Assembly: GCA_016215605.1 (NCBI GenBank)
Contig: JACRJB010000067.1
Coordinates: forward strand, 1-64,000
DNA length: 64,000 nucleotides
Reading direction: 5' to 3'
DNA from: Rhodopseudomonas palustris
Lineage (GTDB): Bacteria > Pseudomonadota > Alphaproteobacteria > Rhizobiales > Xanthobacteraceae
The position numbers and the translations under genes were made by a program. The notes beneath the pieces are model-generated. The model searched no databases and was not told the DNA's origin. It saw nothing but the letters and a program-made list of their open reading frames with translations. Shown one piece after another: positions 1 to 64,000 of the stretch. The stretch's first letter is position 1; every line of letters starts with the position of its first letter.

Positions 1-32
1 ACGGACCCGCCCGGCATCCCGGGCAGGTCCGT
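1..32. terminator. GC-rich hairpin at window edge, possible terminator
   Basis: A near-perfect inverted repeat (arms ACGGACC and GGTCCGT, inner arms GCCCGG and CCGGGC, 4-nt loop) occupies the first 32 bases. It lies downstream of the minus-strand gene at 169-408 and could terminate that gene or one outside the window. No clear T-run follows on either strand, so this is only a structural call. Confidence 0.35.
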
Positions 33-168
33 TCGCGACGCCATATAAGGGAAATTCGCCGGTTAAACCAACGTTATTGACGCCGGCCGTCCGGGGCCCG
101 ACCGGGCCGGGATCGCGGCGTCCCCCGCCGCTGCGGCGTTCGGACGCCGTTCCGGCCGGCCGCGGCGA

Positions 169-408
169 TCACTGGCCGTGATTGACCAGCACCTGGTTGC
201 AGGCGCGGCTGATCTTCGGGCGGTTTTCCTTGAGGCAGGCCAGGATGGCGAAATCGCCCTGATCCATCAGCGCGCGGCAGTGACGCGACACGTCGCGCGA
301 GCAGGCAGCCTGCTCCTCGGGCGTGCCGCTGCGCTGCTGCTGCTGGGCAAAGGCGCCGGTCGAGATCGGGGCGAGCAGCAGCGTGAGCGCAACCAAAGTC
401 TTCTGCAT
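169..408 (-). CDS. small secreted cysteine-rich (GLG1-type) protein
   Basis: A 79-residue protein with an N-terminal signal peptide (MQKTLVAL, hydrophobic core, cleavage near AFA-Q about residue 22) followed by a Gln-rich stretch. The mature part has four Cys (CSRD, HCRAL, ACLKEN, ACNQ) spaced like one Cys-rich GLG1 repeat, in which a CL-x-x-N-x3-(L/I)S-x-x-C pattern is typical. I chose the ATG at 408 because a GGAAG ribosome site lies just upstream and the signal peptide begins there; a longer in-frame start exists at 462. Such short periplasmic proteins are common in Rhizobiales and have no known role. The family call is fairly secure, the function unknown. Confidence 0.7.
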   Translation of the reverse strand: MQKTLVALTLLLAPISTGAFAQQQQRSGTPEEQAACSRDVSRHCRALMDQGDFAILACLKENRPKISRACNQVLVNHGQ

Positions 409-822
409 TTTCTTCCTTCGAGGTGCTGGGAATTTTCGGAATCCGCAATCGACCAGCGTCAAAGCGACGCCCGAGACCGGCCGTCAAGCCTCTACCGACA
501 CGGATGTGCAAGCCCTGATCTGGCCGTGCAAATGCGGCCAAATTTGCGCCGATGATGCACAGTTGCGACGATGTTTCAAATATCGGCAAAGCCGTAACGC
601 ATTTCTTCGCGCGGCGTTGCGCATTTGCGACAAATACGCGAGGTTCCGTGCGTCGCGCGCGGTGTCCGGCGGGCCACACAGCTGGTCGCTCTCGCATTCG
701 TCCGGGTTTGCACGGAACCAACCGCGATATTATTTGATTTGAACCTGTCGTTACGCAAAGACACTAACAGGCTGATGCGGCGGAGCGTCGTTTCGGCACG
801 AATTTTTCAGGGGTAGACCAGA
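409..822. other. 414-bp gene-free divergent intergenic region
   Basis: This lies between the divergent small secreted genes at 169-408 and 823-1320. It must hold both promoters. I see no convincing ORF, palindrome or named operator. A GGAAC box occurs near 715, but the expected CGTT does not follow at 16-17 nt, so it is not called as an EcfG promoter. Confidence 0.5.
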
Positions 823-1320
823 ATGAAACTGCTTCGTTCGTCATCTTCGCTTCATGCCTTGAAGGCGGCCGGCGTCGCTGCGGCAATGCTGCTGTCGGCC
901 TCGGCGAGCTACGCCGAAGGGCCGTTCGCGGGATTCGAAGGGTCGTGGTCGGGGACCGGCACCGTCGCCCTGTCCGACGGATCGAAGGAGCGCATCCGCT
1001 GCCGGGCGACCTACAAGGTCGGTGGCGGCGGCAACCAGCTCACGCAGACGCTGCGCTGCGCCAGCGACAGCTACAAGTTCGACCTCTCCGCCGACGTCGC
1101 CAGCAACGGCGACCGGATCTCCGGCAACTGGAGCGAAGCCAGCCGCAACGTCAACGGCAGCCTGCAGGGCAAGGCCGGCGGCGGCAACATCGAAGTGTTC
1201 GTCGAAGCCGCCGGCTTCGCCGCCAACATTTCGCTGACCACCCGCGGCAACAAGCAGTCGGTGGCGATCAGCTCCAAGGGCGACATCCGCGGCGTCAACA
1301 TCAGCATGACGAAGGGCTGA
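823..1320 (+). CDS. secreted hypothetical protein, 165 aa
   Basis: A 165-residue protein with a clear signal peptide: basic N-terminus, then a hydrophobic AAGVAAAMLLSASASYA segment with cleavage near residue 31. The mature part is Gly/Ser-rich with alternating polar and hydrophobic residues, consistent with a small beta-sheet or barrel fold (FEGSWSGTGTVALSDG, later NWSEASRN and SVAISSKGDIRG). It resembles short exported proteins of Bradyrhizobiaceae that have no assigned function. A strong palindromic terminator follows directly. No enzymatic motif was recognised. Confidence 0.65.
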   Translation: MKLLRSSSSLHALKAAGVAAAMLLSASASYAEGPFAGFEGSWSGTGTVALSDGSKERIRCRATYKVGGGGNQLTQTLRCASDSYKFDLSADVASNGDRISGNWSEASRNVNGSLQGKAGGGNIEVFVEAAGFAANISLTTRGNKQSVAISSKGDIRGVNISMTKG

Positions 1321-1355
1321 TCCGCCGCGCCGCGCGAATCAGACGACCCGAATCA

Positions 1356-1389
1356 AAAGCCCCTCGGACCGGCCGGTCCGAGGGGCTTT
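1356..1389. terminator. bidirectional rho-independent terminator
   Basis: A perfect 34-base palindrome beginning AAAGCCCCTCGG and ending CCGAGGGGCTTT. It sits between the convergent genes 823-1320 (plus) and 1416-3782 (minus), with A/T ends on both sides, so it can terminate both transcripts. Confidence 0.85.
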
Positions 1390-1415
1390 CGTTTGCGTAT
1401 CGATCTGGTGGCGGA

Positions 1416-3782
1416 CTACACCACCGGGCCCGGCTGGCGGTTGCGGCGCAGCCGCTCCGCCATGCTGATCAGCCACATCGCGGTCGGCCGCAGGATGAAC
1501 AGGTCGGCGATCAGCGCCGCCACCATCGCGAAGGCGCTGAGCCAGCCGAACAGTCGCAGCGACGGCAGGTCGGAGAACACGGTGACGCCGAGGCCGCAGG
1601 CCAGCACCACGGTGGTGAGGATCAGCGCCGGCCCGACCAGCACGGTGGCACGCTCGACCGCGACCGCGGCGCTGGTGCCGGGCGGACTTTCCAGCCGCAG
1701 CCGGTTGAGGAAGTGGATGGTCGCGCTGAGGCCGAGACCGAACGACACCGTCAGCGCCACCACGCTGGCGAATTGCAGCCCCTCCCCCATCAGCCACAGC
1801 AGCGTGCCCGACAGCACCACCGGGAAGATGCCGGGCAGGATGCAGGCCAGCATCACCACCACCGAGCGGAAGGCGAGGCCGATGAACACCGCCACCAGAA
1901 TGAATTCGATGGTGAGGCCGTGGTTGAGCTTGGAGATCATGTCGGCGCTGTTGCGCGCCGCGATCGCCGACAGGCCGGTGACAGCGACCTCGTAGCCGGG
2001 ATGCTTCTGGCGGATGCCGTCGAGCGCCTTGTCGAGCTTCTGCACCACCGGCAGGATCTCGCTGGAGTCGAGGTCGGGCACGCGGCCCGATACCACCACC
2101 GCGGTCTGGTCGGCGGAAATGAACCGGCGCACCAGATGCTCGGGGATGACGTCGACATATTCCTTCAGCGTCGCGACGTCGTTGGTGTGGGCCTTTTCGG
2201 CGAGCCAGCGGCGCAGCGTCTCGATCGACCAGACGTTGCCGACGCCGGCCTGCTTTTCAACCATGGCGTGGACGTCGGCGATGGTCTGCAGCGTCTCCGG
2301 CGAGTACAGCGTCTGGCCTTTGGGGAATTCGATCAGCACGTCGATCGGATTGGCGCCGGTGAGCTTGGCGTCGAGCCGGTCGCTGGCCTGCACGGCCTGC
2401 TGCTTGTCGGGCACCTGATCGGCGAGCCGATAGCGCGGCTCGAGATTGGCGTAGATCACGCCGAGGCCGCCGACCAGCAGCAGCGCCAGCAGGCTGAACA
2501 GGCCGGGACGGCCGACCATCCGCACCGCGATGAAGGCGCAGAACCGGCGCAGCGCGTTGACCCCGAGATCGGCGCTCTGAAACTTGGCGGCGAACGCCTG
2601 TTCGTGCCGCACCAACAGCACGCCGAACACCGGCACCAGCGACAGCACCGCGATCAGCGCGATCACGGTGGCGACGAGGCCGGCCTCGCCGAAGGCGCGG
2701 ATCAGATCGGAATCCGAGAACTGCAAGGCGATGAAGGAAATCCCGGCGGTGGCGTGGGTCAGCACGCAGGCCGGCCCGACCACCAGCACGGCATTCTTGA
2801 ACGCGGTGTATTTGTCCTCGCCGGCGATCAATCGATCTCTCGCCGCAAAGGTGAGCTGCATCGAATCGGCGAAACTGATCACCATGATCAGCGGCGTCAT
2901 GACGTTGAGGAACATGTTGAGGCTGAAGCCGGTCCAGCCGAGCACGCCGAGCGACAGCAGGATCGCCAGCAGCGGCGGAAACGCCGCCACGATCATGAAC
3001 GAGATCTTGCGGAAGAACAGGATCGCGATGATGCAGCCGGCGAGGATGCCGGCGATGTTGTAGATCAGGCCGTCGCGCTCGACCGCGTTGCGGATTTCGA
3101 GCTGCATCACCGGCACGCCGGACAATTGCCGCGACAGGCCGGAGCCCTCGAGATCCTCGGCCATCACCTTGCGGATCTCGCCGATGGTCTTGGCCAGCTT
3201 GTTGTTGCCGACGATCTCCGGCTCGAGCGACAGCACGATCAGCGCCAGTGTCCCGTCCTCCGACAGCAGCTTGCCGCGGATGATCTCGTTACTCTTCACC
3301 GTCGCGATGAACTTGTCGTAGGCCTCGCCTTCCGGCAGTTCGTTGGGAAACAGCGCCGCCGGCAGCTTGCCCGGCTCCGGCGCCTGGCGCGCCGAGAACA
3401 GCGAAATCAGCCCGCGGGTGCCGTCGACGAGTTGCAGGTCGGTGACGAGGTCGCGCAGCTTTTCGAGATTTTCGCGGGCCAGCAGCGTCTTGCCTTCAAC
3501 CACCACCAGCACGTCGAATTCGGTCGAGGGGAAGCGCTTGGTGACCTGCTCGTATTGATGAAACTCCTTGGTGTCGGAGCGGAACAGCTGGCTCAGCGAA
3601 TCGTCGATCTTGATCCGCTGGATGCCGAAAATCGCGGCCACGACCAGCACCACGAGGATCACGCAGGACAGGATCGGCGCGCGCACCGCGATCAGCCCGA
3701 GCCGCTCCAGCCCGAAGGCGATGCTGAGCCGGCGCCGGTTCAGCTCGTTGATTTCGGCGTCGTTGACGTTCTTGTGCAGCAT
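1416..3782 (-). CDS. RND/MMPL-family permease, putative hopanoid (lipid) transporter
   Basis: A 788-residue inner-membrane protein with the RND/MMPL layout: one TM helix near residues 33-53, a periplasmic loop, a block of five to six TM helices (about 240-420), then a second copy (TM near 430-450, loop, TM block about 640-770). Such permeases move lipids or hydrophobic molecules by proton motive force. It is last on the minus strand after eutB, hpnP and eutC. From memory, R. palustris TIE-1 has an RND permease beside hpnP (locus Rpal_4267) reported to play only a minor role in hopanoid transport, and this gene fits that position. It is not called HpnN, which belongs to the main hopanoid cluster and is longer. 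Substrate is inferred from neighbourhood. Confidence 0.8.
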   Translation of the reverse strand: MLHKNVNDAEINELNRRRLSIAFGLERLGLIAVRAPILSCVILVVLVVAAIFGIQRIKIDDSLSQLFRSDTKEFHQYEQVTKRFPSTEFDVLVVVEGKTLLARENLEKLRDLVTDLQLVDGTRGLISLFSARQAPEPGKLPAALFPNELPEGEAYDKFIATVKSNEIIRGKLLSEDGTLALIVLSLEPEIVGNNKLAKTIGEIRKVMAEDLEGSGLSRQLSGVPVMQLEIRNAVERDGLIYNIAGILAGCIIAILFFRKISFMIVAAFPPLLAILLSLGVLGWTGFSLNMFLNVMTPLIMVISFADSMQLTFAARDRLIAGEDKYTAFKNAVLVVGPACVLTHATAGISFIALQFSDSDLIRAFGEAGLVATVIALIAVLSLVPVFGVLLVRHEQAFAAKFQSADLGVNALRRFCAFIAVRMVGRPGLFSLLALLLVGGLGVIYANLEPRYRLADQVPDKQQAVQASDRLDAKLTGANPIDVLIEFPKGQTLYSPETLQTIADVHAMVEKQAGVGNVWSIETLRRWLAEKAHTNDVATLKEYVDVIPEHLVRRFISADQTAVVVSGRVPDLDSSEILPVVQKLDKALDGIRQKHPGYEVAVTGLSAIAARNSADMISKLNHGLTIEFILVAVFIGLAFRSVVVMLACILPGIFPVVLSGTLLWLMGEGLQFASVVALTVSFGLGLSATIHFLNRLRLESPPGTSAAVAVERATVLVGPALILTTVVLACGLGVTVFSDLPSLRLFGWLSAFAMVAALIADLFILRPTAMWLISMAERLRRNRQPGPVV

Positions 3783-3976
3783 CCGCTGTTCCGTTCTGGC
3801 AATCGCTCAATACAGCAAGAAATCAGGCACGATTGCGACATCGCCGCGCCGGGACGGCGCCAGTCCATGATCACTTGCGATGAATTCATCGTGCTTCGGA
3901 TTACAGGCCCCGAGGCCCCGTGGGAGGAGCCGACGGGGCACACTCGACCAGATTCGCGGCTCCGGCGCGATCCGGC

Positions 3977-4765
3977 TCAGCGTCGCGCCTCGTCCGGCGC
4001 CGTCAGCTCCGCCACGGGACCGATTTCACCGCTTTCGTCCTTCAGGGCGACGCCGGACGCGCCCCGGGCCAGCGCCTCACGCACCAGCCACGCAATTTTG
4101 AACGCCGCCTCGTCGGCAGTGATGCCGGCGCCGTGGATATTGGAGACGCAGTTGCGGTCGGCGTCGGTCCGGCCCGGCTTCGGACCGAGGGTCACATAGG
4201 CGCCGAGGCTGGCCGGCGCCGACAGCCCCGGCCGCTCGCCGATCAGCACCAGCACGATCCGGGCGCCGAGCAGCGCGCCGATCTCGTCGCCGAGCGCGAC
4301 CCGGGCGCCGGTCACCACCGCCGCCGGCCCGAAGCTGATGCCGGCCGCGGCGAGACGCGGCAGCAGCCGGCGCACCACTTCGACCGCCTGGGCGGTCACC
4401 GCCACCGGCGACAAACCGTCGCCGATCACGAGCGCCAGATCGGCGGCAGCGGGTTGGCCTTCGAGCCGGGCGCGCGACGCAGCATCGAGCTGGCGCCCCA
4501 GATCCGGCCGGGCCAGATAGTCGCGGCGGCTCTCCGCCCGGCTCGCCAGCAGCAGCGGCGTCAGCCCCAGATCGCCGAGGTCGGCCGCGACCGCGTCGGC
4601 ATCGAACGCCGCGTGCACCGCGTCGCGGGCGCGGGCATGGGCCAGGGTGAAATCCAGCAGCGCGTCGGTCGTCAGGCTGGCGCCGGATCGGCCGAGCGCG
4701 ACTCGCGCCGGGGTGAGGCGGCGCAGATCGGTCAGCGCACGCGGAGTGATCGAAGACGAAGTCAT
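3977..4765 (-). CDS. eutC: ethanolamine ammonia-lyase small (light) subunit
   Basis: A 262-residue EutC. With EutB it forms the adenosylcobalamin-dependent lyase that converts ethanolamine to acetaldehyde and ammonia. Family landmarks include the [13 protein letters not shown] segment and DRNCVSNIH near residues 178-212, plus a variable N-terminus of about 30 residues, as usual. It begins 51 nt after the hpnP stop and is followed by the RND permease. Its partner eutB lies upstream of hpnP, so the two subunits are not adjacent, unlike in enteric eut operons. No microcompartment shell gene is visible. Confidence 0.93.
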
Positions 4766-4816
4766 GGTGCAACCTTTCGCGGCAGCGGCCGGAAGTCGTG
4801 ACGGGCGGCCAAGACG

Positions 4817-6400
4817 CTACTCCGCCGGCACCGCAGCTTCGCGCAGCCGGATCGAATAGTTCGAGGCGTTGGCCTCGCCGCGCGAGGCCTCGCGGGCGTA
4901 GATGATCAGGTGGTGCGCAACCACCATCACCGACAGCAGGTTCTCGATATCGCCGCGGACCAGACGCTTCAGCGCGAATTTCCAGAATGCCAGCTTGTAG
5001 TCGCCGCGAACACCGATCTGCCAGATGATGTTGCGCAGCATGGTCATGCCGCGCTTGATGTTGGCCTTGGAGGCGCGCTGCGGCGTGTTGGGATGCAGCC
5101 GCGTCGCATAGGCGTTTTCGATCTGGTATTCGTACCGCTTCAGCAGAGCTTCGGGCTGGTAGGCGCGCGCCATGCAGTCCTTCCACATCGCCACCACCTG
5201 ATCGTGCGGCATCAGGAAGTCGACGTTCGACTCGCGGCCGTCGTCGTGGATCAGCCGGCCCTCCTGCTGCAGCCGATCCCACAGCGGCGTCTTCGGCAGC
5301 GCCTGCAGCAGGTTGATGGTGAGCAGCGGAATCTGCGACTGGGCGATGAACTGCATCAGGAATTCGCCGGTCTCGGGCGTGTCGGTGTCGAGGCCGAGGA
5401 TGATGCCGGACACCACCTCCATGCCGTAGCTGGAGATCGTCCGCACGCCTTCGAGGATCGGGACCATCATGTTGTGGTCCTTGTGCATCGCCTTGAGCGC
5501 GGTCGGATCCGGCGTCTCGATGCCGCAGAAGATCGTGGTGAAATACGCATCGCGCATCAGCGTCAGGATTTCCGGACGCTTGGCGATGTTCAGCGTCGCC
5601 TCGCAGGCGAGCTGCAGCGCGAAGCCGGTGCGCTTCTGCCACTCGACCAGATGCGGCAGCAGGTCGAGCGCCGCCTTGCGATTGCCGATGAAATTGTCGT
5701 CGACGAAATACACCGAGCCGCGAATGCCGCATTCGACCATGCGGTCGAGCTCGACGATGATCTGCTCCGGCGTCTTCAGCCGCGGGTTGCGGCCGTACAG
5801 CCCGGGAATATCGCAGAATTCGCACTGATACGGGCAGCCCGAGGAATACTGGATGCTGCCGAGCAGATATTTGCTGCATTCCGCCAGCTCGTAGGCCGGA
5901 ATCGGAAATAGCGTCATGTCGAGGCGGTCTTCGGTGGAGAAGATGATCTGCCGCGGCGGCCGCGTGACGTCGTGCGCGAGCCGGGCGATCAGCTGATCGG
6001 TGGCATCACCGAGCTCGCCGACGTGCAGATAATCGAAGCTGGGATAATGGTCCGGGCAGGCGCTGACCGACGGGCCACCGATCGCCACCGGCAGGTCGTA
6101 GCCGTGGGCGCGGCGGCAGATGTCGTTCATCTGCTGGCGCTGGATGTGCATGCCGCTGACGAAAACCGCCTCGGCCCAGGCGAAATCCTCGTGCGTGGCC
6201 GTCCGGATGTTCTCGTCGATGAAGCGAACCGACCAGTTCTCCGGCAGGTACGCCGCGATCAGCAGCAAGCCCTGCGGCGGCATGAATGCCGCGACACCGT
6301 CCAACAGCGGGTAGGAATTCTCGAAAGTGCCAAAGGACTTGGTGTAACGCGGGAAAACGCACAAAATACGACGGCTGGACTGGCCGGACTCAGCTCTCAT
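4817..6400 (-). CDS. hpnP: hopanoid C-2 methylase (B12-binding radical SAM)
   Basis: A 527-residue B12-binding radical SAM protein. An N-terminal cobalamin-binding-like region (about 1-150) precedes the radical SAM core with its CX3CX2C cluster motif at Cys189, Cys193 and Cys196 (GCPYQCEFC), followed by the DIPGLYGRNPRLK stretch that I associate with HpnP. HpnP methylates hopanoids at C-2 using SAM and cobalamin, giving 2-methylhopanoids. It starts 240 nt downstream of eutB with a candidate EcfG-type promoter in that gap. In R. palustris TIE-1 hpnP is known to be controlled by EcfG. Length and motifs fit the family well. Confidence 0.92.
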   Translation of the reverse strand: MRAESGQSSRRILCVFPRYTKSFGTFENSYPLLDGVAAFMPPQGLLLIAAYLPENWSVRFIDENIRTATHEDFAWAEAVFVSGMHIQRQQMNDICRRAHGYDLPVAIGGPSVSACPDHYPSFDYLHVGELGDATDQLIARLAHDVTRPPRQIIFSTEDRLDMTLFPIPAYELAECSKYLLGSIQYSSGCPYQCEFCDIPGLYGRNPRLKTPEQIIVELDRMVECGIRGSVYFVDDNFIGNRKAALDLLPHLVEWQKRTGFALQLACEATLNIAKRPEILTLMRDAYFTTIFCGIETPDPTALKAMHKDHNMMVPILEGVRTISSYGMEVVSGIILGLDTDTPETGEFLMQFIAQSQIPLLTINLLQALPKTPLWDRLQQEGRLIHDDGRESNVDFLMPHDQVVAMWKDCMARAYQPEALLKRYEYQIENAYATRLHPNTPQRASKANIKRGMTMLRNIIWQIGVRGDYKLAFWKFALKRLVRGDIENLLSVMVVAHHLIIYAREASRGEANASNYSIRLREAAVPAE

Positions 6401-6500
6401 CAGACTGCCTCTGGGAACAATTCTCGAAACCCGTCTTTGGTGTGTTGCCCGGAGCCCCGGAACGGTTCGAATGACGGGCCAAATTCGAGCCGTCCACCAT

Positions 6501-6526
6501 AACCTTCCAACGACAGAACTGGTTCC
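6501..6526 (-). promoter_or_regulatory. candidate EcfG-type promoter of hpnP
   Basis: On the minus strand GGAAC (526-522) is followed by 17 nt and GGTT (504-501), close to the EcfG consensus GGAAC-N16/17-CGTT. It lies about 100 nt upstream of the hpnP start. The -10 element deviates by one base, so confidence is moderate. EcfG control of hpnP is established in R. palustris TIE-1; this exact site is my inference. Confidence 0.5.
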
Positions 6527-6640
6527 AATATCTTGCAGGCAATACGTTTGCTGCGCGTTTGGGCGATCTAATCACGGCGCAATCCGCCCGGCCACCGAAT
6601 TCTTCGGAGCCGATTCCGCAATGCCGTTGCCCTGCAGCGG

Positions 6641-8023
6641 TCAGGCGATCAGGCGGGCGGCAAAGTCCGGCAGCCGCGCGTCGGCGGCGGTGAGGCGGAA
6701 ATCGGCCTGCGCCAGCCCGGTGCGGACCAGCCAGTCGTCGAATTCCGGCGCCCGCTTCAGGCCGAGCAGGTCGCGGACGTAGAGCGCGTCGTGAAACGAG
6801 GTCGACTGGTAATTCAGCATGACGTCGTCGGCGCCCGGCACCCCCATGATAAAGCTGACGCCGGCGGTGGCGAGCAGCGTCAGCAGGGTGTCCATGTCGT
6901 CCTGATCGGCCTCGGCGTGGTTGGTGTAGCAGATGTCGACGCCGAGCGGCAGGCCAAGCAGCTTGCCGCAGAAATGATCCTCCAGCCCGGCGCGGATGAT
7001 CTCCTTGCCGTCATAGAGATATTCCGGCCCGATGAAGCCGACCACGCTGTTGACCAGGAGCGGTGAAAACGCCCGAGCGACGGCGTAGGCACGGGCCTCG
7101 CATGTCTGCTGATCGACGCCGTGATGGGCACTCGCCGACAGCGCCGAGCCCTGCCCGGTCTCGAAATACATCACGTTGTCGCCGACGGTGCCGCGCTGCA
7201 GCGCCAGACCGGCCTGATGCGCCTCCTTCAGGATCGCCAGATCGATGCCGAAGCTGCGGTTGGCGGCTTCGGTGCCAGCGATCGACTGGAACACGAGGTC
7301 GACCGGGGCGCCCTCCTCCATCAGCTTCAGCGACGTGGTGACGTGGGTCAGCACGCAACTCTGGGTCGGGATCGCCAGCCGGGTGATGACGTCGTCGAGC
7401 AGCCGCACCAGCTGGCCGAGCACGGCGGGATCATCGCTCGCCGGATTGATGCCGATGCAGGCGTCGCCGGCGCCGAGCAGCAGCCCGTCCAGCGTCGAAG
7501 CGGTGATGCCGCGGGCGTCGTCGAACGGATGGTTCGGCTGCAGCCGCACGCTCATCCGGCCGGGCAGGCCGATGGTGTTGCGAAAGCGGGTGATCACGCT
7601 GCATTTCTTGGCGACCAGGATCAGATCCTGGTTTCGCATCAGCTTGCTCACGGCCGCCGCCATTTCCGGGGTGACGCCGCGCGCGATGCTGGCCAGCGTC
7701 GCGGGCGTCGCCGCATCCGACAGCAGCCAGTCGCGGAAGCCGCCGACGGTGAGCGAAGCGATCGGCGCGAAGCTCGGCGCATCGTGGCTGTCGACGATCA
7801 GCCGGGTGACCTCGTCGTCCTCGTAGGGAATCACCGTCTCGTCGAGGAATTGCCGCAGCGGCACATCGGCCAGCGCCATCCGCGCCGCCACCATCTGCTC
7901 GGCGCTGTCGGCGGCGATGCCGGCCAGCCGGTCTCCCGACCGCGGCGGCGTCGCCTTGGCGAGCAGATCGCGCAGATTGTCGAACACGTAAGCGACATTG
8001 CCGATCGAGTGACGATAGATCAT
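6641..8023 (-). CDS. eutB: ethanolamine ammonia-lyase large (heavy) subunit
   Basis: A 460-residue EutB, the TIM-barrel catalytic subunit of ethanolamine ammonia-lyase. I start it at the ATG at 8023 (MIYRHSIGNVAYVF) because this matches the family N-terminus and length (about 450-465 aa); the frame stays open to 8155 but there runs into the chemoreceptor gene. The conserved core includes FRNTIGLPGRMSVRLQPNHP, GDACIGINPASD, FQSIAGTEAANRSFG and YTNHAEADQDDMD. The preceding chemoreceptor stop is 70 nt upstream and hpnP follows 240 nt downstream. I saw no B12 riboswitch or eut regulator nearby. Confidence 0.94.
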   Translation of the reverse strand: MIYRHSIGNVAYVFDNLRDLLAKATPPRSGDRLAGIAADSAEQMVAARMALADVPLRQFLDETVIPYEDDEVTRLIVDSHDAPSFAPIASLTVGGFRDWLLSDAATPATLASIARGVTPEMAAAVSKLMRNQDLILVAKKCSVITRFRNTIGLPGRMSVRLQPNHPFDDARGITASTLDGLLLGAGDACIGINPASDDPAVLGQLVRLLDDVITRLAIPTQSCVLTHVTTSLKLMEEGAPVDLVFQSIAGTEAANRSFGIDLAILKEAHQAGLALQRGTVGDNVMYFETGQGSALSASAHHGVDQQTCEARAYAVARAFSPLLVNSVVGFIGPEYLYDGKEIIRAGLEDHFCGKLLGLPLGVDICYTNHAEADQDDMDTLLTLLATAGVSFIMGVPGADDVMLNYQSTSFHDALYVRDLLGLKRAPEFDDWLVRTGLAQADFRLTAADARLPDFAARLIA

Positions 8024-8093
8024 GGCGGCCCCGGCGCGGCCCGCACGATTGCAGGCGACTACGACGCGGCGCAGGCTAGCATCGGGGGCGTCG

Positions 8094-9797
8094 CTAAGCG
8101 ACCCGGACAGTTGCGAGAAATTTTTGCACTTCGGCGCGCAAACGACCATTTTCATTGGACAACAATTGCGCAGACGTCAGCACGCGCGACGACGCCTCGC
8201 CGGTGTCGGCGGCGCCGCGATTGACGTCGGCGATGCTGGCGGCAACCTGATTGGTGCCGAGCGCGGCCTGGTTGACGCTGCGCGAGATTTCCTGTGTGGC
8301 GGAGCCCTGCTCTTCCACCGAGGCGGCGATGGTCGAGGAAATGTGCGCGACCCGCCCGATGGTGCCGCCGATCTCCTTGATCGCCACCACGGACTCCCGC
8401 GTCGCCGACTGAATCTCGGCGATCTGCGCGCTGATTTCGCCGGTCGCTTTCGAAGTCTGCTCGGCCAGCGCCTTGACCTCCTGCGCCACCACCGCGAAGC
8501 CGCGGCCGGCCTCCCCGGCACGCGCGGCCTCGATCGTGGCGTTCAGCGCCAGCAGATTGGTCTGCTCGGCAATCGTGGTGATCAACTGGGTGACGTCCCC
8601 GATCCGCGTCGCGGCCATCGCCAGCTTGCCGATCCGTGCGTCGGTCTGCTCCGCCTGCGTCACCGCCTCCGCGGCGATGTTGCGGGATTCGCGGACCTGG
8701 CGACCGACTTCTCCCACCGACGCATTCATCTGCTCGGCGGCCGACGCCACCGACTGGACGTTGTGCGAGGTCTCGGCCGACGCCGTGGCGACCACGTTGG
8801 AGAGTTGCTGGGTGACCGCGCTGCCCTGGGCGAGCGCCCCGGCGGACTGTTCGAGCTCGCGCGAGGCGGCGCCGACCGCCTCGATGATCTGGCCGACTGC
8901 GGTCTCGAAGCCGGCGGCCAGCTGGTGCAATTCGACGCGGCGGGCGGCGGCGGCTTCGTGCTCCCGCTCTTCGCGTTCGGCGTGTTCGCGCTCGGCCTTT
9001 CTGACCGCCTGAAGCTTGAATTCCTCGACGGCGCGCGCCATGCGGCCGACCTCGTCGCCGCGCTCGAGGCCCGGCAGTTGCACCGCGAAATTGCCGGACG
9101 CCAGTTCGCGCATCGCGCCGGACATCGCCACCACCGGGCGGGCGATGCCGCGGCCGATCACGAACGACGTCAGCACGCCGATCAGCGACACCACCAGCAG
9201 CACCGCGCCCAGCATCCATTGCTGGCGATCGAGCGCGAGACTGGCCTGGGCGATCTGGCGGTCGCGGGCGTCGTTGCTCGACAGGATCAGGTCGCCGATC
9301 CGGGAGTCGATATCGGCGAAGCTCTTCTCGGCGCTCTTGATGAACAGCAGCGCCGATCCGGCATCGCCATCCGCCATCTCGATCGCGTTCCTGGCCTGCT
9401 TCCCGTAGCCGGCGACGGCTGATTTCAGCTTCTGGAACGAAGCCTTGGCGGCGTCGCCGCCGAGCAACTTCTCGACGTCGGCGAGCGCCTGCGGAATCCG
9501 GGCGATCGCCGCGGTTGCTTCCTTGGACACCTGGGTGAGCTTGGCTTCGTCGGACTCGTTGGCCGCGGTGGCGGCGAGCCGGTAGAGCTTGGCGTGGGCG
9601 GTCCAGGCGGTGTTGTTGAGGTCACCGGCGAGTTCCGCCAGCCGCACCGGACCCGATACCAGCGCGTCGACGCTTTGCTGATTGGTGCGCAGCGCCTGCA
9701 ACGCGTAGATCCCGACGCCGATCAGCGCGACGACCAAGAGCGCCGGGACAAGCTGGACCTTCCACGACAGCCCGATGCTTCTGATCCAACGTCCCAT
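8094..9797 (-). CDS. methyl-accepting chemotaxis protein
   Basis: A 567-residue chemoreceptor. It has a TM helix at about 13-33, a mostly helical periplasmic domain (about 35-190, four-helix-bundle type), a second TM at about 192-212, a HAMP domain (about 213-265) and a cytoplasmic signalling domain. The highly conserved hairpin tip is visible ([20 protein letters not shown] with [15 protein letters not shown]). It relays ligand signals to CheA/CheW. It lies 60 nt downstream of a secreted Cache-domain protein on the same strand, suggesting co-transcription, and just upstream of eutB. The ligand is unknown. Confidence 0.93.
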
Positions 9798-9820
9798 CTG
9801 CGATCTCCAGGTTTCGCGCC

Positions 9821-9841
9821 GCCGCCGGCCTCACCGGCGGC
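9821..9841 (-). terminator. GC-rich hairpin between Cache gene and chemoreceptor
   Basis: Arms GCCGCCGG and CCGGCGGC with a 5-nt loop lie in the 60-nt gap between the Cache-protein stop and the chemoreceptor start. With no T-run it may be an attenuator or mRNA-stability element rather than a full terminator. Confidence 0.4.
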
Positions 9842-9857
9842 GACGAAAGGCTGCTTG

Positions 9858-10307
9858 TCAGAGCTTGTAGACGCCCGCACAGACCGCGGTGTTTTCGACC
9901 CGCTCGCAGTACATCTCCTTCGGCTCGACCTTCTTGCTGACCGGGTTGACGAACTTGTAGTCCTGCCAGAACGAAGACTGCTTGGCGGCGAGTTCGACCC
10001 GCTCCTTGACGTAGAGCTTACCGTCGACATCCTGCGCGTCGATCATGTCCTTGCCGACGAACTTGGCATTGGCGCCGTGGGCGAGCACCTTGCCGTCGAG
10101 CTGATAGACCACGACGTAGAGATCGTCCTTCACGAAAGGCCCGGCCTTGTCGCTGATCAGCGGATAGGTCTTGTCGGCGCCGTCGGCCTTGATCGCCTCG
10201 ACGGCCTTCTTCACCATCGCAATGGCGTCGTCCTTGCTGGCTCCGGCGACGGCCGGGGCGGCGGCCACGACGACAGCGGCGACGGCCAGTATCAGTTTTG
10301 TGCGCAC
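9858..10307 (-). CDS. secreted single-Cache-domain sensor-like protein
   Basis: A 149-residue periplasmic protein. I chose the GTG at 10307 because AGGAGGAG sits about 8 nt upstream and a signal peptide starts there (VRTKLILAVAAVVVAAAPAVAGA). The mature part (DDAIAMVKKAVEAI, then ISDKAGPFVKDDLYVVVYQLDGKVLAHGAN, FVGKDMID) looks like a single Cache (sCache_2) domain, a fold that binds small ligands in chemoreceptors and kinases, here without any TM or output domain. Placed directly before a chemoreceptor, it may be a soluble ligand-binding partner. That pairing is inference. Confidence 0.75.
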   Translation of the reverse strand: MRTKLILAVAAVVVAAAPAVAGASKDDAIAMVKKAVEAIKADGADKTYPLISDKAGPFVKDDLYVVVYQLDGKVLAHGANAKFVGKDMIDAQDVDGKLYVKERVELAAKQSSFWQDYKFVNPVSKKVEPKEMYCERVENTAVCAGVYKL

Positions 10308-10484
10308 GTGCGGTTCTCCTCCTGGATCATCACAAGCCCGACGGGGCGGCGGCGCCACATTCCCACCGAAACGCGAACGCGACGTTAAGGAACACGCACC
10401 CCGTGTTACTCCGAGGTTGCGTCTGACGCGCAGACTAAATGCGAGTGATAATCGATCGGAACCGCCGTGTAGCAGGACGGCTTG

Positions 10485-11363
10485 TTACTCGACGGGAACC
10501 ACGTCGACCGCGACCGACAGCTTCTGCCGCCGGGAACCGACGATCACGCCGTCGACCGGCGACACATCGGAGAAATCGCGACCCACCGCAAGTACGATGT
10601 GATCGTTGCCGATCAGCAGATCGTTGGTCGGATCGAACCCGACCCAACCGGTCTCGTTGCCGCACCACACCGAAACCCAGGCGTGAGTAGCATCGGCGCC
10701 CTGCAGCCGCTCCTGACCGGCGGGCGGATAGGTACGCAAGTAACCGCTGACATAGGCGGCCGGCAGGCCGAGCCCGCGCAACCCGGCGATCATCACATGG
10801 GCGAAGTCCTGACAAACGCCGTGACGCTTCTCGAACACTTCGGCCAGCGGCGTCGAGATGACGGTCGCCTTCGGGTCGTAGCGGAACTCGCTGTGAATCC
10901 GGCGCATCAGATCCGCGGTCGCGGCGAGGATACCGCGCGACGACGGGAAACTCTGCGCCGCGTAGCGCGTCACGGCCGGCTGGATCGGAACCAGAGCGCT
11001 GGAGAACACGTAGCCGACCGGGGCATGTGCATCGAGGCTGGCGCAATCGAGCGCCGCCTCGCGCACGCTCTCCCACGCACTGCTGCCGGCGTCGCGCGCC
11101 GGCGGAACCCGGTCGACCTCGACCCGCGAGCGGCTGTCGATCCGCAGCGCCTTGTGCGGCGTTTCGATCACGATGCTCTCGGTCGGGATGCCGAAGAAGT
11201 CGGTTCGGGTAGTCCGCGTCGCCGGCTTGGGCTTGATCTCGATGCTGTGCGAGATCAGCTTCTGGTGCGCGTCGGTCAACGGCGTCAGCCGCAGCGAACA
11301 GCGCGCGAAGCTGACCTGGCTGCCGTAACTGTAGCTGGTGACATGACGAATATCGTAGATCAA
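10485..11363 (-). CDS. transglutaminase-like cysteine protease/ligase family protein
   Basis: A 292-residue protein with a bacterial transglutaminase N-terminal beta domain (about 1-85) and a transglutaminase core. The catalytic triad is readable: Cys184 (HGVCQDFAH), His227 (ATHAW) and Asp244 (GFDPTND). The TTG start at 11363 overlaps the upstream gene's stop by four bases (TTGA), indicating translational coupling, and begins at the family N-terminus (IYDIRHVTSYSY). The protein has no signal peptide, so it is probably cytoplasmic. It is third in a cluster with an ATP-grasp/alpha-E fusion and a larger transglutaminase. Enzymatic activity of this family in bacteria is largely unproven. Confidence 0.88.
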   Translation of the reverse strand: MIYDIRHVTSYSYGSQVSFARCSLRLTPLTDAHQKLISHSIEIKPKPATRTTRTDFFGIPTESIVIETPHKALRIDSRSRVEVDRVPPARDAGSSAWESVREAALDCASLDAHAPVGYVFSSALVPIQPAVTRYAAQSFPSSRGILAATADLMRRIHSEFRYDPKATVISTPLAEVFEKRHGVCQDFAHVMIAGLRGLGLPAAYVSGYLRTYPPAGQERLQGADATHAWVSVWCGNETGWVGFDPTNDLLIGNDHIVLAVGRDFSDVSPVDGVIVGSRRQKLSVAVDVVPVE

Positions 11364-13861
11364 GCCAGCCCCGTCAGCTTTTCCGGCCGCGTCGCGCTGG
11401 CGCCGTGCGGGAAGTAGTGCGAGCCGATCGCGTCGGCCAGCGACAGCAGGTCCTGCTCCAGCGCGAACAGCCAGGATGCGTTCAGCGCCGATGCCTCGGC
11501 TGTGGTCAGGGTCGCCTGCAGCGCGACCGCGAGCCGCTGCGGCCGCTCGATCAGCCCGCCCTCCTTCAGCGACGGCAGGCTGGCGATGTGCTCGTTGACT
11601 TCCTCGACCTGAAACGCCACCGAGCGCGGATTGTACGGATCGAGCACGGCGAGATCGCGCACCGGCGCGAGCAGCGGCGCAACCAGATAGCGCGACCGAT
11701 AGGTGATCTGGCAATCGACCAGCGTCAGCAGCACGTCGAGGTCTTCGGCCGTGGCCTCATCATAAGCGAACTGCCGGGCGAACCGCGCGGTGTTGACGGC
11801 GCGCTCGATCCGCCGCCCCATCCGCAGGAAGCGCCAGCCAACGGCGCGGTTCATGTTCTCCTGCGACAGGCCGGAGAAGCTGGCGAGTTCCTGCAGCGTG
11901 ATCTCGGCGAGGCGGATCACCGCCTCCTCGTCGTCGGCCGGCTTCGCCAGCCGTTCCGCGGTCTGCGTGATCACCTGCCAGGCATCGGGCGACAGCCGCT
12001 CGCGTAGCGACGAGGCATTGCGCTGCGCGGCACGGACCAGCGACAGGGCCGAACCGAACTGCTCCTCGCTTTGCAACGCGTCCGCGGCGATGCTCGCGGT
12101 CTGCGCGCGCGCGCCGAGCGAGGTCGCGCCCCAACTGATCAGCAGCCGCTGGATGCGCTCGATGGCGTGATGCAGCGGCCCCTTGCCGGGGTCGCGCTGC
12201 GGCGCGCTGAGCGAGCGCACCAGCCGCAGCGTGGCTTCCGCCCGTTCGAGATAGCGCCCGAGCCAGAACAGATTGTCGGCGGCGCGGCTCGGCAGCAGTC
12301 CGGTGATGCGGCGGATGCGCACGTTGTCGACGGCCGGCAGCAGCGACGCGGTCGACACCGCGTGATCCGACACCACCCAGACGTCGGCGGCGCGGGCGCC
12401 CTCGCCCATCGATACCGCGCGCGAGTCGAGCCGTTCGGCGATCCGGCAGAAACCGCCGGGCATGATCTCCCAGCCGTGCTCGGTCGCCGCGGCGAACACC
12501 CGGAGCACGAACGGTCGGGGCGCGAGCTTGCCGTCGTCCCACACCGGCGTGGTCGACAGCCGGACCTGCTCCTGCGCCACGTAGTCCATGCCGCGAGTGG
12601 CGATCGCGTCGCGCAGCCGGTCGCGCACCGCCGGAGGCAGTTCGGCCGGCAGCACGGCGCCGCTGTGCGAGAAGCCCGGCACGGTCGGACCGTAGGCGCC
12701 TTCGACGACGAAATCGTCGAGCCGCGACAGCACCTCTTCGCGCGCCGAGACCTGGCCGCACCACCAGGTGGCGATGTGCGGCATCGCCAGATCTTGGCCG
12801 AGCAGACGGCGGCTGAGACTCGGCAGGAAGCCGAGCAGCGACCGCGCCTCGATCACGCCGGCGCCCGGCATGTTGGCGACGACGACGCCGTTCTTGCGCA
12901 GCACGTCGATCAGGCCGGGCACGCCGAGCTGCGACGAGGCGTCGAGTTCGAGCGGATCGAGCGAATTGGAATCCACCCGCCGCAGCAGCACGTCGAGCCG
13001 CTTCAGCCCGGCGACGGTGCGGATGTGGACGCGATCGCCGGACACCGCGAGGTCGTCGCCCTCGACCAGCAGGAAGCCGAGATAGCGCGCCAGCGTGGCG
13101 TGTTCGAAATAGGTTTCGCTGAACGGGCCCGGCGTCAGCACGCCGATCCGCGGCTCGTCGCGATCGGCGCTGGCGCGCAGGCTGTCGCGGAACGCCTCGA
13201 AGAACGGCGCGACGCGTTCGACATTCATCGACTTGTAGAGATCGGTGAAGGCGCGCGACAGCACCAGGCGGTTCTCCAGCGCGTAGCCCGCGCCCGACGG
13301 CGCCTGGGTGCGATCGCCCAGCACCCACCAGCGGCCGTCCGGGCCGCGGCCGATGTCGGCGGCGTAGAGATGCAGATAGCGCCCGCCCGGCGGCTTCACG
13401 CCGGCGACCGCGCGCAGAAATTCCGGGCTGCCGGCGATCGCCGCGGCCGGCACGGCGCCGTCCGCGATCAGCCGCCCGTCGCCATAGAGGTCCTGCAGCA
13501 CGGCCTCGAGCAGCGTCGCGCGCTGCGCGATGCCGGCGGCGATCTGCTGCCATTCGGCATCGCCGATCAGCAGCGGAACGTGACTGAGCGGCCAGGCGCG
13601 CTCGTCGGCATCGCCCGGCGCCCGATAGGTGACGCCGGCATCGCGCAGATGCCGGTCGGCGGCGCGGAAGCGGCGTTCGATGTCGTCGGGCGACAGATTC
13701 GCGAAGGCGTCGAAGTAACGGCTCCACACCGCGCGCGGCGCGCCGTCTTCGCCGATGAATTCGTCGGGAATGCCGGGCAGCCGCGCATAATCGCGGGTCC
13801 ACTGCGCGACCTTCCGGTCGCGCGGACGGACGCGTTTCGCCTGACTGCCTTCTCGCGCCAC
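11360..13861 (-). CDS. circularly permuted ATP-grasp + alpha-E domain fusion protein
   Basis: An 833-residue two-domain protein. The N-terminal ~470 residues are a circularly permuted ATP-grasp domain (DUF404/DUF407 type), with family stretches such as YGDGRLIADG, DRTQAPSGAGYALENR, TPGPFSETYFEHA and NMPGAGVIEARSLL. The C-terminal ~320 residues (from about SRAADNLFWLGRYLERAEATLRLVR) form an alpha-E (DUF403) helical domain. Many genomes encode these as separate adjacent genes; here they are fused. ATP-grasp enzymes typically join a carboxylate to an amine, and comparative genomics has suggested that these clusters make or modify peptides. The true substrate is unknown. It sits between two transglutaminases. 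Confidence 0.9.
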   Translation of the reverse strand: MAREGSQAKRVRPRDRKVAQWTRDYARLPGIPDEFIGEDGAPRAVWSRYFDAFANLSPDDIERRFRAADRHLRDAGVTYRAPGDADERAWPLSHVPLLIGDAEWQQIAAGIAQRATLLEAVLQDLYGDGRLIADGAVPAAAIAGSPEFLRAVAGVKPPGGRYLHLYAADIGRGPDGRWWVLGDRTQAPSGAGYALENRLVLSRAFTDLYKSMNVERVAPFFEAFRDSLRASADRDEPRIGVLTPGPFSETYFEHATLARYLGFLLVEGDDLAVSGDRVHIRTVAGLKRLDVLLRRVDSNSLDPLELDASSQLGVPGLIDVLRKNGVVVANMPGAGVIEARSLLGFLPSLSRRLLGQDLAMPHIATWWCGQVSAREEVLSRLDDFVVEGAYGPTVPGFSHSGAVLPAELPPAVRDRLRDAIATRGMDYVAQEQVRLSTTPVWDDGKLAPRPFVLRVFAAATEHGWEIMPGGFCRIAERLDSRAVSMGEGARAADVWVVSDHAVSTASLLPAVDNVRIRRITGLLPSRAADNLFWLGRYLERAEATLRLVRSLSAPQRDPGKGPLHHAIERIQRLLISWGATSLGARAQTASIAADALQSEEQFGSALSLVRAAQRNASSLRERLSPDAWQVITQTAERLAKPADDEEAVIRLAEITLQELASFSGLSQENMNRAVGWRFLRMGRRIERAVNTARFARQFAYDEATAEDLDVLLTLVDCQITYRSRYLVAPLLAPVRDLAVLDPYNPRSVAFQVEEVNEHIASLPSLKEGGLIERPQRLAVALQATLTTAEASALNASWLFALEQDLLSLADAIGSHYFPHGASATRPEKLTGLA

Positions 13862-13886
13862 TCCTCGAACTCCCCTGCCATCCGCA

Positions 13887-16800
13887 TCAATGCAGCAGCG
13901 GGGCCCTTAAGTCGAGGGTCAGGGGGAATTCAAGTGTGCGTTCTTCCTGCGGCGGATCAATCCGCCCAGGGGTGTGGCCGTGATCCTGGAAACGCGCCAG
14001 CCGCCGCGCTTCGGCCTCATAGGAATTGACCGGCTTGGTCTCGTAGGACCGCCCGCCCGGGTGGGCGACATGATAGACGCAGCCGCCGAGCGAGCGGCCG
14101 TTCCAGGTGTCGACGATGTCGAACACCAGCGGCGAATGCACCGGTATCGTGGGATGCAGGCCGGAGGCCGGCTGCCAGGCCTTGAACCGCACCGCCGCCA
14201 CCGCCTCGCCGGACCGCGCGGTCGGCGTCATCGGCAGCCGGCGGCCGTTGCAGGTGATGACGTGGCGCCCCTCGACAAAGCCTTCCGCCTTGACCTGCAG
14301 CCGCTCCACCGAACTGTCGACATAGCGCACCGTGCCGCCGGCGCTGCCCTCTTCGCCGAGCACATGCCACGGCTCCAGCGCCTGACGCAGCTCCAGCGTG
14401 ACGCCGCCGTGATAGACGCTGCCGAACACCGGAAAGCGGAATTCGAGCTGCGCGGTGAACCATTCTGGCTCGAACGCGTAGCCGGCGCGGCCGAGTTCGG
14501 CGAGCACGTCGCGGAAATCCTCCCAGAGGAAATGCGGCAGCATGAAGCGGTCGTGCAGCGCCGTGCCCCAGCGCACGAACTTGCCGTCGAGCGGCTCCTT
14601 CCACAGCTTGGCGATCAGCGCGCGGATCAAGAGCTGCTGCGCGAGACTCATCCGCGGGTCGGGCGGCATCTCCAGCGCGCGGAATTCGACCAGGCCGAGG
14701 CGGCCGGTCGGGCTGTCCGGCGAATACAGCTTGTCGATGCACAGCTCGGCGCGATGGGTGTTGCCGGTGATGTCGACAAGGATGTGCCGGAACAGCCGGT
14801 CGACCAGCCACAGCGGGCCCTTGACGCCCGCCGGCGGCACATGCGCCAGCGCGATCTCCAGCTCGTACAGCGAATCGTGGCGCGCCTCGTCGATCCGTGG
14901 CGCCTGGCTGGTCGGGCCGATGAACATCCCGGAGAACAGATAGGACAGCGACGGATGCCGTTGCCAGAACAGCACCAGGCTCTTCAGCAGATCGGGCCGC
15001 CGCAGGAACGGCGAATCCGCCGGCTTGGCGCCGCCGATCACGACGTGATTGCCGCCGCCGGTGCCGGTGTGGCGGCCGTCGATCAGGAAACGGTTGGCAC
15101 CGAGCCGGACCTGCGCCGCTTCCTCGTACAGCCCGAACGTGGTGGTCACCGCTTCGCGCCAGTTCTGCGCCGGATGGATGTTGACCTCGATCACGCCGGG
15201 ATCGGGCGTCACCTTGATGACTTCGATGCGCGGATCGAACGGCGGCGGATAGCCTTCGACATGGACCTGGAGCTGCATCTCCTCGGCGGTCGCTTCGACG
15301 GCGGAGACCAGTTCGAGATAGTCCTCGATCTTTTCGGTCGGCGGCATGAAGGCGCACAGCACGCCTTCCCGGATCTCGATCGACATCGCGGTGCGGACGC
15401 CGCCGCGGCGCAGCTTCTGCTCCTCGACATTCTGCTGCGTGCCCGCAGAGGACGCGGCCTGTTCGAACACCGGCAACTGCTCGGTCGCGGGCGGCGGCGT
15501 GAAGCTCGGCGCCGCGTAGCTCGGCAGCGGGCCGCGCTCGTCCAGCGGATCACGCTCGTTGATGAACGGATAGTCCTCTTCGGGGATGTGCGGCAATGAG
15601 GCGATCGGCAGCCGCAGGCCCATCGGCGAATCGCCGGGCACCAAAAACAGATTGCCGCGGCGCAGCTTCCAGCGCTCGCTGCGCCAGCGCTTCTTCGGCG
15701 TCGGCGCCTCGGCGTTCCAGGCCTGGATCGGCAGCACGAAGCCCCGCGGGGTGGTCAGCCCGGCGTCGAAGATCCGCGCCATGCGCGCGCGCTCTTCGGG
15801 ATCCGCCAGCTTGTTGTCGAGCGGATCGACGTTGGGCGGCAGCGTCGCTTCCTTCTGCAGCCAGTGGCTCGGATCTTCGAATGCCGGCAGCACGTAGTCG
15901 GTGTCGATGCCGAGCCGCCGGGCGGTGCCGATCGCGAACTGCTCGGCCTGCTCCACCTTGGCGGGGCGCTGGCCGAACACCGGCGCGATCAGGTCGGCAT
16001 TCTTCCAGATCGGCTGTCCATCCTTGCGCCAGTACAGACCGAACGCCCAGCGCGGCAGGCTTTCGCCCGGATACCATTTGCCCTGGCCGAAATGCAGCAG
16101 GCCGCCCGGCGCGAACCGCGTCCGCAGCCGGCGGATCAGATCGTCGGCCAGCATCCGCTTGGCGCCGCCGACCGCGGCGACGTTCCACTCCGGCGATTCC
16201 ATGTCGTCGATCGACACGAAGGTCGGCTCGCCGCCCATCGTCAACCGCACGTCGCCGGCATTGAGGTCGGCATCGACTTGCTCGCCGAGCGCATCGAGCC
16301 GCGCCCAGGATTCGTCGGAGAACGGCTTGGTGATGCGCGGCGCTTCGCGGATGCGCTTGACGCTCATCTCGAAGGCGAAGTCGACATTGGCGAAGCCGAC
16401 CACGCCGGAGATCGGCGCTGCGGTCCGATAATGCGGCGTCGCCGCGACCGGGATGTGGCCCTCGCCGGCGAGCATGCCGGAGGTGACGTCGAAGCCGATC
16501 CAGCCGGCGCCTGGGAGATAGACCTCGCACCAGGCGTGCAGATCGGTGAAGTCGTTCTCGACTTCGCGCGGCCCCTCGACCGGATCAATGTCCGGCCGCA
16601 ACTGGATGAGATAACCGGAGACGAATCGCGCCGCCAGGCCGATGTGGCGCAGCGTCTGGATCAGCAGCCACGCCGAATCGCGGCACGAGCCGGCGCCGGC
16701 CGCGAGCGTTTCCTCCGGCGTCTGCACGCCGGGTTCCATGCGGATGATGTAGCGAATCCGCTCGCGCAATTTCGCGTTGAGGTCGACCAGGAAATTGACC

Positions 16801-17222
16801 GTGCTCTCGGCCTCGCGCGGAATGCCGGCGAGATACTCCTTGAACAGCGGCCCCGGCTCGATCGTCGCCAGATACGGCGCCAGCTCCGTCTGCAGATCGG
16901 CGCTGTAGGCGAACGGGAAGGTCTCGGCATAGCTTTCGACGAAGAAGTCGAACGGATTGATCACCGTCATTGCCGCGGAGAAATCGACCTCGATCTTGAG
17001 CTCGTCCGCCTTCTCCGGAAACACGAAACGCGCCAGCCAGTTGCCCTGCGGGTCCTGCTGCCAGTTGATGAAATGGTTGGCCGGGGTGACCTTCAGCGAA
17101 TACGACAGGATCGGCGTGCGGGTATGCGGCGCGGGCCGAAGCCGGATGGTCTGAGGGCCGATGTCGACGGGGCGGTCGTATTTATAGTGCGTGACGTGAT
17201 GTAGGGCGACGAAGATCGACAC
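13887..17222 (-). CDS. large transglutaminase/DUF2126 protein
   Basis: An 1111-residue protein. The N-terminal ~290 residues form a transglutaminase-like domain with triad Cys180 ([10 protein letters not shown]), His229 (DLHAW) and Asp245 (GFDVTSG). The remaining ~800 residues match the DUF2126 family, with conserved blocks [29 protein letters not shown] and [17 protein letters not shown]. The GTG at 17222 is chosen because GGAG lies about 8 nt upstream and [18 protein letters not shown] is the typical family start. It is first in the three-gene cluster, 25 nt before the ATP-grasp fusion. DUF2126 may be a ligase-related catalytic domain, but its reaction is unknown. Confidence 0.9.
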
Positions 17223-17361
17223 AGGGCAACTCCAGCATTCATTTTGAGCAGAACACCGGAACCGGACGGGATCAAGCGCTAACAAAGGGCAAGAGCTGCA
17301 TCAGGATGGGGCGGCCGATGACGAGCGCTTCTGGATTTTCGGCCAGGCCCCAATCAGCATG

Positions 17362-17484
17362 CCCCGGACGCGTTGCGACGTGAAACGCCGCTGCGCAGAT
17401 CCGGGGCCCCGGTTCGCAGCACCGCCGCAGCAACCGGGGTCCCGGATCCGCGGCTCAGCGCTGCGCGCTGTGCCTTGTCCGGGA
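17362..17484. repeat. palindromic intergenic repeat, family D (CCCCGGACGC type)
   Basis: An imperfect inverted repeat (CCCCGGACGC... to ...GTCCGGGA) with an inner GATCCGGGGCCCCGG core. Related copies lie at 41048-41170 and 48856-48990. It fills most of the 287-bp gap between the UxaA-like and transglutaminase genes. Confidence 0.7.
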
Positions 17485-17509
17485 CACAGACAAGAACGTC
17501 GTGAAAGCC

Positions 17510-19033
17510 TCACATCGTCGCGCCTTGCACCCACGGCGCGAACTCGGCGGCGCCGAAGTCGAAGCTTTCGCTCTTGGTGCGCTGCCCGGACGCCGTTGTC
17601 AGCATCAGCTCGAAGATCCGCCGACCGCATTCCTCGACGCTCTCGCTACCGTCGAGGATGGTGCCGCAATTGATGTCCATGTCGTCTTCCATCCGGGTGA
17701 ACATCGGCGTGTTGGTGGCGAGCTTGATCGACGGCGCCGGTTTGCAGCCGAACACGCTGCCGCGGCCGGTGGTGAAGCACACCAGATTGGCGCCGCCGGC
17801 GACCTGCCCGGTTGCCGCGACCGGGTCGTAGCCCGGCGTATCCATGAACACGAAGCCCTTGCGGGTGATCGTCTCCGCGTAGTTCAGCACATCGACCAGA
17901 TTGGTGGAGCCGGCCTTGGCCATCGCGCCGAGCGACTTCTCGAGAATCGTGGTGAGCCCACCAGCCTTGTTGCCGGGCGACGGGTTGGCGTTCATCTCGG
18001 CGCCCTCGCGCGCGGTGTAGTCTTCCCACCAGCGCATCAGCGCGACCAGCTTCTCACCGACCTCGCGCGACACCGCGCGCCGCGTCAGGAGATGCTCGGC
18101 ACCGTAGGTCTCCGGCGTCTCCGACAGCACCACCGTGCCGCCGTGGCGGACCAGTAGATCGCTCGCCGCGCCCAGCGCCGGATTGGCCGAGATACCTGAG
18201 TAACCATCCGACCCGCCGCATTGCAGAGCGACGGTCAGTTCGCTGGCGGACACCCGCTCGCGCTGCACCTTGTTGGAATCGGCCAGCGCCTCGCGGACGA
18301 AGGCGATGCCGGCTTCGACGCTCTTGCGGGTGCCGCCGAGTTGCTGGATTTCCAGCTCGCGCAGCCGACCGGCCAGCTTCTGCTCGGCCATCAGCCCGCC
18401 GATCTGATTGATCTCGCAGCCCAGCCCCAGCACCACCACGTGGGAAAAATTGACGTGCCGGGCGTAGCCGCCGAGCGTCCGGCGCAGGATGTTCAGCGGC
18501 TCGTCCTGCGTCATGCCGCAGCCGGTCTTGTGCGTCAGCGCCACCACGCCGTCGACATTCGGGAAATCGGCGAGCGGATCGTGACCCGAGAACGGATTGC
18601 GCTTGAACACATCGGCGACCATCGCGGCGACATGTGCGCTGCAATTCACCGAGGTGAGAAGGCCGATGTAGTTGCGGGTGGCGACGCGGCCGTCGCTGCG
18701 CACGATGCCGTCGAAGCTCGCCGGCAACTCCGCGTTCGGCGTCGGCCTGACGTCGACGCCATAGGCGTAGTCGCGGGCGAAATCGCCCATGCCGCAATTC
18801 TGCGTGTGCACGTGCTGACCGGGCGCGATGAGCTGCGTGGCGAAGCCGATGATCTGGCCGTAGCGCCGGATCGGCTCGCCGACCGCGATCGGCCGAATCG
18901 CCACCTTGTGCCCGGCGGGAATCCGTTCCGTGGTCACGACACCGCCCGCGACCTCGACGCCCGGCAGGATCGTGGTGCGCGCGATCAGCACGGCATCGTC
19001 GGGATGCAGGCGAATGGTCGGGGATGGGGACAT
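17510..19033 (-). CDS. UxaA/GarD family (altronate or galactarate) dehydratase
   Basis: A 507-residue protein of the altronate/galactarate dehydratase family. An N-terminal SAF-like domain (about 1-95, ending near HTQNCGMGDF) is followed by the dehydratase body with the conserved TGCGMTQDEP motif, ALQCGGSDGYSGISANPALG and INCGTILDGSES. The family removes water from sugar acids in an iron-dependent way. It lies just downstream, on the same strand, of an HpcH/HpaI aldolase and an Ldh2-type dehydrogenase, separated by repeats. Together these suggest a sugar-acid or hydroxy-acid pathway. The exact substrate cannot be read from sequence. Confidence 0.88.
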   Translation of the reverse strand: MSPSPTIRLHPDDAVLIARTTILPGVEVAGGVVTTERIPAGHKVAIRPIAVGEPIRRYGQIIGFATQLIAPGQHVHTQNCGMGDFARDYAYGVDVRPTPNAELPASFDGIVRSDGRVATRNYIGLLTSVNCSAHVAAMVADVFKRNPFSGHDPLADFPNVDGVVALTHKTGCGMTQDEPLNILRRTLGGYARHVNFSHVVVLGLGCEINQIGGLMAEQKLAGRLRELEIQQLGGTRKSVEAGIAFVREALADSNKVQRERVSASELTVALQCGGSDGYSGISANPALGAASDLLVRHGGTVVLSETPETYGAEHLLTRRAVSREVGEKLVALMRWWEDYTAREGAEMNANPSPGNKAGGLTTILEKSLGAMAKAGSTNLVDVLNYAETITRKGFVFMDTPGYDPVAATGQVAGGANLVCFTTGRGSVFGCKPAPSIKLATNTPMFTRMEDDMDINCGTILDGSESVEECGRRIFELMLTTASGQRTKSESFDFGAAEFAPWVQGATM

Positions 19034-19062
19034 GCGCGGGCTCCTTGACCAATCTCTCGTTC

Positions 19063-19161
19063 GTCATTCCGGGATGCGCCCTGTCGGGCGCAGGCCCGGA
19101 ATCCATACTCCCGGCAGTGGTTGTGGATTCCGGGCTCGCGCTTCGCGCGCCCCGGAATGAC
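19063..19161. repeat. palindromic repeat, family A (GTCATTCCGGG type)
   Basis: A long hairpin-forming element flanked by GTCATTCCGG and CCGGAATGAC, with inner GGAATCC/GGATTCC arms. It is one of six copies in the window, all intergenic. Confidence 0.85.
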
Positions 19162-19170
19162 AACGCGTGG

Positions 19171-19947
19171 CTACGCCTTCCCGCCCGAGTTCTTCCGCGT
19201 CTCGCCGACCCAGGCTTTCGCGGCCGTCGCCATGATGCCGCTGTCGTTGAGCAGCGTCACCAGCTTGAAGCCCATCGCGAGGTTCTTGGCGGCGCCGGCG
19301 GGGCCGGAGCAATGAATGCCCGGATAGATCTTGCGCTTGTCGCACTCTTTCAGCAGCTTGTCGTAGATCTTCAGGATCTCCGGCTCCTCGCGGTCGAGCT
19401 TCGGCACCAGCCCGTAGGAGTAGCCGAGATCACTCGGCCCGACATAGACGCCGGCGATGCCCTCGACGTCGAGGATCGCCTCCATGTTCTCGACCGCGGT
19501 GCGGGTCTCGATCATCGGAATGCACAGCGTCTCGTCGTTCGCGGTCTCCTGATAGCTGCCGCCGGACCCGTACATCCCGGCGCGGATCGGGCCGTTGCTG
19601 CGGGTGCCGCGCGGCGGGTATTTGCAATACTGGACGAAATTCTCCGCCTCTTCCTTGGTGTTGACCATCGGGCAGATCACCCCATAGGCGCCGCCGTCCA
19701 GCACCTTGCCGATGATGCCCGGCTCGTTCCACGGCACGCGCACCATCGGCGTCACCGGATGGCCGTTCATCGCCTGAAAGCACGACACCATCGACTGATA
19801 GTCCTGCACACCGTGCTGGATGTCGACGGTGACGCTGTCAAAGCCGCATTGCGCCATCACTTCGGCGGAAAACCCCGACGGGATCGCCAGCCACGCATTC
19901 ACCACCGCTTTGCCGGAGGCCCAGATTTCCTTCACCTTGTTCGCCAT
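19171..19947 (-). CDS. HpcH/HpaI family class II aldolase
   Basis: A 258-residue (beta/alpha)8 pyruvate-type aldolase. Family residues are visible: the catalytic His in DIQHG (about 45), Arg in VRVPWNEP (about 71), metal-binding Glu in PMIETR (about 148) and Asp in GPSDLG (about 173). Members cleave or form 4-hydroxy-2-oxo acids with pyruvate as donor. Because it lies 1.3 kb from hpaR it could serve as the 4-hydroxy-2-oxoheptanedioate aldolase (HpaI) of the homoprotocatechuate pathway. It is on the opposite strand, grouped with dehydratase and Ldh2 genes, so a sugar-acid aldolase is equally possible. Confidence 0.85.
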   Translation of the reverse strand: MANKVKEIWASGKAVVNAWLAIPSGFSAEVMAQCGFDSVTVDIQHGVQDYQSMVSCFQAMNGHPVTPMVRVPWNEPGIIGKVLDGGAYGVICPMVNTKEEAENFVQYCKYPPRGTRSNGPIRAGMYGSGGSYQETANDETLCIPMIETRTAVENMEAILDVEGIAGVYVGPSDLGYSYGLVPKLDREEPEILKIYDKLLKECDKRKIYPGIHCSGPAGAAKNLAMGFKLVTLLNDSGIMATAAKAWVGETRKNSGGKA

Positions 19948-19994
19948 TGTGCTCCTCGAGCGTTTTGCTGATGGACGATGTTGTTAGTTTAGTT

Positions 19995-20073
19995 CGTCAT
20001 TGCCGGGCTTGACCCGGCGATCCATCACCCTTCGCGAAGAAGATGGATGCGCGGGTCAAGCCCGCGCATGACG
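19995..20073. repeat. palindromic repeat, family C (CCGGGTCAAGCCCGG type)
   Basis: An inverted repeat running from CGTCATTGCCGGGCTTGACC to GGGTCAAGCCCGCGCATGACG, lying between the HpcH/HpaI and Ldh2 genes. Confidence 0.75.
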
Positions 20074-20094
20074 ACAGACATTGTTGCCGGCGCC

Positions 20095-21180
20095 TCACGC
20101 CGTCGCCGCCTGAATGGCCTGCTCGGACACGCCGACTTCGCGCGCAGTGGCGACGATGGCGGCCCAGGTGTCGTCCGGCAGCGGCACGCCGTTCGCGGTG
20201 CGCTCGGCGCGGGTCTTCAGTTCCGGGTCGCCCGGAATCAGCACCTGATCGACGCCGGCGATGGTCTTGGCGCTCTTGAAGTAATCGACATAGCGCGTCA
20301 CCTCGGCGTCGAACACGTGGCCGGGATCGATCCGCTGCGGGTCGACATAGATCGAGAACATGCCGTTGGCGAACGGCCGGTTCGGCCCGGTGGCGCCGTT
20401 GCCGCTCAATGCGCCGCCGAGCAATTCGCAGATCAGCGCCAACCCCGAGCCCTTGTGCTCGCCGAACGCACGGATCGCGCCGGCGCCGTTGGCGTGGTTG
20501 ATCGGGCCGTCCTTCTCGAACGCGCCGTACAGCGTGGCCGGGTCTTCGCTGAGCGTTCCGTCGGGATTGACCAGCGCGCCTTCCGGCAGCTTCTTGCCGC
20601 CGCGCGCGGCGACCAGCACCTTGCCCTCGGCGACGATCGAGGTGGCGAAATCCAGCACCACCGGGGGCGCGCCCGGCCGCGGCACGCCAACGCAATACGG
20701 CGCCGTCGACAATCGCCGCTCGACGCCGCCGAACGGCGCGACCAGAATCGAGCCCGCCGCGGTGACGAAATGGATCGACACCAGCCCTTCGGCCGCCGCC
20801 ATCTCGGCCCAATCGCCGATCCGGCCGATATGACCCGCGTTCTTCAGGCCGACCGCCGACAGCCCCTGCGCTTTGCATTTCTCGATGCCGATCCGCACCG
20901 CCTGCGGCCCGACCGTCTGGCCGTAGCCGAACTTGCCGTCGACAATCGCCAGCGACGGCAGATCGACCGGGACATCGACCACCTGATCGGGATGCACCGC
21001 GCCAGCGTTGCGCCAGCGAATGTACACCGGCACGCGGATCACGCCGTGGCTGTCGTGGCCGGTCAGATTGGCGGTGGTGAGATAGGCGCCGATGCGCCGC
21101 GCTTCCTCTTTGGACGAGCCGGCGCGTTCGAACACCTGGGCGACGAAATCAATCAGCCGGTCGACCTGGATCGTCACCAT
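20095..21180 (-). CDS. malate/L-lactate dehydrogenase (Ldh2) family oxidoreductase
   Basis: A 361-residue NAD(P)-dependent oxidoreductase of the Ldh2/MDG family, which does not use a classical Rossmann fold. It has the typical N-terminal catalytic His (GHDSHGV, about residue 48), KNAGHIGRIGDWAEMAA and the AFGEHKGSGLALICELLGGALSG glycine-rich stretch. Members reduce 2-oxo acids (pyruvate, 2,3-diketogulonate, ureidoglycolate and others) or oxidise the matching hydroxy acids. It is first in a loose minus-strand series with the HpcH/HpaI aldolase and UxaA-like dehydratase. Family assignment is confident, substrate unknown. Confidence 0.88.
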   Translation of the reverse strand: MVTIQVDRLIDFVAQVFERAGSSKEEARRIGAYLTTANLTGHDSHGVIRVPVYIRWRNAGAVHPDQVVDVPVDLPSLAIVDGKFGYGQTVGPQAVRIGIEKCKAQGLSAVGLKNAGHIGRIGDWAEMAAAEGLVSIHFVTAAGSILVAPFGGVERRLSTAPYCVGVPRPGAPPVVLDFATSIVAEGKVLVAARGGKKLPEGALVNPDGTLSEDPATLYGAFEKDGPINHANGAGAIRAFGEHKGSGLALICELLGGALSGNGATGPNRPFANGMFSIYVDPQRIDPGHVFDAEVTRYVDYFKSAKTIAGVDQVLIPGDPELKTRAERTANGVPLPDDTWAAIVATAREVGVSEQAIQAATA

Positions 21181-21280
21181 GCCGGCACATCCATGCCGCA
21201 GCCGGCGGCGCGCGCTACCCCGCGCTGTCTCACATCCATGTTCGTCCCTCCCGTCGCAGCCGCGCCTGTGGCGTCGGCCG

Positions 21281-21946
21281 TCATTTGCGTCCGCGAGTTG
21301 AGCGAAAATTGTCCGAGCTGTCTACCGCCTCGCCGGCATGGCGCACCGGCATCGCCGACAGGCTCGCCTCCAGCAAGCGCAGCATCTCCTGCAACCGGGC
21401 GAGGTTTGCAGCGCCGTAACGGCGCGCAATCTCGGCGTAGACGTCCTCCGAAAACGGCGCCACCGTCTCGATCAGGCCGAGGCCCTTCGGCGTGATCGAC
21501 ACCACGTTGCGGCGCTGATCGTCCTTCGCCGTCTTGCGCGCGATCAGCTTGCGGGCTTCGAGGTCGCGCAGCATCCGCGACAGGCTCGGGCCCAGCAGAC
21601 AGGCCCGCTCCGCCAACTCGGTGACCTCGATCGTCTCCACCGCGGTGAGCGCGCGCAGAATCCGCCATTGCTGTTCGGTGAGGCCGTGCGCGCGCAGCAG
21701 CGGCCGGAAATGCCGCATCACCGCCTCGCGGCCGCGCAGCAGCGCCATCGGCAGCGAGCGCGAAAACTCGCGGATCGCCGGCCTGGTACCGGCCGCCCCC
21801 TCCCCGTCATGGCGAGGCGCATCGCGCCGAGGCACTCCGGACTTGGACGGGGCGGCCGGATTGCTGCGCTTCGCTCGCAATGACGACGGAGAGGATTTTT
21901 GCATTGCAGCACGCGCGGTTTGGGTTTGAGCCGGATCATTTAACAT
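21281..21946 (-). CDS. hpaR: HpaR-type MarR regulator of homoprotocatechuate genes, with an in-frame palindromic repeat
   Basis: About 221 residues from the ATG at 21946; an alternative ATG at 21904 gives about 207. The C-terminal part is a normal HpaR: FSRSLPMALLRGREAVMRHFRPLLRAHGLTEQQWRILRAL, then the winged helix (VTELAERACLLGPSLSRMLRDLEARKLIAR, KDDQRRNVVSITPKG). Residues about 21-47 are translated from an 81-nt palindromic repeat that elsewhere in the window is intergenic, giving an unusual Arg/Ser/Pro-rich insert (LRAKRSNP). HpaR proteins usually begin about 10-20 residues before FSRSLP, so the insert sits in the flexible N-terminus. It is divergent from hpaH and probably represses the hpa genes until the aromatic ligand appears. 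Confidence 0.85.
   Translation of the reverse strand: MLNDPAQTQTARAAMQKSSPSSLRAKRSNPAAPSKSGVPRRDAPRHDGEGAAGTRPAIREFSRSLPMALLRGREAVMRHFRPLLRAHGLTEQQWRILRALTAVETIEVTELAERACLLGPSLSRMLRDLEARKLIARKTAKDDQRRNVVSITPKGLGLIETVAPFSEDVYAEIARRYGAANLARLQEMLRLLEASLSAMPVRHAGEAVDSSDNFRSTRGRK
21805..21885. repeat. palindromic repeat, family B, inside hpaR
   Basis: A palindromic element running from CGTCATGGCGAG to CTCGCAATGACG, of the same family as the intergenic elements at 57799-57879 and 62275-62356. Its length is 81 nt (27 codons), so the hpaR frame stays open across it. Confidence 0.8.
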
Positions 21947-21951
21947 GTTAA
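21940..21951. promoter_or_regulatory. probable MarR/HpaR operator
   Basis: A perfect 12-bp palindrome, TTAACATGTTAA, in the divergent hpaR-hpaH region. MarR-family proteins bind such AT-rich inverted repeats. It contains the upstream ATG candidate of hpaR itself, so binding would overlap hpaR initiation and lie about 60 nt before the hpaH start. Confidence 0.55.
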
Positions 21952-22007
21952 GCAGTTGCCGCGCGACAGGAATGTTGTAACAATCACGCGTGGGATGGAA
22001 GCCGGCG

Positions 22008-22814
22008 ATGGCGTTGACCAACAGCGAGATCCGCGCCGCGGCCGAGCGGCTGCATCGGGCGGAGCAGACCAAAGTCCAGATACGCCAGCTCTCGCTCGAC
22101 CATCCGGCGATCACCATCGACGACGCCTATGCGATTCAGAAAGCCTGGATCGACATCAAGCTCGCCGAGGGCCGCGTTCTCCGCGGCCATAAGATCGGCC
22201 TGACCTCGAAGGCGATGCAGAGCCAGCTTGCGATCGACGAGCCGGATTCCGGCGCGCTGCTCAACGACATGTTCTTCGCCGATGGCGGCGTGGTGCCGAC
22301 CGACCGCTTCATCGCCACGCGGATCGAGGCCGAACTCGCCTTCGTCATCAGGCATCGCCTCAGCGGACCGCATTGCACGATCTTCGACGTGCTCAACGCC
22401 ACCGATTTCGTCGTCCCCGCATTGGAGATTCTCGACACCCGCGTGCAGCGCATCGATCCGGAGACCAAGGCGAAGCGAAAGATCTTCGATACCATCGCCG
22501 ACAATGCGGCCAACGCCGGCATCGTGCTCGGCGGCCGCCCGATCCGACCGCTCGATGCCGATCTGCGCTGGATCGGCGCACTGGCGTATAAGAACGGACA
22601 GCTCGAAGAAACCGGCCTCGCCGCCGGCGTGCTCAACCATCCGGCGACCGCGGTGGCGTGGCTCGCCAACAAGATCGCACCGCATGGGCTGGCGCTGGAG
22701 CCGGGACAGGTGGTGCTGGCGGGCTCGTTCATCCGCGCCATCGAATGCCGCAAGGGTGACACGATTCAGGCCGACTACGGACCCTACGGCACCGTGAGTT
22801 GTTACTTCGGCTGA
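22008..22814 (+). CDS. hpaH: 2-oxo-hept-4-ene-1,7-dioate hydratase
   Basis: A 268-residue hydratase of the HpaH/MhpD family. It adds water to 2-oxohept-4-ene-1,7-dioate in homoprotocatechuate meta-cleavage. Landmarks are GHKIGLTSKAMQSQL, the metal-binding IEAELAFVI stretch, VPALEILDTRV and NGQLEETGLAAGVLNHP. I prefer the ATG at 22008 (MALTNSEIRAAAERL) over an upstream in-frame start at 21990. It is the first gene of the plus-strand hpa group, with hpaF starting 18 nt after its stop. Confidence 0.92.
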   Translation: MALTNSEIRAAAERLHRAEQTKVQIRQLSLDHPAITIDDAYAIQKAWIDIKLAEGRVLRGHKIGLTSKAMQSQLAIDEPDSGALLNDMFFADGGVVPTDRFIATRIEAELAFVIRHRLSGPHCTIFDVLNATDFVVPALEILDTRVQRIDPETKAKRKIFDTIADNAANAGIVLGGRPIRPLDADLRWIGALAYKNGQLEETGLAAGVLNHPATAVAWLANKIAPHGLALEPGQVVLAGSFIRAIECRKGDTIQADYGPYGTVSCYFG

Positions 22815-22832
22815 TCAGCGAGCGAGCCCGCC

Positions 22833-23231
22833 ATGCCGCATTTCACCATCGAATATTCCGCCAATCTCGACGACCGCGTCGACATCGCCAGTGTCGTCGA
22901 ACTGGTGCGCCGAACCGCGATCGAGACCGGGATTTTTCCGGTCGGCGGGGTCCGCGTCCGCGCCGTCCGCTGCGAGCACTATGCCATTGCCGACGGCCGC
23001 GACGGCTTCGCCTTCATGGCGATGCTGCTGCGGCTCGGCGAGGGCCGTGACCTCCCGGCCCGCAAGCGCGCCGGCGAGCACATCTTCGCCGCGCTGTCGA
23101 ACTACCTCGACCCGCTGTTCGCCGATGAAGGTTTCGCGCTGTCGTTCGACATGCAGATCAACGACAAGGAAACCTCCTGGAAGCGCAACTCGATCCACGA
23201 CCTGCTGATCGCCGAGGCCCGCCATGGCTGA
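22833..23231 (+). CDS. hpaF: 5-carboxymethyl-2-hydroxymuconate delta-isomerase
   Basis: A 132-residue CHMI (HpaF) isomerase, the usual family length. It keeps the N-terminal Pro that acts as catalytic base in the tautomerase superfamily (MPHFTIEYSANL), and the ARCEHYAIADG-like segment. It interconverts tautomers of the carboxymethyl-hydroxymuconate product. Its stop overlaps the hpaE start by eight bases (23224-23231), implying tight translational coupling. Functional assignment rests on sequence and context together. Confidence 0.9.
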   Translation: MPHFTIEYSANLDDRVDIASVVELVRRTAIETGIFPVGGVRVRAVRCEHYAIADGRDGFAFMAMLLRLGEGRDLPARKRAGEHIFAALSNYLDPLFADEGFALSFDMQINDKETSWKRNSIHDLLIAEARHG

Positions 23232-24780
23232 TGCCGCTCCACCCAAGACCGCAAACTCGGCCGCCGCAATGCAGGCGAACCTCGACCGCGCCGCGCCGCT
23301 GTTGAAGCAGCTCAGGGCCGATGGCATCGGTCATCTCATCAATGGTGAGATAATCGCCTCGTCGTCCGGCGAGACCTTCGAGACCTCCTCGCCGGTCGAC
23401 AACTCGGTGCTGGCACAGGTCGCGCGCGGCACGCCCGAGGACGTCGACCGTGCCGCCAACGCCGCCAAGGCCGCCTTTCCGGCCTGGCGCGACATGGCGC
23501 CGGCGAAGCGACGCAAGCTGTTGCAAAAGATCGCCGGCGCGATCGAGGCGCGCGCCGACGACATCGCCGTGCTGGAATGCATCGACACCGGCCAGGCGCA
23601 TCGCTTCATGGCCAAGGCGGCGGTGCGCGCCGCCGAGAATTTCCGCTTCTTCGCCGACAAATGCGGCGAAGCCCGCGACGGGCTGAACACGCCGAGCGAG
23701 GAGCACTGGAACGTCTCGACCAGGGTGCCGATCGGCCCGGTCGGGGTGATCACGCCGTGGAACACGCCGTTCATGCTGTCGACCTGGAAGATCGCGCCGG
23801 CGCTGGCGGCCGGCTGCACCGTGGTGCACAAGCCGGCCGAGTGGTCGCCGGTGACGGCCGACATGCTGACGCGGATCTGCAAGGATGCCGGCCTGCCCGA
23901 CGGCGTGCTCAACACCGTGCACGGCTTCGGCGAGGAAGCCGGCAAGGCGCTGACCGAGCATCCCGCCATCAAGGCGATCGCCTTTGTCGGCGAGACCGCG
24001 ACCGGTGCCGCCATCATGGCACAGGGCGCGCCGACGCTGAAGCGCGTGCATTTCGAACTCGGCGGCAAGAACCCGGTGATCGTGTTCGACGACGCCGATC
24101 TCGACCGCGCGCTCGACGCCGTGGTGTTCATGATCTACTCGCTGAACGGCGAACGTTGCACCTCGTCGAGCCGGCTGCTCATTCAGCAGTCCATCGCCGA
24201 TAAGTTCATCGAGAAGCTGGCCGCTCGCGTGCGCGCACTGAAGGTCGGCCATCCGCTCGATCCGGCGACCGAAGTCGGGCCGCTGATCCATCAGCGCCAT
24301 CTCGACAAGGTCTGTTCGTATTTCGACATCGCCAAACGGGACGGCGCGACGATCGCGGTCGGCGGCGCGCGCTATGACGGGCCGGGCGGCGGGCATTACG
24401 TCCAGCCGACGCTGGTGACGAATGCGCGCGGCGACATGAGAGTGGCGCAGGACGAGGTGTTCGGGCCGTTCCTCACGGTGATCTCTTTTAAGGACGAGGC
24501 GGAAGCGATCGCGATCGCCAACGACATCCGCTACGGCCTCACCGGCTATGTCTGGACCGGCGACATGGGCCGCGGCCTGCGCGTCGCCGACGCGCTGGAG
24601 GCCGGCATGATCTGGCTGAACTCGGAGAACGTCCGGCATCTGCCGACGCCGTTCGGCGGCATGAAGCAGTCCGGTATCGGCCGCGACGGCGGCGACTATT
24701 CGTTCGAGTTCTACATGGAAACCAAGCACGTCTCGCTGGCGCGAGGGACGCACAAGATCCAGAAGCTGGGGGCTGTGTAG
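23224..24780 (+). CDS. hpaE: 5-carboxymethyl-2-hydroxymuconate semialdehyde dehydrogenase
   Basis: A 518-residue NAD-dependent aldehyde dehydrogenase. The catalytic Glu278 (HFELGGKNP) and nucleophile Cys312 (NGERCTSSSR) are present, with PVGVITPWNTPF and the C-terminal PFGGMKQSGIGRDGG. It oxidises the ring-cleavage semialdehyde from HpaD to 5-carboxymethyl-2-hydroxymuconate. It overlaps hpaF and is followed by a family-A repeat before hpaD, so transcription may pass through a hairpin. Confidence 0.93.
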   Translation: MADAAPPKTANSAAAMQANLDRAAPLLKQLRADGIGHLINGEIIASSSGETFETSSPVDNSVLAQVARGTPEDVDRAANAAKAAFPAWRDMAPAKRRKLLQKIAGAIEARADDIAVLECIDTGQAHRFMAKAAVRAAENFRFFADKCGEARDGLNTPSEEHWNVSTRVPIGPVGVITPWNTPFMLSTWKIAPALAAGCTVVHKPAEWSPVTADMLTRICKDAGLPDGVLNTVHGFGEEAGKALTEHPAIKAIAFVGETATGAAIMAQGAPTLKRVHFELGGKNPVIVFDDADLDRALDAVVFMIYSLNGERCTSSSRLLIQQSIADKFIEKLAARVRALKVGHPLDPATEVGPLIHQRHLDKVCSYFDIAKRDGATIAVGGARYDGPGGGHYVQPTLVTNARGDMRVAQDEVFGPFLTVISFKDEAEAIAIANDIRYGLTGYVWTGDMGRGLRVADALEAGMIWLNSENVRHLPTPFGGMKQSGIGRDGGDYSFEFYMETKHVSLARGTHKIQKLGAV

Positions 24781-24798
24781 TGCCCTGTCTCTCCACCC

Positions 24799-24927
24799 GT
24801 CATTCCGGGGCGCTCGCGCAGCGAGCGAACCCGGAATCCATACTCCCGGCGCGGGCGTTCGTGCACGGTCGCAGACACAGGGGTTATGGATTCCGGGTTC
24901 GCGCCTGACGGCGCGCCCCGGAATGAC
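24799..24927. repeat. palindromic repeat, family A
   Basis: An element flanked by GTCATTCCGGGG and CCCCGGAATGAC, lying between hpaE and hpaD inside the hpa gene series. Confidence 0.85.
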
Positions 24928-24973
24928 GAACTTTGATGCTGTGAACTAACCACGCTTTCCTGGGGACTCCACC

Positions 24974-25951
24974 ATGCCGGTGCCGCAACACGTGTTCGAT
25001 CCGCCGTTCAACATCATCCGCGCCAGCCATGTGGTGCTCGACGTCGTCGATCTCGGCGCCAGCGTCGATTTCTACGAGAACATCATCGGCCTGCATGTCG
25101 AGGATCGCGACGAGGCCACCGCTTATCTGCGCGGCAACGAGGAACACCAGCATCACTCGGTGGTGCTGCGGAAGGCCGACGAGCCCGCCGCAGCCCGGCT
25201 CGGCTTTCGCGTCGGCGACGAGGCCGACCTCGACAAGGCCGGCAGCTTCTTCGCCGAGAACGGGCTGATCTACAGCTTCGTCGATCGCCCGTTCCAGGGC
25301 CGCACGCTGCACGTCACCGATCCGTTCGGCTTCCGGCTCGAGCTCTGCGCCAGCATGGAGAAGCGGCCGCATCTGCTGCGTCGCTACGAGCGCTACAGGG
25401 GCTGCCATCCGCAGCGGCTCGACCATTTCAACGTGTTCGCCGCCGAGACCCAGGACACCATCGACTTCTACGCACGGCTCGGCTTCCGTCTCACCGAATA
25501 CGCCGAGGAGGACGGCGAGAACGGCCGCATCGCCGCCGCCTGGATGCATCGCAAGGGCAACGTCCACGATTTCGCGATCACCAACGGCAAGGGCCCGAGG
25601 CTGCATCATTTCGCCTATTGGGTGCCGGGTCCGCTCAACATCATCCATCTGTGCGACGTGATGGCCTCGCGCGGGCTCAGCCTCGAACGCGGCCCCGGCC
25701 GCCACGGCATTTCCAATGCGTTCTTCCTCTATGTCCGCGATCCGGACGGGCATCGCATCGAACTCTACTGCAGCGACTACCAGACCATGGATCACGACCA
25801 CGAGCCACTGCGCTGGTCGCTGCGCGACCCCCGCCGCCAGACCCTGTGGGGCGCCCCGGCACCGCGCTCCTGGTTCGAGCAGGGCTCGGAATTTCTCGGC
25901 GAGCCGGTCCGCGAACCGGTGTTCGTCGCCGATGTGGTGATTGCGGATTGA
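24974..25951 (+). CDS. hpaD: 3,4-dihydroxyphenylacetate 2,3-dioxygenase (extradiol)
   Basis: A 325-residue two-domain VOC-fold extradiol dioxygenase that opens the ring of homoprotocatechuate. Predicted metal ligands are His151 (LDHFNVF), His211 or His212 (RLHHFAYW) and Glu263 (HRIELYCSDY). The length and C-terminal tail (GAPAPRSWFEQGSEFLG) match the Brevibacterium/Arthrobacter HPCD/MndD type rather than the unrelated E. coli HpaD fold. The ATG at 24974 follows a GGGGA ribosome site. The metal, Fe(II) or Mn(II), cannot be read from sequence. Confidence 0.92.
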   Translation: MPVPQHVFDPPFNIIRASHVVLDVVDLGASVDFYENIIGLHVEDRDEATAYLRGNEEHQHHSVVLRKADEPAAARLGFRVGDEADLDKAGSFFAENGLIYSFVDRPFQGRTLHVTDPFGFRLELCASMEKRPHLLRRYERYRGCHPQRLDHFNVFAAETQDTIDFYARLGFRLTEYAEEDGENGRIAAAWMHRKGNVHDFAITNGKGPRLHHFAYWVPGPLNIIHLCDVMASRGLSLERGPGRHGISNAFFLYVRDPDGHRIELYCSDYQTMDHDHEPLRWSLRDPRRQTLWGAPAPRSWFEQGSEFLGEPVREPVFVADVVIAD

Positions 25952-25982
25952 TCGCGGCGCCGTCGCCGCGTTCGACCGGGCG

Positions 25983-26060
25983 GTCCAGTATCCCAAAGGA
26001 GCCCTTTCGAAAACCGACCGCTCTGGAATACTGGCTCACCCGCGCTCGCGGGGGATGACG
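25983..26060. repeat. imperfect palindromic repeat between hpaD and the FAH-family gene
   Basis: Runs from CCAGTATCCC to GGAATACTGG and then a CGCGCTCGCGGGGGATGACG tail that resembles the ends of the other palindromic repeats. A partial or decayed copy. Confidence 0.5.
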
Positions 26061-26084
26061 GCTCGACCGCAAGGATTGCTTCCC

Positions 26085-26960
26085 ATGACCACTCCCCGTC
26101 TCGCCACCTTCACCGTCAACGGCCTCACCCGCTACGGCGCGGTGTGTGACAACGGCGTCGTCGATCTGTCGGCGCGCCATGCCAACGATTATCCGACCCT
26201 GCGCGAGGTGATCGCCGCCGGCGCGCTGATGCGGATTGTTCACGAAGCCGCCGGCCTCGCACCCGACTTCGCGCGCAACGCCATCGTCTACCATCCGCCG
26301 ATCCCGCAGCCGGAAAAGATCATCTGCGTCGGCGTCAACTATCCGGACCGCAACGCGGAGTACAAGGACAACACCGAGGCGCCGAAATTCCCCAGCATGT
26401 TCATGCGCACGGCGCGCTCCTTCGTCGGCCACGGCGCGCCGCTGGTGCGGCCGCGCGCCTCCAAGCTGCTCGACTATGAGGGCGAGCTGACGCTGGTGAT
26501 CGGCAAACCCGGCCGCCATATCGCCGAGACCGACGCGCTCGACCACGTCGCCGCGATCACGCTGTGCAACGAGGGCACGATCCGCGACTGGGTCCGCCAC
26601 GCCAAGTTCAACGTCACCCAGGGCAAGAATTTCGACCACACCGGCAGCCTCGGGCCGTGGATCGTCCCGTTCACCGACGAGGCGCAGATCGCCGACATCC
26701 GCCTGACGACGCGTGTCAACGGCGAGACCCGGCAGGACGACCGCACCTCGCGGATGATCTTCGGCTTCCGCTATCTCATCCACTACATCTCGACCTTCAC
26801 CACGCTGGTGCCGGGCGATCTGATCGTCACCGGCACGCCGGCCGGCGCCGGCGCCCGCGCCGAGCCGCCGGTGTATCTGATGCCCGGCGACGTCATCGAG
26901 GTCGAGGCCGACGGCATCGGCCTGCTGCGCAACGGCGTGGTCGACGAACCGGCCGCGTAG
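26085..26960 (+). CDS. fumarylacetoacetate hydrolase family protein (HpaG-like decarboxylase/isomerase)
   Basis: A 291-residue FAH-fold enzyme. An N-terminal domain (about 1-75) precedes the catalytic core with EKIICVGVNYPDRNAEY, metal ligands in DYEGELTLVIG (E-x-E) and the downstream LCNEGTIRDWVRHAK, and GTPAGAG. In the hpa pathway the bifunctional HpaG of E. coli carries two FAH domains. This single-domain protein could supply the 5-oxopent-3-ene-1,2,5-tricarboxylate decarboxylase step while HpaF isomerises. The ATG at 26085 is used; the frame is open upstream through the repeat. The exact step is inferred. Confidence 0.85.
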   Translation: MTTPRLATFTVNGLTRYGAVCDNGVVDLSARHANDYPTLREVIAAGALMRIVHEAAGLAPDFARNAIVYHPPIPQPEKIICVGVNYPDRNAEYKDNTEAPKFPSMFMRTARSFVGHGAPLVRPRASKLLDYEGELTLVIGKPGRHIAETDALDHVAAITLCNEGTIRDWVRHAKFNVTQGKNFDHTGSLGPWIVPFTDEAQIADIRLTTRVNGETRQDDRTSRMIFGFRYLIHYISTFTTLVPGDLIVTGTPAGAGARAEPPVYLMPGDVIEVEADGIGLLRNGVVDEPAA

Positions 26961-26989
26961 CCACCATCTCAACAGCAACGGACTCATCC

Positions 26990-28618
26990 ATGAGCATCAT
27001 GACCGGCGGCGAAGCGATCGTGCAGGGCCTCGTCGCGCACGGCGTCGACACCGTGTTCGGCCTGCCCGGCGCGCAGATTTACGGCCTGTTCGACGGCTTC
27101 GCCAAGGCGCAACTGCGCGTGATCGGCGCACGGCACGAGCAGGCCTGCGGCTACATGGCGTTCGGCTATGCCCGCGCCTCGGGCCGCCCCGGCGTGTTCA
27201 GCGTCGTGCCCGGTCCCGGCGTGCTGAATGCCGGCGCCGCGATGCTCACCGCGTTCGGCTGCAACGAGCCGGTGCTGTGCCTGACCGGGCAGGTGCCGAG
27301 CGCGTATCTCGGCAAAGGCCGCGGCCATCTGCACGAGATGCCGGATCAGCTCGCCACCTTGCGCAGCTTCATCAAATGGGCCGAACGCATCGAGTATCCC
27401 GGCAACGCACCTGCGCTGGTCGGCCGCGCCTTCCAGGAGATGATGAGCGGCCGGCGCGGCCCGGTGGCGCTGGAAATGCCGTGGGAGGTGTTCACTCAAC
27501 GTGCGGAGACCGGCGACGCGATCAAGCTCGATCCGATCGCGCCGCCGCTGCCCGATCCGGACCGCATCGACGCCGCTGCGAAACTGATCGCCGCAAGCAA
27601 GACGCCGATGATCTTCGTCGGCTCCGGGGCGCTCGACGCCGGCGACGAGATTCTCGAACTCGCCGAGGCGATCGACGCGCCGGTCGTCGCGTTCCGCTCC
27701 GGCCGCGGCATCGTCAGCAACGCGCACGAGCTCGGCCTCACTTTCGCCGCCGCCTATCGACTGTGGCCGCAGACTGATCTGATCATCGGCATCGGCACGA
27801 GGATGGAGCTGCCGACGACGTTCCGCTGGCCGTTCCGGCCCGAGGGCCAGAAGTCGTTGCGGATCGACATCGATCCCGCCGAGATGCGCCGCTTCGCGCC
27901 GGATGCCGGGGTCGTCGCCGACGCCAAGGCCGGCACGCGCGCGCTGGTCGACGCCGTCGGCAAGCACGGCTTCAGCAAGATCAAGGGGCGCCGCGACACG
28001 ATCCGCGACGCCACCGCCCGCACCCTGGAGGCGATCCAGTCGGTGCAGCCGCAGATGGCGTATCTGAACATCCTGCGCGAGGTGCTGCCCGACGACGCGA
28101 TCGTCACCGACGAGTTGTCCCAGGTCGGCTTCGCGTCGTGGTACGGTTTCCCGATCTACCAGCCGCGCACCTTCCTCACCTCCGGCTATCAGGGCACGCT
28201 TGGCTCCGGCTTCCCGACCGCGCTCGGCGCCAAGGTCGCCTGCCCGGACAAGCCCGTGGTCGCGATCACCGGCGACGGCGGCTTCATGTTCGCCGTGCAG
28301 GAGCTCGCCACCGCGGTGCAGTTCAACATCGGCGTGGTGACGCTGGTGTTCGACAATTCCGCTTACGGCAACGTGCGGCGCGATCAGGTCACGCAGTTCG
28401 AAGGCCGCGTGGTGGCGTCAGATCTGGTCAATCCGGATTTCGTCAAACTCGCCGAATCCTTCGGCGTCGGCGCGGCGCGCGTCACGTCGCCCGATCATTT
28501 CCGCGCGGCGCTGGAGAAGGCCCTCGCCCACGGCGGCCCTTATCTGATCGCGATCGACGTCCCGCGCGACAGCGAAGCCAGCCCGTGGCCGTTCATCCAT
28601 CCGGCGAAGCCGGCGTGA
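26990..28618 (+). CDS. thiamine diphosphate-dependent enzyme (acetolactate synthase-like)
   Basis: A 542-residue ThDP enzyme with three domains. The N-terminal PYR domain has the catalytic Glu in ARHEQACGYMAFGYAR (about 49). A central domain follows (about 185-330). The C-terminal PP domain has the GDG-N motif (TGDGGFMFAVQEL ... VFDNSAYGN). It resembles biosynthetic-type ALS, glyoxylate carboligase and benzoylformate decarboxylase relatives; the substrate is not clear. It starts 29 nt after the FAH gene, so it is probably co-transcribed with the hpa genes, and may handle a 2-oxo acid produced by them. The upstream extension of the frame to 26564 overlaps the FAH gene and is rejected. Confidence 0.85.
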   Translation: MSIMTGGEAIVQGLVAHGVDTVFGLPGAQIYGLFDGFAKAQLRVIGARHEQACGYMAFGYARASGRPGVFSVVPGPGVLNAGAAMLTAFGCNEPVLCLTGQVPSAYLGKGRGHLHEMPDQLATLRSFIKWAERIEYPGNAPALVGRAFQEMMSGRRGPVALEMPWEVFTQRAETGDAIKLDPIAPPLPDPDRIDAAAKLIAASKTPMIFVGSGALDAGDEILELAEAIDAPVVAFRSGRGIVSNAHELGLTFAAAYRLWPQTDLIIGIGTRMELPTTFRWPFRPEGQKSLRIDIDPAEMRRFAPDAGVVADAKAGTRALVDAVGKHGFSKIKGRRDTIRDATARTLEAIQSVQPQMAYLNILREVLPDDAIVTDELSQVGFASWYGFPIYQPRTFLTSGYQGTLGSGFPTALGAKVACPDKPVVAITGDGGFMFAVQELATAVQFNIGVVTLVFDNSAYGNVRRDQVTQFEGRVVASDLVNPDFVKLAESFGVGAARVTSPDHFRAALEKALAHGGPYLIAIDVPRDSEASPWPFIHPAKPA

Positions 28619-28647
28619 GTTGTTACTTCGCGTCTAACCTCTGAGTC

Positions 28648-28761
28648 GTCATTCCGGGGCGTGCAGCGAAGCTGCGCGAACCCGGAATCTAGAGGTTGGT
28701 GCAACAGGCCGGATGAACAGCTCGGGATTCCGGGTTCGCGCTGCGCGCGCCCCGGAATGAC
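28648..28761. repeat. palindromic repeat, family A
   Basis: Flanked by GTCATTCCGGGGCG and CGCCCCGGAATGAC-like ends. It fills the gap between the convergent ThDP enzyme and MFS genes and may also act as a terminator. Confidence 0.85.
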
Positions 28762-28770
28762 CGCTCTCGA

Positions 28771-30015
28771 TCAAGGCGTCTCAGCGCCTGCCTCCGCCCC
28801 GCGCAGCCGCGACGCCGCCAGCACCAGCAGGCCTGCGCCGGCCACCGACCAGCACGCCACCGGGGCCCAGTGCAGCATCGGCGCGTAGTCCGGCAGCTTC
28901 TGCAGGCCGCCGGCGACCGCCGCCATCCGCGCGAAGGTCGCCAGCGCCAGCGCCGAGAACACCAGCCCGGTGAGCTTGCCTTCGGCGCCGGTCTGGCCGA
29001 TCGCCAGCGCGGCCGACACCGCGCTCATCAGCATGCATCCCCACGCCGCACCGGCGACGAATTGCGCGACGATCAGCACGTTGAGATGGCCGGCGTATTC
29101 CGCGCCGATCACCGCCAGCGCGCCGAGCAGGCCGGCCGCGCCCATCACGATCAGTCCGCCGCGATGCTTGACCACCTTGCTGGCGGGAAACAGCGCGAGG
29201 TTGAAGCCGATCCAGAACACCGGCATCAGCCATTGCAGATCGTCGGGCCTGGCAAAGCGCAGGAACATCGGCGCGCTGTTCAGGCTGAAGTGCATCTGAT
29301 AGCCGAGCGCGAGCAGCACGATCGCCGCGATGAACAGCACCGGCAGGCGGCCCGCCGCCTTGCCCGGCGCCGGCGTCTTCGCCACCGCCTGCGCGGTCGC
29401 AAGGCCGCGCTCGACCTTCGACAGCGCCAGCGTGACGACCAGCAGCACCACGCTGGAGATCACGAACGGCAGCCGCGCATCGATGCTCTTCATCACCACG
29501 CCGAGATAGGGCGACACTGCGCCGGCGAGGCCGTAGCCGAGCATGGTCAGCGCCGACAGCCACGGCAGCGACGGCCGCGCGCCGTATTTGCCGAGCAGCG
29601 TCAGCGGCGGCGCACGCAGTGCCGAGGACGTCGCGGCCCACACGACGATCAGCGCAATGAAAGCCACCTGCGCCGACGGCCCGCTGGCGGCAACGAACGG
29701 CAAAGCGACGAACGCCGCGCACGAGACCGCCGTGGCGATGCCCACCAGCAGGCCGAGCCGGCCGGCGAGCGCCGTCACCTTGTCGGCTGCGATCCCCATC
29801 GCGGTGTCGGCAACGGTGAAGATCGCCTGGTCGAGCATCAGGATCAGGATCACCGCGCCTGGCGCGATGCCGACTTCGGCGGCGAGCGTCGGCAAGAACA
29901 CCACGTAAATGGTCCAGCACAGTGCGAACAACAATTGCAGCACTGCGATATAGACGCCGGTGCGGTTCACACCGCCAGTGGCGGCGGCATTGTCTTCGAT
30001 CGCCAGGTCGGCCAT
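28771..30015 (-). CDS. MFS transporter, 12 TM
   Basis: A 414-residue very hydrophobic protein with about 12 predicted TM helices in two halves and a charged central loop (about 203-222, KVERGLATAQAVAKTPAPGK). It has MFS character, including a D-x-x-x-G-x-x-A-D-K-type loop after TM2 (DTAMGIAADKVTALAGR). It is convergent with the hpa group and just downstream of nothing on its own strand except alkB at 30073. The transported compound is unknown; an aromatic acid is one possibility from its position next to the hpa genes. Confidence 0.8.
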   Translation of the reverse strand: MADLAIEDNAAATGGVNRTGVYIAVLQLLFALCWTIYVVFLPTLAAEVGIAPGAVILILMLDQAIFTVADTAMGIAADKVTALAGRLGLLVGIATAVSCAAFVALPFVAASGPSAQVAFIALIVVWAATSSALRAPPLTLLGKYGARPSLPWLSALTMLGYGLAGAVSPYLGVVMKSIDARLPFVISSVVLLVVTLALSKVERGLATAQAVAKTPAPGKAAGRLPVLFIAAIVLLALGYQMHFSLNSAPMFLRFARPDDLQWLMPVFWIGFNLALFPASKVVKHRGGLIVMGAAGLLGALAVIGAEYAGHLNVLIVAQFVAGAAWGCMLMSAVSAALAIGQTGAEGKLTGLVFSALALATFARMAAVAGGLQKLPDYAPMLHWAPVACWSVAGAGLLVLAASRLRGAEAGAETP

Positions 30016-30072
30016 GTCCGCTCTCCTCCGGCCAGCATAGACCGGAGTTCCATCGCAGGGAACCGCCTCGCA

Positions 30073-30741
30073 CTACAGCGCTTTGCGGAATGTGAGGTTG
30101 AGACGCTGCCGACCGAGCAGCGGGTGGTCGCCGTCCTTCAGCGTCAGCACGCCGTGATACACCAGCCGCGTCGGCCCGCCCCAGACCAGCACGTCGCCGT
30201 GCCGCAATTCGTAGCGCCGCGGCTTGTCGCTGCGGCTCATGCCGCCGAACTGGAAGATCGCCGGCAGGCCGAGCGACACCGAGACGATCGGCGCGGTGAA
30301 GTCCCGCTCGTCCTTGTCCTGATGCAGCGCCATCTTGGCGCCGGGCGTGTAGCGGTTGATCAGGCAGGCATCCGGCGCAAAGTTCGGGAAGCCTGCGTCC
30401 GTGGCCGCACTGTGCGCAAGGTCACGCAGCACCCCTGGCATCTCGGGCCATGGCTGGCCGTTGGCGGGATCGTGTGTCGCGTAGCGATAGCCGCCGCGAT
30501 CGGTCACCCAGCCTGCACGGCCGCAACTCGTCATCGCCACGCTCATGGTGTGGCCGCCCGGCGTCACCATGTGGCGGAACGGCGCGCGCTGAACCACGGC
30601 GTCGATCGCCGTGATCAGTTCGTGCTGCTGCGATCGCGCGAAGCCGTGCAGCAGCGCCGCGCCGGGCGCGATGTCCTCGCGGCGTGGCCCATCAAACAGA
30701 GTGTCGAACAGATCGGCCGCCACGGGCTGCTTCCCTTGCAT
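30073..30741 (-). CDS. alkB: AlkB, oxidative DNA/RNA dealkylation dioxygenase
   Basis: A 222-residue Fe(II)/2-oxoglutarate dioxygenase that repairs 1-methyladenine and 3-methylcytosine. Iron ligands His140 and Asp142 (LHQDKDE) and His196 (VYHGV), and 2-oxoglutarate-binding Arg213 and Arg219 (RLNLTFR), align with the E. coli enzyme. MSVAMTSCG and GWVTDRGGYRY are also near-identical. The ATG shares one base with the stop of the upstream LysR gene (TGATG), so the two are translationally coupled. The frame extends further upstream inside LysR, which I reject. Confidence 0.93.
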   Translation of the reverse strand: MQGKQPVAADLFDTLFDGPRREDIAPGAALLHGFARSQQHELITAIDAVVQRAPFRHMVTPGGHTMSVAMTSCGRAGWVTDRGGYRYATHDPANGQPWPEMPGVLRDLAHSAATDAGFPNFAPDACLINRYTPGAKMALHQDKDERDFTAPIVSVSLGLPAIFQFGGMSRSDKPRRYELRHGDVLVWGGPTRLVYHGVLTLKDGDHPLLGRQRLNLTFRKAL

Positions 30742-31649
30742 CACGTCGTCGATTTCGCCCCGAACCGCCAGTCGCAGATCTCCGCGGCGAGATCGATGAA
30801 GGCGCGGACCTTGGCGGACAGCAGCCGCGAGGTCGGATAGACGATTGCGATCGGCATCGGCGGCACTTCGTAGTCCGCCAGCACGATCTGCAATCGCCCG
30901 TCCCGGATCGCCTCTGCGGCCTGATACGCGAGCACGCGCGTCAGCCCGCCGCCGCGCTCGGCGTGCAGGATCGCAGCGTCGGCGACGTTGGTGGTGAAAC
31001 GCGGGGTGCAGGGCACGCGAAGGTCGCGGCCACCGACGACGAAACGCCATGTCACCGCCGGCGTCGTTGCGCCGAAGTGAATCGTGTCGTGCGCGGCGAC
31101 CTCGGACGGCGCCACCGGCGTGCCGCGGGCCGCCAGATAGTCCGGCGACGCGACCACGATGCGCCGCATCGCGCCGAACTGCCGCGCCACCAGACTGGAA
31201 TCGGCGAGCTGTCCAATCCGGACCGCGCAATCGACGCCGTCCTCGACCAGGTTGATCATCAGATCGGACAACCGCAATTCGCCGGCGACGTCCGGATAGC
31301 GCTTCAGATAATCCGACAGCAGCGGCGCGACGTGTTGCCGGCCGAATCCGACCGGCGCCGACACCACCAGCCGCCCCGACGGTTCGAGGCGCTCGGCGGA
31401 GGCCGAGGCGTCGGCCTCCGCGAGGTCGGCCAGGATCTGCTTCACCCGCTCCAGGTAGCGCGCGCCGACGTCGGTCAGTGCCACCGACCGCGTCGTTCGC
31501 TGCAGCAGCCGGGCGCCGACGCGCTCCTCCAGCGCGGCCACCAGGCGCGTGACAGCGGAAGGCGACAGCCCGAGCTTGCGCGCCGCCGGCGCGAACCCTT
31601 GCAGGTCGGCGACCGCGACGAAGGCAGTCATGGCATCCAGGCGATCCAT
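30741..31649 (-). CDS. LysR-family transcriptional regulator
   Basis: A 302-residue LysR protein with an N-terminal winged helix (about 1-60: FVAVADLQGFAPAARKLGLSPSAVTRLVAALEE) and a substrate-binding-like effector domain. It is divergent from a PPOX-type flavoprotein gene and its stop overlaps the alkB start by one base. LysR proteins usually control the divergent neighbour, so its main target may be the gene at 31758, with alkB carried along. The effector is unknown. Confidence 0.9.
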   Translation of the reverse strand: MDRLDAMTAFVAVADLQGFAPAARKLGLSPSAVTRLVAALEERVGARLLQRTTRSVALTDVGARYLERVKQILADLAEADASASAERLEPSGRLVVSAPVGFGRQHVAPLLSDYLKRYPDVAGELRLSDLMINLVEDGVDCAVRIGQLADSSLVARQFGAMRRIVVASPDYLAARGTPVAPSEVAAHDTIHFGATTPAVTWRFVVGGRDLRVPCTPRFTTNVADAAILHAERGGGLTRVLAYQAAEAIRDGRLQIVLADYEVPPMPIAIVYPTSRLLSAKVRAFIDLAAEICDWRFGAKSTT

Positions 31650-31669
31650 CCGACTATTTCATCAGAGGC

Positions 31670-31699
31670 AACAATGAAGTGTCAATTCCACCGATTGTT
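31670..31699. promoter_or_regulatory. possible LysR operator in divergent region
   Basis: Inverted hexamers AACAAT (31670-31675) and ATTGTT (31694-31699) separated by 18 nt lie between the LysR gene and the PPOX gene. Position is right for a LysR site, but the classic T-N11-A form is not clear. Confidence 0.35.
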
Positions 31700-31757
31700 C
31701 CACCGTTATGCAATGCGCATCTCTACCGCCTGAACCCAAGTCAGGCAGGAGGTTTCG

Positions 31758-32375
31758 ATGACCAACGCGCTCCATGTCGCCAGCGACATCGCCTTCACCC
31801 CGCAGGTGAAGGCGATCCAGGCCCGCAAGGGGTCGCGCGGCGCCTATGCCCGGGTCGAACAGAATGGCGGCTGGCGGACCGAGATCGACCCCGACCTCGC
31901 CGCCTTCCTCGGCGCGCAGACCAGTTTTCTGCTCGCCACCGCCAGCGCCGACGGCCAACCTTATGTCCAGCACCGCGGCGGCCCGGCCGGTTTCCTTCAC
32001 GTGCTCGACCGGCGGACCCTCGGCTTCGCCGACTTTACCGGCAACAAGCAGTTCATCACCCAGGGCAATCTCGCCGAGAATCCGAAGGCCTACATCTTCG
32101 TCATCGACTACGCCCACCGCCGCCGGATCAAGATCTGGGGCCGGGCGCGTGTGATCGAGGACGACCCGGCGCTGATCGCGCAACTGATGCCGCAGGGCTA
32201 CAAGGCGCGGCCGGAGCAGGCGATCCTGTTCGAGGTCGAGGCGTGGGACAGCAACTGCCCGCAGCACATCCCGCAGAAGTTCGACGCCGGCGACGTCGCC
32301 GCGGCGCTGGCGGCGCGCGATGCGCGGATCGCCGAACTGGAAGCCGCATTGGCCGCGGCGCATCGGCCGGAATGA
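31758..32375 (+). CDS. pyridoxamine 5'-phosphate oxidase-like flavoprotein
   Basis: A 205-residue protein with a split-barrel FMN-binding (PPOX) domain, about residues 40-160 (FLLATASADGQPYVQHRGG, FADFTGNKQFITQGNLAENPKAYIFVIDY, RRRIKIWGRARVIED). A short C-terminal coiled-coil-like tail follows (AALAARDARIAELEAALAAA). AGGAGG precedes the ATG. Such proteins bind FMN or F420 or degrade heme-like compounds, but many are uncharacterised. It is divergent from a LysR gene that probably controls it. Confidence 0.85.
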   Translation: MTNALHVASDIAFTPQVKAIQARKGSRGAYARVEQNGGWRTEIDPDLAAFLGAQTSFLLATASADGQPYVQHRGGPAGFLHVLDRRTLGFADFTGNKQFITQGNLAENPKAYIFVIDYAHRRRIKIWGRARVIEDDPALIAQLMPQGYKARPEQAILFEVEAWDSNCPQHIPQKFDAGDVAAALAARDARIAELEAALAAAHRPE

Positions 32376-32434
32376 TCAGGCCGGTCCGGCGCAATGCCGT
32401 TTCGCGCCGGGCCGCATCGGGCTAAAGCGGAGCG

Positions 32435-32779
32435 ATGAGCAGCCCCGCCCCGATCGAACCGATGAGCCCGTGCCAGAGCTGCGGCGCCTGCTGCGCCTAT
32501 TCGGCGAACTGGCCGCGCTTCACGGTGGAGGACGACGAGGCGCTCGACGCGATCCCGGCGGAGCTCGTCAACGATCGGCTGAGCGGGATGCGCTGCGACG
32601 GCGAGCGCTGCTGCGCGCTGAGCGGCACGATCGGGCAAGCCACCGCCTGCACGATCTACACCCTGCGGCCGGAGGTGTGCCGCGAGTGCCAGCCCGGTGA
32701 TCCGGAATGCGCGATGGCGCGGCGCCGGCACAAGCTGCCGCCGCTTCCAAGCGGCGACCCGGCCGGACCAGCGGATTAG
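32435..32779 (+). CDS. YkgJ-family cysteine-cluster protein
   Basis: A 114-residue protein with the CxxCxxCC N-terminal cluster (CQSCGACC, Cys13-Cys20) and more Cys near CDGERCCALSG, ACTIYTLRPEVCRECQPGDPEC. The family is thought to bind zinc or an iron-sulfur cluster, function unknown. It follows the PPOX gene by 59 nt on the same strand. Its stop overlaps that of the convergent gene at 32776 by four bases. Confidence 0.85.
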   Translation: MSSPAPIEPMSPCQSCGACCAYSANWPRFTVEDDEALDAIPAELVNDRLSGMRCDGERCCALSGTIGQATACTIYTLRPEVCRECQPGDPECAMARRRHKLPPLPSGDPAGPAD

Positions 32780-33195
32780 TTCGACGGTGCGGCCGCAGCG
32801 GGCGCGATCTCGTCGTCCTCGACCTCGTCCTGATCGAGCGGCGCGATGCTCGACAGCGGCTTGGTCGATAGCGTGATCGCCTTGCGATGGCTGTAGGCGG
32901 CGGGCGTCCGATGCCGTGGCGCCGCCGCTTCACGCGACAGCGACACCAGCACGGAACCGACCCGGCCGCCATGGCGGATCAGATCGCGCTCGTCGCAGCT
33001 CGCAGCGATCGTCAGCGCCAGCGCATGCAGATGCGCGCGGCGATAACAGAACAAAGCGAGTTGGGCACGAACGTCGGAAGAGACACTTTCCACCAGCGCC
33101 GGCAGACCGTTCTCGTTGGCGCGATACATCGCACCGAGGAGATCGTCCCGGACCGGGCAGTGGTCGTTTTCGAAGGCTTCACGGCTCGACAACAT
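32776..33195 (-). CDS. hypothetical protein, 139 aa
   Basis: An unrecognised, probably cytoplasmic protein without signal peptide or TM. I start at the ATG at 33195 (MLSSREAFENDH) because GGAG lies about 8 nt upstream; an earlier in-frame start exists at 33252. The N-terminal ~90 residues look helical (LALFCYRRAHLHALALTIAASC), followed by a Ser/Ala/acidic tail (DQDEVEDDEIAPAAAAPSN). A weak EcfG-like promoter (GGAAA-N16-CGTT, minus strand, 33302-33326) lies about 105 nt upstream. Function unknown. Confidence 0.65.
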   Translation of the reverse strand: MLSSREAFENDHCPVRDDLLGAMYRANENGLPALVESVSSDVRAQLALFCYRRAHLHALALTIAASCDERDLIRHGGRVGSVLVSLSREAAAPRHRTPAAYSHRKAITLSTKPLSSIAPLDQDEVEDDEIAPAAAAPSN

Positions 33196-33424
33196 CGGCG
33201 TTACTCCGAGGCGATTGATCGTGAGGATGCGGCCGAATTTGTTAATGACCACTTAACTATGGCTTCTGATACCTCCGATAGGGCTTGCGCGAATCGCATG
33301 GAACGAAAACGCGATCAGGTTTTTCCAGTCGCCGGGTTGTGATCACTTCGCCGCCGCAATCGGAGTTAATATTGTGCTTCTTCGAAGAAGGATTGCAGTT
33401 CACCGGTCACCACGGAGATTTCAG

Positions 33425-33805
33425 ATGAGTGATCCCGTGACGTTGTTCCCCAATCTGATGCCCGCAGCCCGCAGCTACGCCCCCGTCGGGGTGAAATTCT
33501 GGGAGGGCGAGGAAACCATTCTGGCAGGCATGAAGGAATTCGCCGACGGCTGGTTCGAGCGCCGGCGGATTGGAACCCACGCCGCCCTCGAAACAGCCCG
33601 CCGCATCGGCGAGGCGGCAACTCCGATCGACGTGGTCCGCGAGTATCAGGACTGGCTCGCCGGCGCGGCGTCGCGGTTGCTGGAAGACGGCATGGCGTTT
33701 CAGCAGCAGGTCATGAAGGCCAACGCCCGTCTGGCCCCGCATCTGCCCCACGCCGAAAAGGCCGATCCGGCCCCGTCGGAAGCGGACAGTCGGCTCAGCG
33801 CCTGA
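33425..33805 (+). CDS. phasin-family protein
   Basis: A 126-residue, mainly helical protein resembling the phasin_2 family (FWEGEETILAGMKEFADGWFERR, ETARRIGEAATPIDVVREYQDWLAGAASRLLEDG). Phasins coat polyhydroxyalkanoate granules. The GGAG site before the ATG at 33425 fixes the start. A hairpin followed by a T-rich stretch lies just after the stop. No PHA synthase is nearby in this window. Confidence 0.75.
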   Translation: MSDPVTLFPNLMPAARSYAPVGVKFWEGEETILAGMKEFADGWFERRRIGTHAALETARRIGEAATPIDVVREYQDWLAGAASRLLEDGMAFQQQVMKANARLAPHLPHAEKADPAPSEADSRLSA

Positions 33806-33851
33806 CCGGCACGACCTGTATCGGATTGATCACTTACGCGGGAGCTATCTG

Positions 33852-33883
33852 GCGCGCACCGAGATTGGTGCGCGCTTGTTTCT
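33852..33883 (+). terminator. rho-independent terminator of phasin gene
   Basis: Perfect 9-bp arms GCGCGCACC / GGTGCGCGC with a 6-nt loop, followed by TTGTTTCT, 46 nt after the phasin stop. Confidence 0.75.
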
Positions 33884-34039
33884 CGCGCCCGTCGGATCTG
33901 CCCGGTACGGCTTGGCAGATCAGGACCGCCGGACTGATCAGCGGCGACAGGCAATCGATCCACGGCATCCGTTTCGCCGCCTCAACCGCCATACGCATGA
34001 GCCCGCATTGTCACTCGGGCCGCAAAGCTGTCCGATCGC

Positions 34040-34450
34040 CTACGGGTTCGCGGCCAGCACCACCGACAGGCCGAAGCCGGTGAGATGATGCAACGCCTGA
34101 TCGGTGCCGATCAGCCACCAGAACCATTTGTTCTCGGAGGTGACGTTGCCGGTCGCCACGATGAATCCCTTGGTGCGATCAATCGCGAGATGAATGACGA
34201 AATCGATCAGCCCGATGAACCAGTAGCGCGGCGCCAGGACCAGCATCACCGCGGTGGTGAGCACCAGATGCACCGCGCAATGCGCCAGCAGCGGCAGCGC
34301 CCATCCGGTCTTCTTGTCCTTGCCGAGCGCCATCCAGGCGTTCTGCAGATAGAAATCGGCGAGTACGTGCTTGATGGTGAGTACCAGCATCCATCCGGTG
34401 AGCGCACCAACGGCGACCGTCGACGACAATTGAGGAAGGATCAAGCTCAC
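34040..34450 (-). CDS. DUF3307-like membrane protein
   Basis: About 136 residues from a GTG at 34450; an alternative start at 34543 gives 167. It has about three to four TM segments and resembles DUF3307 proteins in LTIKHVLADFYLQNAWMA, LLAHCAVHLVLTTAVML, IDFVIHLAIDRTKG and the C-terminal WWLIGTDQALHHLTGFGLSVVLA. His and Asp residues buried in helices are a family hallmark. Function is unknown. It stands alone on the minus strand; the exact start is uncertain. Confidence 0.75.
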   Translation of the reverse strand: MSLILPQLSSTVAVGALTGWMLVLTIKHVLADFYLQNAWMALGKDKKTGWALPLLAHCAVHLVLTTAVMLVLAPRYWFIGLIDFVIHLAIDRTKGFIVATGNVTSENKWFWWLIGTDQALHHLTGFGLSVVLAANP

Positions 34451-34669
34451 GCCCTTCGCCTGGGCCCGACGGGACCATACCCAACACGAATCGGCGGTGC
34501 GCCGCTCGATGTCTTGCGGATCTCCCGTGCGAGCGCTGAGCATCGCAACCGGTCAGGACCGACCAGTGCTCCTTTATGACATTTTCGGTTCCGGAATGCA
34601 CGTGGCGGAAACGGCGGACGCGAACGCCTGGGGATTCTCCCGGTAGCCGGGCATCCAAGGCGTTCACCT

Positions 34670-35557
34670 TCAGGGCATCGCCGACGCCGGCATCGTGTCG
34701 GCGCTGGCCCGGGTCCGGATGGCGGCGATGGCGCGCTTCAGCGCGGTCTGCCGGCGGTCGGGCTGCGCCGCCGCGCGGGCCTCGGCGATCGCCGCCGGCA
34801 GATCGTCGAGCGCCAGCGTGCCGGCGAACACCGGCTTGACCAGGCTGTCGATGATCAGCGTCCAGTTCGCCATGCCGTGCCGGTAGGTGTCGCCATAGCC
34901 GCGGATCATGGTGGCGCTCTGCACGATCGTCCACACCGCCTCCGGCCGTTTGGCGAGGCAGCGGTCGATCATGTGCAGCCAGCGCTCGACCCAGACCCGC
35001 TCCTGGCCGTAGCGGATCGACAACATCCGCCAGCGCCGCAACCACGCCTCGACCCGCAGCCGGCGGATGCCGAACCAGCCGGTGGCGTTGAAGCGCATCT
35101 TCAGGTGCATGTGCTGCCAACCCAGCTTGCCGAGCACCCTGAGGATCGGATTGGCGACCACGATCGGCAGCGACGACACCATTTCGTCGACGCGAAACCG
35201 GCATTTGCGATCGACCCGGACGGCGGCGACGCCATCGGGACCGACCGCCGCCTCGATCAAGGCGAGCTGCGCGAGCCGGATCGGATCCTCGTAGGTCATC
35301 CGCATCGTCATCAGCTGCGCGATCTCGATCAGCAGGTCGTCGTCGACATCGCGGCGCCTGGCGAAGCGGCCGATCCGGTCGAGATACAGCCGCGCATAGC
35401 GCCGGCCCTGATAGAAGACCAATTGCTCGACCGCGTCGCGGACCACCAGCTCGACCGCAGAGGACAAGCCGTCCGGCAGCGTCAGCGGCACGACGCGATC
35501 GCGCTCACCGATGATCTCGGCGAGCGTGGTGCGCAGCGCGTCGATATAGCCTGTCAC
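34670..35557 (-). CDS. stand-alone domain resembling the C-terminus (DUF6537-like) of indolepyruvate oxidoreductase beta subunit
   Basis: A 295-residue protein without TM or signal. Its pattern (FYQGRRYARLYLDRIGRF, IAQLMTMRMTYEDPIRLAQLAL, RVDEMVSSLP, WLRRWRMLSIRYGQER, IRGYGDTYRHGMANW) closely recalls the C-terminal region of IorB-type indolepyruvate ferredoxin oxidoreductase beta proteins, from memory of that family. Here it occurs alone, without the gamma-type catalytic domain. It follows a membrane cyclic-nucleotide-binding protein by 21 nt on the same strand, so the two are probably co-transcribed. No iorA is visible. Function unknown. Confidence 0.65.
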   Translation of the reverse strand: MTGYIDALRTTLAEIIGERDRVVPLTLPDGLSSAVELVVRDAVEQLVFYQGRRYARLYLDRIGRFARRRDVDDDLLIEIAQLMTMRMTYEDPIRLAQLALIEAAVGPDGVAAVRVDRKCRFRVDEMVSSLPIVVANPILRVLGKLGWQHMHLKMRFNATGWFGIRRLRVEAWLRRWRMLSIRYGQERVWVERWLHMIDRCLAKRPEAVWTIVQSATMIRGYGDTYRHGMANWTLIIDSLVKPVFAGTLALDDLPAAIAEARAAAQPDRRQTALKRAIAAIRTRASADTMPASAMP

Positions 35558-35578
35558 CGTCCCGGCCCTCGCCCGACC

Positions 35579-36253
35579 CTACGCCGTGTCGCCGATGACC
35601 TGGGCCGGCACCGGCACGTGCGCCTGCGCCAGCCGGGCTTCCAGCGTCTCGATGTTCTGGAACAGCCGGGCGCTGGCGAGCCGCAGGAAATAGAAGCCGA
35701 ACTCCGGATTCTGCACGTAGAGCTCCTCGACCTGGCGATAGCTGACGCCGAGCACGACGCCGGCCTCGATGCATTCCAGCGTCTGCGTCCGGGTGTTCGA
35801 CGGCGACAGCATGCCGAGTTCGCCGACGATCGCACCGACCGGCAGCTCGATCCCGGACTCGACGAGCCGGAAGCGACCGCTGACGATGTAGTACATGTGC
35901 TCGGCCTTCTCGTCCTTGTAGAACAGCTCTTCGCCGGCCTTGCACTTGCGCTCGGTCATGAACGGCTTCAGCCATTCCATCGACAGATCGCTGTTGACCG
36001 ACTTCTTCACGTCGCGGACGAGCTGCAGCATCTGGTGCAGCCGCCAGACATTGAGCGGCAACAGCACCGCGTGCAGCGCCATGGTCGGATAGTTGTGGGT
36101 CGGGATCGACACCACGATCAGCAGCATATTGGCCATGATGCCGAACACGCGCAGCGGGATCATCGTCCGCATCGTCGCGGTCGCGACCACGAAGATCGTG
36201 GCGAACAGACTGCCCGCGGTGCCGGCATGCTGAGCGATATGGGACATATCCAT
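35579..36253 (-). CDS. membrane protein with cyclic nucleotide-binding domain (Popeye-like layout)
   Basis: A 224-residue protein with about three hydrophobic segments in residues 8-75 (ATIFVVATATMRTM, VFGIMANMLLIVVSI, ALHAVLLPLNVW) followed by a cyclic nucleotide-binding domain (about 98-205), with ELFYKDEKAEHMYYIVSGRFRL, IVGELGMLSPSNTRTQTLEC and VSYRQVEEL. The canonical Arg of the phosphate-binding cassette (R-A in cAMP binders) is not clearly kept. The TM + CNB order is like Popeye-domain proteins. The ATG at 36253 is chosen after an AGG site; a longer start at 36295 is possible. It is probably in an operon with the DUF6537-like gene. Confidence 0.78.
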   Translation of the reverse strand: MDMSHIAQHAGTAGSLFATIFVVATATMRTMIPLRVFGIMANMLLIVVSIPTHNYPTMALHAVLLPLNVWRLHQMLQLVRDVKKSVNSDLSMEWLKPFMTERKCKAGEELFYKDEKAEHMYYIVSGRFRLVESGIELPVGAIVGELGMLSPSNTRTQTLECIEAGVVLGVSYRQVEELYVQNPEFGFYFLRLASARLFQNIETLEARLAQAHVPVPAQVIGDTA

Positions 36254-36559
36254 GGGGCCAACCTGTCTTCGAGAACCGGATCGTGACGCCGGCATGCGCA
36301 GCGGACACCACCGGCGGACGGAAACCGAGCCGCTGCGGGATGTCCTGGATACACGTTGAAGCAGACGGGATTATAAACAATCCGGCGCACGGAACGCCAC
36401 CGCGGCCGGCCGTGGCCCGACCGCAGGATGATTGACCGCCGGGGTCGGCGCAGGCAGTTTGCGCGCCGATCGCCCCACCGGACGGCCCCTCGGCAGGCGA
36501 GCCGCATGCAGCGACGCGGTTCCCGCGGAGCGCCCTCTCGAGCTTCCTGGAGTTTTCCC
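36254..36559. other. 306-bp divergent intergenic region
   Basis: Lies between the CNB membrane protein (minus) and an enoyl-CoA hydratase-like gene (plus). I see no repeat, terminator or clear promoter in it. Confidence 0.4.
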
Positions 36560-37342
36560 ATGTCGGACGCGGACAGCGCCAGCCCGCCGGTTCTCTCGAT
36601 CGACGGCGCCCGCGCCACGATCCGGCTGAACCGTCCGAAACATCTCAACCGGCTGCAACCGGACGACCTCGCGGCGTTGCTGGCGCAGTTCGAGCGAATC
36701 GACAACGACCCGTCGGTCCGTGTGCTGGTGCTGACCGGCACCGGGCGGGCGTTCTCGGCCGGCTTCGACCTCGGCAAGGTCGCCGAACGCGCCGCCAGCG
36801 AGGTCGAAGGCGAGTCCTCCGGATCGGCGTTCGAGGCGGTCGCCAACCGGCTGGAAGATCTGCGGGTGCCGACGATCTGCCGGCTCAATGGCGGCGTCTA
36901 TGGCGGTTCGACCGATCTGGCGCTGGCCTGCGACTTCCGCATCGGCGTCGACACCGCCGAGATGTTCATGCCGGCCGCGCGGCTGGGGCTGCACTACTAT
37001 CCGAGCGGCATCAAGCGCTACGTCACCCGCCTCGGCATCGACAACGCCAAGCGGCTGTTCCTGACGGCACAGCGGATCGACGCCGCCGAGATGCTGCGGA
37101 TCGGCTATCTCACCGCGATGACGACGATGGAACGGCTCGACCGTGAGGTCGACGCGCTGGCGACGACCCTCGCCGGCAACGCGCCGAGCGCCGTCGCCGG
37201 GATGAAGCGCGCGATCAACGAATTCGCGCGGCAGGCCTTCGACGAGCAGGCCGCCGACACCCGCGCCCGCGCCTCGATGCGCGGCGATGAAATCAAGGAA
37301 GGCATCGCCGCGTTCGCGGAGAAACGCGCGCCGCAGTTTTGA
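36560..37342 (+). CDS. enoyl-CoA hydratase/isomerase (crotonase) family protein
   Basis: A 260-residue crotonase-fold protein (GRAFSAGFDLGK, oxyanion-hole region CRLNGGVYGGSTDLALACDFRIG). The first catalytic Glu of crotonase (in GG-C-E-L-A) is Asp here (GSTDLA), and the second Glu position (usually PE) reads ARLGLHYYPSG. It may therefore catalyse an isomerase, hydrolase or other crotonase-type reaction rather than standard hydration. GGAG precedes the ATG at 36560. It is followed by a family-A repeat and a convergent nitroreductase. Confidence 0.85.
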   Translation: MSDADSASPPVLSIDGARATIRLNRPKHLNRLQPDDLAALLAQFERIDNDPSVRVLVLTGTGRAFSAGFDLGKVAERAASEVEGESSGSAFEAVANRLEDLRVPTICRLNGGVYGGSTDLALACDFRIGVDTAEMFMPAARLGLHYYPSGIKRYVTRLGIDNAKRLFLTAQRIDAAEMLRIGYLTAMTTMERLDREVDALATTLAGNAPSAVAGMKRAINEFARQAFDEQAADTRARASMRGDEIKEGIAAFAEKRAPQF

Positions 37343-37400
37343 AAGCCGCCGGGTTCGCGTATCACGCCAGAGCGCGAGGCCACCCTTGACATCAGCGTTC

Positions 37401-37546
37401 GTCATTCCGGGGCGCCGCGTAGCGGCTAGCCCGGAATCCATACGCCCTGCGCTCTCGGGGAGTACGGCCGTCGGGACGCTTCGCGTCAACCAGCGAATGC
37501 GGTGGTTATGGATTCCGGGCTCGCGCTACGCGCGCCCCGGAATGAC
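37401..37546. repeat. palindromic repeat, family A (long copy)
   Basis: Flanked by GTCATTCCGGGGCG and CGCCCCGGAATGAC, with an inner spacer longer than in the other copies. It lies between convergent genes. Confidence 0.85.
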
Positions 37547-37563
37547 TCGTTGAGCAGCCCTTG

Positions 37564-38259
37564 TTACTCCACGAACGTCACGACATCCCCGATCGCCGCA
37601 CGGCTGGTGCGATAGCTGTTCGCCTTGTGCTCGGTGTCGGCGTAGCCGAACGACATGCCGCAGACCACGCGGCGGTCGTCGGCGAGGCCGAAATGCTTGC
37701 GCACGTGGCCGGCGTGAAACGCCAGCGCGGCTTGCGGCACGGTCGCGACTCCGAGCGCCTGAGCCGCCAGCATGAACGAGGTGACGTAGCCGCCGCAATC
37801 GACTGCACCATAGACGCCAAGCGCCTCGTCGGTGGTGATGATCGCCGCGTGCGGCGCGCCGAAGAAGTTGAAGTTCTCGAGCGCCTGTTTGGCGGCGGCG
37901 GCCTTGTCGCCGCGGGGGATGCCGACGGCGTTGTAGAGCTGGAAGCCGCTTTCGCGGCGGCGATCGAGATACACGCCGCGATATTCCCGCGGAAACTCGA
38001 AATCGCCCGACATCGGCGTGCCGCTGGCGGCGACCGGATAGATCGCCTCGCGAAACTTCGTAGTCGCCTCGCCCGAGGTGATCACCACCTGCCACGGCTG
38101 GCTGTTGCACCAGGACGCGGTCTTCTGCGCCGCGCTCAAAATGCGCTCGATGGTGGCCCGCGGCACCGGATCTGGCTTGAACCGGCGGCACGAATAGCGC
38201 GCCGCCATCAGTTGTTCGAGGACGTCGATCGGGGCGGCAGTCGCAGCGGCGTCGGTCAT
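37564..38259 (-). CDS. nitroreductase-family FMN oxidoreductase
   Basis: A 231-residue nitroreductase-fold protein. N-terminal FMN-phosphate site RYSCRRFKPDPVP (about 20-32), AAQKTASWCNSQPW (about 47-60), and the C-terminal GLADDRRVVCGMSFGYAD typical of the family. Such enzymes reduce nitroaromatics, quinones or act on unrelated substrates with NAD(P)H and FMN. It sits on the minus strand between two family-A repeats. No clear partner gene. Confidence 0.88.
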   Translation of the reverse strand: MTDAAATAAPIDVLEQLMAARYSCRRFKPDPVPRATIERILSAAQKTASWCNSQPWQVVITSGEATTKFREAIYPVAASGTPMSGDFEFPREYRGVYLDRRRESGFQLYNAVGIPRGDKAAAAKQALENFNFFGAPHAAIITTDEALGVYGAVDCGGYVTSFMLAAQALGVATVPQAALAFHAGHVRKHFGLADDRRVVCGMSFGYADTEHKANSYRTSRAAIGDVVTFVE

Positions 38260-38282
38260 GATGGCCTCATTGAATGAGCAAT

Positions 38283-38403
38283 GTCATTCCGGGGCGCGCG
38301 AAGCGCGAACCCGGAATCTGAAACGCGCACAGCGCGTCTTCAAACGTCAACAACTGCGGGATTCCGGGTTCGCGCCAGCTTCGCCGGCGCGCCCCGGAAT
38401 GAC
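38283..38403. repeat. palindromic repeat, family A
   Basis: Flanked by GTCATTCCGGGGCGCGC and GCGCCCCGGAATGAC-like ends, between nitroreductase and the first acyl-CoA dehydrogenase. Confidence 0.85.
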
Positions 38404-38424
38404 GACCTCTGTTGGATGATCGCC

Positions 38425-39669
38425 TCACCGCCCCTTGGTCGGAATCTGGTTGAACGGCACGTCCTTGTCGACACGGATGTCGCCCGGCAAGCCCAGCACG
38501 CGTTCGGCGATGATGTTGCGCAGGATTTCGTCGGTGCCGCCGGCGATGCGCATCGACGGCGAGCCGAGCAGCATCGCCTGGAAGCTGCCGCCGGCTTCAG
38601 CTTCCGCCGGATCGGTGAACACGCCCGCGGCGCCTTCCAGATCCATCGCGAAGGCCGCAATGTCCTGCAGCATCGGGCCGGCCACCAGCTTGCCGATCGA
38701 ATTTTCCGGGCCCGGCCGCTCGCCCTTCGACAGCGCCGAGATCGAACGATACGACGTGTACTTCAAACCGCTCGCCTTGACCGCCCAGCTGGCCAGCTTG
38801 CTGCGCACCGCCGGATCGTCGATCGCCGGACCATTGTCGGTCACCAGATCGTTGCAGAACGCAAAGATCTCCGGGAAGCCGGTGGCGAGCCGCGCGCCGA
38901 TCGACATGCGCTCGTTCATCAGCGTGGTCAGCGACACGTTCCAGCCGTCGCCGACATTGCCGAGGCGCTGGCTGTCGGGAATCCGCACATTGGTGAAGAA
39001 CACCTCGTTGAATTCCTGCATGCCGTTGGCCTGCTTGATCGGCTTCACCTCGACGCCTTCGCTCTTCATGTCGAGGAAGAACATCGTCAGGCCCTTGTGC
39101 TTGGGCACGTTCGGGTCGGTACGGGTGATGAGCAGGCCGTAGTCGGAATAATGCGCGCCGGAGGTCCAGATCTTCTGGCCGTTGATGATCCAGTCGTCGC
39201 CGTCCTTCTCGGCGCGGGTGCGCAGACCGGCGACGTCCGAACCGCCGGCCGGCTCGGAGAACAGCTGACACCAGATGTTCTCGCCCGACGCCAGCTTCGG
39301 CAAGTACTTGCGCTTGTCGTCTTCGCTGCCATAGGCCATCACGGTCGGGCCGCACATGCCCTCGCCGATCTGGAACGGCTGGGTGAGCTTGCCGTAGACG
39401 CCCTCTTCCTGCTGCCAGATCACCTTCTCGATCGGCGTCGCGCCGCGGCCGCCATATTCCTTCGGCCAGGTCAGGCACGACCAGCCGCCCTCGGCCTTCT
39501 TCTTCTGCCACGCCTTGCCGACCTCGACGATGTCGGCCTTCTTCAGGCTGATGCGGCCGAGACCGGATTTGGTCAGCTCCTGCTCGTATTGCTTCGGCGC
39601 GTTGGCATCGATCCACGCGCGAGCCTTGGCGCGAAACTCGGCTTCCTGCGGGGTATCGTCGAAGTTCAT
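38425..39669 (-). CDS. acyl-CoA dehydrogenase, large-subunit type, paralog 1
   Basis: A 414-residue FAD acyl-CoA dehydrogenase with N-terminal helical, middle beta (LFSEPAGGSDVAGLRTRAEKDGDDW) and C-terminal helical domains. It is very similar over its whole length to the next gene upstream (39774-41021). At the usual catalytic Glu site (IYEGTSQI in MCAD) it reads IAGGTDEI, a Gly. Loss of this Glu is seen in large subunits of heteromeric bacterial acyl-CoA dehydrogenases, and a 375-aa partner-like gene lies two genes upstream. Substrate unknown; probably a branched, aromatic or cyclic acyl-CoA. Confidence 0.9.
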   Translation of the reverse strand: MNFDDTPQEAEFRAKARAWIDANAPKQYEQELTKSGLGRISLKKADIVEVGKAWQKKKAEGGWSCLTWPKEYGGRGATPIEKVIWQQEEGVYGKLTQPFQIGEGMCGPTVMAYGSEDDKRKYLPKLASGENIWCQLFSEPAGGSDVAGLRTRAEKDGDDWIINGQKIWTSGAHYSDYGLLITRTDPNVPKHKGLTMFFLDMKSEGVEVKPIKQANGMQEFNEVFFTNVRIPDSQRLGNVGDGWNVSLTTLMNERMSIGARLATGFPEIFAFCNDLVTDNGPAIDDPAVRSKLASWAVKASGLKYTSYRSISALSKGERPGPENSIGKLVAGPMLQDIAAFAMDLEGAAGVFTDPAEAEAGGSFQAMLLGSPSMRIAGGTDEILRNIIAERVLGLPGDIRVDKDVPFNQIPTKGR

Positions 39670-39697
39670 CTCAGCCTCTCGTTCTGGTCTCAGCGCC

Positions 39698-39770
39698 GTA
39701 GGATTTTGCGAAACCCATCGACTAAGCGCTCTGTTGAATGATGGGTTTCGCTGCGCTCAACCCATCCTAC
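39698..39770. repeat. palindromic repeat, family F (GTAGGAT...ATCCTAC)
   Basis: GTAGGATTTTGCGAAACCCATC at one end mirrors GATGGGTTTCGC...AACCCATCCTAC at the other. It occupies nearly the whole gap between the tandem acyl-CoA dehydrogenase paralogs. Confidence 0.75.
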
Positions 39771-39773
39771 GTG

Positions 39774-41021
39774 CTACGCCCGCCCCTTGGTCGGGATCTG
39801 GTTGAACGGCACATCCTTGTCGACGCGGATGTCGCCCGGCAGGCCGAGCACGCGCTCGGCGATGATGTTGCGCAGGATCTCGTCGGTACCGCCCTCGACG
39901 CGGGTCGCCGGCGAACGCAGCAGCATCGCCTGGAAGCGGCCAGCGACGTCGGCGTCCTCCGGCCCGCTCAGCACGCCCGCGGCGCCCTGCAGGTCGAGTG
40001 CGTACATCGCGACTTCCTGGATCATCGAGCCGGCAACCAGCTTGCCGATCGAATTTTCCGGTCCCGGTCGCTGCCCCTTCGACAGCGCCGAGATCGAACG
40101 GAAGCTGGTGTATTTCAGCCCGCTCGCTTTCACCGCCCAACTCGCCAGCTTGGATCGCACCGCGCGATCGTCCAGCGCCGGGGTGCCGTCGAGCGTCAGC
40201 GAATTGCAATAGTCGAACAGCTCCGGGAAACCGGTGGCGACGTTTGCGCCGATCGACATGCGCTCGTTCATCAGCGTGGTCAGCGACACGTTCCAGCCGT
40301 CGCCGACGCCGCCGAGGCGCTGGCTGTCGGGAATCCGCACGTTGGTGAAGTACACTTCGTTGAAGTCGGAATTGCCGTTGGCCTGCTTGATCGGCCGCAC
40401 TTCGACGCCCTCGCTCTTCATGTCGAGGAAGAACATCGTCAGCCCCTTGTGCTTGGGCACGGTCGGGTCGGTGCGGGTGATCAGGATGCCATAGTCGGAA
40501 TAATGCGCGCCGGAGGTCCAGATCTTCTGGCCGTTGATCACCCAGTCGTCGCCGTCCTTCTCGGCACGGGTCCGCAGGCCGGCGACGTCGGAGCCGCCGG
40601 CCGGCTCGGAGAACAGCTGGCACCAGACCTTCTCGCCGGAGCCGAGCGGCGGCAGATAGTGCCGCTTCTGATCTTCCGACGCGTAGGCCATCATCGTCGG
40701 GCCGCACATGCCCTGGCCGATGATGAACATCGCCGTGAGCTTGCCGAACACGCCCTCTTCCTGCTGCCAGATCACGCGCTCGATCGGCGAGGCGCCGCGG
40801 CCGCCATATTCCTTCGGCCAGTGCGGCACCGCCCAGCCGGCGTCGGCCTTCTTCTTCTGCCACGCCTTGGCGACGTCGAGGACGTTGGCGTCCTTCAGTA
40901 CGACGCGGCCGAGCGACGCCTTGCGCAGGTCGGACTCGTATTGCTTCGGCGCGTTGGCGTCGATCCAGGCACGCGCCTTGGCGCGGAATTCAGCTTCCTG
41001 CGGGGTATCGTCGAAATTCAT
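39774..41021 (-). CDS. acyl-CoA dehydrogenase, large-subunit type, paralog 2
   Basis: A 415-residue acyl-CoA dehydrogenase nearly matching its downstream neighbour from N-terminus (MNFDDTPQEAEFRAKARAWIDANAPKQYE start) to C-terminus (DKDVPFNQIPTKGR), clearly a tandem duplication. Differences concentrate in the first 100 residues and around PLGSGEKVW. The catalytic-Glu position reads EGGTDEI, again Gly where MCAD has Glu. It follows the 375-aa acyl-CoA dehydrogenase and may pair with it in an alpha2beta2 enzyme. Keeping both copies suggests two substrates or regulation. Confidence 0.9.
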   Translation of the reverse strand: MNFDDTPQEAEFRAKARAWIDANAPKQYESDLRKASLGRVVLKDANVLDVAKAWQKKKADAGWAVPHWPKEYGGRGASPIERVIWQQEEGVFGKLTAMFIIGQGMCGPTMMAYASEDQKRHYLPPLGSGEKVWCQLFSEPAGGSDVAGLRTRAEKDGDDWVINGQKIWTSGAHYSDYGILITRTDPTVPKHKGLTMFFLDMKSEGVEVRPIKQANGNSDFNEVYFTNVRIPDSQRLGGVGDGWNVSLTTLMNERMSIGANVATGFPELFDYCNSLTLDGTPALDDRAVRSKLASWAVKASGLKYTSFRSISALSKGQRPGPENSIGKLVAGSMIQEVAMYALDLQGAAGVLSGPEDADVAGRFQAMLLRSPATRVEGGTDEILRNIIAERVLGLPGDIRVDKDVPFNQIPTKGRA

Positions 41022-41047
41022 CAGTTCGAATCCTTGTGCTGCCTCGT

Positions 41048-41170
41048 GCCCCGGACGCTGCGCAGCGCGAAGCGGTGCGCTGCAGAACCGGGGCCGTTAC
41101 AGATGCTGACCTCGCGACGGTCCCGGCTCTGCGGAGCGGCATGAAGAATGCCGCACCGCGTCCGGGACAC
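41048..41170. repeat. palindromic repeat, family D
   Basis: Runs from GCCCCGGACGCTGCGCAGCG to CACCGCGTCCGGGACA. Lies between acyl-CoA dehydrogenase genes of the same strand. Confidence 0.7.
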
Positions 41171-41178
41171 GCTTGTTG

Positions 41179-42306
41179 TTACGCCGCGTTCTTCTGGCGC
41201 ATGCGGTCGATCAGCTGATCTTCCCAGTACGACTGGCTGCCGAGCGCCAGCGCCAGCGCGTTGGAGCGGCGATAGTACAGATGGCAGTCGAACTCCCAGG
41301 TGAAGCCCATGCCGCCATGGACCTGGATGTTCTGCTTGGCGCAATGCTGGAACGCCTGCGTGGCGCTGATCCGCGCCGCAGCCGCCGCCTCGGCGAGTTC
41401 GCCGGCGTCGGTCGAGAGCGCCCAGGCGCCGTAGTAACAGTTCGAGCGCGCCAGCGTCGCCGAGACGTACATGTCGGCGAGGATGTGCTTGATCGCCTGG
41501 AACGATCCGATCGGACGGCCGAACGCGATGCGATCGAGTGCGTAGTCGCGGCCCATCTCCAGCGCGCGGTCGGCGCCGCCGACCTGTTCGAACGCGATCA
41601 GCACCGCGGCGCGGTCCAGCACCCGCGACAGGATGCTCCAGCCTTCGCCCGCCGCACCGAGCGGCTCGGCCTTGGCGCCGTCGAACGCCAGCTCGGCCTG
41701 CTGCCGCGACGGATCGACGTTCTGCAGCGGCTTGGCCGTGACGCCGCCGGCCTTGAGATCGACCAGGAACAGCGAGATGTCGGCCTCGCGGCCGCTGTTT
41801 CCGGTGCGCGCCGCAACGATCGCGAAGTCGGCGATCGCGCCGTCGGCGACCGGCTTCTTGGTGCCGGAGAGGGTGCCGTTGGAAGCGGCAATTTTGATCG
41901 CCTTCGGCGACGGGTTGCCGGTGCCTTCGAACAGCGCCAGCGTGCCGATCGCTTCACCGGACGAGATCTTCGGCAGCCATTTCTGCTTCTGCTCGACGCT
42001 GCCGGCGATCAGCAGCGCCTCGGCGGCGAGATACACGGTCGAGGCGAACGGCACCGGCGCCAGCGCGCGGCCGAGCTCCTCGGCGATCACGCACAGCTCG
42101 AGATATCCCGCGCCCGTCCCGCCGAACTCCTCCGGGATCGCGACGCCGAGAAAGCCCATCTCGGCGAGCCCCTTCCACAGCTCGCGATCGTAATCCGCCT
42201 TGCCTTCGAGCACGGCACGCACCGCGCGCGGCGGGGACTTTTCGGCCAGGAACCGCCTCGCCTGATCGCGCAGTTGCTTCTGGTCGTCGGAGAAATCGAA
42301 ATTCAT
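41179..42306 (-). CDS. acyl-CoA dehydrogenase, small-subunit type
   Basis: A 375-residue acyl-CoA dehydrogenase-fold protein (IPEEFGGTGAGYLELCVIAEELGRAL, HGGMGFTWEFDCHLYYRR near the C-terminus). It is shorter than classic family members and ends soon after the HGGMGF region, lacking the EGT segment. This pattern fits one subunit of a heteromeric acyl-CoA dehydrogenase, with one of the two 414/415-aa neighbours as partner, as known for steroid-degrading actinobacterial enzymes. The pairing is inference. A leader with AACAACAACG...ACGCCC precedes the ATG. Confidence 0.88.
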   Translation of the reverse strand: MNFDFSDDQKQLRDQARRFLAEKSPPRAVRAVLEGKADYDRELWKGLAEMGFLGVAIPEEFGGTGAGYLELCVIAEELGRALAPVPFASTVYLAAEALLIAGSVEQKQKWLPKISSGEAIGTLALFEGTGNPSPKAIKIAASNGTLSGTKKPVADGAIADFAIVAARTGNSGREADISLFLVDLKAGGVTAKPLQNVDPSRQQAELAFDGAKAEPLGAAGEGWSILSRVLDRAAVLIAFEQVGGADRALEMGRDYALDRIAFGRPIGSFQAIKHILADMYVSATLARSNCYYGAWALSTDAGELAEAAAAARISATQAFQHCAKQNIQVHGGMGFTWEFDCHLYYRRSNALALALGSQSYWEDQLIDRMRQKNAA

Positions 42307-42341
42307 GGGCGTGGTCTCGTTGTTGTTAGGTGTTACAGATC

Positions 42342-42443
42342 GTCATTCCGGGGCGCGCGGAGCGAAGCTGCGTGCGAACCCGGAATCTGAAACGGGCACG
42401 TCGAGATTCCGGGTTCGCGCCTGACGGCGCGCCCCGGAATGAC
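42342..42443. repeat. palindromic repeat, family A
   Basis: Flanked by GTCATTCCGGGGCGCGC and GCGCCCCGGAATGAC; lies just before the acyl-CoA dehydrogenase at 41179-42306 on its strand. Confidence 0.85.
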
Positions 42444-42463
42444 GCGAGTTTGTTTGTGTGTCG

Positions 42464-44338
42464 TCACTTCAACACCAGCACGTCGGCATCCGGCGTCTCG
42501 GCGTACAGCCGCGCAACCAGCGCAACGCGGCGGTCGAGGCCGGCGCGCTGGTTGATGTAGCCCTTGTCGGTGAGTTCGTTGCCGTCGATCGAGGGCGGCT
42601 CGCTCATCAGCATGGCGCGGGCGATCCGCATCGAGCTGACGCCCTTGACCTCGGCATTGTGCTTTTCGAGGCCGGCCTTGAACGCCGCGAGCACCGCCGG
42701 ATGTTTCACGACGTCCTCGTAGGTCGCATCCGGATTGTCGACGATCTGCCGGCAGGCGTGCAGGTTCGGCCATGCCAGCAGGCCGATGAAGGCGCGGTCC
42801 TGCCCCGCGACCAGCGCGTCCTGCACCACCGGCGTCGCGGCGGCGATCGCGTCGGTGCGGACCGAGCCGACATGCACGAATGTGCCGGTCATCAGCTTGA
42901 AGTCCTCGACCACGCGGCCGGCGAAGATGATACCCTTCACCGGATCGTTCGGATCGACAAACACGCCGGCGTCGCCGATCTTGTAGAAGCCCTCCTCGTC
43001 GAACGCCTTCTCGGTGAGGTCGGGCTGGCCGTAGTAGCCCGGCATGACGTTGATGCCGCGCAGCCGCAGCTCGTATTTGTCGCCGATCGGCAGCATCTTC
43101 AGCTCGACGCCGGGGAACGGCAGGCCGATCAGGCCGACGCGCTCGGTGTCCCAATAGGTACCGGTCGAGGTCGGCGCGGTCTCGGTCGAGCCCCAGCCGG
43201 TGTAGAACACCAGCCGCTCGCCGGTGGCGCGCACCGCCAGCGCCTGCATCCGCTCGTACAGATCGTCCGGCAGCCGTGCGCCACCATAGGCCATCAGGGC
43301 GAGATTCTTGAAGAACGAGCGGCACAGCGCGTCGTCCTTTTCCATCGCGCTCGCCAGCGCGGCATAGCCCGCCGGGACGTTGGCGTAGTAGGTCGGCGAG
43401 ATCTCGCGCAGATTGCGCAGCGTCTCCTCGATCATGCCGGGCACCGGCCGGCCGTCGTCGATGTACATCGTGCCGCCTTCGATCAGCAGCGGATTGAACG
43501 ACGCGTTTCCGCCCATGGTGTGGTTCCATGGCATCCAATCGAGATTGACCGGTAGCGGCCCGTTCGGATCGCGCGGCCGCACCTGCATCATCATCGCCGC
43601 GTTGGCGCAGATCATCCGCTGGGTGTTGATCACCGCCTTCGGCATGCCGGTGGAGCCGGAGGTGAACAGCAGCTTGGCGACGGTGTCGGGCGTGATCCGC
43701 GCGATCGACTGCTCGACCTCGGCCGTCACCGGCGTCGCCGCCATCTCGGCGAACGACACGCTGGCGACGCCTTCGGCCGGATTGCCGACATGCACCACCT
43801 GCACGCCGGACAGATCCAGCGCGTGCAGCGCCTTGCTGAACGGCGCGCCGTCCTGCACCAGCACGACCGCCGGCTTCACCAGATCGAACAGGTATTTGAG
43901 CTTCTGATGATCCTGGCTCATCAGCGAATAGGCCGGCGACACCGGCGCGGTGGGGATCCGCGCCTGCATCGCCGCCATCATCATCAGCGCATGCTCGATC
44001 GAATTGCCCGACAGGATGGTGACCGGGCGGCCTTCCGGCAGCTTCAGATTGAGCAGCGCCTGGGTCAGCCCGTCGACGATGCGCTTGGCCTCGGCATAGG
44101 ACACCTTGCGCCACTGCCGGTCCGCACCGGCGCGCTGCGCCAGCCAGACATGGTCGGGACGCTGCTTCGCCCATTTCGCCAGCGCCATCGGCAGATGCGG
44201 GTCGTGCTCCTTCAGCGGAAAGCGCGACTTCATCACAATGACGCCGTCGGCGCGGCGATCGACCTCGATGTCGCGCGGCAGCCAATCGACCTTGCGGAAG
44301 GCCGGCTTGGTCAGCACCGCGGCTGCGCTTGAAGTCAT
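42464..44338 (-). CDS. feruloyl-CoA synthase-like AMP-dependent acyl-CoA ligase
   Basis: A 624-residue AMP-forming acyl-CoA ligase. P-loop LLFTSGSTGMPKAV (about 221-234), the A5 region GWGSTETAPTST, and a C-terminal domain with IFAGRVVEDFKLMTGTFVHVG. The long C-terminal domain and overall motifs match feruloyl-CoA synthase-type ligases that activate phenylpropenoic acids. No feruloyl-CoA hydratase/lyase is obvious, but an unusual crotonase follows 81 nt upstream of its start on the same strand. Substrate could be a hydroxycinnamate or another aromatic or cyclic acid. Family call is firm, substrate open. Confidence 0.85.
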   Translation of the reverse strand: MTSSAAAVLTKPAFRKVDWLPRDIEVDRRADGVIVMKSRFPLKEHDPHLPMALAKWAKQRPDHVWLAQRAGADRQWRKVSYAEAKRIVDGLTQALLNLKLPEGRPVTILSGNSIEHALMMMAAMQARIPTAPVSPAYSLMSQDHQKLKYLFDLVKPAVVLVQDGAPFSKALHALDLSGVQVVHVGNPAEGVASVSFAEMAATPVTAEVEQSIARITPDTVAKLLFTSGSTGMPKAVINTQRMICANAAMMMQVRPRDPNGPLPVNLDWMPWNHTMGGNASFNPLLIEGGTMYIDDGRPVPGMIEETLRNLREISPTYYANVPAGYAALASAMEKDDALCRSFFKNLALMAYGGARLPDDLYERMQALAVRATGERLVFYTGWGSTETAPTSTGTYWDTERVGLIGLPFPGVELKMLPIGDKYELRLRGINVMPGYYGQPDLTEKAFDEEGFYKIGDAGVFVDPNDPVKGIIFAGRVVEDFKLMTGTFVHVGSVRTDAIAAATPVVQDALVAGQDRAFIGLLAWPNLHACRQIVDNPDATYEDVVKHPAVLAAFKAGLEKHNAEVKGVSSMRIARAMLMSEPPSIDGNELTDKGYINQRAGLDRRVALVARLYAETPDADVLVLK

Positions 44339-44419
44339 TCCTCGGTTCTCCCGTTGTCTTGGCCTCTTGCCGGGCCTCGAGATGTCTTCGTTGTGACGCC
44401 GTCCGATCCGGATCGCGCG

Positions 44420-45226
44420 TCAGCGCCGAACATAGACCGGCTTGCGCTTCTCCAGAAAGGCGCTGATGCCCTCGGCGAAATCTTCCGAGCGCGAGCACAG
44501 CACCTGATTGCGATCTTCCATCGCGATCACCTGCTCGAGCGAGCCGGCGTCGACCGCCATGTTGAGGCATTCCTTCGACAGCCGCAGCCCCACCGGGGAC
44601 GCCGCCATCATCGCATCGACATAAGGCTGCGCGGCCGCTTCGAGCTGATCGTCCTCGACCAGTTCCGACACGAGGCCGGTCATCAGCGCGCGCTCGGCTT
44701 CGATGAAGCGGCCGGTCAGAATCAGTTCGGACGCGACCGAGACGCCGACGAGGCGCGGCAAGAAGTAGCTGGTGCCGATGTCGCAACCGCCGAGGCCGAG
44801 CTTGATGAAGGCGCAATTCATCCGGGCGCTGCGGCCGGCGATGCGAATGTCGGAGGCGAGCGCCAGCGCGAAGCCACCGCCGGCGGCGGCGCCCTGCACC
44901 AGCGCGATGATCGGCTGCGGACAGCGCCGCATCAGCATCACGATGTCGGCGATCCGGCGCTGCGAATCGAGCGATTCGGCGACGCCCGGCGGTTCTTGCT
45001 GCTTGCCGCGGCGCGCCATCGCGCCCTTGAGATCGAGCCCGGCGCAAAACGCCCGGCCGGCGCCTCTGAGCACGACGACGCGGGTGTCGCGGTTACGCTG
45101 CAGCTGACCGAAATAGGCGTTGAGGGCGTCGATCAGTTCGGGATTGAGCGCGTTCAGGCTGTCGGGGCGGTTGAGCGTCACCCAATCGACGCCGTCGCGA
45201 TGGTCGACCAGCAGAGCCTCGGTCAC
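44420..45226 (-). CDS. enoyl-CoA hydratase/isomerase (crotonase) family protein
   Basis: A 268-residue crotonase-fold protein (GRAFCAGLDLKG, GAAAGGGFALALASDIRIAG). The first crotonase Glu is replaced by Phe (GGGFALA) while the second region reads GLGGCDIG with Asp. This Asp-only site occurs in hydrolases, isomerases and some hydratases of the superfamily. It precedes the feruloyl-CoA-synthase-like gene on the same strand by 81 nt, so the pair probably act on the same acyl-CoA. Confidence 0.87.
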   Translation of the reverse strand: MTEALLVDHRDGVDWVTLNRPDSLNALNPELIDALNAYFGQLQRNRDTRVVVLRGAGRAFCAGLDLKGAMARRGKQQEPPGVAESLDSQRRIADIVMLMRRCPQPIIALVQGAAAGGGFALALASDIRIAGRSARMNCAFIKLGLGGCDIGTSYFLPRLVGVSVASELILTGRFIEAERALMTGLVSELVEDDQLEAAAQPYVDAMMAASPVGLRLSKECLNMAVDAGSLEQVIAMEDRNQVLCSRSEDFAEGISAFLEKRKPVYVRR

Positions 45227-45330
45227 GCTATCACTCCCGCAACTCGTTGTTCTTATGCCCTGCGAAGTCAGAGCTTGTTGTTTCGCCGATTGCGGCGATC
45301 TTTACCGCCGCACGCGGCGGTCGTTGTTGC

Positions 45331-45461
45331 GCCCTCCCCCCTTGTGGGAGAGGGCTCGTTTGCCGGTGGCCGCGAACTCTGCCCGGTGAGGGGGCCGGAC
45401 CCGCGGCGTCCCCTCACCCGGCAGCCTTCGGCTGCCACCCTCTCCCACAAGGGGAGAGGGT
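45331..45461. repeat. palindromic repeat, family E (CCCTCTCCC type)
   Basis: Inverted ends CCCTCCCCCCTTGTGGGAGAGGG and CCCTCTCCCACAAGGGGAGAGGG, spaced by about 80 nt with further inner pairing (GGTGAGGGG / CCCCTCACC). It lies between the crotonase and SDR genes. A shorter relative occurs near 51721. Confidence 0.75.
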
Positions 45462-45471
45462 TAAGCCAGTG

Positions 45472-46230
45472 CTACCGCGGCGCCATGCGGATGGCGCCGT
45501 CGAGGCGGATGGTTTCGCCGTTCAGCATCGGGTTCTCGACGATCTGCACCGCCAGCGAGGCGTATTCGCTCGGGTCGCCGAGACGCGCCGGATGCGGCAC
45601 CTGCGCGCCGAGGCTGGCGCGGGCTTCCTCCGACAGACCCATCAGCAGCGGGGTCAGGAACAGGCCCGGCGCGATGGTCATGACGCGGATGTTCATCGAG
45701 GCGAGGTCGCGCGCCACCGGCAGGGTCATACCGACGATGCCGCCCTTCGAGGCGGAATAAGCCGCCTGGCCGATCTGGCCGTCGAACGCCGCGACCGACG
45801 CGGTGTTGATGCAGACGCCGCGCTCTTCGCCGACCGGCGGCGCGTTCTGCATGCGCTCGGCGACCAGCCGGATGCAGTTGAAGCTGCCGATCAGGTTGAC
45901 GTTGATGATGCGCGAGAAGTGATCGAGCGGATAGGCGCCGTTCTTGCCGACGGTCTTCACCGCGCCGCCGATGCCGGCGCAGTTCACCAGCACGCGGACG
46001 ATGCCGTGCGCGGCCTCGGCCTTGGCGATCGCTTCCTTGACCGGGGCTTCCTGCGACACGTCGCCGACGCAGGCGACGCCGCCGATTTCGGCCGCGACCT
46101 TGTCGGCATTGTCCTTGTTCATGTCGAGCACGGCGACCTTGGCGCCCTTGGCGGCCATCGCACGCGCCGTCGCGGCGCCGAGCCCCGACCCTCCGCCGGT
46201 GATGAGAACGGAGACGTCTTTCAACTGCAT
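45472..46230 (-). CDS. SDR-family 3-hydroxyacyl-CoA dehydrogenase-like protein
   Basis: A 252-residue short-chain dehydrogenase. NAD-binding [12 protein letters not shown] (about 11-22), NCAGIGG (about 88-94), catalytic Ser/Tyr/Lys in NTASVAAF and YSASKGG (about 155-160). It resembles type II 3-hydroxyacyl-CoA dehydrogenases (HSD10-like), fitting the beta-oxidation setting. The ATG follows AAGGAAAGGG. Its upstream region on the minus strand is the 0.6 kb repeat block described separately. Confidence 0.9.
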
Positions 46231-46845
46231 CGTAAAATCCCTTTCCTTGGGCGCTTCCTGAAACTTTTGTTCGAACCCGGTGCTGCCGGCCCCTGGGCGT
46301 TCCCTGAACTGTTCAACGAACCTCGGACGGGTCCTTCGGCGTGTTCTTCTTGCGCTTTCGAGCCGGAATGTTCAACGGCCCCCTGGGCGTTTCCCCGATT
46401 GTTGTCATGGGACGGACAGCCCGGCACGGCGCGGCCATCCTGTCCAGTGCCGCATCCGAAGATGCGTCTTGAAGACCTATCCCGAAACGCATCCGCCGGA
46501 TGCATCTCGAAGGATGAGTTGTTCCGTTCGCCTTCTCGTCCCCCGTTCCGCATCCGTCGGACCGCCGCTCGGCGGCTTCCCAGGATGGGGCGTCGTTTGG
46601 TCGCTCACAACGGCGGCAAAGAAGTTTGGGCGTTTCCTGATTGTTTTCTTGGTGGTTTCGAAACTCTTCAAACGATGTCCCGGGGGTGCCTGAAGCTCCA
46701 TACCGCCTGCCTCTTCCGGGCAGATTCCGTGAGCTGATCCTTGGGCGTTTTCTTGTTGTTGTTGGACGGTTTTCTTTGGCGTGTCCCGGGTCTTGATTGA
46801 AGGTCTCGCAGTTGCTTGGGGTCGTTTCTTCTTGTTGTTAGCTCG
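46231..46845. other. 615-bp gene-free block between TetR and SDR genes
   Basis: No plausible gene is present: frames are short and codon use is unlike the neighbours. Instead the block contains at least eight degenerate copies of a T/G-rich motif on the plus strand (minus: AACAAYCAGGRAACGCCC), described in the repeat entry. It also has a palindromic GCATCCG/CGGATGC stretch near 46451-46504. Confidence 0.6.
46247..46839 (-). repeat. degenerate repeats resembling a translation-initiation leader
   Basis: Copies (plus-strand positions) are near 46247-46264, 46293-46314, 46335-46352, 46383-46404, 46625-46652, 46741-46765, 46775-46799 and 46815-46839, with a weaker one at 46583-46600. The plus-strand core is TTGGGCGTTTCCTGATTGTT. 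Read on the minus strand it is close to the leaders directly before genes at 57733 (AACAAGGGAAACGCCG-ATG) and 42306. Spacing varies from about 30 to 110 nt, so it is neither CRISPR nor a simple tandem array. Confidence 0.6.
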
Positions 46846-47535
46846 TTATCCGGCGGCGGCCTGTCGCGATTTCGCTTTCGCATCGCCTTTGGCGATCAGC
46901 AGCCCGCCGAGGATGATTTGTTCGATGTGGCCGATATAGGCGCGACAGACCTCGTCGGTGACGGGGCCGACGCCGGCCGCGCGCATCATGGTCTGCCGTC
47001 CGAAGAACAGGTGATCGCAGGCGCCGATCAGCGTGGTGTAGAACAGTACCGGGTCGACGTCGCGAAATTCGCCAGCCGCGACGCCTTCGGCGATCAGCCC
47101 GCGATGGAAATCCAGCAGCGGCCCGACGAAGAATTTGGTGACCTCGTCGGCGGCCTCGCGATTCTGCCCGTGCAGCAGATAGTGGATCAGCCGGTTGAGG
47201 TAGGGAAACTGGTGATACGCCTTGATGATGCCGGCGATGTGCAGCTTCAGCTTGGTGGTCGCCGACAGCGGCTGCGCCAGCAGAAAATCGAGATGGGTCA
47301 TCTCGTTCGCTGCGTCGCGCTCGAGCAGCGCCAGCAGCAGACCGTCCTTGTTGCCGAAATGATACTTCACCAGCGCGGCATTGACGCCGGACTTCTGCGC
47401 GATCTCCGACAGTGAGATTTCGACCGAGTTGCGCTCGATCATCAATTCGCCGGCCGCGACCAACAGCTTGTCGGCGGTGGAATTCTTCACCACCGGTATT
47501 CGCGTCGCCAGAGCTGGGTTCGGGTGCGCTGCCAT
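46846..47535 (-). CDS. TetR/AcrR-family transcriptional regulator
   Basis: A 229-residue TetR regulator. The N-terminal HTH (about 20-65) reads LLVAAGELMIERNSVEISLSEIAQKSGVNAALVKYHFGNKDGLLLALL; the rest is a helical ligand domain. It is divergent from a thiolase gene 127 nt away and upstream of the SDR gene on its own strand, so it likely controls the beta-oxidation island, perhaps sensing an acyl-CoA. That role is inferred from context. Confidence 0.9.
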   Translation of the reverse strand: MAAHPNPALATRIPVVKNSTADKLLVAAGELMIERNSVEISLSEIAQKSGVNAALVKYHFGNKDGLLLALLERDAANEMTHLDFLLAQPLSATTKLKLHIAGIIKAYHQFPYLNRLIHYLLHGQNREAADEVTKFFVGPLLDFHRGLIAEGVAAGEFRDVDPVLFYTTLIGACDHLFFGRQTMMRAAGVGPVTDEVCRAYIGHIEQIILGGLLIAKGDAKAKSRQAAAG

Positions 47536-47662
47536 CGGCGTCGCAATTAGCGCATCGCGAGCCCGGGCTCAAGCGTTAATTGATTGATTGACTAAATCCG
47601 TCCCCGCCCCTGAAATCCGCCGCGCAGCCCGCCAAACAATGTCAATCAGGGAGAAGAAACGC

Positions 47663-48838
<1,176 letters not shown>

Positions 48839-48855
48839 GCCGAAACCCGCCACCG

Positions 48856-48990
48856 TGTCCCGGACAAGGTGCAGCGCAAAGCGCTGCGCTGCAGATCCGG
48901 GACCCCGGTTGAGCGCCAGAGAAAAGAACCGGGGCCCCGGACCAGCAGCGCACCACGCCGCAAATGCGGCGCGCTGCGCAGCGTCCGGGG
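48856..48990. repeat. palindromic repeat, family D
   Basis: Runs from GTGTCCCGGACAAGG to CAGCGTCCGGGGCA, with inner GATCCGGGACCCCGG-like arms. It lies between thiolase and acyl-CoA ligase genes of the same strand. Confidence 0.75.
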
Positions 48991-49049
48991 CAAAAGACTG
49001 AACTCATCAGAGCGGAAGCAATCCGCCGCATCACCACCGAGGAAACACC

Positions 49050-50594
49050 ATGACGCATCCGTCGATTCACGCCCGCACCCAGCCCGACAAGATCGCCTAT
49101 CAGATGGCGTCCACCGGCAAGGCGATCACCTATCGCGAGCTCGATGAGCTGTCGAACCAGGGGGCGCAGCTGTTTCGCTCGCTCGGGCTGAAGCCGGGCG
49201 ATCATATCGCGCTGCTGATGGAAAACCGGCTGGCGTTCATGGAGATCTGCTGGGCGGCGCAGCGCGCCGGGCTCTATTACACGGCGATCAGCCGCTATCT
49301 GAAGAAGGACGAGATCGCCTACATCGTGCAGGATTGCGGCGCCAAGGTCGTGATCACCTCGCCGCAGGGCGCGGACGCGATCGCGCCGCTGGTCGGCACC
49401 GCAAAGGGCGTCGCGTTCTTCATGGTCGATCAGCCGGCCGCGGGCTTCCGCTCCTGGGACAAGGAAGCGGGCGCGCAGCCGACGACGCCGATCGCCGACG
49501 AGGTCGCCGGCTACGACATGCTGTATTCGTCGGGCACCACCGGCCGCCCCAAGGGCATCAAGCGCGAATTCGAGGGCAACGCGATCGACGTGCCGAGCCC
49601 GTTCCTGCGGCTGCTGTGCGAAAAGATGTGTGGCATGAACCAGGACAGCATCTATCTGTCGCCGGCGCCGCTGTATCACGCGGCGCCGCTGCGCTTCAAC
49701 ATGATGGCGACGACACTGGGCGGCACGTCGGTGATCATGGAGCATTTCGACGCCGAGGATTTCCTGCGGCTGGTCGAAAAGTACAAGGTGACCCAGTCGC
49801 AGCTGGTGCCGACGATGTTCGTCCGGATGCTGAAGCTGCCCGACGAGGTCCGCGATCGTTACGACGTGTCGACGCTGAAGGGCGCGATCCACGCCGCGGC
49901 GCCCTGCCCGGTCGACGTCAAGGCCAAGATGATCGAATGGTGGGGACCGATCCTGATCGAGTACTACGCCGGCTCCGAAGGCAACGGCGTCACGGTGTCG
50001 ACCTCGCAGCAATGGCTGACGCATCGCGGCACCGTCGGCAAGGCCGTGGTCGGCACCATCAAGATTCTCGACGAGGCCGGCGAAGAGATGCCGACCGGCG
50101 AAATCGGCACCGTGTACTTCGCCGACGCGCCGGCGTTCAGCTATCACAACGATCCGGACAAGACCAAGAACGCCTACAACGACAAGGGCTGGTCGACGCT
50201 CGGCGACGTCGGCTATCTCGATCGCGAGGGCTTCCTGTATCTCACCGACCGCAAGAGCTACATGATCATCTCCGGCGGCGTGAACATCTATCCGCAGGAG
50301 ACCGAGGACGTCCTCTTGACCCACCCCGACGTCGCCGACGTCGCGGTGTTCGGCGTGCCGAACGAGGAGATGGGCGAAGAGGTCAAGGCCGTGGTGCAGA
50401 CCCGCGACGGCGTCACGCCGAGCAAGGAGCTCGAAGCCAAGCTGATCGGCTTCTGCCGCGAGCGGCTGTCTGCGATCAAATGCCCGCGCTCGATCGACTT
50501 CGAGGCCGAGCTGCCGCGCACCCCCACCGGCAAGCTGGTCAAGCGCCACCTCAAGGATCGCTACTGGCCGAAGAAGGAAGCCGCTCTGGCCTGA
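49050..50594 (+). CDS. AMP-dependent acyl-CoA synthetase (fatty-acid type)
   Basis: A 514-residue AMP-forming ligase. P-loop YSSGTTGRPKGI (about 155-166), A5 motif YYAGSEGNGVT, A7/A8 TLGDVGYLDREGFLYLTDRKSYMIISGG, and the C-terminal catalytic Lys in RTPTGKLVKR (about 499). It activates a fatty or aromatic acid for beta-oxidation. It follows the thiolase by 211 nt, interrupted by a repeat, and completes the acyl-CoA island. Substrate not determined. Confidence 0.9.
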   Translation: MTHPSIHARTQPDKIAYQMASTGKAITYRELDELSNQGAQLFRSLGLKPGDHIALLMENRLAFMEICWAAQRAGLYYTAISRYLKKDEIAYIVQDCGAKVVITSPQGADAIAPLVGTAKGVAFFMVDQPAAGFRSWDKEAGAQPTTPIADEVAGYDMLYSSGTTGRPKGIKREFEGNAIDVPSPFLRLLCEKMCGMNQDSIYLSPAPLYHAAPLRFNMMATTLGGTSVIMEHFDAEDFLRLVEKYKVTQSQLVPTMFVRMLKLPDEVRDRYDVSTLKGAIHAAAPCPVDVKAKMIEWWGPILIEYYAGSEGNGVTVSTSQQWLTHRGTVGKAVVGTIKILDEAGEEMPTGEIGTVYFADAPAFSYHNDPDKTKNAYNDKGWSTLGDVGYLDREGFLYLTDRKSYMIISGGVNIYPQETEDVLLTHPDVADVAVFGVPNEEMGEEVKAVVQTRDGVTPSKELEAKLIGFCRERLSAIKCPRSIDFEAELPRTPTGKLVKRHLKDRYWPKKEAALA

Positions 50595-50817
50595 TCGGAC
50601 CTCGCACACGCAGAACGCGTAGGGCATCGCGACGAGTTGCGCGGCGTCTTCGGGACGCCGCGCATGATGCCTTGCCGGCGGCCCTCTTCGGGCCCCATGC
50701 TGCGACCTCGCCTTGGGAAGTCAGCGACGGCATTCGCCGGACCGTGACCAGATAAGGAGTCCCGCCGCCCGACCGGGCACGCTATGCTGGCGTCTTCCTT
50801 GGTCGTTGCTGGTTCCC

Positions 50818-51663
50818 ATGACGGTCCGCTTCCCGATCCGCGCCGGCGTTGCCGCGTCCGTTCTGGTCCATCTCGGGCTGGTCGGCGCGGTGCTGCTGTT
50901 CGCCGAGGTGCGGCCGTTCGCCGAGGTGCCGGAGCAGCGGATCGAGGTCGACGTCGTCACCGCCGACGAGGCGCCGCCGGCGCCCGCGCCCCCGCCTGAG
51001 ACCAAGCCTTCGCTCGATCTGCCGCAGACCAAGCCGACCGAACAGACCAAGCCGCCCGCGCAGGCCGCGCCGCCACCGCCGCCGAAACCCGAAGCACAGA
51101 AATCGGAACCAAAGCAGCCGGAGCCGACAAAGCCCGAGCCTCCCAAGAAGCAGGCCGCCGCGCCGACACCGGAACCGCCGAAACCCGAACCGCCGCAGCC
51201 GATGCAGGCCGCCCCCGCGCCGACACAGCCGCAGCAGCCGTCGACGCCGTTGCCGCCGGCGATCGCGCAGGAGCCCGACCTCACCGTCAAATATGCGGTG
51301 GCGCTCGGGCTGCCCGCCGATCCCACCTTCGATGCGCCGTCGGAGATCGCCGCCGATATCAGCGCCGACGCCATCGCGGCGTTGCGGAAGCGGCTGAAGT
51401 CTTGCGCGCCGCTGCCGGCCCCGGTCACGCCGTCGGACAATGTGAAGATCGTGCTGCGGGTGGCACTGCAGCCCGACGGCCGGCTGGCACAGGAACCGAT
51501 CCTGATCGAGGCCAGCGCCTCGGCGAAGGGTCCGGCGTTGATGAAAGGCGCGATCGCGGCGCTGACCGCGTGTCAGCCCTACAGCATGCTGCCGGCCGAC
51601 AAATACAAGGAATGGAAGGTGCTCGACATCGACTTCACGCCGCGAGATTTCCGCGGCGGTTAG
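50818..51663 (+). CDS. TolA/TonB-like cell-envelope protein
   Basis: A 281-residue protein with one N-terminal TM helix (about 9-29, AGVAASVLVHLGLVGAVLLFAE), a long Pro/Lys/Gln-rich periplasmic stretch (about 45-145), and a ~95-residue C-terminal domain (IAALRKRLKSCAPLPAP, VKIVLRVALQPDGRLAQEP, TACQPYSMLPADKYKEWK). The layout is that of TonB/TolA energy-transduction proteins, and the C-terminus resembles alphaproteobacterial TolA-like proteins. No tolQR or exbBD genes are visible, so its partner is unknown. Confidence 0.78.
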   Translation: MTVRFPIRAGVAASVLVHLGLVGAVLLFAEVRPFAEVPEQRIEVDVVTADEAPPAPAPPPETKPSLDLPQTKPTEQTKPPAQAAPPPPPKPEAQKSEPKQPEPTKPEPPKKQAAAPTPEPPKPEPPQPMQAAPAPTQPQQPSTPLPPAIAQEPDLTVKYAVALGLPADPTFDAPSEIAADISADAIAALRKRLKSCAPLPAPVTPSDNVKIVLRVALQPDGRLAQEPILIEASASAKGPALMKGAIAALTACQPYSMLPADKYKEWKVLDIDFTPRDFRGG

Positions 51664-51720
51664 CTCGATCGATTGTGCAATCCGCCTGAGAAAATATCCA
51701 ACTCATTGATCGGCTGACCC

Positions 51721-51770
51721 CAACCCTCTCCCGCAAGCGGGAGAGGGAGTGCGCTGCGGCGTGGGGCTTG
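51721..51770. repeat. short copy of repeat family E
   Basis: CCCTCTCCCGCAAGCGGGAGAGGG is a perfect hairpin that matches the ends of the element at 45331-45461 but without its second half. Confidence 0.55.
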
Positions 51771-51827
51771 CCCTGAGAAGGCTCCCCACGCACTGCACGG
51801 CTCGCCCTCATCCCCGCCCCAAAATAA

Positions 51828-51856
51828 AGAAAGCTCCGGAACCGCCGGAGCTTCAA
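51828..51856 (-). terminator. rho-independent terminator of the outer-membrane protein gene
   Basis: Stem AAGCTCCGG / CCGGAGCTT with 5-nt loop. Read on the minus strand it is followed by TCTTTATTTT, a good terminator about 55 nt after the stop of the gene at 51909-52613. Confidence 0.8.
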
Positions 51857-51908
51857 GTCAAGGGAGACTCCTTCCGGCCGACGGCCGGAAACGACTCGTC
51901 GATACGGA

Positions 51909-52613
51909 CTACCGGCCGTTGAACCGATAGTTGAGCTTGAGCGCCACCAGATCGAGATCCTGCTGAATCCGGTAGACGTCGGCGGTCGGCGCGAAGCTGA
52001 TGTCGCGGCGGCCGAGGAAGAGGTGATTGTACTCGGCAGCGATCGACACATGCTCCGAGAACGCCAGTTCGAAGCCCGCGCCCACCGTCGGGCCCCAGCG
52101 GGTTTCGGAGGCGCTGGCGAAGGTGATACCGGTGTCGGTGGCGAACACATCGTATTTCTCATGCACCACGCCGGCGCCGCCCTTGGCGTAGAGCAGCGCA
52201 TTGTTCAGCGCGTAGCCGAACCGGCCGTTGATCAGTCCATAGGCGTCGATCAGCGTGCGGTTGCTCTGGTTGGCGAACAGCAGGCTCGCGCTCGAACCTT
52301 GCGCCCGGCCCCAGTCACCCTGCGCTTCCGCGCCGAACACCCAGCTTCCGGCCTGGACGTCGAAGCCGACCTGGGCGCCACCGAACAGGCCAGTGAAGTT
52401 GTGCGCGCCGTCGTCGCCGGTCGGCAGCAGCGGGCCGACATACGCCCAGCGCTTGTCCGACAGCGCGACGCTGCCGTTGAGGCCGATCGAGAAGCCGGTC
52501 CAGTCGTAGAGCTTGACCACCGGCGCCGTCTTGACCGGCAAATCGGCCGCCAGAGCCGGCGGCGCAACTGCCAACGCCCACAGGCCAACCACTGCCAACA
52601 ACAATGATCTCAT
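51909..52613 (-). CDS. small outer-membrane beta-barrel protein (Omp25/Omp31 type)
   Basis: A 234-residue protein with signal peptide (MRSLLLAVVGLWALAVAPPALA, cleavage about residue 22) and an 8-strand barrel-like mature part of the Omp25/31 porin-like family: DWTGFSIGLNGSVALS, FTGLFGGAQVGFDVQ, GRFGYALNNALLYAKGGAG, TVGAGFELAFSEHVSIAAEYNHLF and DLVALKLNYRFNGR at the end. The ATG at 52613 replaces a longer in-frame start at 52667. It lies 126 nt downstream of the cytochrome/barrel gene on the same strand and may be part of that unit. Confidence 0.85.
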   Translation of the reverse strand: MRSLLLAVVGLWALAVAPPALAADLPVKTAPVVKLYDWTGFSIGLNGSVALSDKRWAYVGPLLPTGDDGAHNFTGLFGGAQVGFDVQAGSWVFGAEAQGDWGRAQGSSASLLFANQSNRTLIDAYGLINGRFGYALNNALLYAKGGAGVVHEKYDVFATDTGITFASASETRWGPTVGAGFELAFSEHVSIAAEYNHLFLGRRDISFAPTADVYRIQQDLDLVALKLNYRFNGR

Positions 52614-52739
52614 CGTCAATCCCCTGCCCCTGCGTCCGCCCGGACGCCTCAAATGGCTTCGCTTCAATGCGCCGCCGGCACCGGCCGGCGTCGTGACCGG
52701 TGACGTGCCGCGGACGATCGCCGCGGCACCCGGATCGCG

Positions 52740-54416
52740 TCAGAACAAAATCGTCGAGTACAGAATGAAGGTGTTCTTGTCGTGCGGCGTCAGCGTGTCG
52801 CCGTTGAACTTCGTGAAGTAGAAATACTGCGCGCCGATCCGCGTGTTGAACCACGGCCAGTACGGCGCCTTGCCGGTGCCGAACGGCAGATAGGCGAGCT
52901 CGGCCATGAAGCCGGTAGTGTCGGGCACCGTCCCCCAGTTCGGATCGACCGGCGTCGGACCGTACAGCCCGGCGTCGGGCGAGCCCCAGGTCCGGAAGTA
53001 CTGGCCCGTCGCCACGACGCGATTGTCGCCGCCGATCGCCACGGTCGAACTCACCCGCAACGTGTTCAGCGAGTTGGTCAGGTTCACCGGCGTCGATGCA
53101 CCGACATAGCCGGCATCGTAGCGCTGCTCCTCGCGGATATAGGCGGCCTTGAAGATCACCCAATAGTCGTCGCCGCGGTACTGATACTGCGTGTCGACGC
53201 CGAAATCGGTGTACTTGTTGGTGAGCGCGTACGGTGTATCGGCGATATTGCCGGTGACATCGAGCGGCACCGGCACGCCGGCGACCGACCAGGGCGCAAC
53301 CTCGAACCGGCTGGCAAAGCCGCCGATCATCAGATTGTGGTCGCCGAAGCGCTGCTCGAGTGCGGCACGTCCATAAGGCGCGACGCCCGCGATCTGACCG
53401 GGGCTCCCGAGCGGGCCGGCACCGAGGCGGGTCGCCGCGGCGACGCCGAGCGTCTTGTAGCCAGTGGCTTCCAGATACAGCATGTCGTTGATGAACAGAT
53501 AGCCACCGAGGCCACCGACCTTCTGCCCGTACTGCCCGTCGATGATGGTGGTGGTGGCCGGTCCGGTGAAGCCGAGCTGGGTGGTGAAGTAGGGATGCGT
53601 CCAGGCCGGCGCCGTATTCCAGACGTCCTGCACGGTCGGATTGTTGTGCGCGGTGATGCCGAACAGCACGTCCACCCCGCCGACCTGACCGGTGCCGGCA
53701 TAGCGCACGTCGACGTTGTCCCATCCCCACGTTCCGGTCGCATCGCCGATCGCCGGGAAGCCGTAGGTCAATTGCGCGAACACGCCGATGTTGTCGCTCA
53801 TCGCGCCGCCGCCGAACAGGCTGGCCTGCGCCATCCCGATGTTGTCGTTCGCCTTCCAGTGGTTCACGCCCGGCGCCCAGCCGGAATCCGGCGCCTGCGT
53901 GCGGGTGTAGCCGGAGATCAGCATGACCGCGAGCGGCGGCATCCAGCCGCGATCCTCTTCGGCCTCGGGCTGCACGGCGGCGAAGGAATTCGTGATCACC
54001 TGCTGTGCGCTGCCCTGCGGCGGCTTCCTGGCCGGATCGGCCGCGCGCGACGTCGTCTCCGCGTAGGAGCGCAATTCGGCGACGGCATCCTTGGGGGCGC
54101 TGCCGGGCGACAGCACGCTGTTGAAGTCGCTGACACTCGGGAACACCTTGCCGGATGGCGGAATCGGAAACAGCGTCTTGCGGAACGGGCCGCCGCCGAG
54201 CGTGTAGCCGCCGAGCTTGAAGCGCCGGCCGAACGGCGTGAGGCCGAGGACGTCGGTGTGGCAATTGCCGCAGGGCTGGCCGGTCTGCCGCGCAAACAGC
54301 GGCAGCGCCTCGGCGGTCGGCGCCGTCATCAGCAGCATCGCCCAAACCGCCGAGCCCGCGGCAGCGAGCGTCAGGACCACGGAGAGTGTCTTCTTCAAAT
54401 GTGCGACGTCGTTCAC
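52740..54416 (-). CDS. monoheme cytochrome c / outer-membrane beta-barrel fusion (Cyc2-like layout)
   Basis: A 558-residue protein from a GTG at 54416, which follows GGGGG; an earlier TTG lies at 54506. A signal peptide spans about residues 8-37. A single heme c motif CGNCH is at residues 49-53, inside FARQTGQPCGNCHTDVLGLTPFGRRFKL. About 450 residues of alternating polar/aromatic strands follow, ending NTFILYSTILF with the terminal Phe typical of outer-membrane barrels. A heme domain joined to a porin-like barrel is the design of Cyc2 iron oxidases; several uncharacterised cytochrome-porins share it. It lies 105 nt downstream of a HiPIP gene on the same strand. A role in moving electrons across the outer membrane is inferred. 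Confidence 0.72.
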   Translation of the reverse strand: MNDVAHLKKTLSVVLTLAAAGSAVWAMLLMTAPTAEALPLFARQTGQPCGNCHTDVLGLTPFGRRFKLGGYTLGGGPFRKTLFPIPPSGKVFPSVSDFNSVLSPGSAPKDAVAELRSYAETTSRAADPARKPPQGSAQQVITNSFAAVQPEAEEDRGWMPPLAVMLISGYTRTQAPDSGWAPGVNHWKANDNIGMAQASLFGGGAMSDNIGVFAQLTYGFPAIGDATGTWGWDNVDVRYAGTGQVGGVDVLFGITAHNNPTVQDVWNTAPAWTHPYFTTQLGFTGPATTTIIDGQYGQKVGGLGGYLFINDMLYLEATGYKTLGVAAATRLGAGPLGSPGQIAGVAPYGRAALEQRFGDHNLMIGGFASRFEVAPWSVAGVPVPLDVTGNIADTPYALTNKYTDFGVDTQYQYRGDDYWVIFKAAYIREEQRYDAGYVGASTPVNLTNSLNTLRVSSTVAIGGDNRVVATGQYFRTWGSPDAGLYGPTPVDPNWGTVPDTTGFMAELAYLPFGTGKAPYWPWFNTRIGAQYFYFTKFNGDTLTPHDKNTFILYSTILF

Positions 54417-54521
54417 GATGGCCCCCAAGTATAAATATAAGCAGCAATCACCGGTCGCCGGCCCGCAGCCCGATGCGGCTACGGCGGCGTTCACGGCCGT
54501 CTTCAATCCAAGCGGCTGAGC

Positions 54522-54809
54522 TCAGCCCTTCGCGGCGTAGAGCGAGCACCACCCATTCGCGCTCACCGAGCCTTCAACGACCTTGCACGTGCTCGACGCC
54601 GCAACGTAGTTGGAGCACTTTCCGCAACTTTGGCCGTTGCGCGGCGACGCCTGATACTGCGCGGCATTCTTGGCCATCTTGTTGTCAGCCAACGCGTCGT
54701 TTGCAGCCAGGCCGACGACCGCAACGGCGCCGACAGCCGTCGCCGCAACCTTGAAAAGGCCGCGACGCGAGACTTCCGGAGAACACACTTCACGCGCAAT
54801 TTTGGTCAC
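54522..54809 (-). CDS. high-potential iron-sulfur protein (HiPIP), Tat-exported
   Basis: A 95-residue HiPIP. The N-terminus has a twin-arginine signal (SRRGLFKVAATAV, Arg15-Arg16, ending near ALA-D about residue 42). The mature ~54 residues hold the four cluster Cys at 62, 65, 75 and 88 (C-x2-C-x9-C-x12-C, with W before the last Cys), the pattern for one [4Fe-4S] cluster. HiPIPs carry electrons in the periplasm, for example to the photosynthetic reaction centre, and PioC of R. palustris is one. The GTG at 54809 follows GGAGG by about 6 nt. It is first in the unit with the heme/barrel gene. Confidence 0.92.
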   Translation of the reverse strand: MTKIAREVCSPEVSRRGLFKVAATAVGAVAVVGLAANDALADNKMAKNAAQYQASPRNGQSCGKCSNYVAASSTCKVVEGSVSANGWCSLYAAKG

Positions 54810-55168
54810 AGCTTCCTCCCGATCTGTTCAGGTTTTTTGAACGGTTTTTGTTGGACGACACGCCGCTTCGCGGCAGACGACAATCGTTAGCAATTGACCG
54901 ACTGTCGGCCGAAATAGTCGTTATTAGCTATTTACTCATCATCGCAACTACGCGCGCAATAAATACGCCACTCGTTACAACTAACCATTATCATCGATTC
55001 ACAATCGTCGTCAATCAACTAATCGTCGAGTTTTACATTTTGTGTCCGAAATAGGTCCGCCAAATCCAGATCCAGCGGTAAAGTCCAACAATAAAGCGCT
55101 CCTGCAATGCATTTGCGTCGAGATTACTGCTGTGCAATACGATATCGACCATCAACGGAGTAACGACC
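54810..55168. promoter_or_regulatory. AT-rich divergent promoter region (HiPIP / amidase)
   Basis: A 359-bp region without a gene. Its centre (about 54880-55140) is much richer in A/T than anything nearby, with runs such as TTATTAGCTATTTACTCATC and many TCGT/CGAT words. It must hold the promoters of the HiPIP unit and of the amidase. I found no FixK/FNR box (TTGA-N6-TCAA) and no named operator. Confidence 0.6.
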
Positions 55169-56638
55169 TTGGCATCGGACATCAGCTTCGCAACCGCCAC
55201 CGAACTCAGCGCCGCGCTGAAGGCAAAGAAGGTCTCTGCCGTCGAACTGGCGCAGGACGCCATCGCCCGCATCGAGCGCCATGACGACAAGATCAATGCG
55301 ATCTGCGTGCGCGACTTCGACCGGGCGCTGCAGACCGCGCGCGCCGCCGACCTCGCGCTGTCGCGCGGCGGACGCGGCGCGCTGCTCGGCATTCCGATGA
55401 CGGTCAAGGAGAGCTTCAACGTCGCCGGGCTGCCGACGACATGGGGCTTCGTCCCGCAGAAAGATTTCATCGCTCAGACCGACGCGCTGGCGATCGAGCG
55501 GGTCAAGGCCGCCGGCGGCGTGATTCTGGGCAAGACCAACGTGCCGGTCGCACTCGGCGACTGGCAGAGCTACAACGAGATCTACGGCATCACCAACAAT
55601 CCGTTCGATCTCGGCCGCACGCCCGGCGGATCGTCCGGCGGATCGTCGGCGGCGCTGGCTGCCGGCTTCGGCGCGCTATCGCTCGGCTCGGACATCGGCG
55701 GCTCGCTTCGCGTGCCGGCGCATTATTGCGGCGTCTATGCGCACAAGCCGACCTTCGCGCTGTGCCCGGCGCGCGGCCACACCCCGCCGCCGCTGCCGCC
55801 GCTGCCGTCCAACCGCGATCTCTCGGTGATCGGGCCGATGGCGCGCTCGGCCGCCGATCTCGCGCTGCTGCTCGAAGTGATGGCCGGCCCCGATCCGAGC
55901 TTCGACGGCATCGGCTACAAGCTCGCTTTGCCGGCGCCGCGGCACAGCGCGCTGAAGGATTTCCGCGTGCTGCTGCTCGACAGCCACCCGCTGCTGCCGA
56001 CCGGCGCCAGCGTGCGCGGCGCGATCGAGACGCTGGCTTCAGGATTGATCAAGGCCGGCGTCAGCGTCACCCGGCAATCGCCGCTGCTGCCCGATCTCGC
56101 CGAAACCTCACGGGTCTATATGCGGATGCTGCTGTCGTTCCTCGCGGCCAGCTTCGCGCCGGAGATCTATGCCGGTGCGCAAGCCGCCGCGGCGCAGCTC
56201 GCCCCCAGCGACGACAGCCTCGCCGCCGAGCGGCTGCGCGGCATCGTGCTCAGCCACCGCGACTGGCTGATCGCCGACGGCCGCCGCATCGGCCTGCGCG
56301 CGCAATGGAGCGAACTGTTCAAATCGTTCGACGCGGTGATCTGTCCGCTGATGCCGACGCCGGCCTATCCGCACGATCATCACGAGCCGCAGGAAGAGCG
56401 CCGCATCCTGATCGACGGCCGGCCGCATCCTTACGTCGATCAGTTGGTGTGGCCCGGCATCGCGACGCTGCCCGGCCTGCCCGCGACCGCGCTGCCGATC
56501 GCGATGTCCGACGACGGCCTGCCGATCGGCGTGCAGATCGTCGGCCCCTGGCTCGAAGACTACACGCCGCTGAAACTCGCGGAGCTGATCGAGCGCGAGT
56601 TCGGCGGCTTCACGCCGCCGAAGGCGTTCGTCGACTGA
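55169..56638 (+). CDS. amidase signature enzyme
   Basis: A 489-residue amidase. The Ser-cisSer-Lys triad is readable as Lys80 (TVKESF), cis-Ser155 (GGSSGGSSAA) and nucleophile Ser179 (GSDIGGSLR). It hydrolyses an amide to acid and ammonia; substrate unknown. The start is TTG at 55169, with GGAG about 8 nt upstream. It is followed by a convergent alcohol dehydrogenase only 6 nt away. It is divergent from the HiPIP gene, with no obvious functional link. It is not GatA-like in context, since gatB/gatC are absent. Confidence 0.9.
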   Translation: MASDISFATATELSAALKAKKVSAVELAQDAIARIERHDDKINAICVRDFDRALQTARAADLALSRGGRGALLGIPMTVKESFNVAGLPTTWGFVPQKDFIAQTDALAIERVKAAGGVILGKTNVPVALGDWQSYNEIYGITNNPFDLGRTPGGSSGGSSAALAAGFGALSLGSDIGGSLRVPAHYCGVYAHKPTFALCPARGHTPPPLPPLPSNRDLSVIGPMARSAADLALLLEVMAGPDPSFDGIGYKLALPAPRHSALKDFRVLLLDSHPLLPTGASVRGAIETLASGLIKAGVSVTRQSPLLPDLAETSRVYMRMLLSFLAASFAPEIYAGAQAAAAQLAPSDDSLAAERLRGIVLSHRDWLIADGRRIGLRAQWSELFKSFDAVICPLMPTPAYPHDHHEPQEERRILIDGRPHPYVDQLVWPGIATLPGLPATALPIAMSDDGLPIGVQIVGPWLEDYTPLKLAELIEREFGGFTPPKAFVD

Positions 56639-56644
56639 TCGCCT

Positions 56645-57733
56645 CTACGCGTCGAACATGATCACGCTGCGCACGGTCTTGCCGGCCTTCATCGCAGCGA
56701 AGCCGTCGTTGATCTCGGCCAGCGTCAGCTTGGCCGAGATCCAGTCTTCGAGATGCAGCCGGCCGCGCAGATAGAAGTCGACCAGCCGTGGCATGTCGAC
56801 GCGAAAGTGGTTCGACCCCATCGACGAGCCCTGAATGCGGCGCTCGCGCAGGAAGTCGAAGCCGTGCAGTTCGATCTTCTGGCCGAACGGAATCATGCCG
56901 ACGATGGTGGCGGTGCCGCCGGGCGCCAGCATCGCGAACGCCTGCTCGGCGGTTTCCTTGCGGCCGAGCACTTCGAACGCATGGTGGACGCCGCCCTTGG
57001 TGAGTTCGCGCACCTGCTGCACGACGTCGCCATTGGCCGGATCGACCACGTCGGTCGCGCCCAGCTTGGTGGCAAGCTGCAGCTTGGCCGGATTGGTGTC
57101 GATCGCGATGATGCGGCCGGCACCGGCGATCTCCGCGCCATTGATAGCAGCCATGCCGACGCCGCCGCAGCCGATCACCGCGACGGTTTCGCCGGGCGCA
57201 ACCTTCGCGGTGTTGGCGACCGCGCCGTAGCCGGTGATCACGCCGCAGCCGATCAGCGCCGCGAGATCGAGCGGCATGTCGCGGCGGATTTTGACGATCG
57301 CGTTTTCGTGCACCAGCATCTGCTCGGCGAAGGACGACAGGTTGAGGAACTGGTGCAGCTTCTCGGAGCGCCCCCACGACAGCCGGTTCGACGCGCCGGG
57401 CGGCAATTTCACGGTGGTGTCTGTGCAGAGCACGGGACGTCCGGTCGAGCAGTTGTCGCAGGTGCCGCAGAACACGGACAGACACGTCACGACGTGATCG
57501 CCGGGCTGCACATAGCTGACGTCGGAGCCGACCTGCTCGACGATCCCGGCCGACTCGTGGCCGAGCACGGCGGGCAGCGGGTGCGGATACAGGCCTTCCA
57601 TGAAGTGCAGATCGGAGTGGCACAGGCCGGCCACCGCCGTGCGGATCAGCACCTCGCGCGGGCCGGGCTTCGGCACGCTGACATCCTCGATAAGCAGCGG
57701 CTTGTTGACTTCGTGCAGAACGGCGGCCTTCAT
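56645..57733 (-). CDS. zinc-dependent alcohol dehydrogenase
   Basis: A 362-residue medium-chain dehydrogenase. Catalytic zinc ligands Cys38 (GLCHSD) and His59-Glu60 (GHE), structural zinc Cys89, 92, 95 and 103 (CGTCDNC...C), and NAD-binding VIGCGGVGMAAINGA. It resembles class III-type or aryl/alkyl alcohol dehydrogenases. The ATG at 57733 is preceded by AACAAGGGAAACGCC, the leader that recurs in the 46.2-46.8 kb repeat block. It follows the AidB-like acyl-CoA dehydrogenase on the same strand, separated by a family-B repeat. Confidence 0.92.
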   Translation of the reverse strand: MKAAVLHEVNKPLLIEDVSVPKPGPREVLIRTAVAGLCHSDLHFMEGLYPHPLPAVLGHESAGIVEQVGSDVSYVQPGDHVVTCLSVFCGTCDNCSTGRPVLCTDTTVKLPPGASNRLSWGRSEKLHQFLNLSSFAEQMLVHENAIVKIRRDMPLDLAALIGCGVITGYGAVANTAKVAPGETVAVIGCGGVGMAAINGAEIAGAGRIIAIDTNPAKLQLATKLGATDVVDPANGDVVQQVRELTKGGVHHAFEVLGRKETAEQAFAMLAPGGTATIVGMIPFGQKIELHGFDFLRERRIQGSSMGSNHFRVDMPRLVDFYLRGRLHLEDWISAKLTLAEINDGFAAMKAGKTVRSVIMFDA

Positions 57734-57798
57734 CGGCGTTTCCCTTGTTGGTTGTTGGTTGTTTTTTGATGTCTCGATCGATCCGTCCGGCATCTCCT

Positions 57799-57879
57799 CG
57801 TCATTGCGAGCCGAAGGCAAGCAATCCAGCTCCGTGCGCTGCGGCCTTGGATTGCTTCGTCGCTTCGTTCCTCGCAATG
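57799..57879. repeat. palindromic repeat, family B
   Basis: Runs from CGTCATTGCGAGCCGAAGG to CTTCGTTCCTCGCAATGC. It lies between the alcohol and acyl-CoA dehydrogenase genes, and is related to the copy inside hpaR. Confidence 0.8.
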
Positions 57880-57904
57880 CCGGGGTGACGCCTTGCAATC
57901 AACG

Positions 57905-59692
57905 CTACGCTGTCAGCAATGACGCGATGTCCTCCATCGTTGCGTTGCGGTCGCCGAGCAAATGGTCGGCGATGGCGAGTTCGAGCCGACCGTCCTGACG
58001 CGCGAACGGGTCGGGCTGATACAGCCGATGCTCGACAACTAATCGCGACAGCAGCGCGCGTCGCGCATCGCCGCGCATTGCCTCGATCTTGGTGCCTTCC
58101 CACGCCAGCGAAACCGCGCTGGCGACGTGATACAGCGAGCTGGTGGCGCGGCGGGCGTCGGCTTCGTTCTCGGCATGGCCGGCGACGTCGCGGGCGAAGC
58201 CGATCGCGCGGTCGATCAGGCCCCGCAAACGGTCGCTCCAGGCTTGAGGCAAACCTGTGGCATCGTCCAGCCGCGCATGCAGGTCGGCGCCGAGTGCCGC
58301 GTCCGCGCCGTGACGGCCGACGGCGCGCTTGAGTGCATCGAGCGCGACGATATTACCGGTGCCCTCCCAGATCGAACCGAGGTGAGCGTCGCGCAACAGC
58401 CTCGCAGTCGCGAATTCCTCGACGTAGCCGATACCGCCTCGCATTTCCAACGCGTCGCCGCAGACCTTGCGAGCATCGCGGGTGGCGCGGAACTTGAGAG
58501 TCGGTGTCAAGATGCGCAGCAGCGCGGCGGCGTCCTGGCTGCCGGCTTCGGCGCGGTCGAGCGCGTCGGCGGTGAGGAAGCTGATCGACATCGCCTGCTC
58601 GGTCGGCAGCAGAATCTTCATCAGTTGGCGTCGCGCCAGCGGCAGGTCGACGATGCGCTGACCGAACACTACGCGGTTCTTCGCCACGGTGATCGCGTCG
58701 TGCCAGGCGCGGCGCATCAGCGCGGTCGACTTGACGCCGTTCGAGAGTCGCGACGAGTTGACCATCTCGGCCATCTGCACGAAGCCGCGGTCGAGCTTGC
58801 CGACCGCATAGGCGATCGCGCCTTCGAGCTTGATCTCGCCGGAGGCCATCGAGCGTGTACCAAGCTTGTCCTTCAGCCGCACGATCCGATAGTTATTTGG
58901 GGTGCCGTCGTCGAGAAAGCGCGGCATCAGGAACAGGCCGACGCCGCGCGTCCCGGGGCCGGCGCCCTGCGGCCGCGCCAACAGCATCACCACTTTGGCG
59001 TCGGCGTTGGAGCAGAACCATTTCTCGCCGTACAACCGGAAGTGATCGCCGTCCGGCACGGCGACGGTCGTCAGCGTGCCGACGTCGGAGCCGCCTTCCT
59101 TCTCGGTCATGAACTGACCGCCCTGGGTCAGCTTCGCCATGTCGGTCTGGGTCAGGCCGTCGAGATATTTCGCCTTCAGGTCGTCGCTGCCGAATTTCGA
59201 CAGCAGCTTGGCGCAGCCGTCGGTGACGTTGATCGGGCAGCCCATGCCGAATTCGGTTTCGTTGAACAGCAGCGTGAAGGCATGCTTGGCGGTGACCGGA
59301 TAGACGTCCGGCCAGCCCATGATGCCCTTGCGGTGCGACAGCGCGTGGATGCCGAAGCTGCCGAACGCGGCGTTCTCGAGTTCGCGATAGGCCGGGTGAT
59401 ACTCGACATATTGCGCGTCGCGGCCGAAGCGGTCGCGCTGATGCAGGATCGGCGTGTGGCGATCGGCGAGCCGCGCGCATTCGTCGAGCGGACCGCCGGC
59501 GAGTGCGCCGAGCCGGTCGAGATGCGGTTCGATATGCGCGACGAGATCTGCCGGCAGATGAATGCGCAGCAGATCGGCGAGCGACGGATCGGCGCGATAG
59601 AAGTTGAGACCGCTGGTGTCGGGCGCGATCAGATTCGCGGCATTGCCGGGTTGCGCCGCGACGGCGGCGGCTGGTGCGTGTCCTGCCCGCAT
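57905..59692 (-). CDS. AidB-like acyl-CoA dehydrogenase
   Basis: A 595-residue acyl-CoA dehydrogenase. It has an N-terminal extension (about 1-140), the FAD/substrate core (FMTEKEGGSDVGTLTT, YGEKWFCSNADA, RGGIGYVEEFATARLLRDA) and the catalytic Glu kept in IWEGTGNI. Length and motifs match the AidB/isovaleryl-CoA dehydrogenase-like group. E. coli AidB binds DNA and is linked to alkylation defence, but many relatives are plain dehydrogenases. I start at the ATG at 59692 after GAGAGG. Confidence 0.88.
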   Translation of the reverse strand: MRAGHAPAAAVAAQPGNAANLIAPDTSGLNFYRADPSLADLLRIHLPADLVAHIEPHLDRLGALAGGPLDECARLADRHTPILHQRDRFGRDAQYVEYHPAYRELENAAFGSFGIHALSHRKGIMGWPDVYPVTAKHAFTLLFNETEFGMGCPINVTDGCAKLLSKFGSDDLKAKYLDGLTQTDMAKLTQGGQFMTEKEGGSDVGTLTTVAVPDGDHFRLYGEKWFCSNADAKVVMLLARPQGAGPGTRGVGLFLMPRFLDDGTPNNYRIVRLKDKLGTRSMASGEIKLEGAIAYAVGKLDRGFVQMAEMVNSSRLSNGVKSTALMRRAWHDAITVAKNRVVFGQRIVDLPLARRQLMKILLPTEQAMSISFLTADALDRAEAGSQDAAALLRILTPTLKFRATRDARKVCGDALEMRGGIGYVEEFATARLLRDAHLGSIWEGTGNIVALDALKRAVGRHGADAALGADLHARLDDATGLPQAWSDRLRGLIDRAIGFARDVAGHAENEADARRATSSLYHVASAVSLAWEGTKIEAMRGDARRALLSRLVVEHRLYQPDPFARQDGRLELAIADHLLGDRNATMEDIASLLTA

Positions 59693-59851
59693 GTGCCTCT
59701 CTTGTTTTTGGCTCGCGGACGACGTCGAGGTCGTCCGCCCGCCGTAGTGAGCACAATGCAGGGCGAAATGGCAATCCGGCATGCGCGCCGCGGGGGCTGC
59801 GCGCAGTGCAGGTCAAGGCATCGCGGTTGCTCCGCGCCGCGGCTCGTCCAG

Positions 59852-60463
59852 TCAGCGCCCGACGGCTTGCCGCCGATGTGCCGCAGCGAGGCGCAAGCTC
59901 GCGCAGGGAACGATCAGCGCTGCGTCGCTCACCTGTTTCGCCAGCCGGGTCTGCTTCCAATCGATGGGCGACGGTTCGAACGCGTAGCCGGTCTTGCGCG
60001 CCAGCGCGATCATCCGTGTGTTCGACCGCAGCGTGTCGGCATAAAGCCGCGTCGCGCCGCGTGCCGCACCACGGCATTCGAGATTGGCGAGCAGCGCCGC
60101 GCCGATCCCCTGTCCGTGCCAGCGATCGAGCACCGAGACGCCGAATTCGATGGCGTCATCCTCGCCGTGATGAGCATAGCGGAGTTCTCCGATCACGGCG
60201 GCGCCCGCGTCGGATGCGGCGAGGGCCAGCACCGTGAAGGCGTCGTCCTGTCCCGGCCGCACGAACCGCGCCAGCTGCGTCTCCGGCAGTTCCGGCGCCG
60301 CGCCCATCAGGCGGTTGTAGCGTGAAGACGGCGACAGCGCGCGGAAGTAGCCTTGCAGCGCTGCGGCGTCGCCGGGGCCGGCGAAGCGCAGCGTCAGGTG
60401 AGCGCCGGAGCGCAGCCGCAGCGTATCGGTGGCGCGGTCGGGATCGTCGAGATCGAACGCCAT
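59852..60463 (-). CDS. GNAT-family N-acetyltransferase
   Basis: A 203-residue GNAT protein. The acetyl-CoA pyrophosphate-binding motif is VSVLDRWHGQGIGAALLANLE (Q-x-x-G-x-G/A), with the preceding beta strand ELRYAHHGEDDAIEFG. Substrate unknown. It ends with a basic tail (LRLAAAHRRQAVGR). It is followed 27 nt upstream on the minus strand by a DUF1127 gene, so the two are probably co-transcribed. Confidence 0.85.
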   Translation of the reverse strand: MAFDLDDPDRATDTLRLRSGAHLTLRFAGPGDAAALQGYFRALSPSSRYNRLMGAAPELPETQLARFVRPGQDDAFTVLALAASDAGAAVIGELRYAHHGEDDAIEFGVSVLDRWHGQGIGAALLANLECRGAARGATRLYADTLRSNTRMIALARKTGYAFEPSPIDWKQTRLAKQVSDAALIVPCASLRLAAAHRRQAVGR

Positions 60464-60490
60464 GGCCGGACTCCCGGGTCTGCCGCCGTC

Positions 60491-60697
60491 TCAGGACCGC
60501 CAGAACGGCTTCTCGGCCTCGTAGAGCATCTCGCCCCACGACAGACCGATATCGTGCAGGTCGCGTTCGCTCAGCCGCGCCAGCCCGGCGCGCTCGCGGC
60601 TGCGGTTGCGCCACAGCAGCCAAGTGTCGCGAAGCGCCGACAGCAGACCGCTCTGACCATGATGATTTATCATCGACGGATGGGTGCAGGTGGACAT
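60491..60697 (-). CDS. small DUF1127 protein
   Basis: A 68-residue basic protein with the C-terminal DUF1127 pattern (LWRNRSRERAGLARLSERDLHDIGLSWGEM). I choose the second ATG, at 60697, because GGAGG lies 5 nt before it; longer starts at 60700 and 60709 are possible. DUF1127 proteins are common in alphaproteobacteria, and some act in RNA turnover or phosphate and carbon adaptation. It is divergent from a LysR gene. Confidence 0.85.
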   Translation of the reverse strand: MSTCTHPSMINHHGQSGLLSALRDTWLLWRNRSRERAGLARLSERDLHDIGLSWGEMLYEAEKPFWRS

Positions 60698-60811
60698 CAT
60701 CGCCTCCATAAATTAGCCTATGGCAAAAATATCGGTGCGGACGGGACGACTGACAAACGACATTGCATCCCGCCTTGCATGAGACAAACTCATGAACGAG
60801 GGAGCGTCCCG

Positions 60812-61720
60812 ATGGCCCGGCTGCCGTCGCTGAACGGGCTCCGCGCCTTCGAGGCGGCGGCGCGGCATCTCAGTTTCACGCTCGCCGCGGCCGAACTGAA
60901 CGTGACGCAGACCGCGATCAGCCATCAGATCAAGCGGCTCGAACAGGAGCTCGGCGTGAAGCTGTTCGTGCGGCAGAACCGGGCGCTGACGCTGACGCCG
61001 CAGGCGCGCGACTACCTGCCCGGCATCCGCGCCGCCTTCAACGATCTACGGCTGGCGACCGACCGGCTGCTGCGCAAGGACAACGATCGCGTCCTCACCG
61101 TCAGCACGCTGTCGTCGCTGGCGGCGAAATGGCTGCTGCCGCGGCTGTCGGCGTTTCAGGAGGCGCACACCGGCATCGACGTGCGCATCACCACCTCGAC
61201 CGCGCTGGTCGACTTCGCCAAGGACGACGTCGATGCGGCGATCCGCTACGGCCGCGGCCGATGGCCGGGGCTGCGCGCCGACTGGCTGATGGCCGACCAA
61301 TTGTTTCCGGTGTGCAGCCCGGCGCTGCTCACCGGCGGCCGGCCTCTCGCCTGCCCGCAGGACCTCGCCGAGCACACTTTGCTGCACACCAGCGGCGGCT
61401 ATGACGACGACTGGCGGCTGTGGCTCACCGCTGCCGGACTGCCACCCGACGTCTCGAAACTGCCGGGCCTCACCTTCGACATGACCTTCATGACGGTGCA
61501 GGCCGCGATCGACGGGCTCGGCGTCGCGATCGGCCGCACCTCCTATGTCGAGACCGACATCGCCAAGGGGCGATTGGTGGTGCCGTTCAAGATCGCATTG
61601 CCGGACGAATGGGGATTCTATCTGGTGTCACCATTGGCCAGCGCAGATTCGCCGAAGCTGACGGCGTTCCGGCAATGGCTGATCGCCACCACCAGCGGCA
61701 AAGCCGGAGACAAGCGATGA
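60812..61720 (+). CDS. LysR-family regulator, GcvA-like
   Basis: A 302-residue LysR protein beginning MARLPSLNGLRAFEAAARHLSFTLAAAEL, the N-terminus typical of GcvA-type regulators, followed by QTAISHQIKRLEQELGVKLF and an effector domain. GGGAG lies about 8 nt before the ATG. It is divergent from the DUF1127 gene, and its stop overlaps the cinA-like start by four bases (ATGA), so the pair is translationally coupled. No glycine-cleavage gene is near; the target is unknown. Confidence 0.9.
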   Translation: MARLPSLNGLRAFEAAARHLSFTLAAAELNVTQTAISHQIKRLEQELGVKLFVRQNRALTLTPQARDYLPGIRAAFNDLRLATDRLLRKDNDRVLTVSTLSSLAAKWLLPRLSAFQEAHTGIDVRITTSTALVDFAKDDVDAAIRYGRGRWPGLRADWLMADQLFPVCSPALLTGGRPLACPQDLAEHTLLHTSGGYDDDWRLWLTAAGLPPDVSKLPGLTFDMTFMTVQAAIDGLGVAIGRTSYVETDIAKGRLVVPFKIALPDEWGFYLVSPLASADSPKLTAFRQWLIATTSGKAGDKR

Positions 61721-62214
61721 TGAAGGATCTCGTCCCCCTCGCCGAAAAGGTCGCTCTGCGGCTGATCGCGCAGAAGCAGACCATTGCGGTCGCGGAATCG
61801 TCGACCGGCGGGCTGATCGCGGCAGCGCTGCTCGCTGTGCCCGGCGCCTCCGCGTATTTCCTCGGCTCGGCCGTAGTCTACACCCGCGAGGCCCGGCGCA
61901 TCCTGATGGATATTCCGGATGCCGCCATGAAGGTCGAGGGCGTGCGCTCGTCGTCCGAGCCTTATGCCGAGCTGCTGGCGAGGCAGATCCGCGGCCGGCT
62001 CGGCGCCGACTGGGCGCTGTCGGAGACCGGCGCCGCCGGCCCCGGCGGCAATCGCTACGGCGACGCCGCCGGCCACACCTGCATCGCGGTCGCCGGGCCA
62101 GCCCATGCGGTGATGACGCTGGAGACGGCGAGCGCCGACCGGCTCGACAACATGCACGTGTTCGCTTCGACCGCGCTGACGTTTCTGCTGCACACGATGG
62201 CGCAGCAGTCCTGA
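61717..62214 (+). CDS. CinA C-terminal domain protein (NMN amidohydrolase type)
   Basis: A 165-residue protein matching the CinA C-terminal (PncC) domain: VAESSTGGLIAAALLAVPGASAYFLGSAVVYT and SETGAAGPGGNRYGDAAGHTCIAV. PncC deamidates nicotinamide mononucleotide in NAD salvage. It starts inside the LysR stop codon (ATGA); a second ATG follows at 61720. It is a stand-alone domain without the N-terminal MoaB-like part. A family-B repeat follows. Confidence 0.9.
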   Translation: MMKDLVPLAEKVALRLIAQKQTIAVAESSTGGLIAAALLAVPGASAYFLGSAVVYTREARRILMDIPDAAMKVEGVRSSSEPYAELLARQIRGRLGADWALSETGAAGPGGNRYGDAAGHTCIAVAGPAHAVMTLETASADRLDNMHVFASTALTFLLHTMAQQS

Positions 62215-62274
62215 AGTGTCAGATCAGCGCCGCAGGGCAACAAAGAGGCCGTGATTGCATCGATGATCTCTCCC

Positions 62275-62356
62275 CGTCATTGCGAGCGAAGCGAAGCAAT
62301 CCAGAAGCGCCGTGGTCGGCGCTGGATTGCTTCGTCGCTTCGCTCCTCGCAATGAC
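62275..62356. repeat. palindromic repeat, family B
   Basis: Runs from CGTCATTGCGAGCGAAGCG to CGCTCCTCGCAATGAC, a well-preserved copy between cinA-like and crcB genes. Confidence 0.85.
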
Positions 62357-62392
62357 AGAGAGGAGTCGCCTCGCTCACAATTACGGTCGGGC

Positions 62393-62767
62393 CTATGTAA
62401 CCGCGCGGATCAGGGCCATGCCGGCGAACAGGCCGGCGATCGCCAGCACCACCGAGCCGATCACGTAGAGCGCCGCAAGGCCCAGCGCGCCGCGCTCGTA
62501 CAGCAGCGCGGCATCGAGCGAGAACGCCGAGAAGGTGGTGTAGCCGCCGAGGATGCCGGTCATCAGGAACAGCCGGACGTTCTGCGACGAGCCGCCCTTG
62601 AAGGCGAAATAGCCGGCGATCAGGCCCATCACCAGCGAGCCCGACACGTTGATGAAAAAGGTGTGATACGGAAACGCGGTGCCCAGCATCCGTCCGCTGA
62701 CAGTGTTGATGAAGTGGCGAAACATCGCCCCGAGCCCGCCACCAAAGAACACCAGCAGATATGTCAT
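62393..62767 (-). CDS. crcB: CrcB/Fluc fluoride channel
   Basis: A 124-residue four-TM protein of the Fluc family: GGGLGAMFRHF, INVSGSLVMGLIAGYF with the conserved Asn, GGYTTFSAFSLD with the conserved Phe and Ser/Thr track. It exports fluoride as a dual-topology dimer. The ATG at 62767 is at the family start. No fluoride riboswitch could be recognised in its leader. It follows sodB and its terminator on the same strand. Confidence 0.92.
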   Translation of the reverse strand: MTYLLVFFGGGLGAMFRHFINTVSGRMLGTAFPYHTFFINVSGSLVMGLIAGYFAFKGGSSQNVRLFLMTGILGGYTTFSAFSLDAALLYERGALGLAALYVIGSVVLAIAGLFAGMALIRAVT

Positions 62768-62853
62768 TTCGTTTGTCTCCGTGTCGCGCGAGGCCGGCGC
62801 GCCGTTGTGCCGCAGCCGCGCGGGTCGGGCAAGAGTCGTCGCGGACAAAAACA

Positions 62854-62879
62854 AAAGGCGGCCGTTGCCGGCCGCCTTT
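62854..62879 (-). terminator. rho-independent terminator of sodB
   Basis: Arms AAAGGCGGCC / GGCCGCCTTT with a 6-nt loop. On the minus strand TTTTGTTTTTG follows, so it ends the sodB transcript about 50 nt after the stop. Confidence 0.85.
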
Positions 62880-62926
62880 CGATTACCAAATCGTGAACGC
62901 GCGAGCGCGATCAGGCCTTAACGCGA

Positions 62927-63523
62927 TCAGGCCTTGGAGTACAACTCCTCGACGTATTCCCAGTTGATGAGATTGTCGACGAAGGCCTTGAGATAGTCGG
63001 GACGACGGTTGCGATAGTCGATGTAGTAGGAGTGCTCCCAAACGTCGACGCCGAGGATCGGGGTGGCGCCGTGCACCAGCGGATTCTCGCCGTTGGCGGT
63101 CTTGGAGATTTCAAGCTTGCCGTTCTTGACCGAGAGCCAGGCCCAGCCCGAACCGAACTGGCCGGCGCCGGCGGCGGCGAAATCGGCCTTGAACTTCTCG
63201 AGCCCGCCGAGGTCTTCATTGATCTTCTTTTCCAGCGCGCCCGGCAGCTTGGTGCCGCCGCCGTTCGGCTTCATCCACTTCCAGAAATGGATGTGGTTGA
63301 AGTGCTGGCCGGCGTTGTTGAACAGCGGAGCGTTCTTGCCGAACGAGCCCTTGACGATCTCCTCGAGCGACTTGCCCTCGAATTCGGTGCCCTTCAGCAG
63401 GTTGTTGCCGTTGGTGACATAGGCCTGATGATGCTTGTCGTGGTGATATTCGAGCGTTTCCTTCGACATGTACGGCTGGAGCGCGTCGTAGGCATACGGC
63501 AATTCAGGAAGCGTGAAGGTCAT
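62927..63523 (-). CDS. sodB: superoxide dismutase (Fe/Mn family, Fe type)
   Basis: A 198-residue Fe/Mn-family SOD. Metal ligands are His27 (EYHHDKHHQAY), a second His in the GQHFNHIHFWKWM stretch (about 74-83), and Asp/His in DVWEHSYYIDY (about 158-162). There is no signal peptide, so it is cytoplasmic. It converts superoxide to peroxide and oxygen. A consensus EcfG-type promoter ends about 38 nt before the start, placing it under the general stress response. A terminator follows. Confidence 0.94.
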   Translation of the reverse strand: MTFTLPELPYAYDALQPYMSKETLEYHHDKHHQAYVTNGNNLLKGTEFEGKSLEEIVKGSFGKNAPLFNNAGQHFNHIHFWKWMKPNGGGTKLPGALEKKINEDLGGLEKFKADFAAAGAGQFGSGWAWLSVKNGKLEISKTANGENPLVHGATPILGVDVWEHSYYIDYRNRRPDYLKAFVDNLINWEYVEELYSKA

Positions 63524-63560
63524 GGGTCATCATTTCCACAATGGTGGGGGACGTCGTCTT

Positions 63561-63585
63561 AACGAGCCCCCTTATAGAAGGTTCC
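63561..63585 (-). promoter_or_regulatory. EcfG-type (general stress) promoter of sodB
   Basis: On the minus strand GGAAC (63585-63581), 16 nt, then CGTT (63564-63561): a perfect match to the alphaproteobacterial EcfG consensus GGAAC-N16-CGTT. The CGTT ends 37 nt upstream of the sodB ATG, the expected distance. Confidence 0.8.
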
Positions 63586-63699
63586 GTCAGCGGACCCAAT
63601 ATCTATTCTGAATTGCAACAGTGTGTCACGACAGCGCTGCCGTAGCAAATACCTTCGCCGCCTGAACAAGTTACCGGAGCGGTGCGCCAGTGCTCCGAG

Positions 63700-64000
63700 C
63701 TAGGCGGTGACGGGCACCGCCAGCTCCTGGCGCCGCGGCGGACGGACGTTCATCAGCATCTGCGCGGTGCCGGCGATCAGGCCGATCAGAACCGCGGCCT
63801 GCCAGGCGCGATCGTAGCTGCCGAGATGATCGTAGATCATGCCGCCGCCCCAGGCGCCGATGAACGAACCGACCTGGTGACTGAGGAAGGCGATGCCGGT
63901 CAGCGTCGCCATGTAGCGCAGCCCGAACAGCTGCGCGACCAGGCCGTTGACCAGCGGGATCACGCCGAGCCACAGCGCGCCCATCACCGCGGCGAACACC
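63700..64000 (-). CDS. MFS transporter, C-terminal part (cut by window end)
   Basis: About 100 residues at the C-terminus of a membrane protein that continues beyond the window. Three TM-like segments are visible (AAVMGALWLGVIPLVNGLVAQLF, LTGIAFLSHQVGSFIGAWGGGMIYD, WQAAVLIGLIAGTAQMLM). The GS-F-x-G-A-x-x-G-G-x-x-Y-D pattern is typical of helix 11 of MFS transporters. The stop is at 63700-63702. Substrate unknown. Confidence 0.8.
   Translation of the reverse strand, partial: VFAAVMGALWLGVIPLVNGLVAQLFGLRYMATLTGIAFLSHQVGSFIGAWGGGMIYDHLGSYDRAWQAAVLIGLIAGTAQMLMNVRPPRRQELAVPVTA

Follow-up and report, generated by a model that had tools for sequence, protein, structure and literature searches.

A Probable Electron-Uptake Cassette in Rhodopseudomonas palustris Built on a Cyc2-Family Cytochrome-Porin Fusion

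Introduction

The locus considered here raises the question of whether three adjacent genes of Rhodopseudomonas palustris could together carry electrons into the cell, and of how such a unit would relate to the iron-oxidizing systems already described. The window (the whole stretch of 64,000 nucleotides that has been analyzed) contains at 54809-51909 of the (-) strand the genes for a HiPIP, for a monoheme cytochrome-porin of 558 aa and for a small OMP (outer-membrane protein), in this order, followed by a terminator-like hairpin. Judged from sequence and structure prediction, these genes probably constitute a three-gene electron-uptake cassette based on a fused cytochrome-porin of the Cyc2 family.

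Organization and Conservation of the Locus

The earlier note on this DNA had described a Tat-exported HiPIP with four Cys, a cytochrome/barrel fusion and a small outer-membrane barrel on one strand, with a terminator after the last gene, and the present analysis agrees with it: all three ORFs are located on the (-) strand (Table 1), the HiPIP shows an RR motif, four Cys and a PF01355 match of 26.6 bits (cut-off 22), the last gene encodes an OMP_b-brl protein, and a terminator-like hairpin has been found at 51854-51830 (-). Within the scanned stretch, five terminator-like sites have been found as compared to 2.9 expected from shuffles. The TonB/TolA-like nature of the left-flank gene is our own reading, as no match has been obtained for it in Pfam. 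Ahead of the HiPIP gene, an inverted repeat (54824-54844) has been rejected as a conserved operator, since, by eye, three relatives do not retain it in this form.

Table 1. Features of the cassette and its surroundings
Feature	Position	Strand	Remarks
Proline-rich TonB/TolA-like gene	50713..51663	+	left flank; kept in cassette-free relatives
Terminator-like hairpin	51830..51854	-	10-pair stem, after last gene
Small outer-membrane beta-barrel protein	51909..52613	-	234 aa, OMP_b-brl E 1e-15
Cyc2-family monoheme cytochrome-porin fusion (predicted)	52740..54416	-	558 aa, GTG start, C-terminal Phe
Haem c site CGNCH (residues 49-53)	54258..54272	-	ALPLFARQT (37-45) precedes
HiPIP/cyc2 gap	54417..54521	-	105 bp, poorly conserved
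Short terminator-like site	54460-54442	-	within HiPIP/cyc2 gap
HiPIP gene	54522..54809	-	95 aa, twin-arginine signal R15 R16, Cys 62/65/75/88
Amidase gene	55169..56638	+	PF01425; right flank; kept in cassette-free relatives

Among relatives, the encoded proteins are 55-81% identical (cyc2 and HiPIP in four genomes, the OMP in three), and dN/dS has been determined to 0.14-0.23 for cyc2, 0.30-0.35 for the OMP and 0.13-0.30 for the HiPIP in five of six pairs, with dS saturated in the sixth. As the proteins are conserved with low dN/dS and the intergenic DNA of the cassette is poorly conserved, the genes are real beyond chance. The distribution of the cassette is patchy: it occurs in its own genome and in 2 of 15 same-genus relatives, and in nine genomes of the genus the flanking genes are present but the cassette is not.

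The Cytochrome-Porin Fusion

The 558-aa protein, for which an in-frame TTG at 54506 offers an alternative upstream start, has a hydrophobic N terminus (a signal peptide by eye), a single CXXCH and the C-terminal end ...ILF. Ahead of the haem site it carries ALPLFARQTGQPCGNCH, and thereby the pattern PXFAR[Q/K][T/Y] upstream of CXXCH that has been used in screening for Cyc2 (PMC8406198); the form AXPXFAR[Q/K][T/Y] has been described as unique to Cyc2 (Keffer et al., 2021, PMC8406198). With a haem c site and 558 aa, it also lies above the minimum length of 365 aa set for Cyc2. Across the 44 GTDB loci, the pattern is present in 33 and the first Ala additionally in 32 by strict count, and a looser pattern matches 39. 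All 40 aligned rows share the two Cys and H53 of CXXCH as well as K67 and M165, and a gammaproteobacterial homolog bearing the signature has been matched with an E of 1e-58.

The PXL motif following CXXCH is altered to L57-G58-L59, with Leu replacing Pro. The same replacement is seen in all four Rhodopseudomonas sequences, G010 included, which we have counted against the Cyc2 explanation; of the 40 aligned rows, 35 retain the proline, 3 have Leu and 2 have Ala. PXL belongs to the Cyc2 consensus, is no screening criterion, and occurs in other cytochromes too (PMC8406198). We have also counted against our explanation that the function of Cluster 3 Cyc2 homologs, among which the fusion might fall, is rated the most uncertain (PMC8406198). 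The Cyc2 tree has been computed rapidly, and long branches have been flagged in it. In database searches, neither Pfam nor NCBIfam offered a family model at E <= 1, the two PDB sequence matches (E values of 0.09 and 1.3) are not barrels, and the nine records of plasmid homologs are all below 60% identity, none of them a characterized Cyc2. A weak match on C60 (E 0.095) has been dismissed as a second Cyc2 of this genome, as no CXXCH ORF of at least 50 aa is found there.

In the AlphaFold2 model of the protein (pLDDT 70.2, pTM 0.69) we have counted 16 strands of at least nine residues, the strand number given for Cyc2-PV1 (PMC8406198). The pLDDT falls below 50 at residues 32-48, 74-131 and 137-160, confidence is low in the signature and plug region, and the model is without haem. 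The best Foldseek matches are outer-membrane barrels, the 50 PDB matches listed being mostly porins, OprP and OprO among them, at modest TM-scores of 0.18-0.39 by query and 0.29-0.63 by target. A fused beta-barrel porin is thus predicted with moderate confidence. Of the approximately 450 barrel-like residues that had been proposed earlier, the barrel has been retained and the length revised to ∼400 residues (162-557), and the comparison of the fusion to Cyc2 has held with both the signature and the 16-strand model. Taken by these two features, the protein is a predicted member of the known Cyc2 iron-oxidase family.

The HiPIP and Its Linkage to Cyc2

Cys 62, 65, 75 and 88 of the HiPIP are, by sequence, the putative ligands of a [4Fe-4S] cluster. 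In the PDB, the protein matches PioC (6xyv, E 6e-9), and its best NCBIfam match is Iro, the Acidithiobacillus HiPIP (NF041615), which has been rejected as its family because the 57.5 bits are under the cut-off of 100. The four cassette HiPIPs form one group (support 93/97, not starred), with seven PioB-linked HiPIPs lying outside it, in a tree of only 50 columns in which 13 of 28 inner branches are open; on these 50 columns, the cassette HiPIP has not been placed with the PioC type, and its core is 38-54% identical to the seven PioC-type HiPIPs. The PioC residues A19, K20 and R48, which respond to the reaction centre (PMC10304953), correspond to G, Q and S in the cassette HiPIP, which we have counted against the favoured explanation; a further point against it is Rpal_4085, a Rhodopseudomonas HiPIP reported not to donate electrons to the reaction centre (PMC10304953).

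That HiPIP and barrel genes should occur together in relatives had been named beforehand as one of the points on which the proposal could fall, and such co-occurrence has been found in several genome sets. The HiPIP adjoins Cyc2 in all four Rhodopseudomonas-type genomes (its own and three others) and in two further alphaproteobacteria (G130 and G064). Within the examined stretches, it accompanies 7 of 42 other GTDB Cyc2 loci and has not been found at 35 of the 44 GTDB loci. In a class sample of 385 genomes, 13 have Cyc2, 6 have a HiPIP and 4 have both (Fisher p 1e-5, or 2e-4 without the own genome, kinship ignored), figures in which linked HiPIPs are favoured since profile A7 derives from Cyc2-linked HiPIPs and at most 13 candidates per genome have been scored. 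Among 61 genomes (the own genome and 60 relatives), a HiPIP is present in 6/6 with a long Cyc2 match and in 12/55 others (p 3e-4, kinship ignored), or in 4/6 and 7/55, respectively, with the Pfam HiPIP model (p 0.008, kinship ignored). Weak "Cyc2" matches in G018 and G027 belong to short monohaem proteins that lack a barrel; they have been excluded from the Cyc2 counts. As the linkage recurs in different gene orders, it can be taken as a sign of functional linkage. Other neighbours of Cyc2 are electron carriers as well, namely dihaem c (PF00034) and monohaem c cytochromes and cupredoxins (PF00127). At the four Rhodopseudomonas-type loci, no other CXXCH ORF of at least 100 aa has been found within 4 kb (slightly less than 4 kb being covered in three).

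Comparison With Known Systems

With Cyc2 of Acidithiobacillus, Cyt572 of Leptospirillum and Cyc2-PV1 of Mariprofundus, the fusion shares the signature, one haem c, a length above 365 aa and the predicted 16-strand barrel, whereas the Rhodopseudomonas form differs from them in the Pro to Leu change of PXL and in its linked HiPIP carrier; in Acidithiobacillus, a c4 cytochrome is encoded downstream of cyc2 (PMC10879576).

PioABC of R. palustris TIE-1 resembles the cassette in that a phototroph combines a HiPIP with haem and a porin of the outer membrane, but there the haems belong to a separate decahaem protein, and here one haem is fused to the barrel. PioB (TIGR03509) has not been found in the own genome at E <= 0.001, so PioABC has been rejected as the identity of the cassette; it has not been found in G005 or G020 either and is present in G010. 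A PF11854 match over the cut-off in the own genome has been discarded, as it sits in a TonB-dependent receptor. The distinction from the three-part Pio system made in the earlier note is consequently upheld, with PioB not found and the HiPIP grouping apart from PioC.

Its statement that no description of such a unit was known has had to be withdrawn: a Bradyrhizobium cluster of Cyc2, HiPIP and three cytochromes c (Percak-Dennett et al., 2017, as cited in He et al., 2017, PMC5566968) and Cyc2 homologs of several R. palustris strains (He et al., 2017, PMC5566968) are in print. Since a relative is already reported to pair Cyc2 with a HiPIP, the cassette is to be seen as a variant of an arrangement described before and not as a novel one. 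The Bradyrhizobium Cyc2 proteins are 43-48% identical to that of the window, and their loci include, as in the cassette, a HiPIP in some cases (L041, L042, L047) and the small OMP in most. They usually comprise two or three dihaem c genes, whereas the HiPIP is the only linked carrier in the Rhodopseudomonas form, and only distant homologs of the Bradyrhizobium-type dihaem c (29-41% identical) have been found in the four Rhodopseudomonas-type genomes. By analogy, the HiPIP of the Rhodopseudomonas lineage would occupy the place of the Bradyrhizobium dihaem cytochromes c. The Rhodopseudomonas form is distinct, with a HiPIP that is the sole linked carrier and groups apart from PioC, and with Leu for Pro in PXL.

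Proposed Function and Alternatives

In the favoured explanation, Fe(II) or another one-electron donor would enter the pore and, at the periplasmic end, reduce its only haem, from which the HiPIP would accept the electron and deliver it in the light to the photosynthetic reaction centre, for which two genes (PF00124) have been found in the genome, or in air to a cytochrome or oxidase. The small OMP, whose role is the least certain part of this explanation, may aid barrel assembly, packing or substrate binding; among 30 close loci, 25 have it directly after Cyc2, and it is missing in G010.

Less probable, and on balance unlikely, is a role in metal stress, in which Cyc2 and the HiPIP would deal with redox-active metals at the surface, by oxidation or otherwise, and no energy would be conserved, as proposed for the HiPIP Rpal_4085, which divalent metals are reported to induce and which is reportedly incapable of reducing the reaction centre (PMC10304953). 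The patchy occurrence of the cassette resembles such a niche function, but its HiPIP is unlike Rpal_4085 in retaining GWC, lacking the C-terminal extension and grouping apart, and in other loci Cyc2 lies next to electron carriers. It is improbable that the unit works outward, with the HiPIP and Cyc2 handing electrons to an external acceptor, for example Fe(III). Cyc2/Cyc1 isoforms do serve ferric iron reduction in acidithiobacilli (PMC10715153), yet the potentials of HiPIPs are positive (50-500 mV; 450 mV in PioC, PMC10879576) and would therefore be poorly suited to Fe(III) reduction at neutral pH, and the reaction-centre genes also argue against this direction. Were the barrel a common uptake porin whose haem site is vestigial, and the HiPIP a chance neighbour serving another path, this would fit the lost PXL proline and the poorly modelled signature and plug region, but such a reading is made equally improbable by the invariant haem-site and K67/M165 residues, the low dN/dS of cyc2 and the recurring linkage.

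Implications

The electron-uptake explanation can be extended to a photoferrotrophy independent of Pio, in which Cyc2 would oxidize Fe(II), its own HiPIP would be the sole carrier to the reaction centre, and the PXL change would retune the haem for the HiPIP. We regard this extension, which covers Rhodopseudomonas without PioB (the genome of the window and R. pseudopalustris DSM 123), as tentative and rather doubtful. Photoferrotrophy of purple bacteria has been described for the Pio and Fox systems (PMC10654088). If the extension is true, the cassette HiPIP would be a third kind beside PioC and Rpal_4085, and light-driven oxidation of iron or electrodes would be predicted in Rhodopseudomonas strains not known for it. 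As the carriers adjacent to Cyc2 vary by lineage (HiPIP, dihaem c, monohaem c, cupredoxin), the neighbouring gene may indicate the downstream pathway. Genetic tests of Cyc2 are reportedly challenging in iron oxidizers (PMC8406198), and the Rhodopseudomonas cassette could offer a genetically workable host for this protein.

A Cyc2 Variant With a HiPIP Partner

We have filed the cassette as a variant of the known Cyc2 systems, i.e., a Cyc2 with a HiPIP partner, an assignment to which the family signature, the fold prediction and the linkage in relatives all point. Its HiPIP carries four cysteines and a twin-arginine motif in the sequence, scores above the Pfam cut-off for PF01355 and has PioC (6xyv, E 6e-9) as the closest solved structure, the small OMP matches OMP_b-brl (Pfam), and for the 558-aa protein no Pfam or NCBIfam model has been found at E ≤ 1. 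A dN/dS well below 1 has been obtained for all three genes (own genome, R. pseudopalustris DSM 123 and one Rhodopseudomonas MAG, plus the related genome G010 for HiPIP and cyc2).

Coordinates of the cassette and of further features in the window and in fetched Cyc2 loci
Feature	Sequence	Position	Strand	Remark
HiPIP	window	54809-54522	minus	first in transcription order
558-aa cytochrome-barrel protein	window	54416-52740	minus	second in transcription order
Small OMP	window	52613-51909	minus	third in transcription order
10-pair hairpin, T-rich tail	window	51854-51830	minus	3' of small OMP
Three acyl-CoA dehydrogenase-like genes	window	38425-42306		consecutive
Cupredoxin gene (PF00127)	L164	6227-6571		directly downstream of Cyc2-HiPIP
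Cupredoxin gene (PF00127)	L172	5013-5351		directly downstream of Cyc2
Cupredoxin gene (PF00127)	L174	5174-5491		directly downstream of Cyc2
Rieske / cytochrome b-c stretch	L065	7299-10573		Acidobacteria; PF00355 in Rieske protein
Rieske / cytochrome b-c stretch	L069	7276-9610		Acidobacteria; stretch cut
Rieske / cytochrome b-c stretch	L074	7321-10585		Acidobacteria
Rieske / cytochrome b-c stretch	L075	7347-10648		Acidobacteria; PF00033 + PF00034 in fusion
Rieske / cytochrome b-c stretch	L064	7961-10648		Acidobacteria; no Rieske ORF listed
Short monohaem protein	L008	1366-1680		no barrel
Short monohaem protein	L009	1333-1698		no barrel
Short monohaem protein	L011	1471-1698		no barrel

The available passages of Keffer et al. 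(2021, PMC8406198) name AXPXFAR[Q/K][T/Y] ahead of a single CXXCH as the Cyc2 hallmark, together with a screening length of at least 365 aa and a predicted 16-strand porin. The signature region of the 558-aa protein reads ALPLFARQTGQPCGNCH, and the protein agrees with the testable screening criteria in those passages. Its AlphaFold2 model (40 sequences; pLDDT 70.2, pTM 0.69) contains 16 strands of at least nine residues, and the 50 PDB matches listed by Foldseek, with modest TM-scores, are mostly porins including OprP and OprO, the others being AlgE entries, one autotransporter domain, one polysaccharide secretin and four designed zinc proteins. Within the haem plug region, pLDDT falls below 50 at residues 32-48, 74-131 and 137-160. 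Across 40 aligned Cyc2 rows H53, K67 and M165 are the sole invariant His, Lys and Met, and since no other Met or Lys is invariant, M165 or K67 may be regarded as the candidate distal haem ligand. The proline of the PXL motif that follows CXXCH is present in 35 of the 40 rows, is replaced by Leu in all four Rhodopseudomonas sequences (L57-G58-L59 here) and by Ala in two other rows.

Elsewhere in the window, three consecutive genes have been judged by reading the sequence to encode acyl-CoA dehydrogenases; because two of the N termini are near-identical, a recent duplication is likely.

Occurrence and Linkage

A search of the own genome and 60 relatives (61 in all) has given Cyc2 matches in eight, two being short and lacking the barrel and six being long (own, G005, G010, G020, G036, and G019, where the match ends at the contig end). 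A HiPIP lies directly upstream of Cyc2 in the own genome, G005, G010 (whose cassette lacks the small OMP) and G020, and on a different contig in G019 and G036. With our HiPIP profile, a HiPIP has been found in 6/6 long-Cyc2 genomes vs. 12/55 others (Fisher p 3e-4, kinship ignored), and with the Pfam model in 4/6 vs. 7/55 (p 0.008, kinship ignored). The flanking amidase has been searched in the own, 12 same-genus and 8 other genomes: in nine of the 12 it lies 0.36-0.75 kb from the TonB-like gene with no HiPIP match in between, G010 carries the cassette, and in G005 and G009 no amidase was found at threshold.

A class-wide draw of 385 genomes has yielded Cyc2 in 13, HiPIP in 6 and both in 4 (p 1e-5; 2e-4 without the own genome), where unlinked HiPIPs may be under-counted, as Cyc2-linked HiPIPs served to build the profile and no genome had more than 13 candidates scored. 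A tandem pair of HiPIPs stands just upstream of Cyc2 in G130, a single one just downstream and followed by a cupredoxin in G064, and in G416 the two genes occupy different contigs. Because gene orders differ among distant lineages, these sequence comparisons argue for a functional pairing of Cyc2 and HiPIP, not for descent of one arrangement.

A sample of 44 Cyc2 loci in GTDB genomes has further been collected from a six-sequence alignment via two short peptide patterns and split into 30 close (L033-L061, L070) and 14 distant loci. PXFAR[Q/K][T/Y] is present in 33 of them (32 with the leading Ala), FARET in five, YARQT and FADQT in one each, and the remaining four have a haem region that is out of frame or cut off. 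A small OMP follows Cyc2 in 25/30 close vs. 0/14 distant loci. At least nine of the 44, a lower bound given that several fetched stretches are short, contain a HiPIP, all among the close 30: two from Rhodopseudomonas, L041 and L042 of one genome, L044, L047, L053, L055 and L070, i.e., at least 7/42 beyond Rhodopseudomonas. In L041, L042, L044 and L047 a dihaem gene sits between HiPIP and Cyc2, and most Bradyrhizobium/Xanthobacteraceae Cyc2 loci likewise carry dihaem cytochromes, two or three in number, the single one tested matching PF00034. Apart from Cyc2, no CXXCH-bearing ORF of at least 100 aa has been found up to 4 kb from the cassette in the four Rhodopseudomonas-type loci, three of whose stretches end slightly earlier. 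Bradyrhizobium erythrophlei GAS478 holds two Cyc2-OMP-dihaem c-HiPIP clusters (L041, L042) separated by ∼1.7 Mb, whose Cyc2 proteins are near-identical.

Other Carriers

Cupredoxin genes adjoin Cyc2 or Cyc2-HiPIP downstream in three alphaproteobacterial loci, which suggests cupredoxin as one more interchangeable carrier for Cyc2. Downstream of Cyc2 in Acidobacteria MAGs come a Rieske protein and a ∼890-aa fusion of a cytochrome b with four cytochrome c domains, an order that looks like a connection of Cyc2 to a bc-type complex.

HiPIP Kinds and the Proposed Electron Path

In the tree, the relatives' HiPIPs form separate groups, namely the cassette HiPIP, PioC, and a third kind extended at the C terminus, and G010 possesses all three. 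The last may correspond to the Rpal_4085 type, described in the available part of PMC10304953 as a 48-residue core with terminal extensions. PioC adjoins PioB in 7/9 PioB genomes; PioB is present in G010, and searches for it have given no match in the own genome, G005 or G020. Short monohaem proteins with a Cyc2-haem-domain-like N terminus have been noticed in three loci, in two of them within ∼3 kb of a PioB gene.

The earlier note knew of no description of a HiPIP with a single-protein cytochrome-porin, a claim that falls with the report, in the portion available, of a Bradyrhizobium cluster joining Cyc2, a HiPIP and cytochromes c (credited there to Percak-Dennett et al., 2017) and of Cyc2 homologs in several R. 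palustris strains, not TIE-1 (He et al., 2017, PMC5566968). Among the titles, abstract starts and passages covered by the literature search, no mention has been seen of the Rhodopseudomonas HiPIP-Cyc2-OMP arrangement or of the small OMP as a constant Cyc2 neighbor.

Two PF00124 genes lie side by side in the own genome and have been read as those for reaction-centre L and M. In the alignment with 6xyv, the cassette HiPIP has G, Q and S in place of PioC residues A19, K20 and R48, which respond to the reaction centre according to the passages available of PMC10304953; a docking of the cassette HiPIP to the reaction centre should therefore not be taken for granted. Metal handling by the cassette and an outward electron flow through it are both possible roles. 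In the proposed inward route, Fe(II) or another donor would reduce the haem in the Cyc2 pore, from which the HiPIP would collect the electron, with the reaction centre or an oxidase as the probable receiver.
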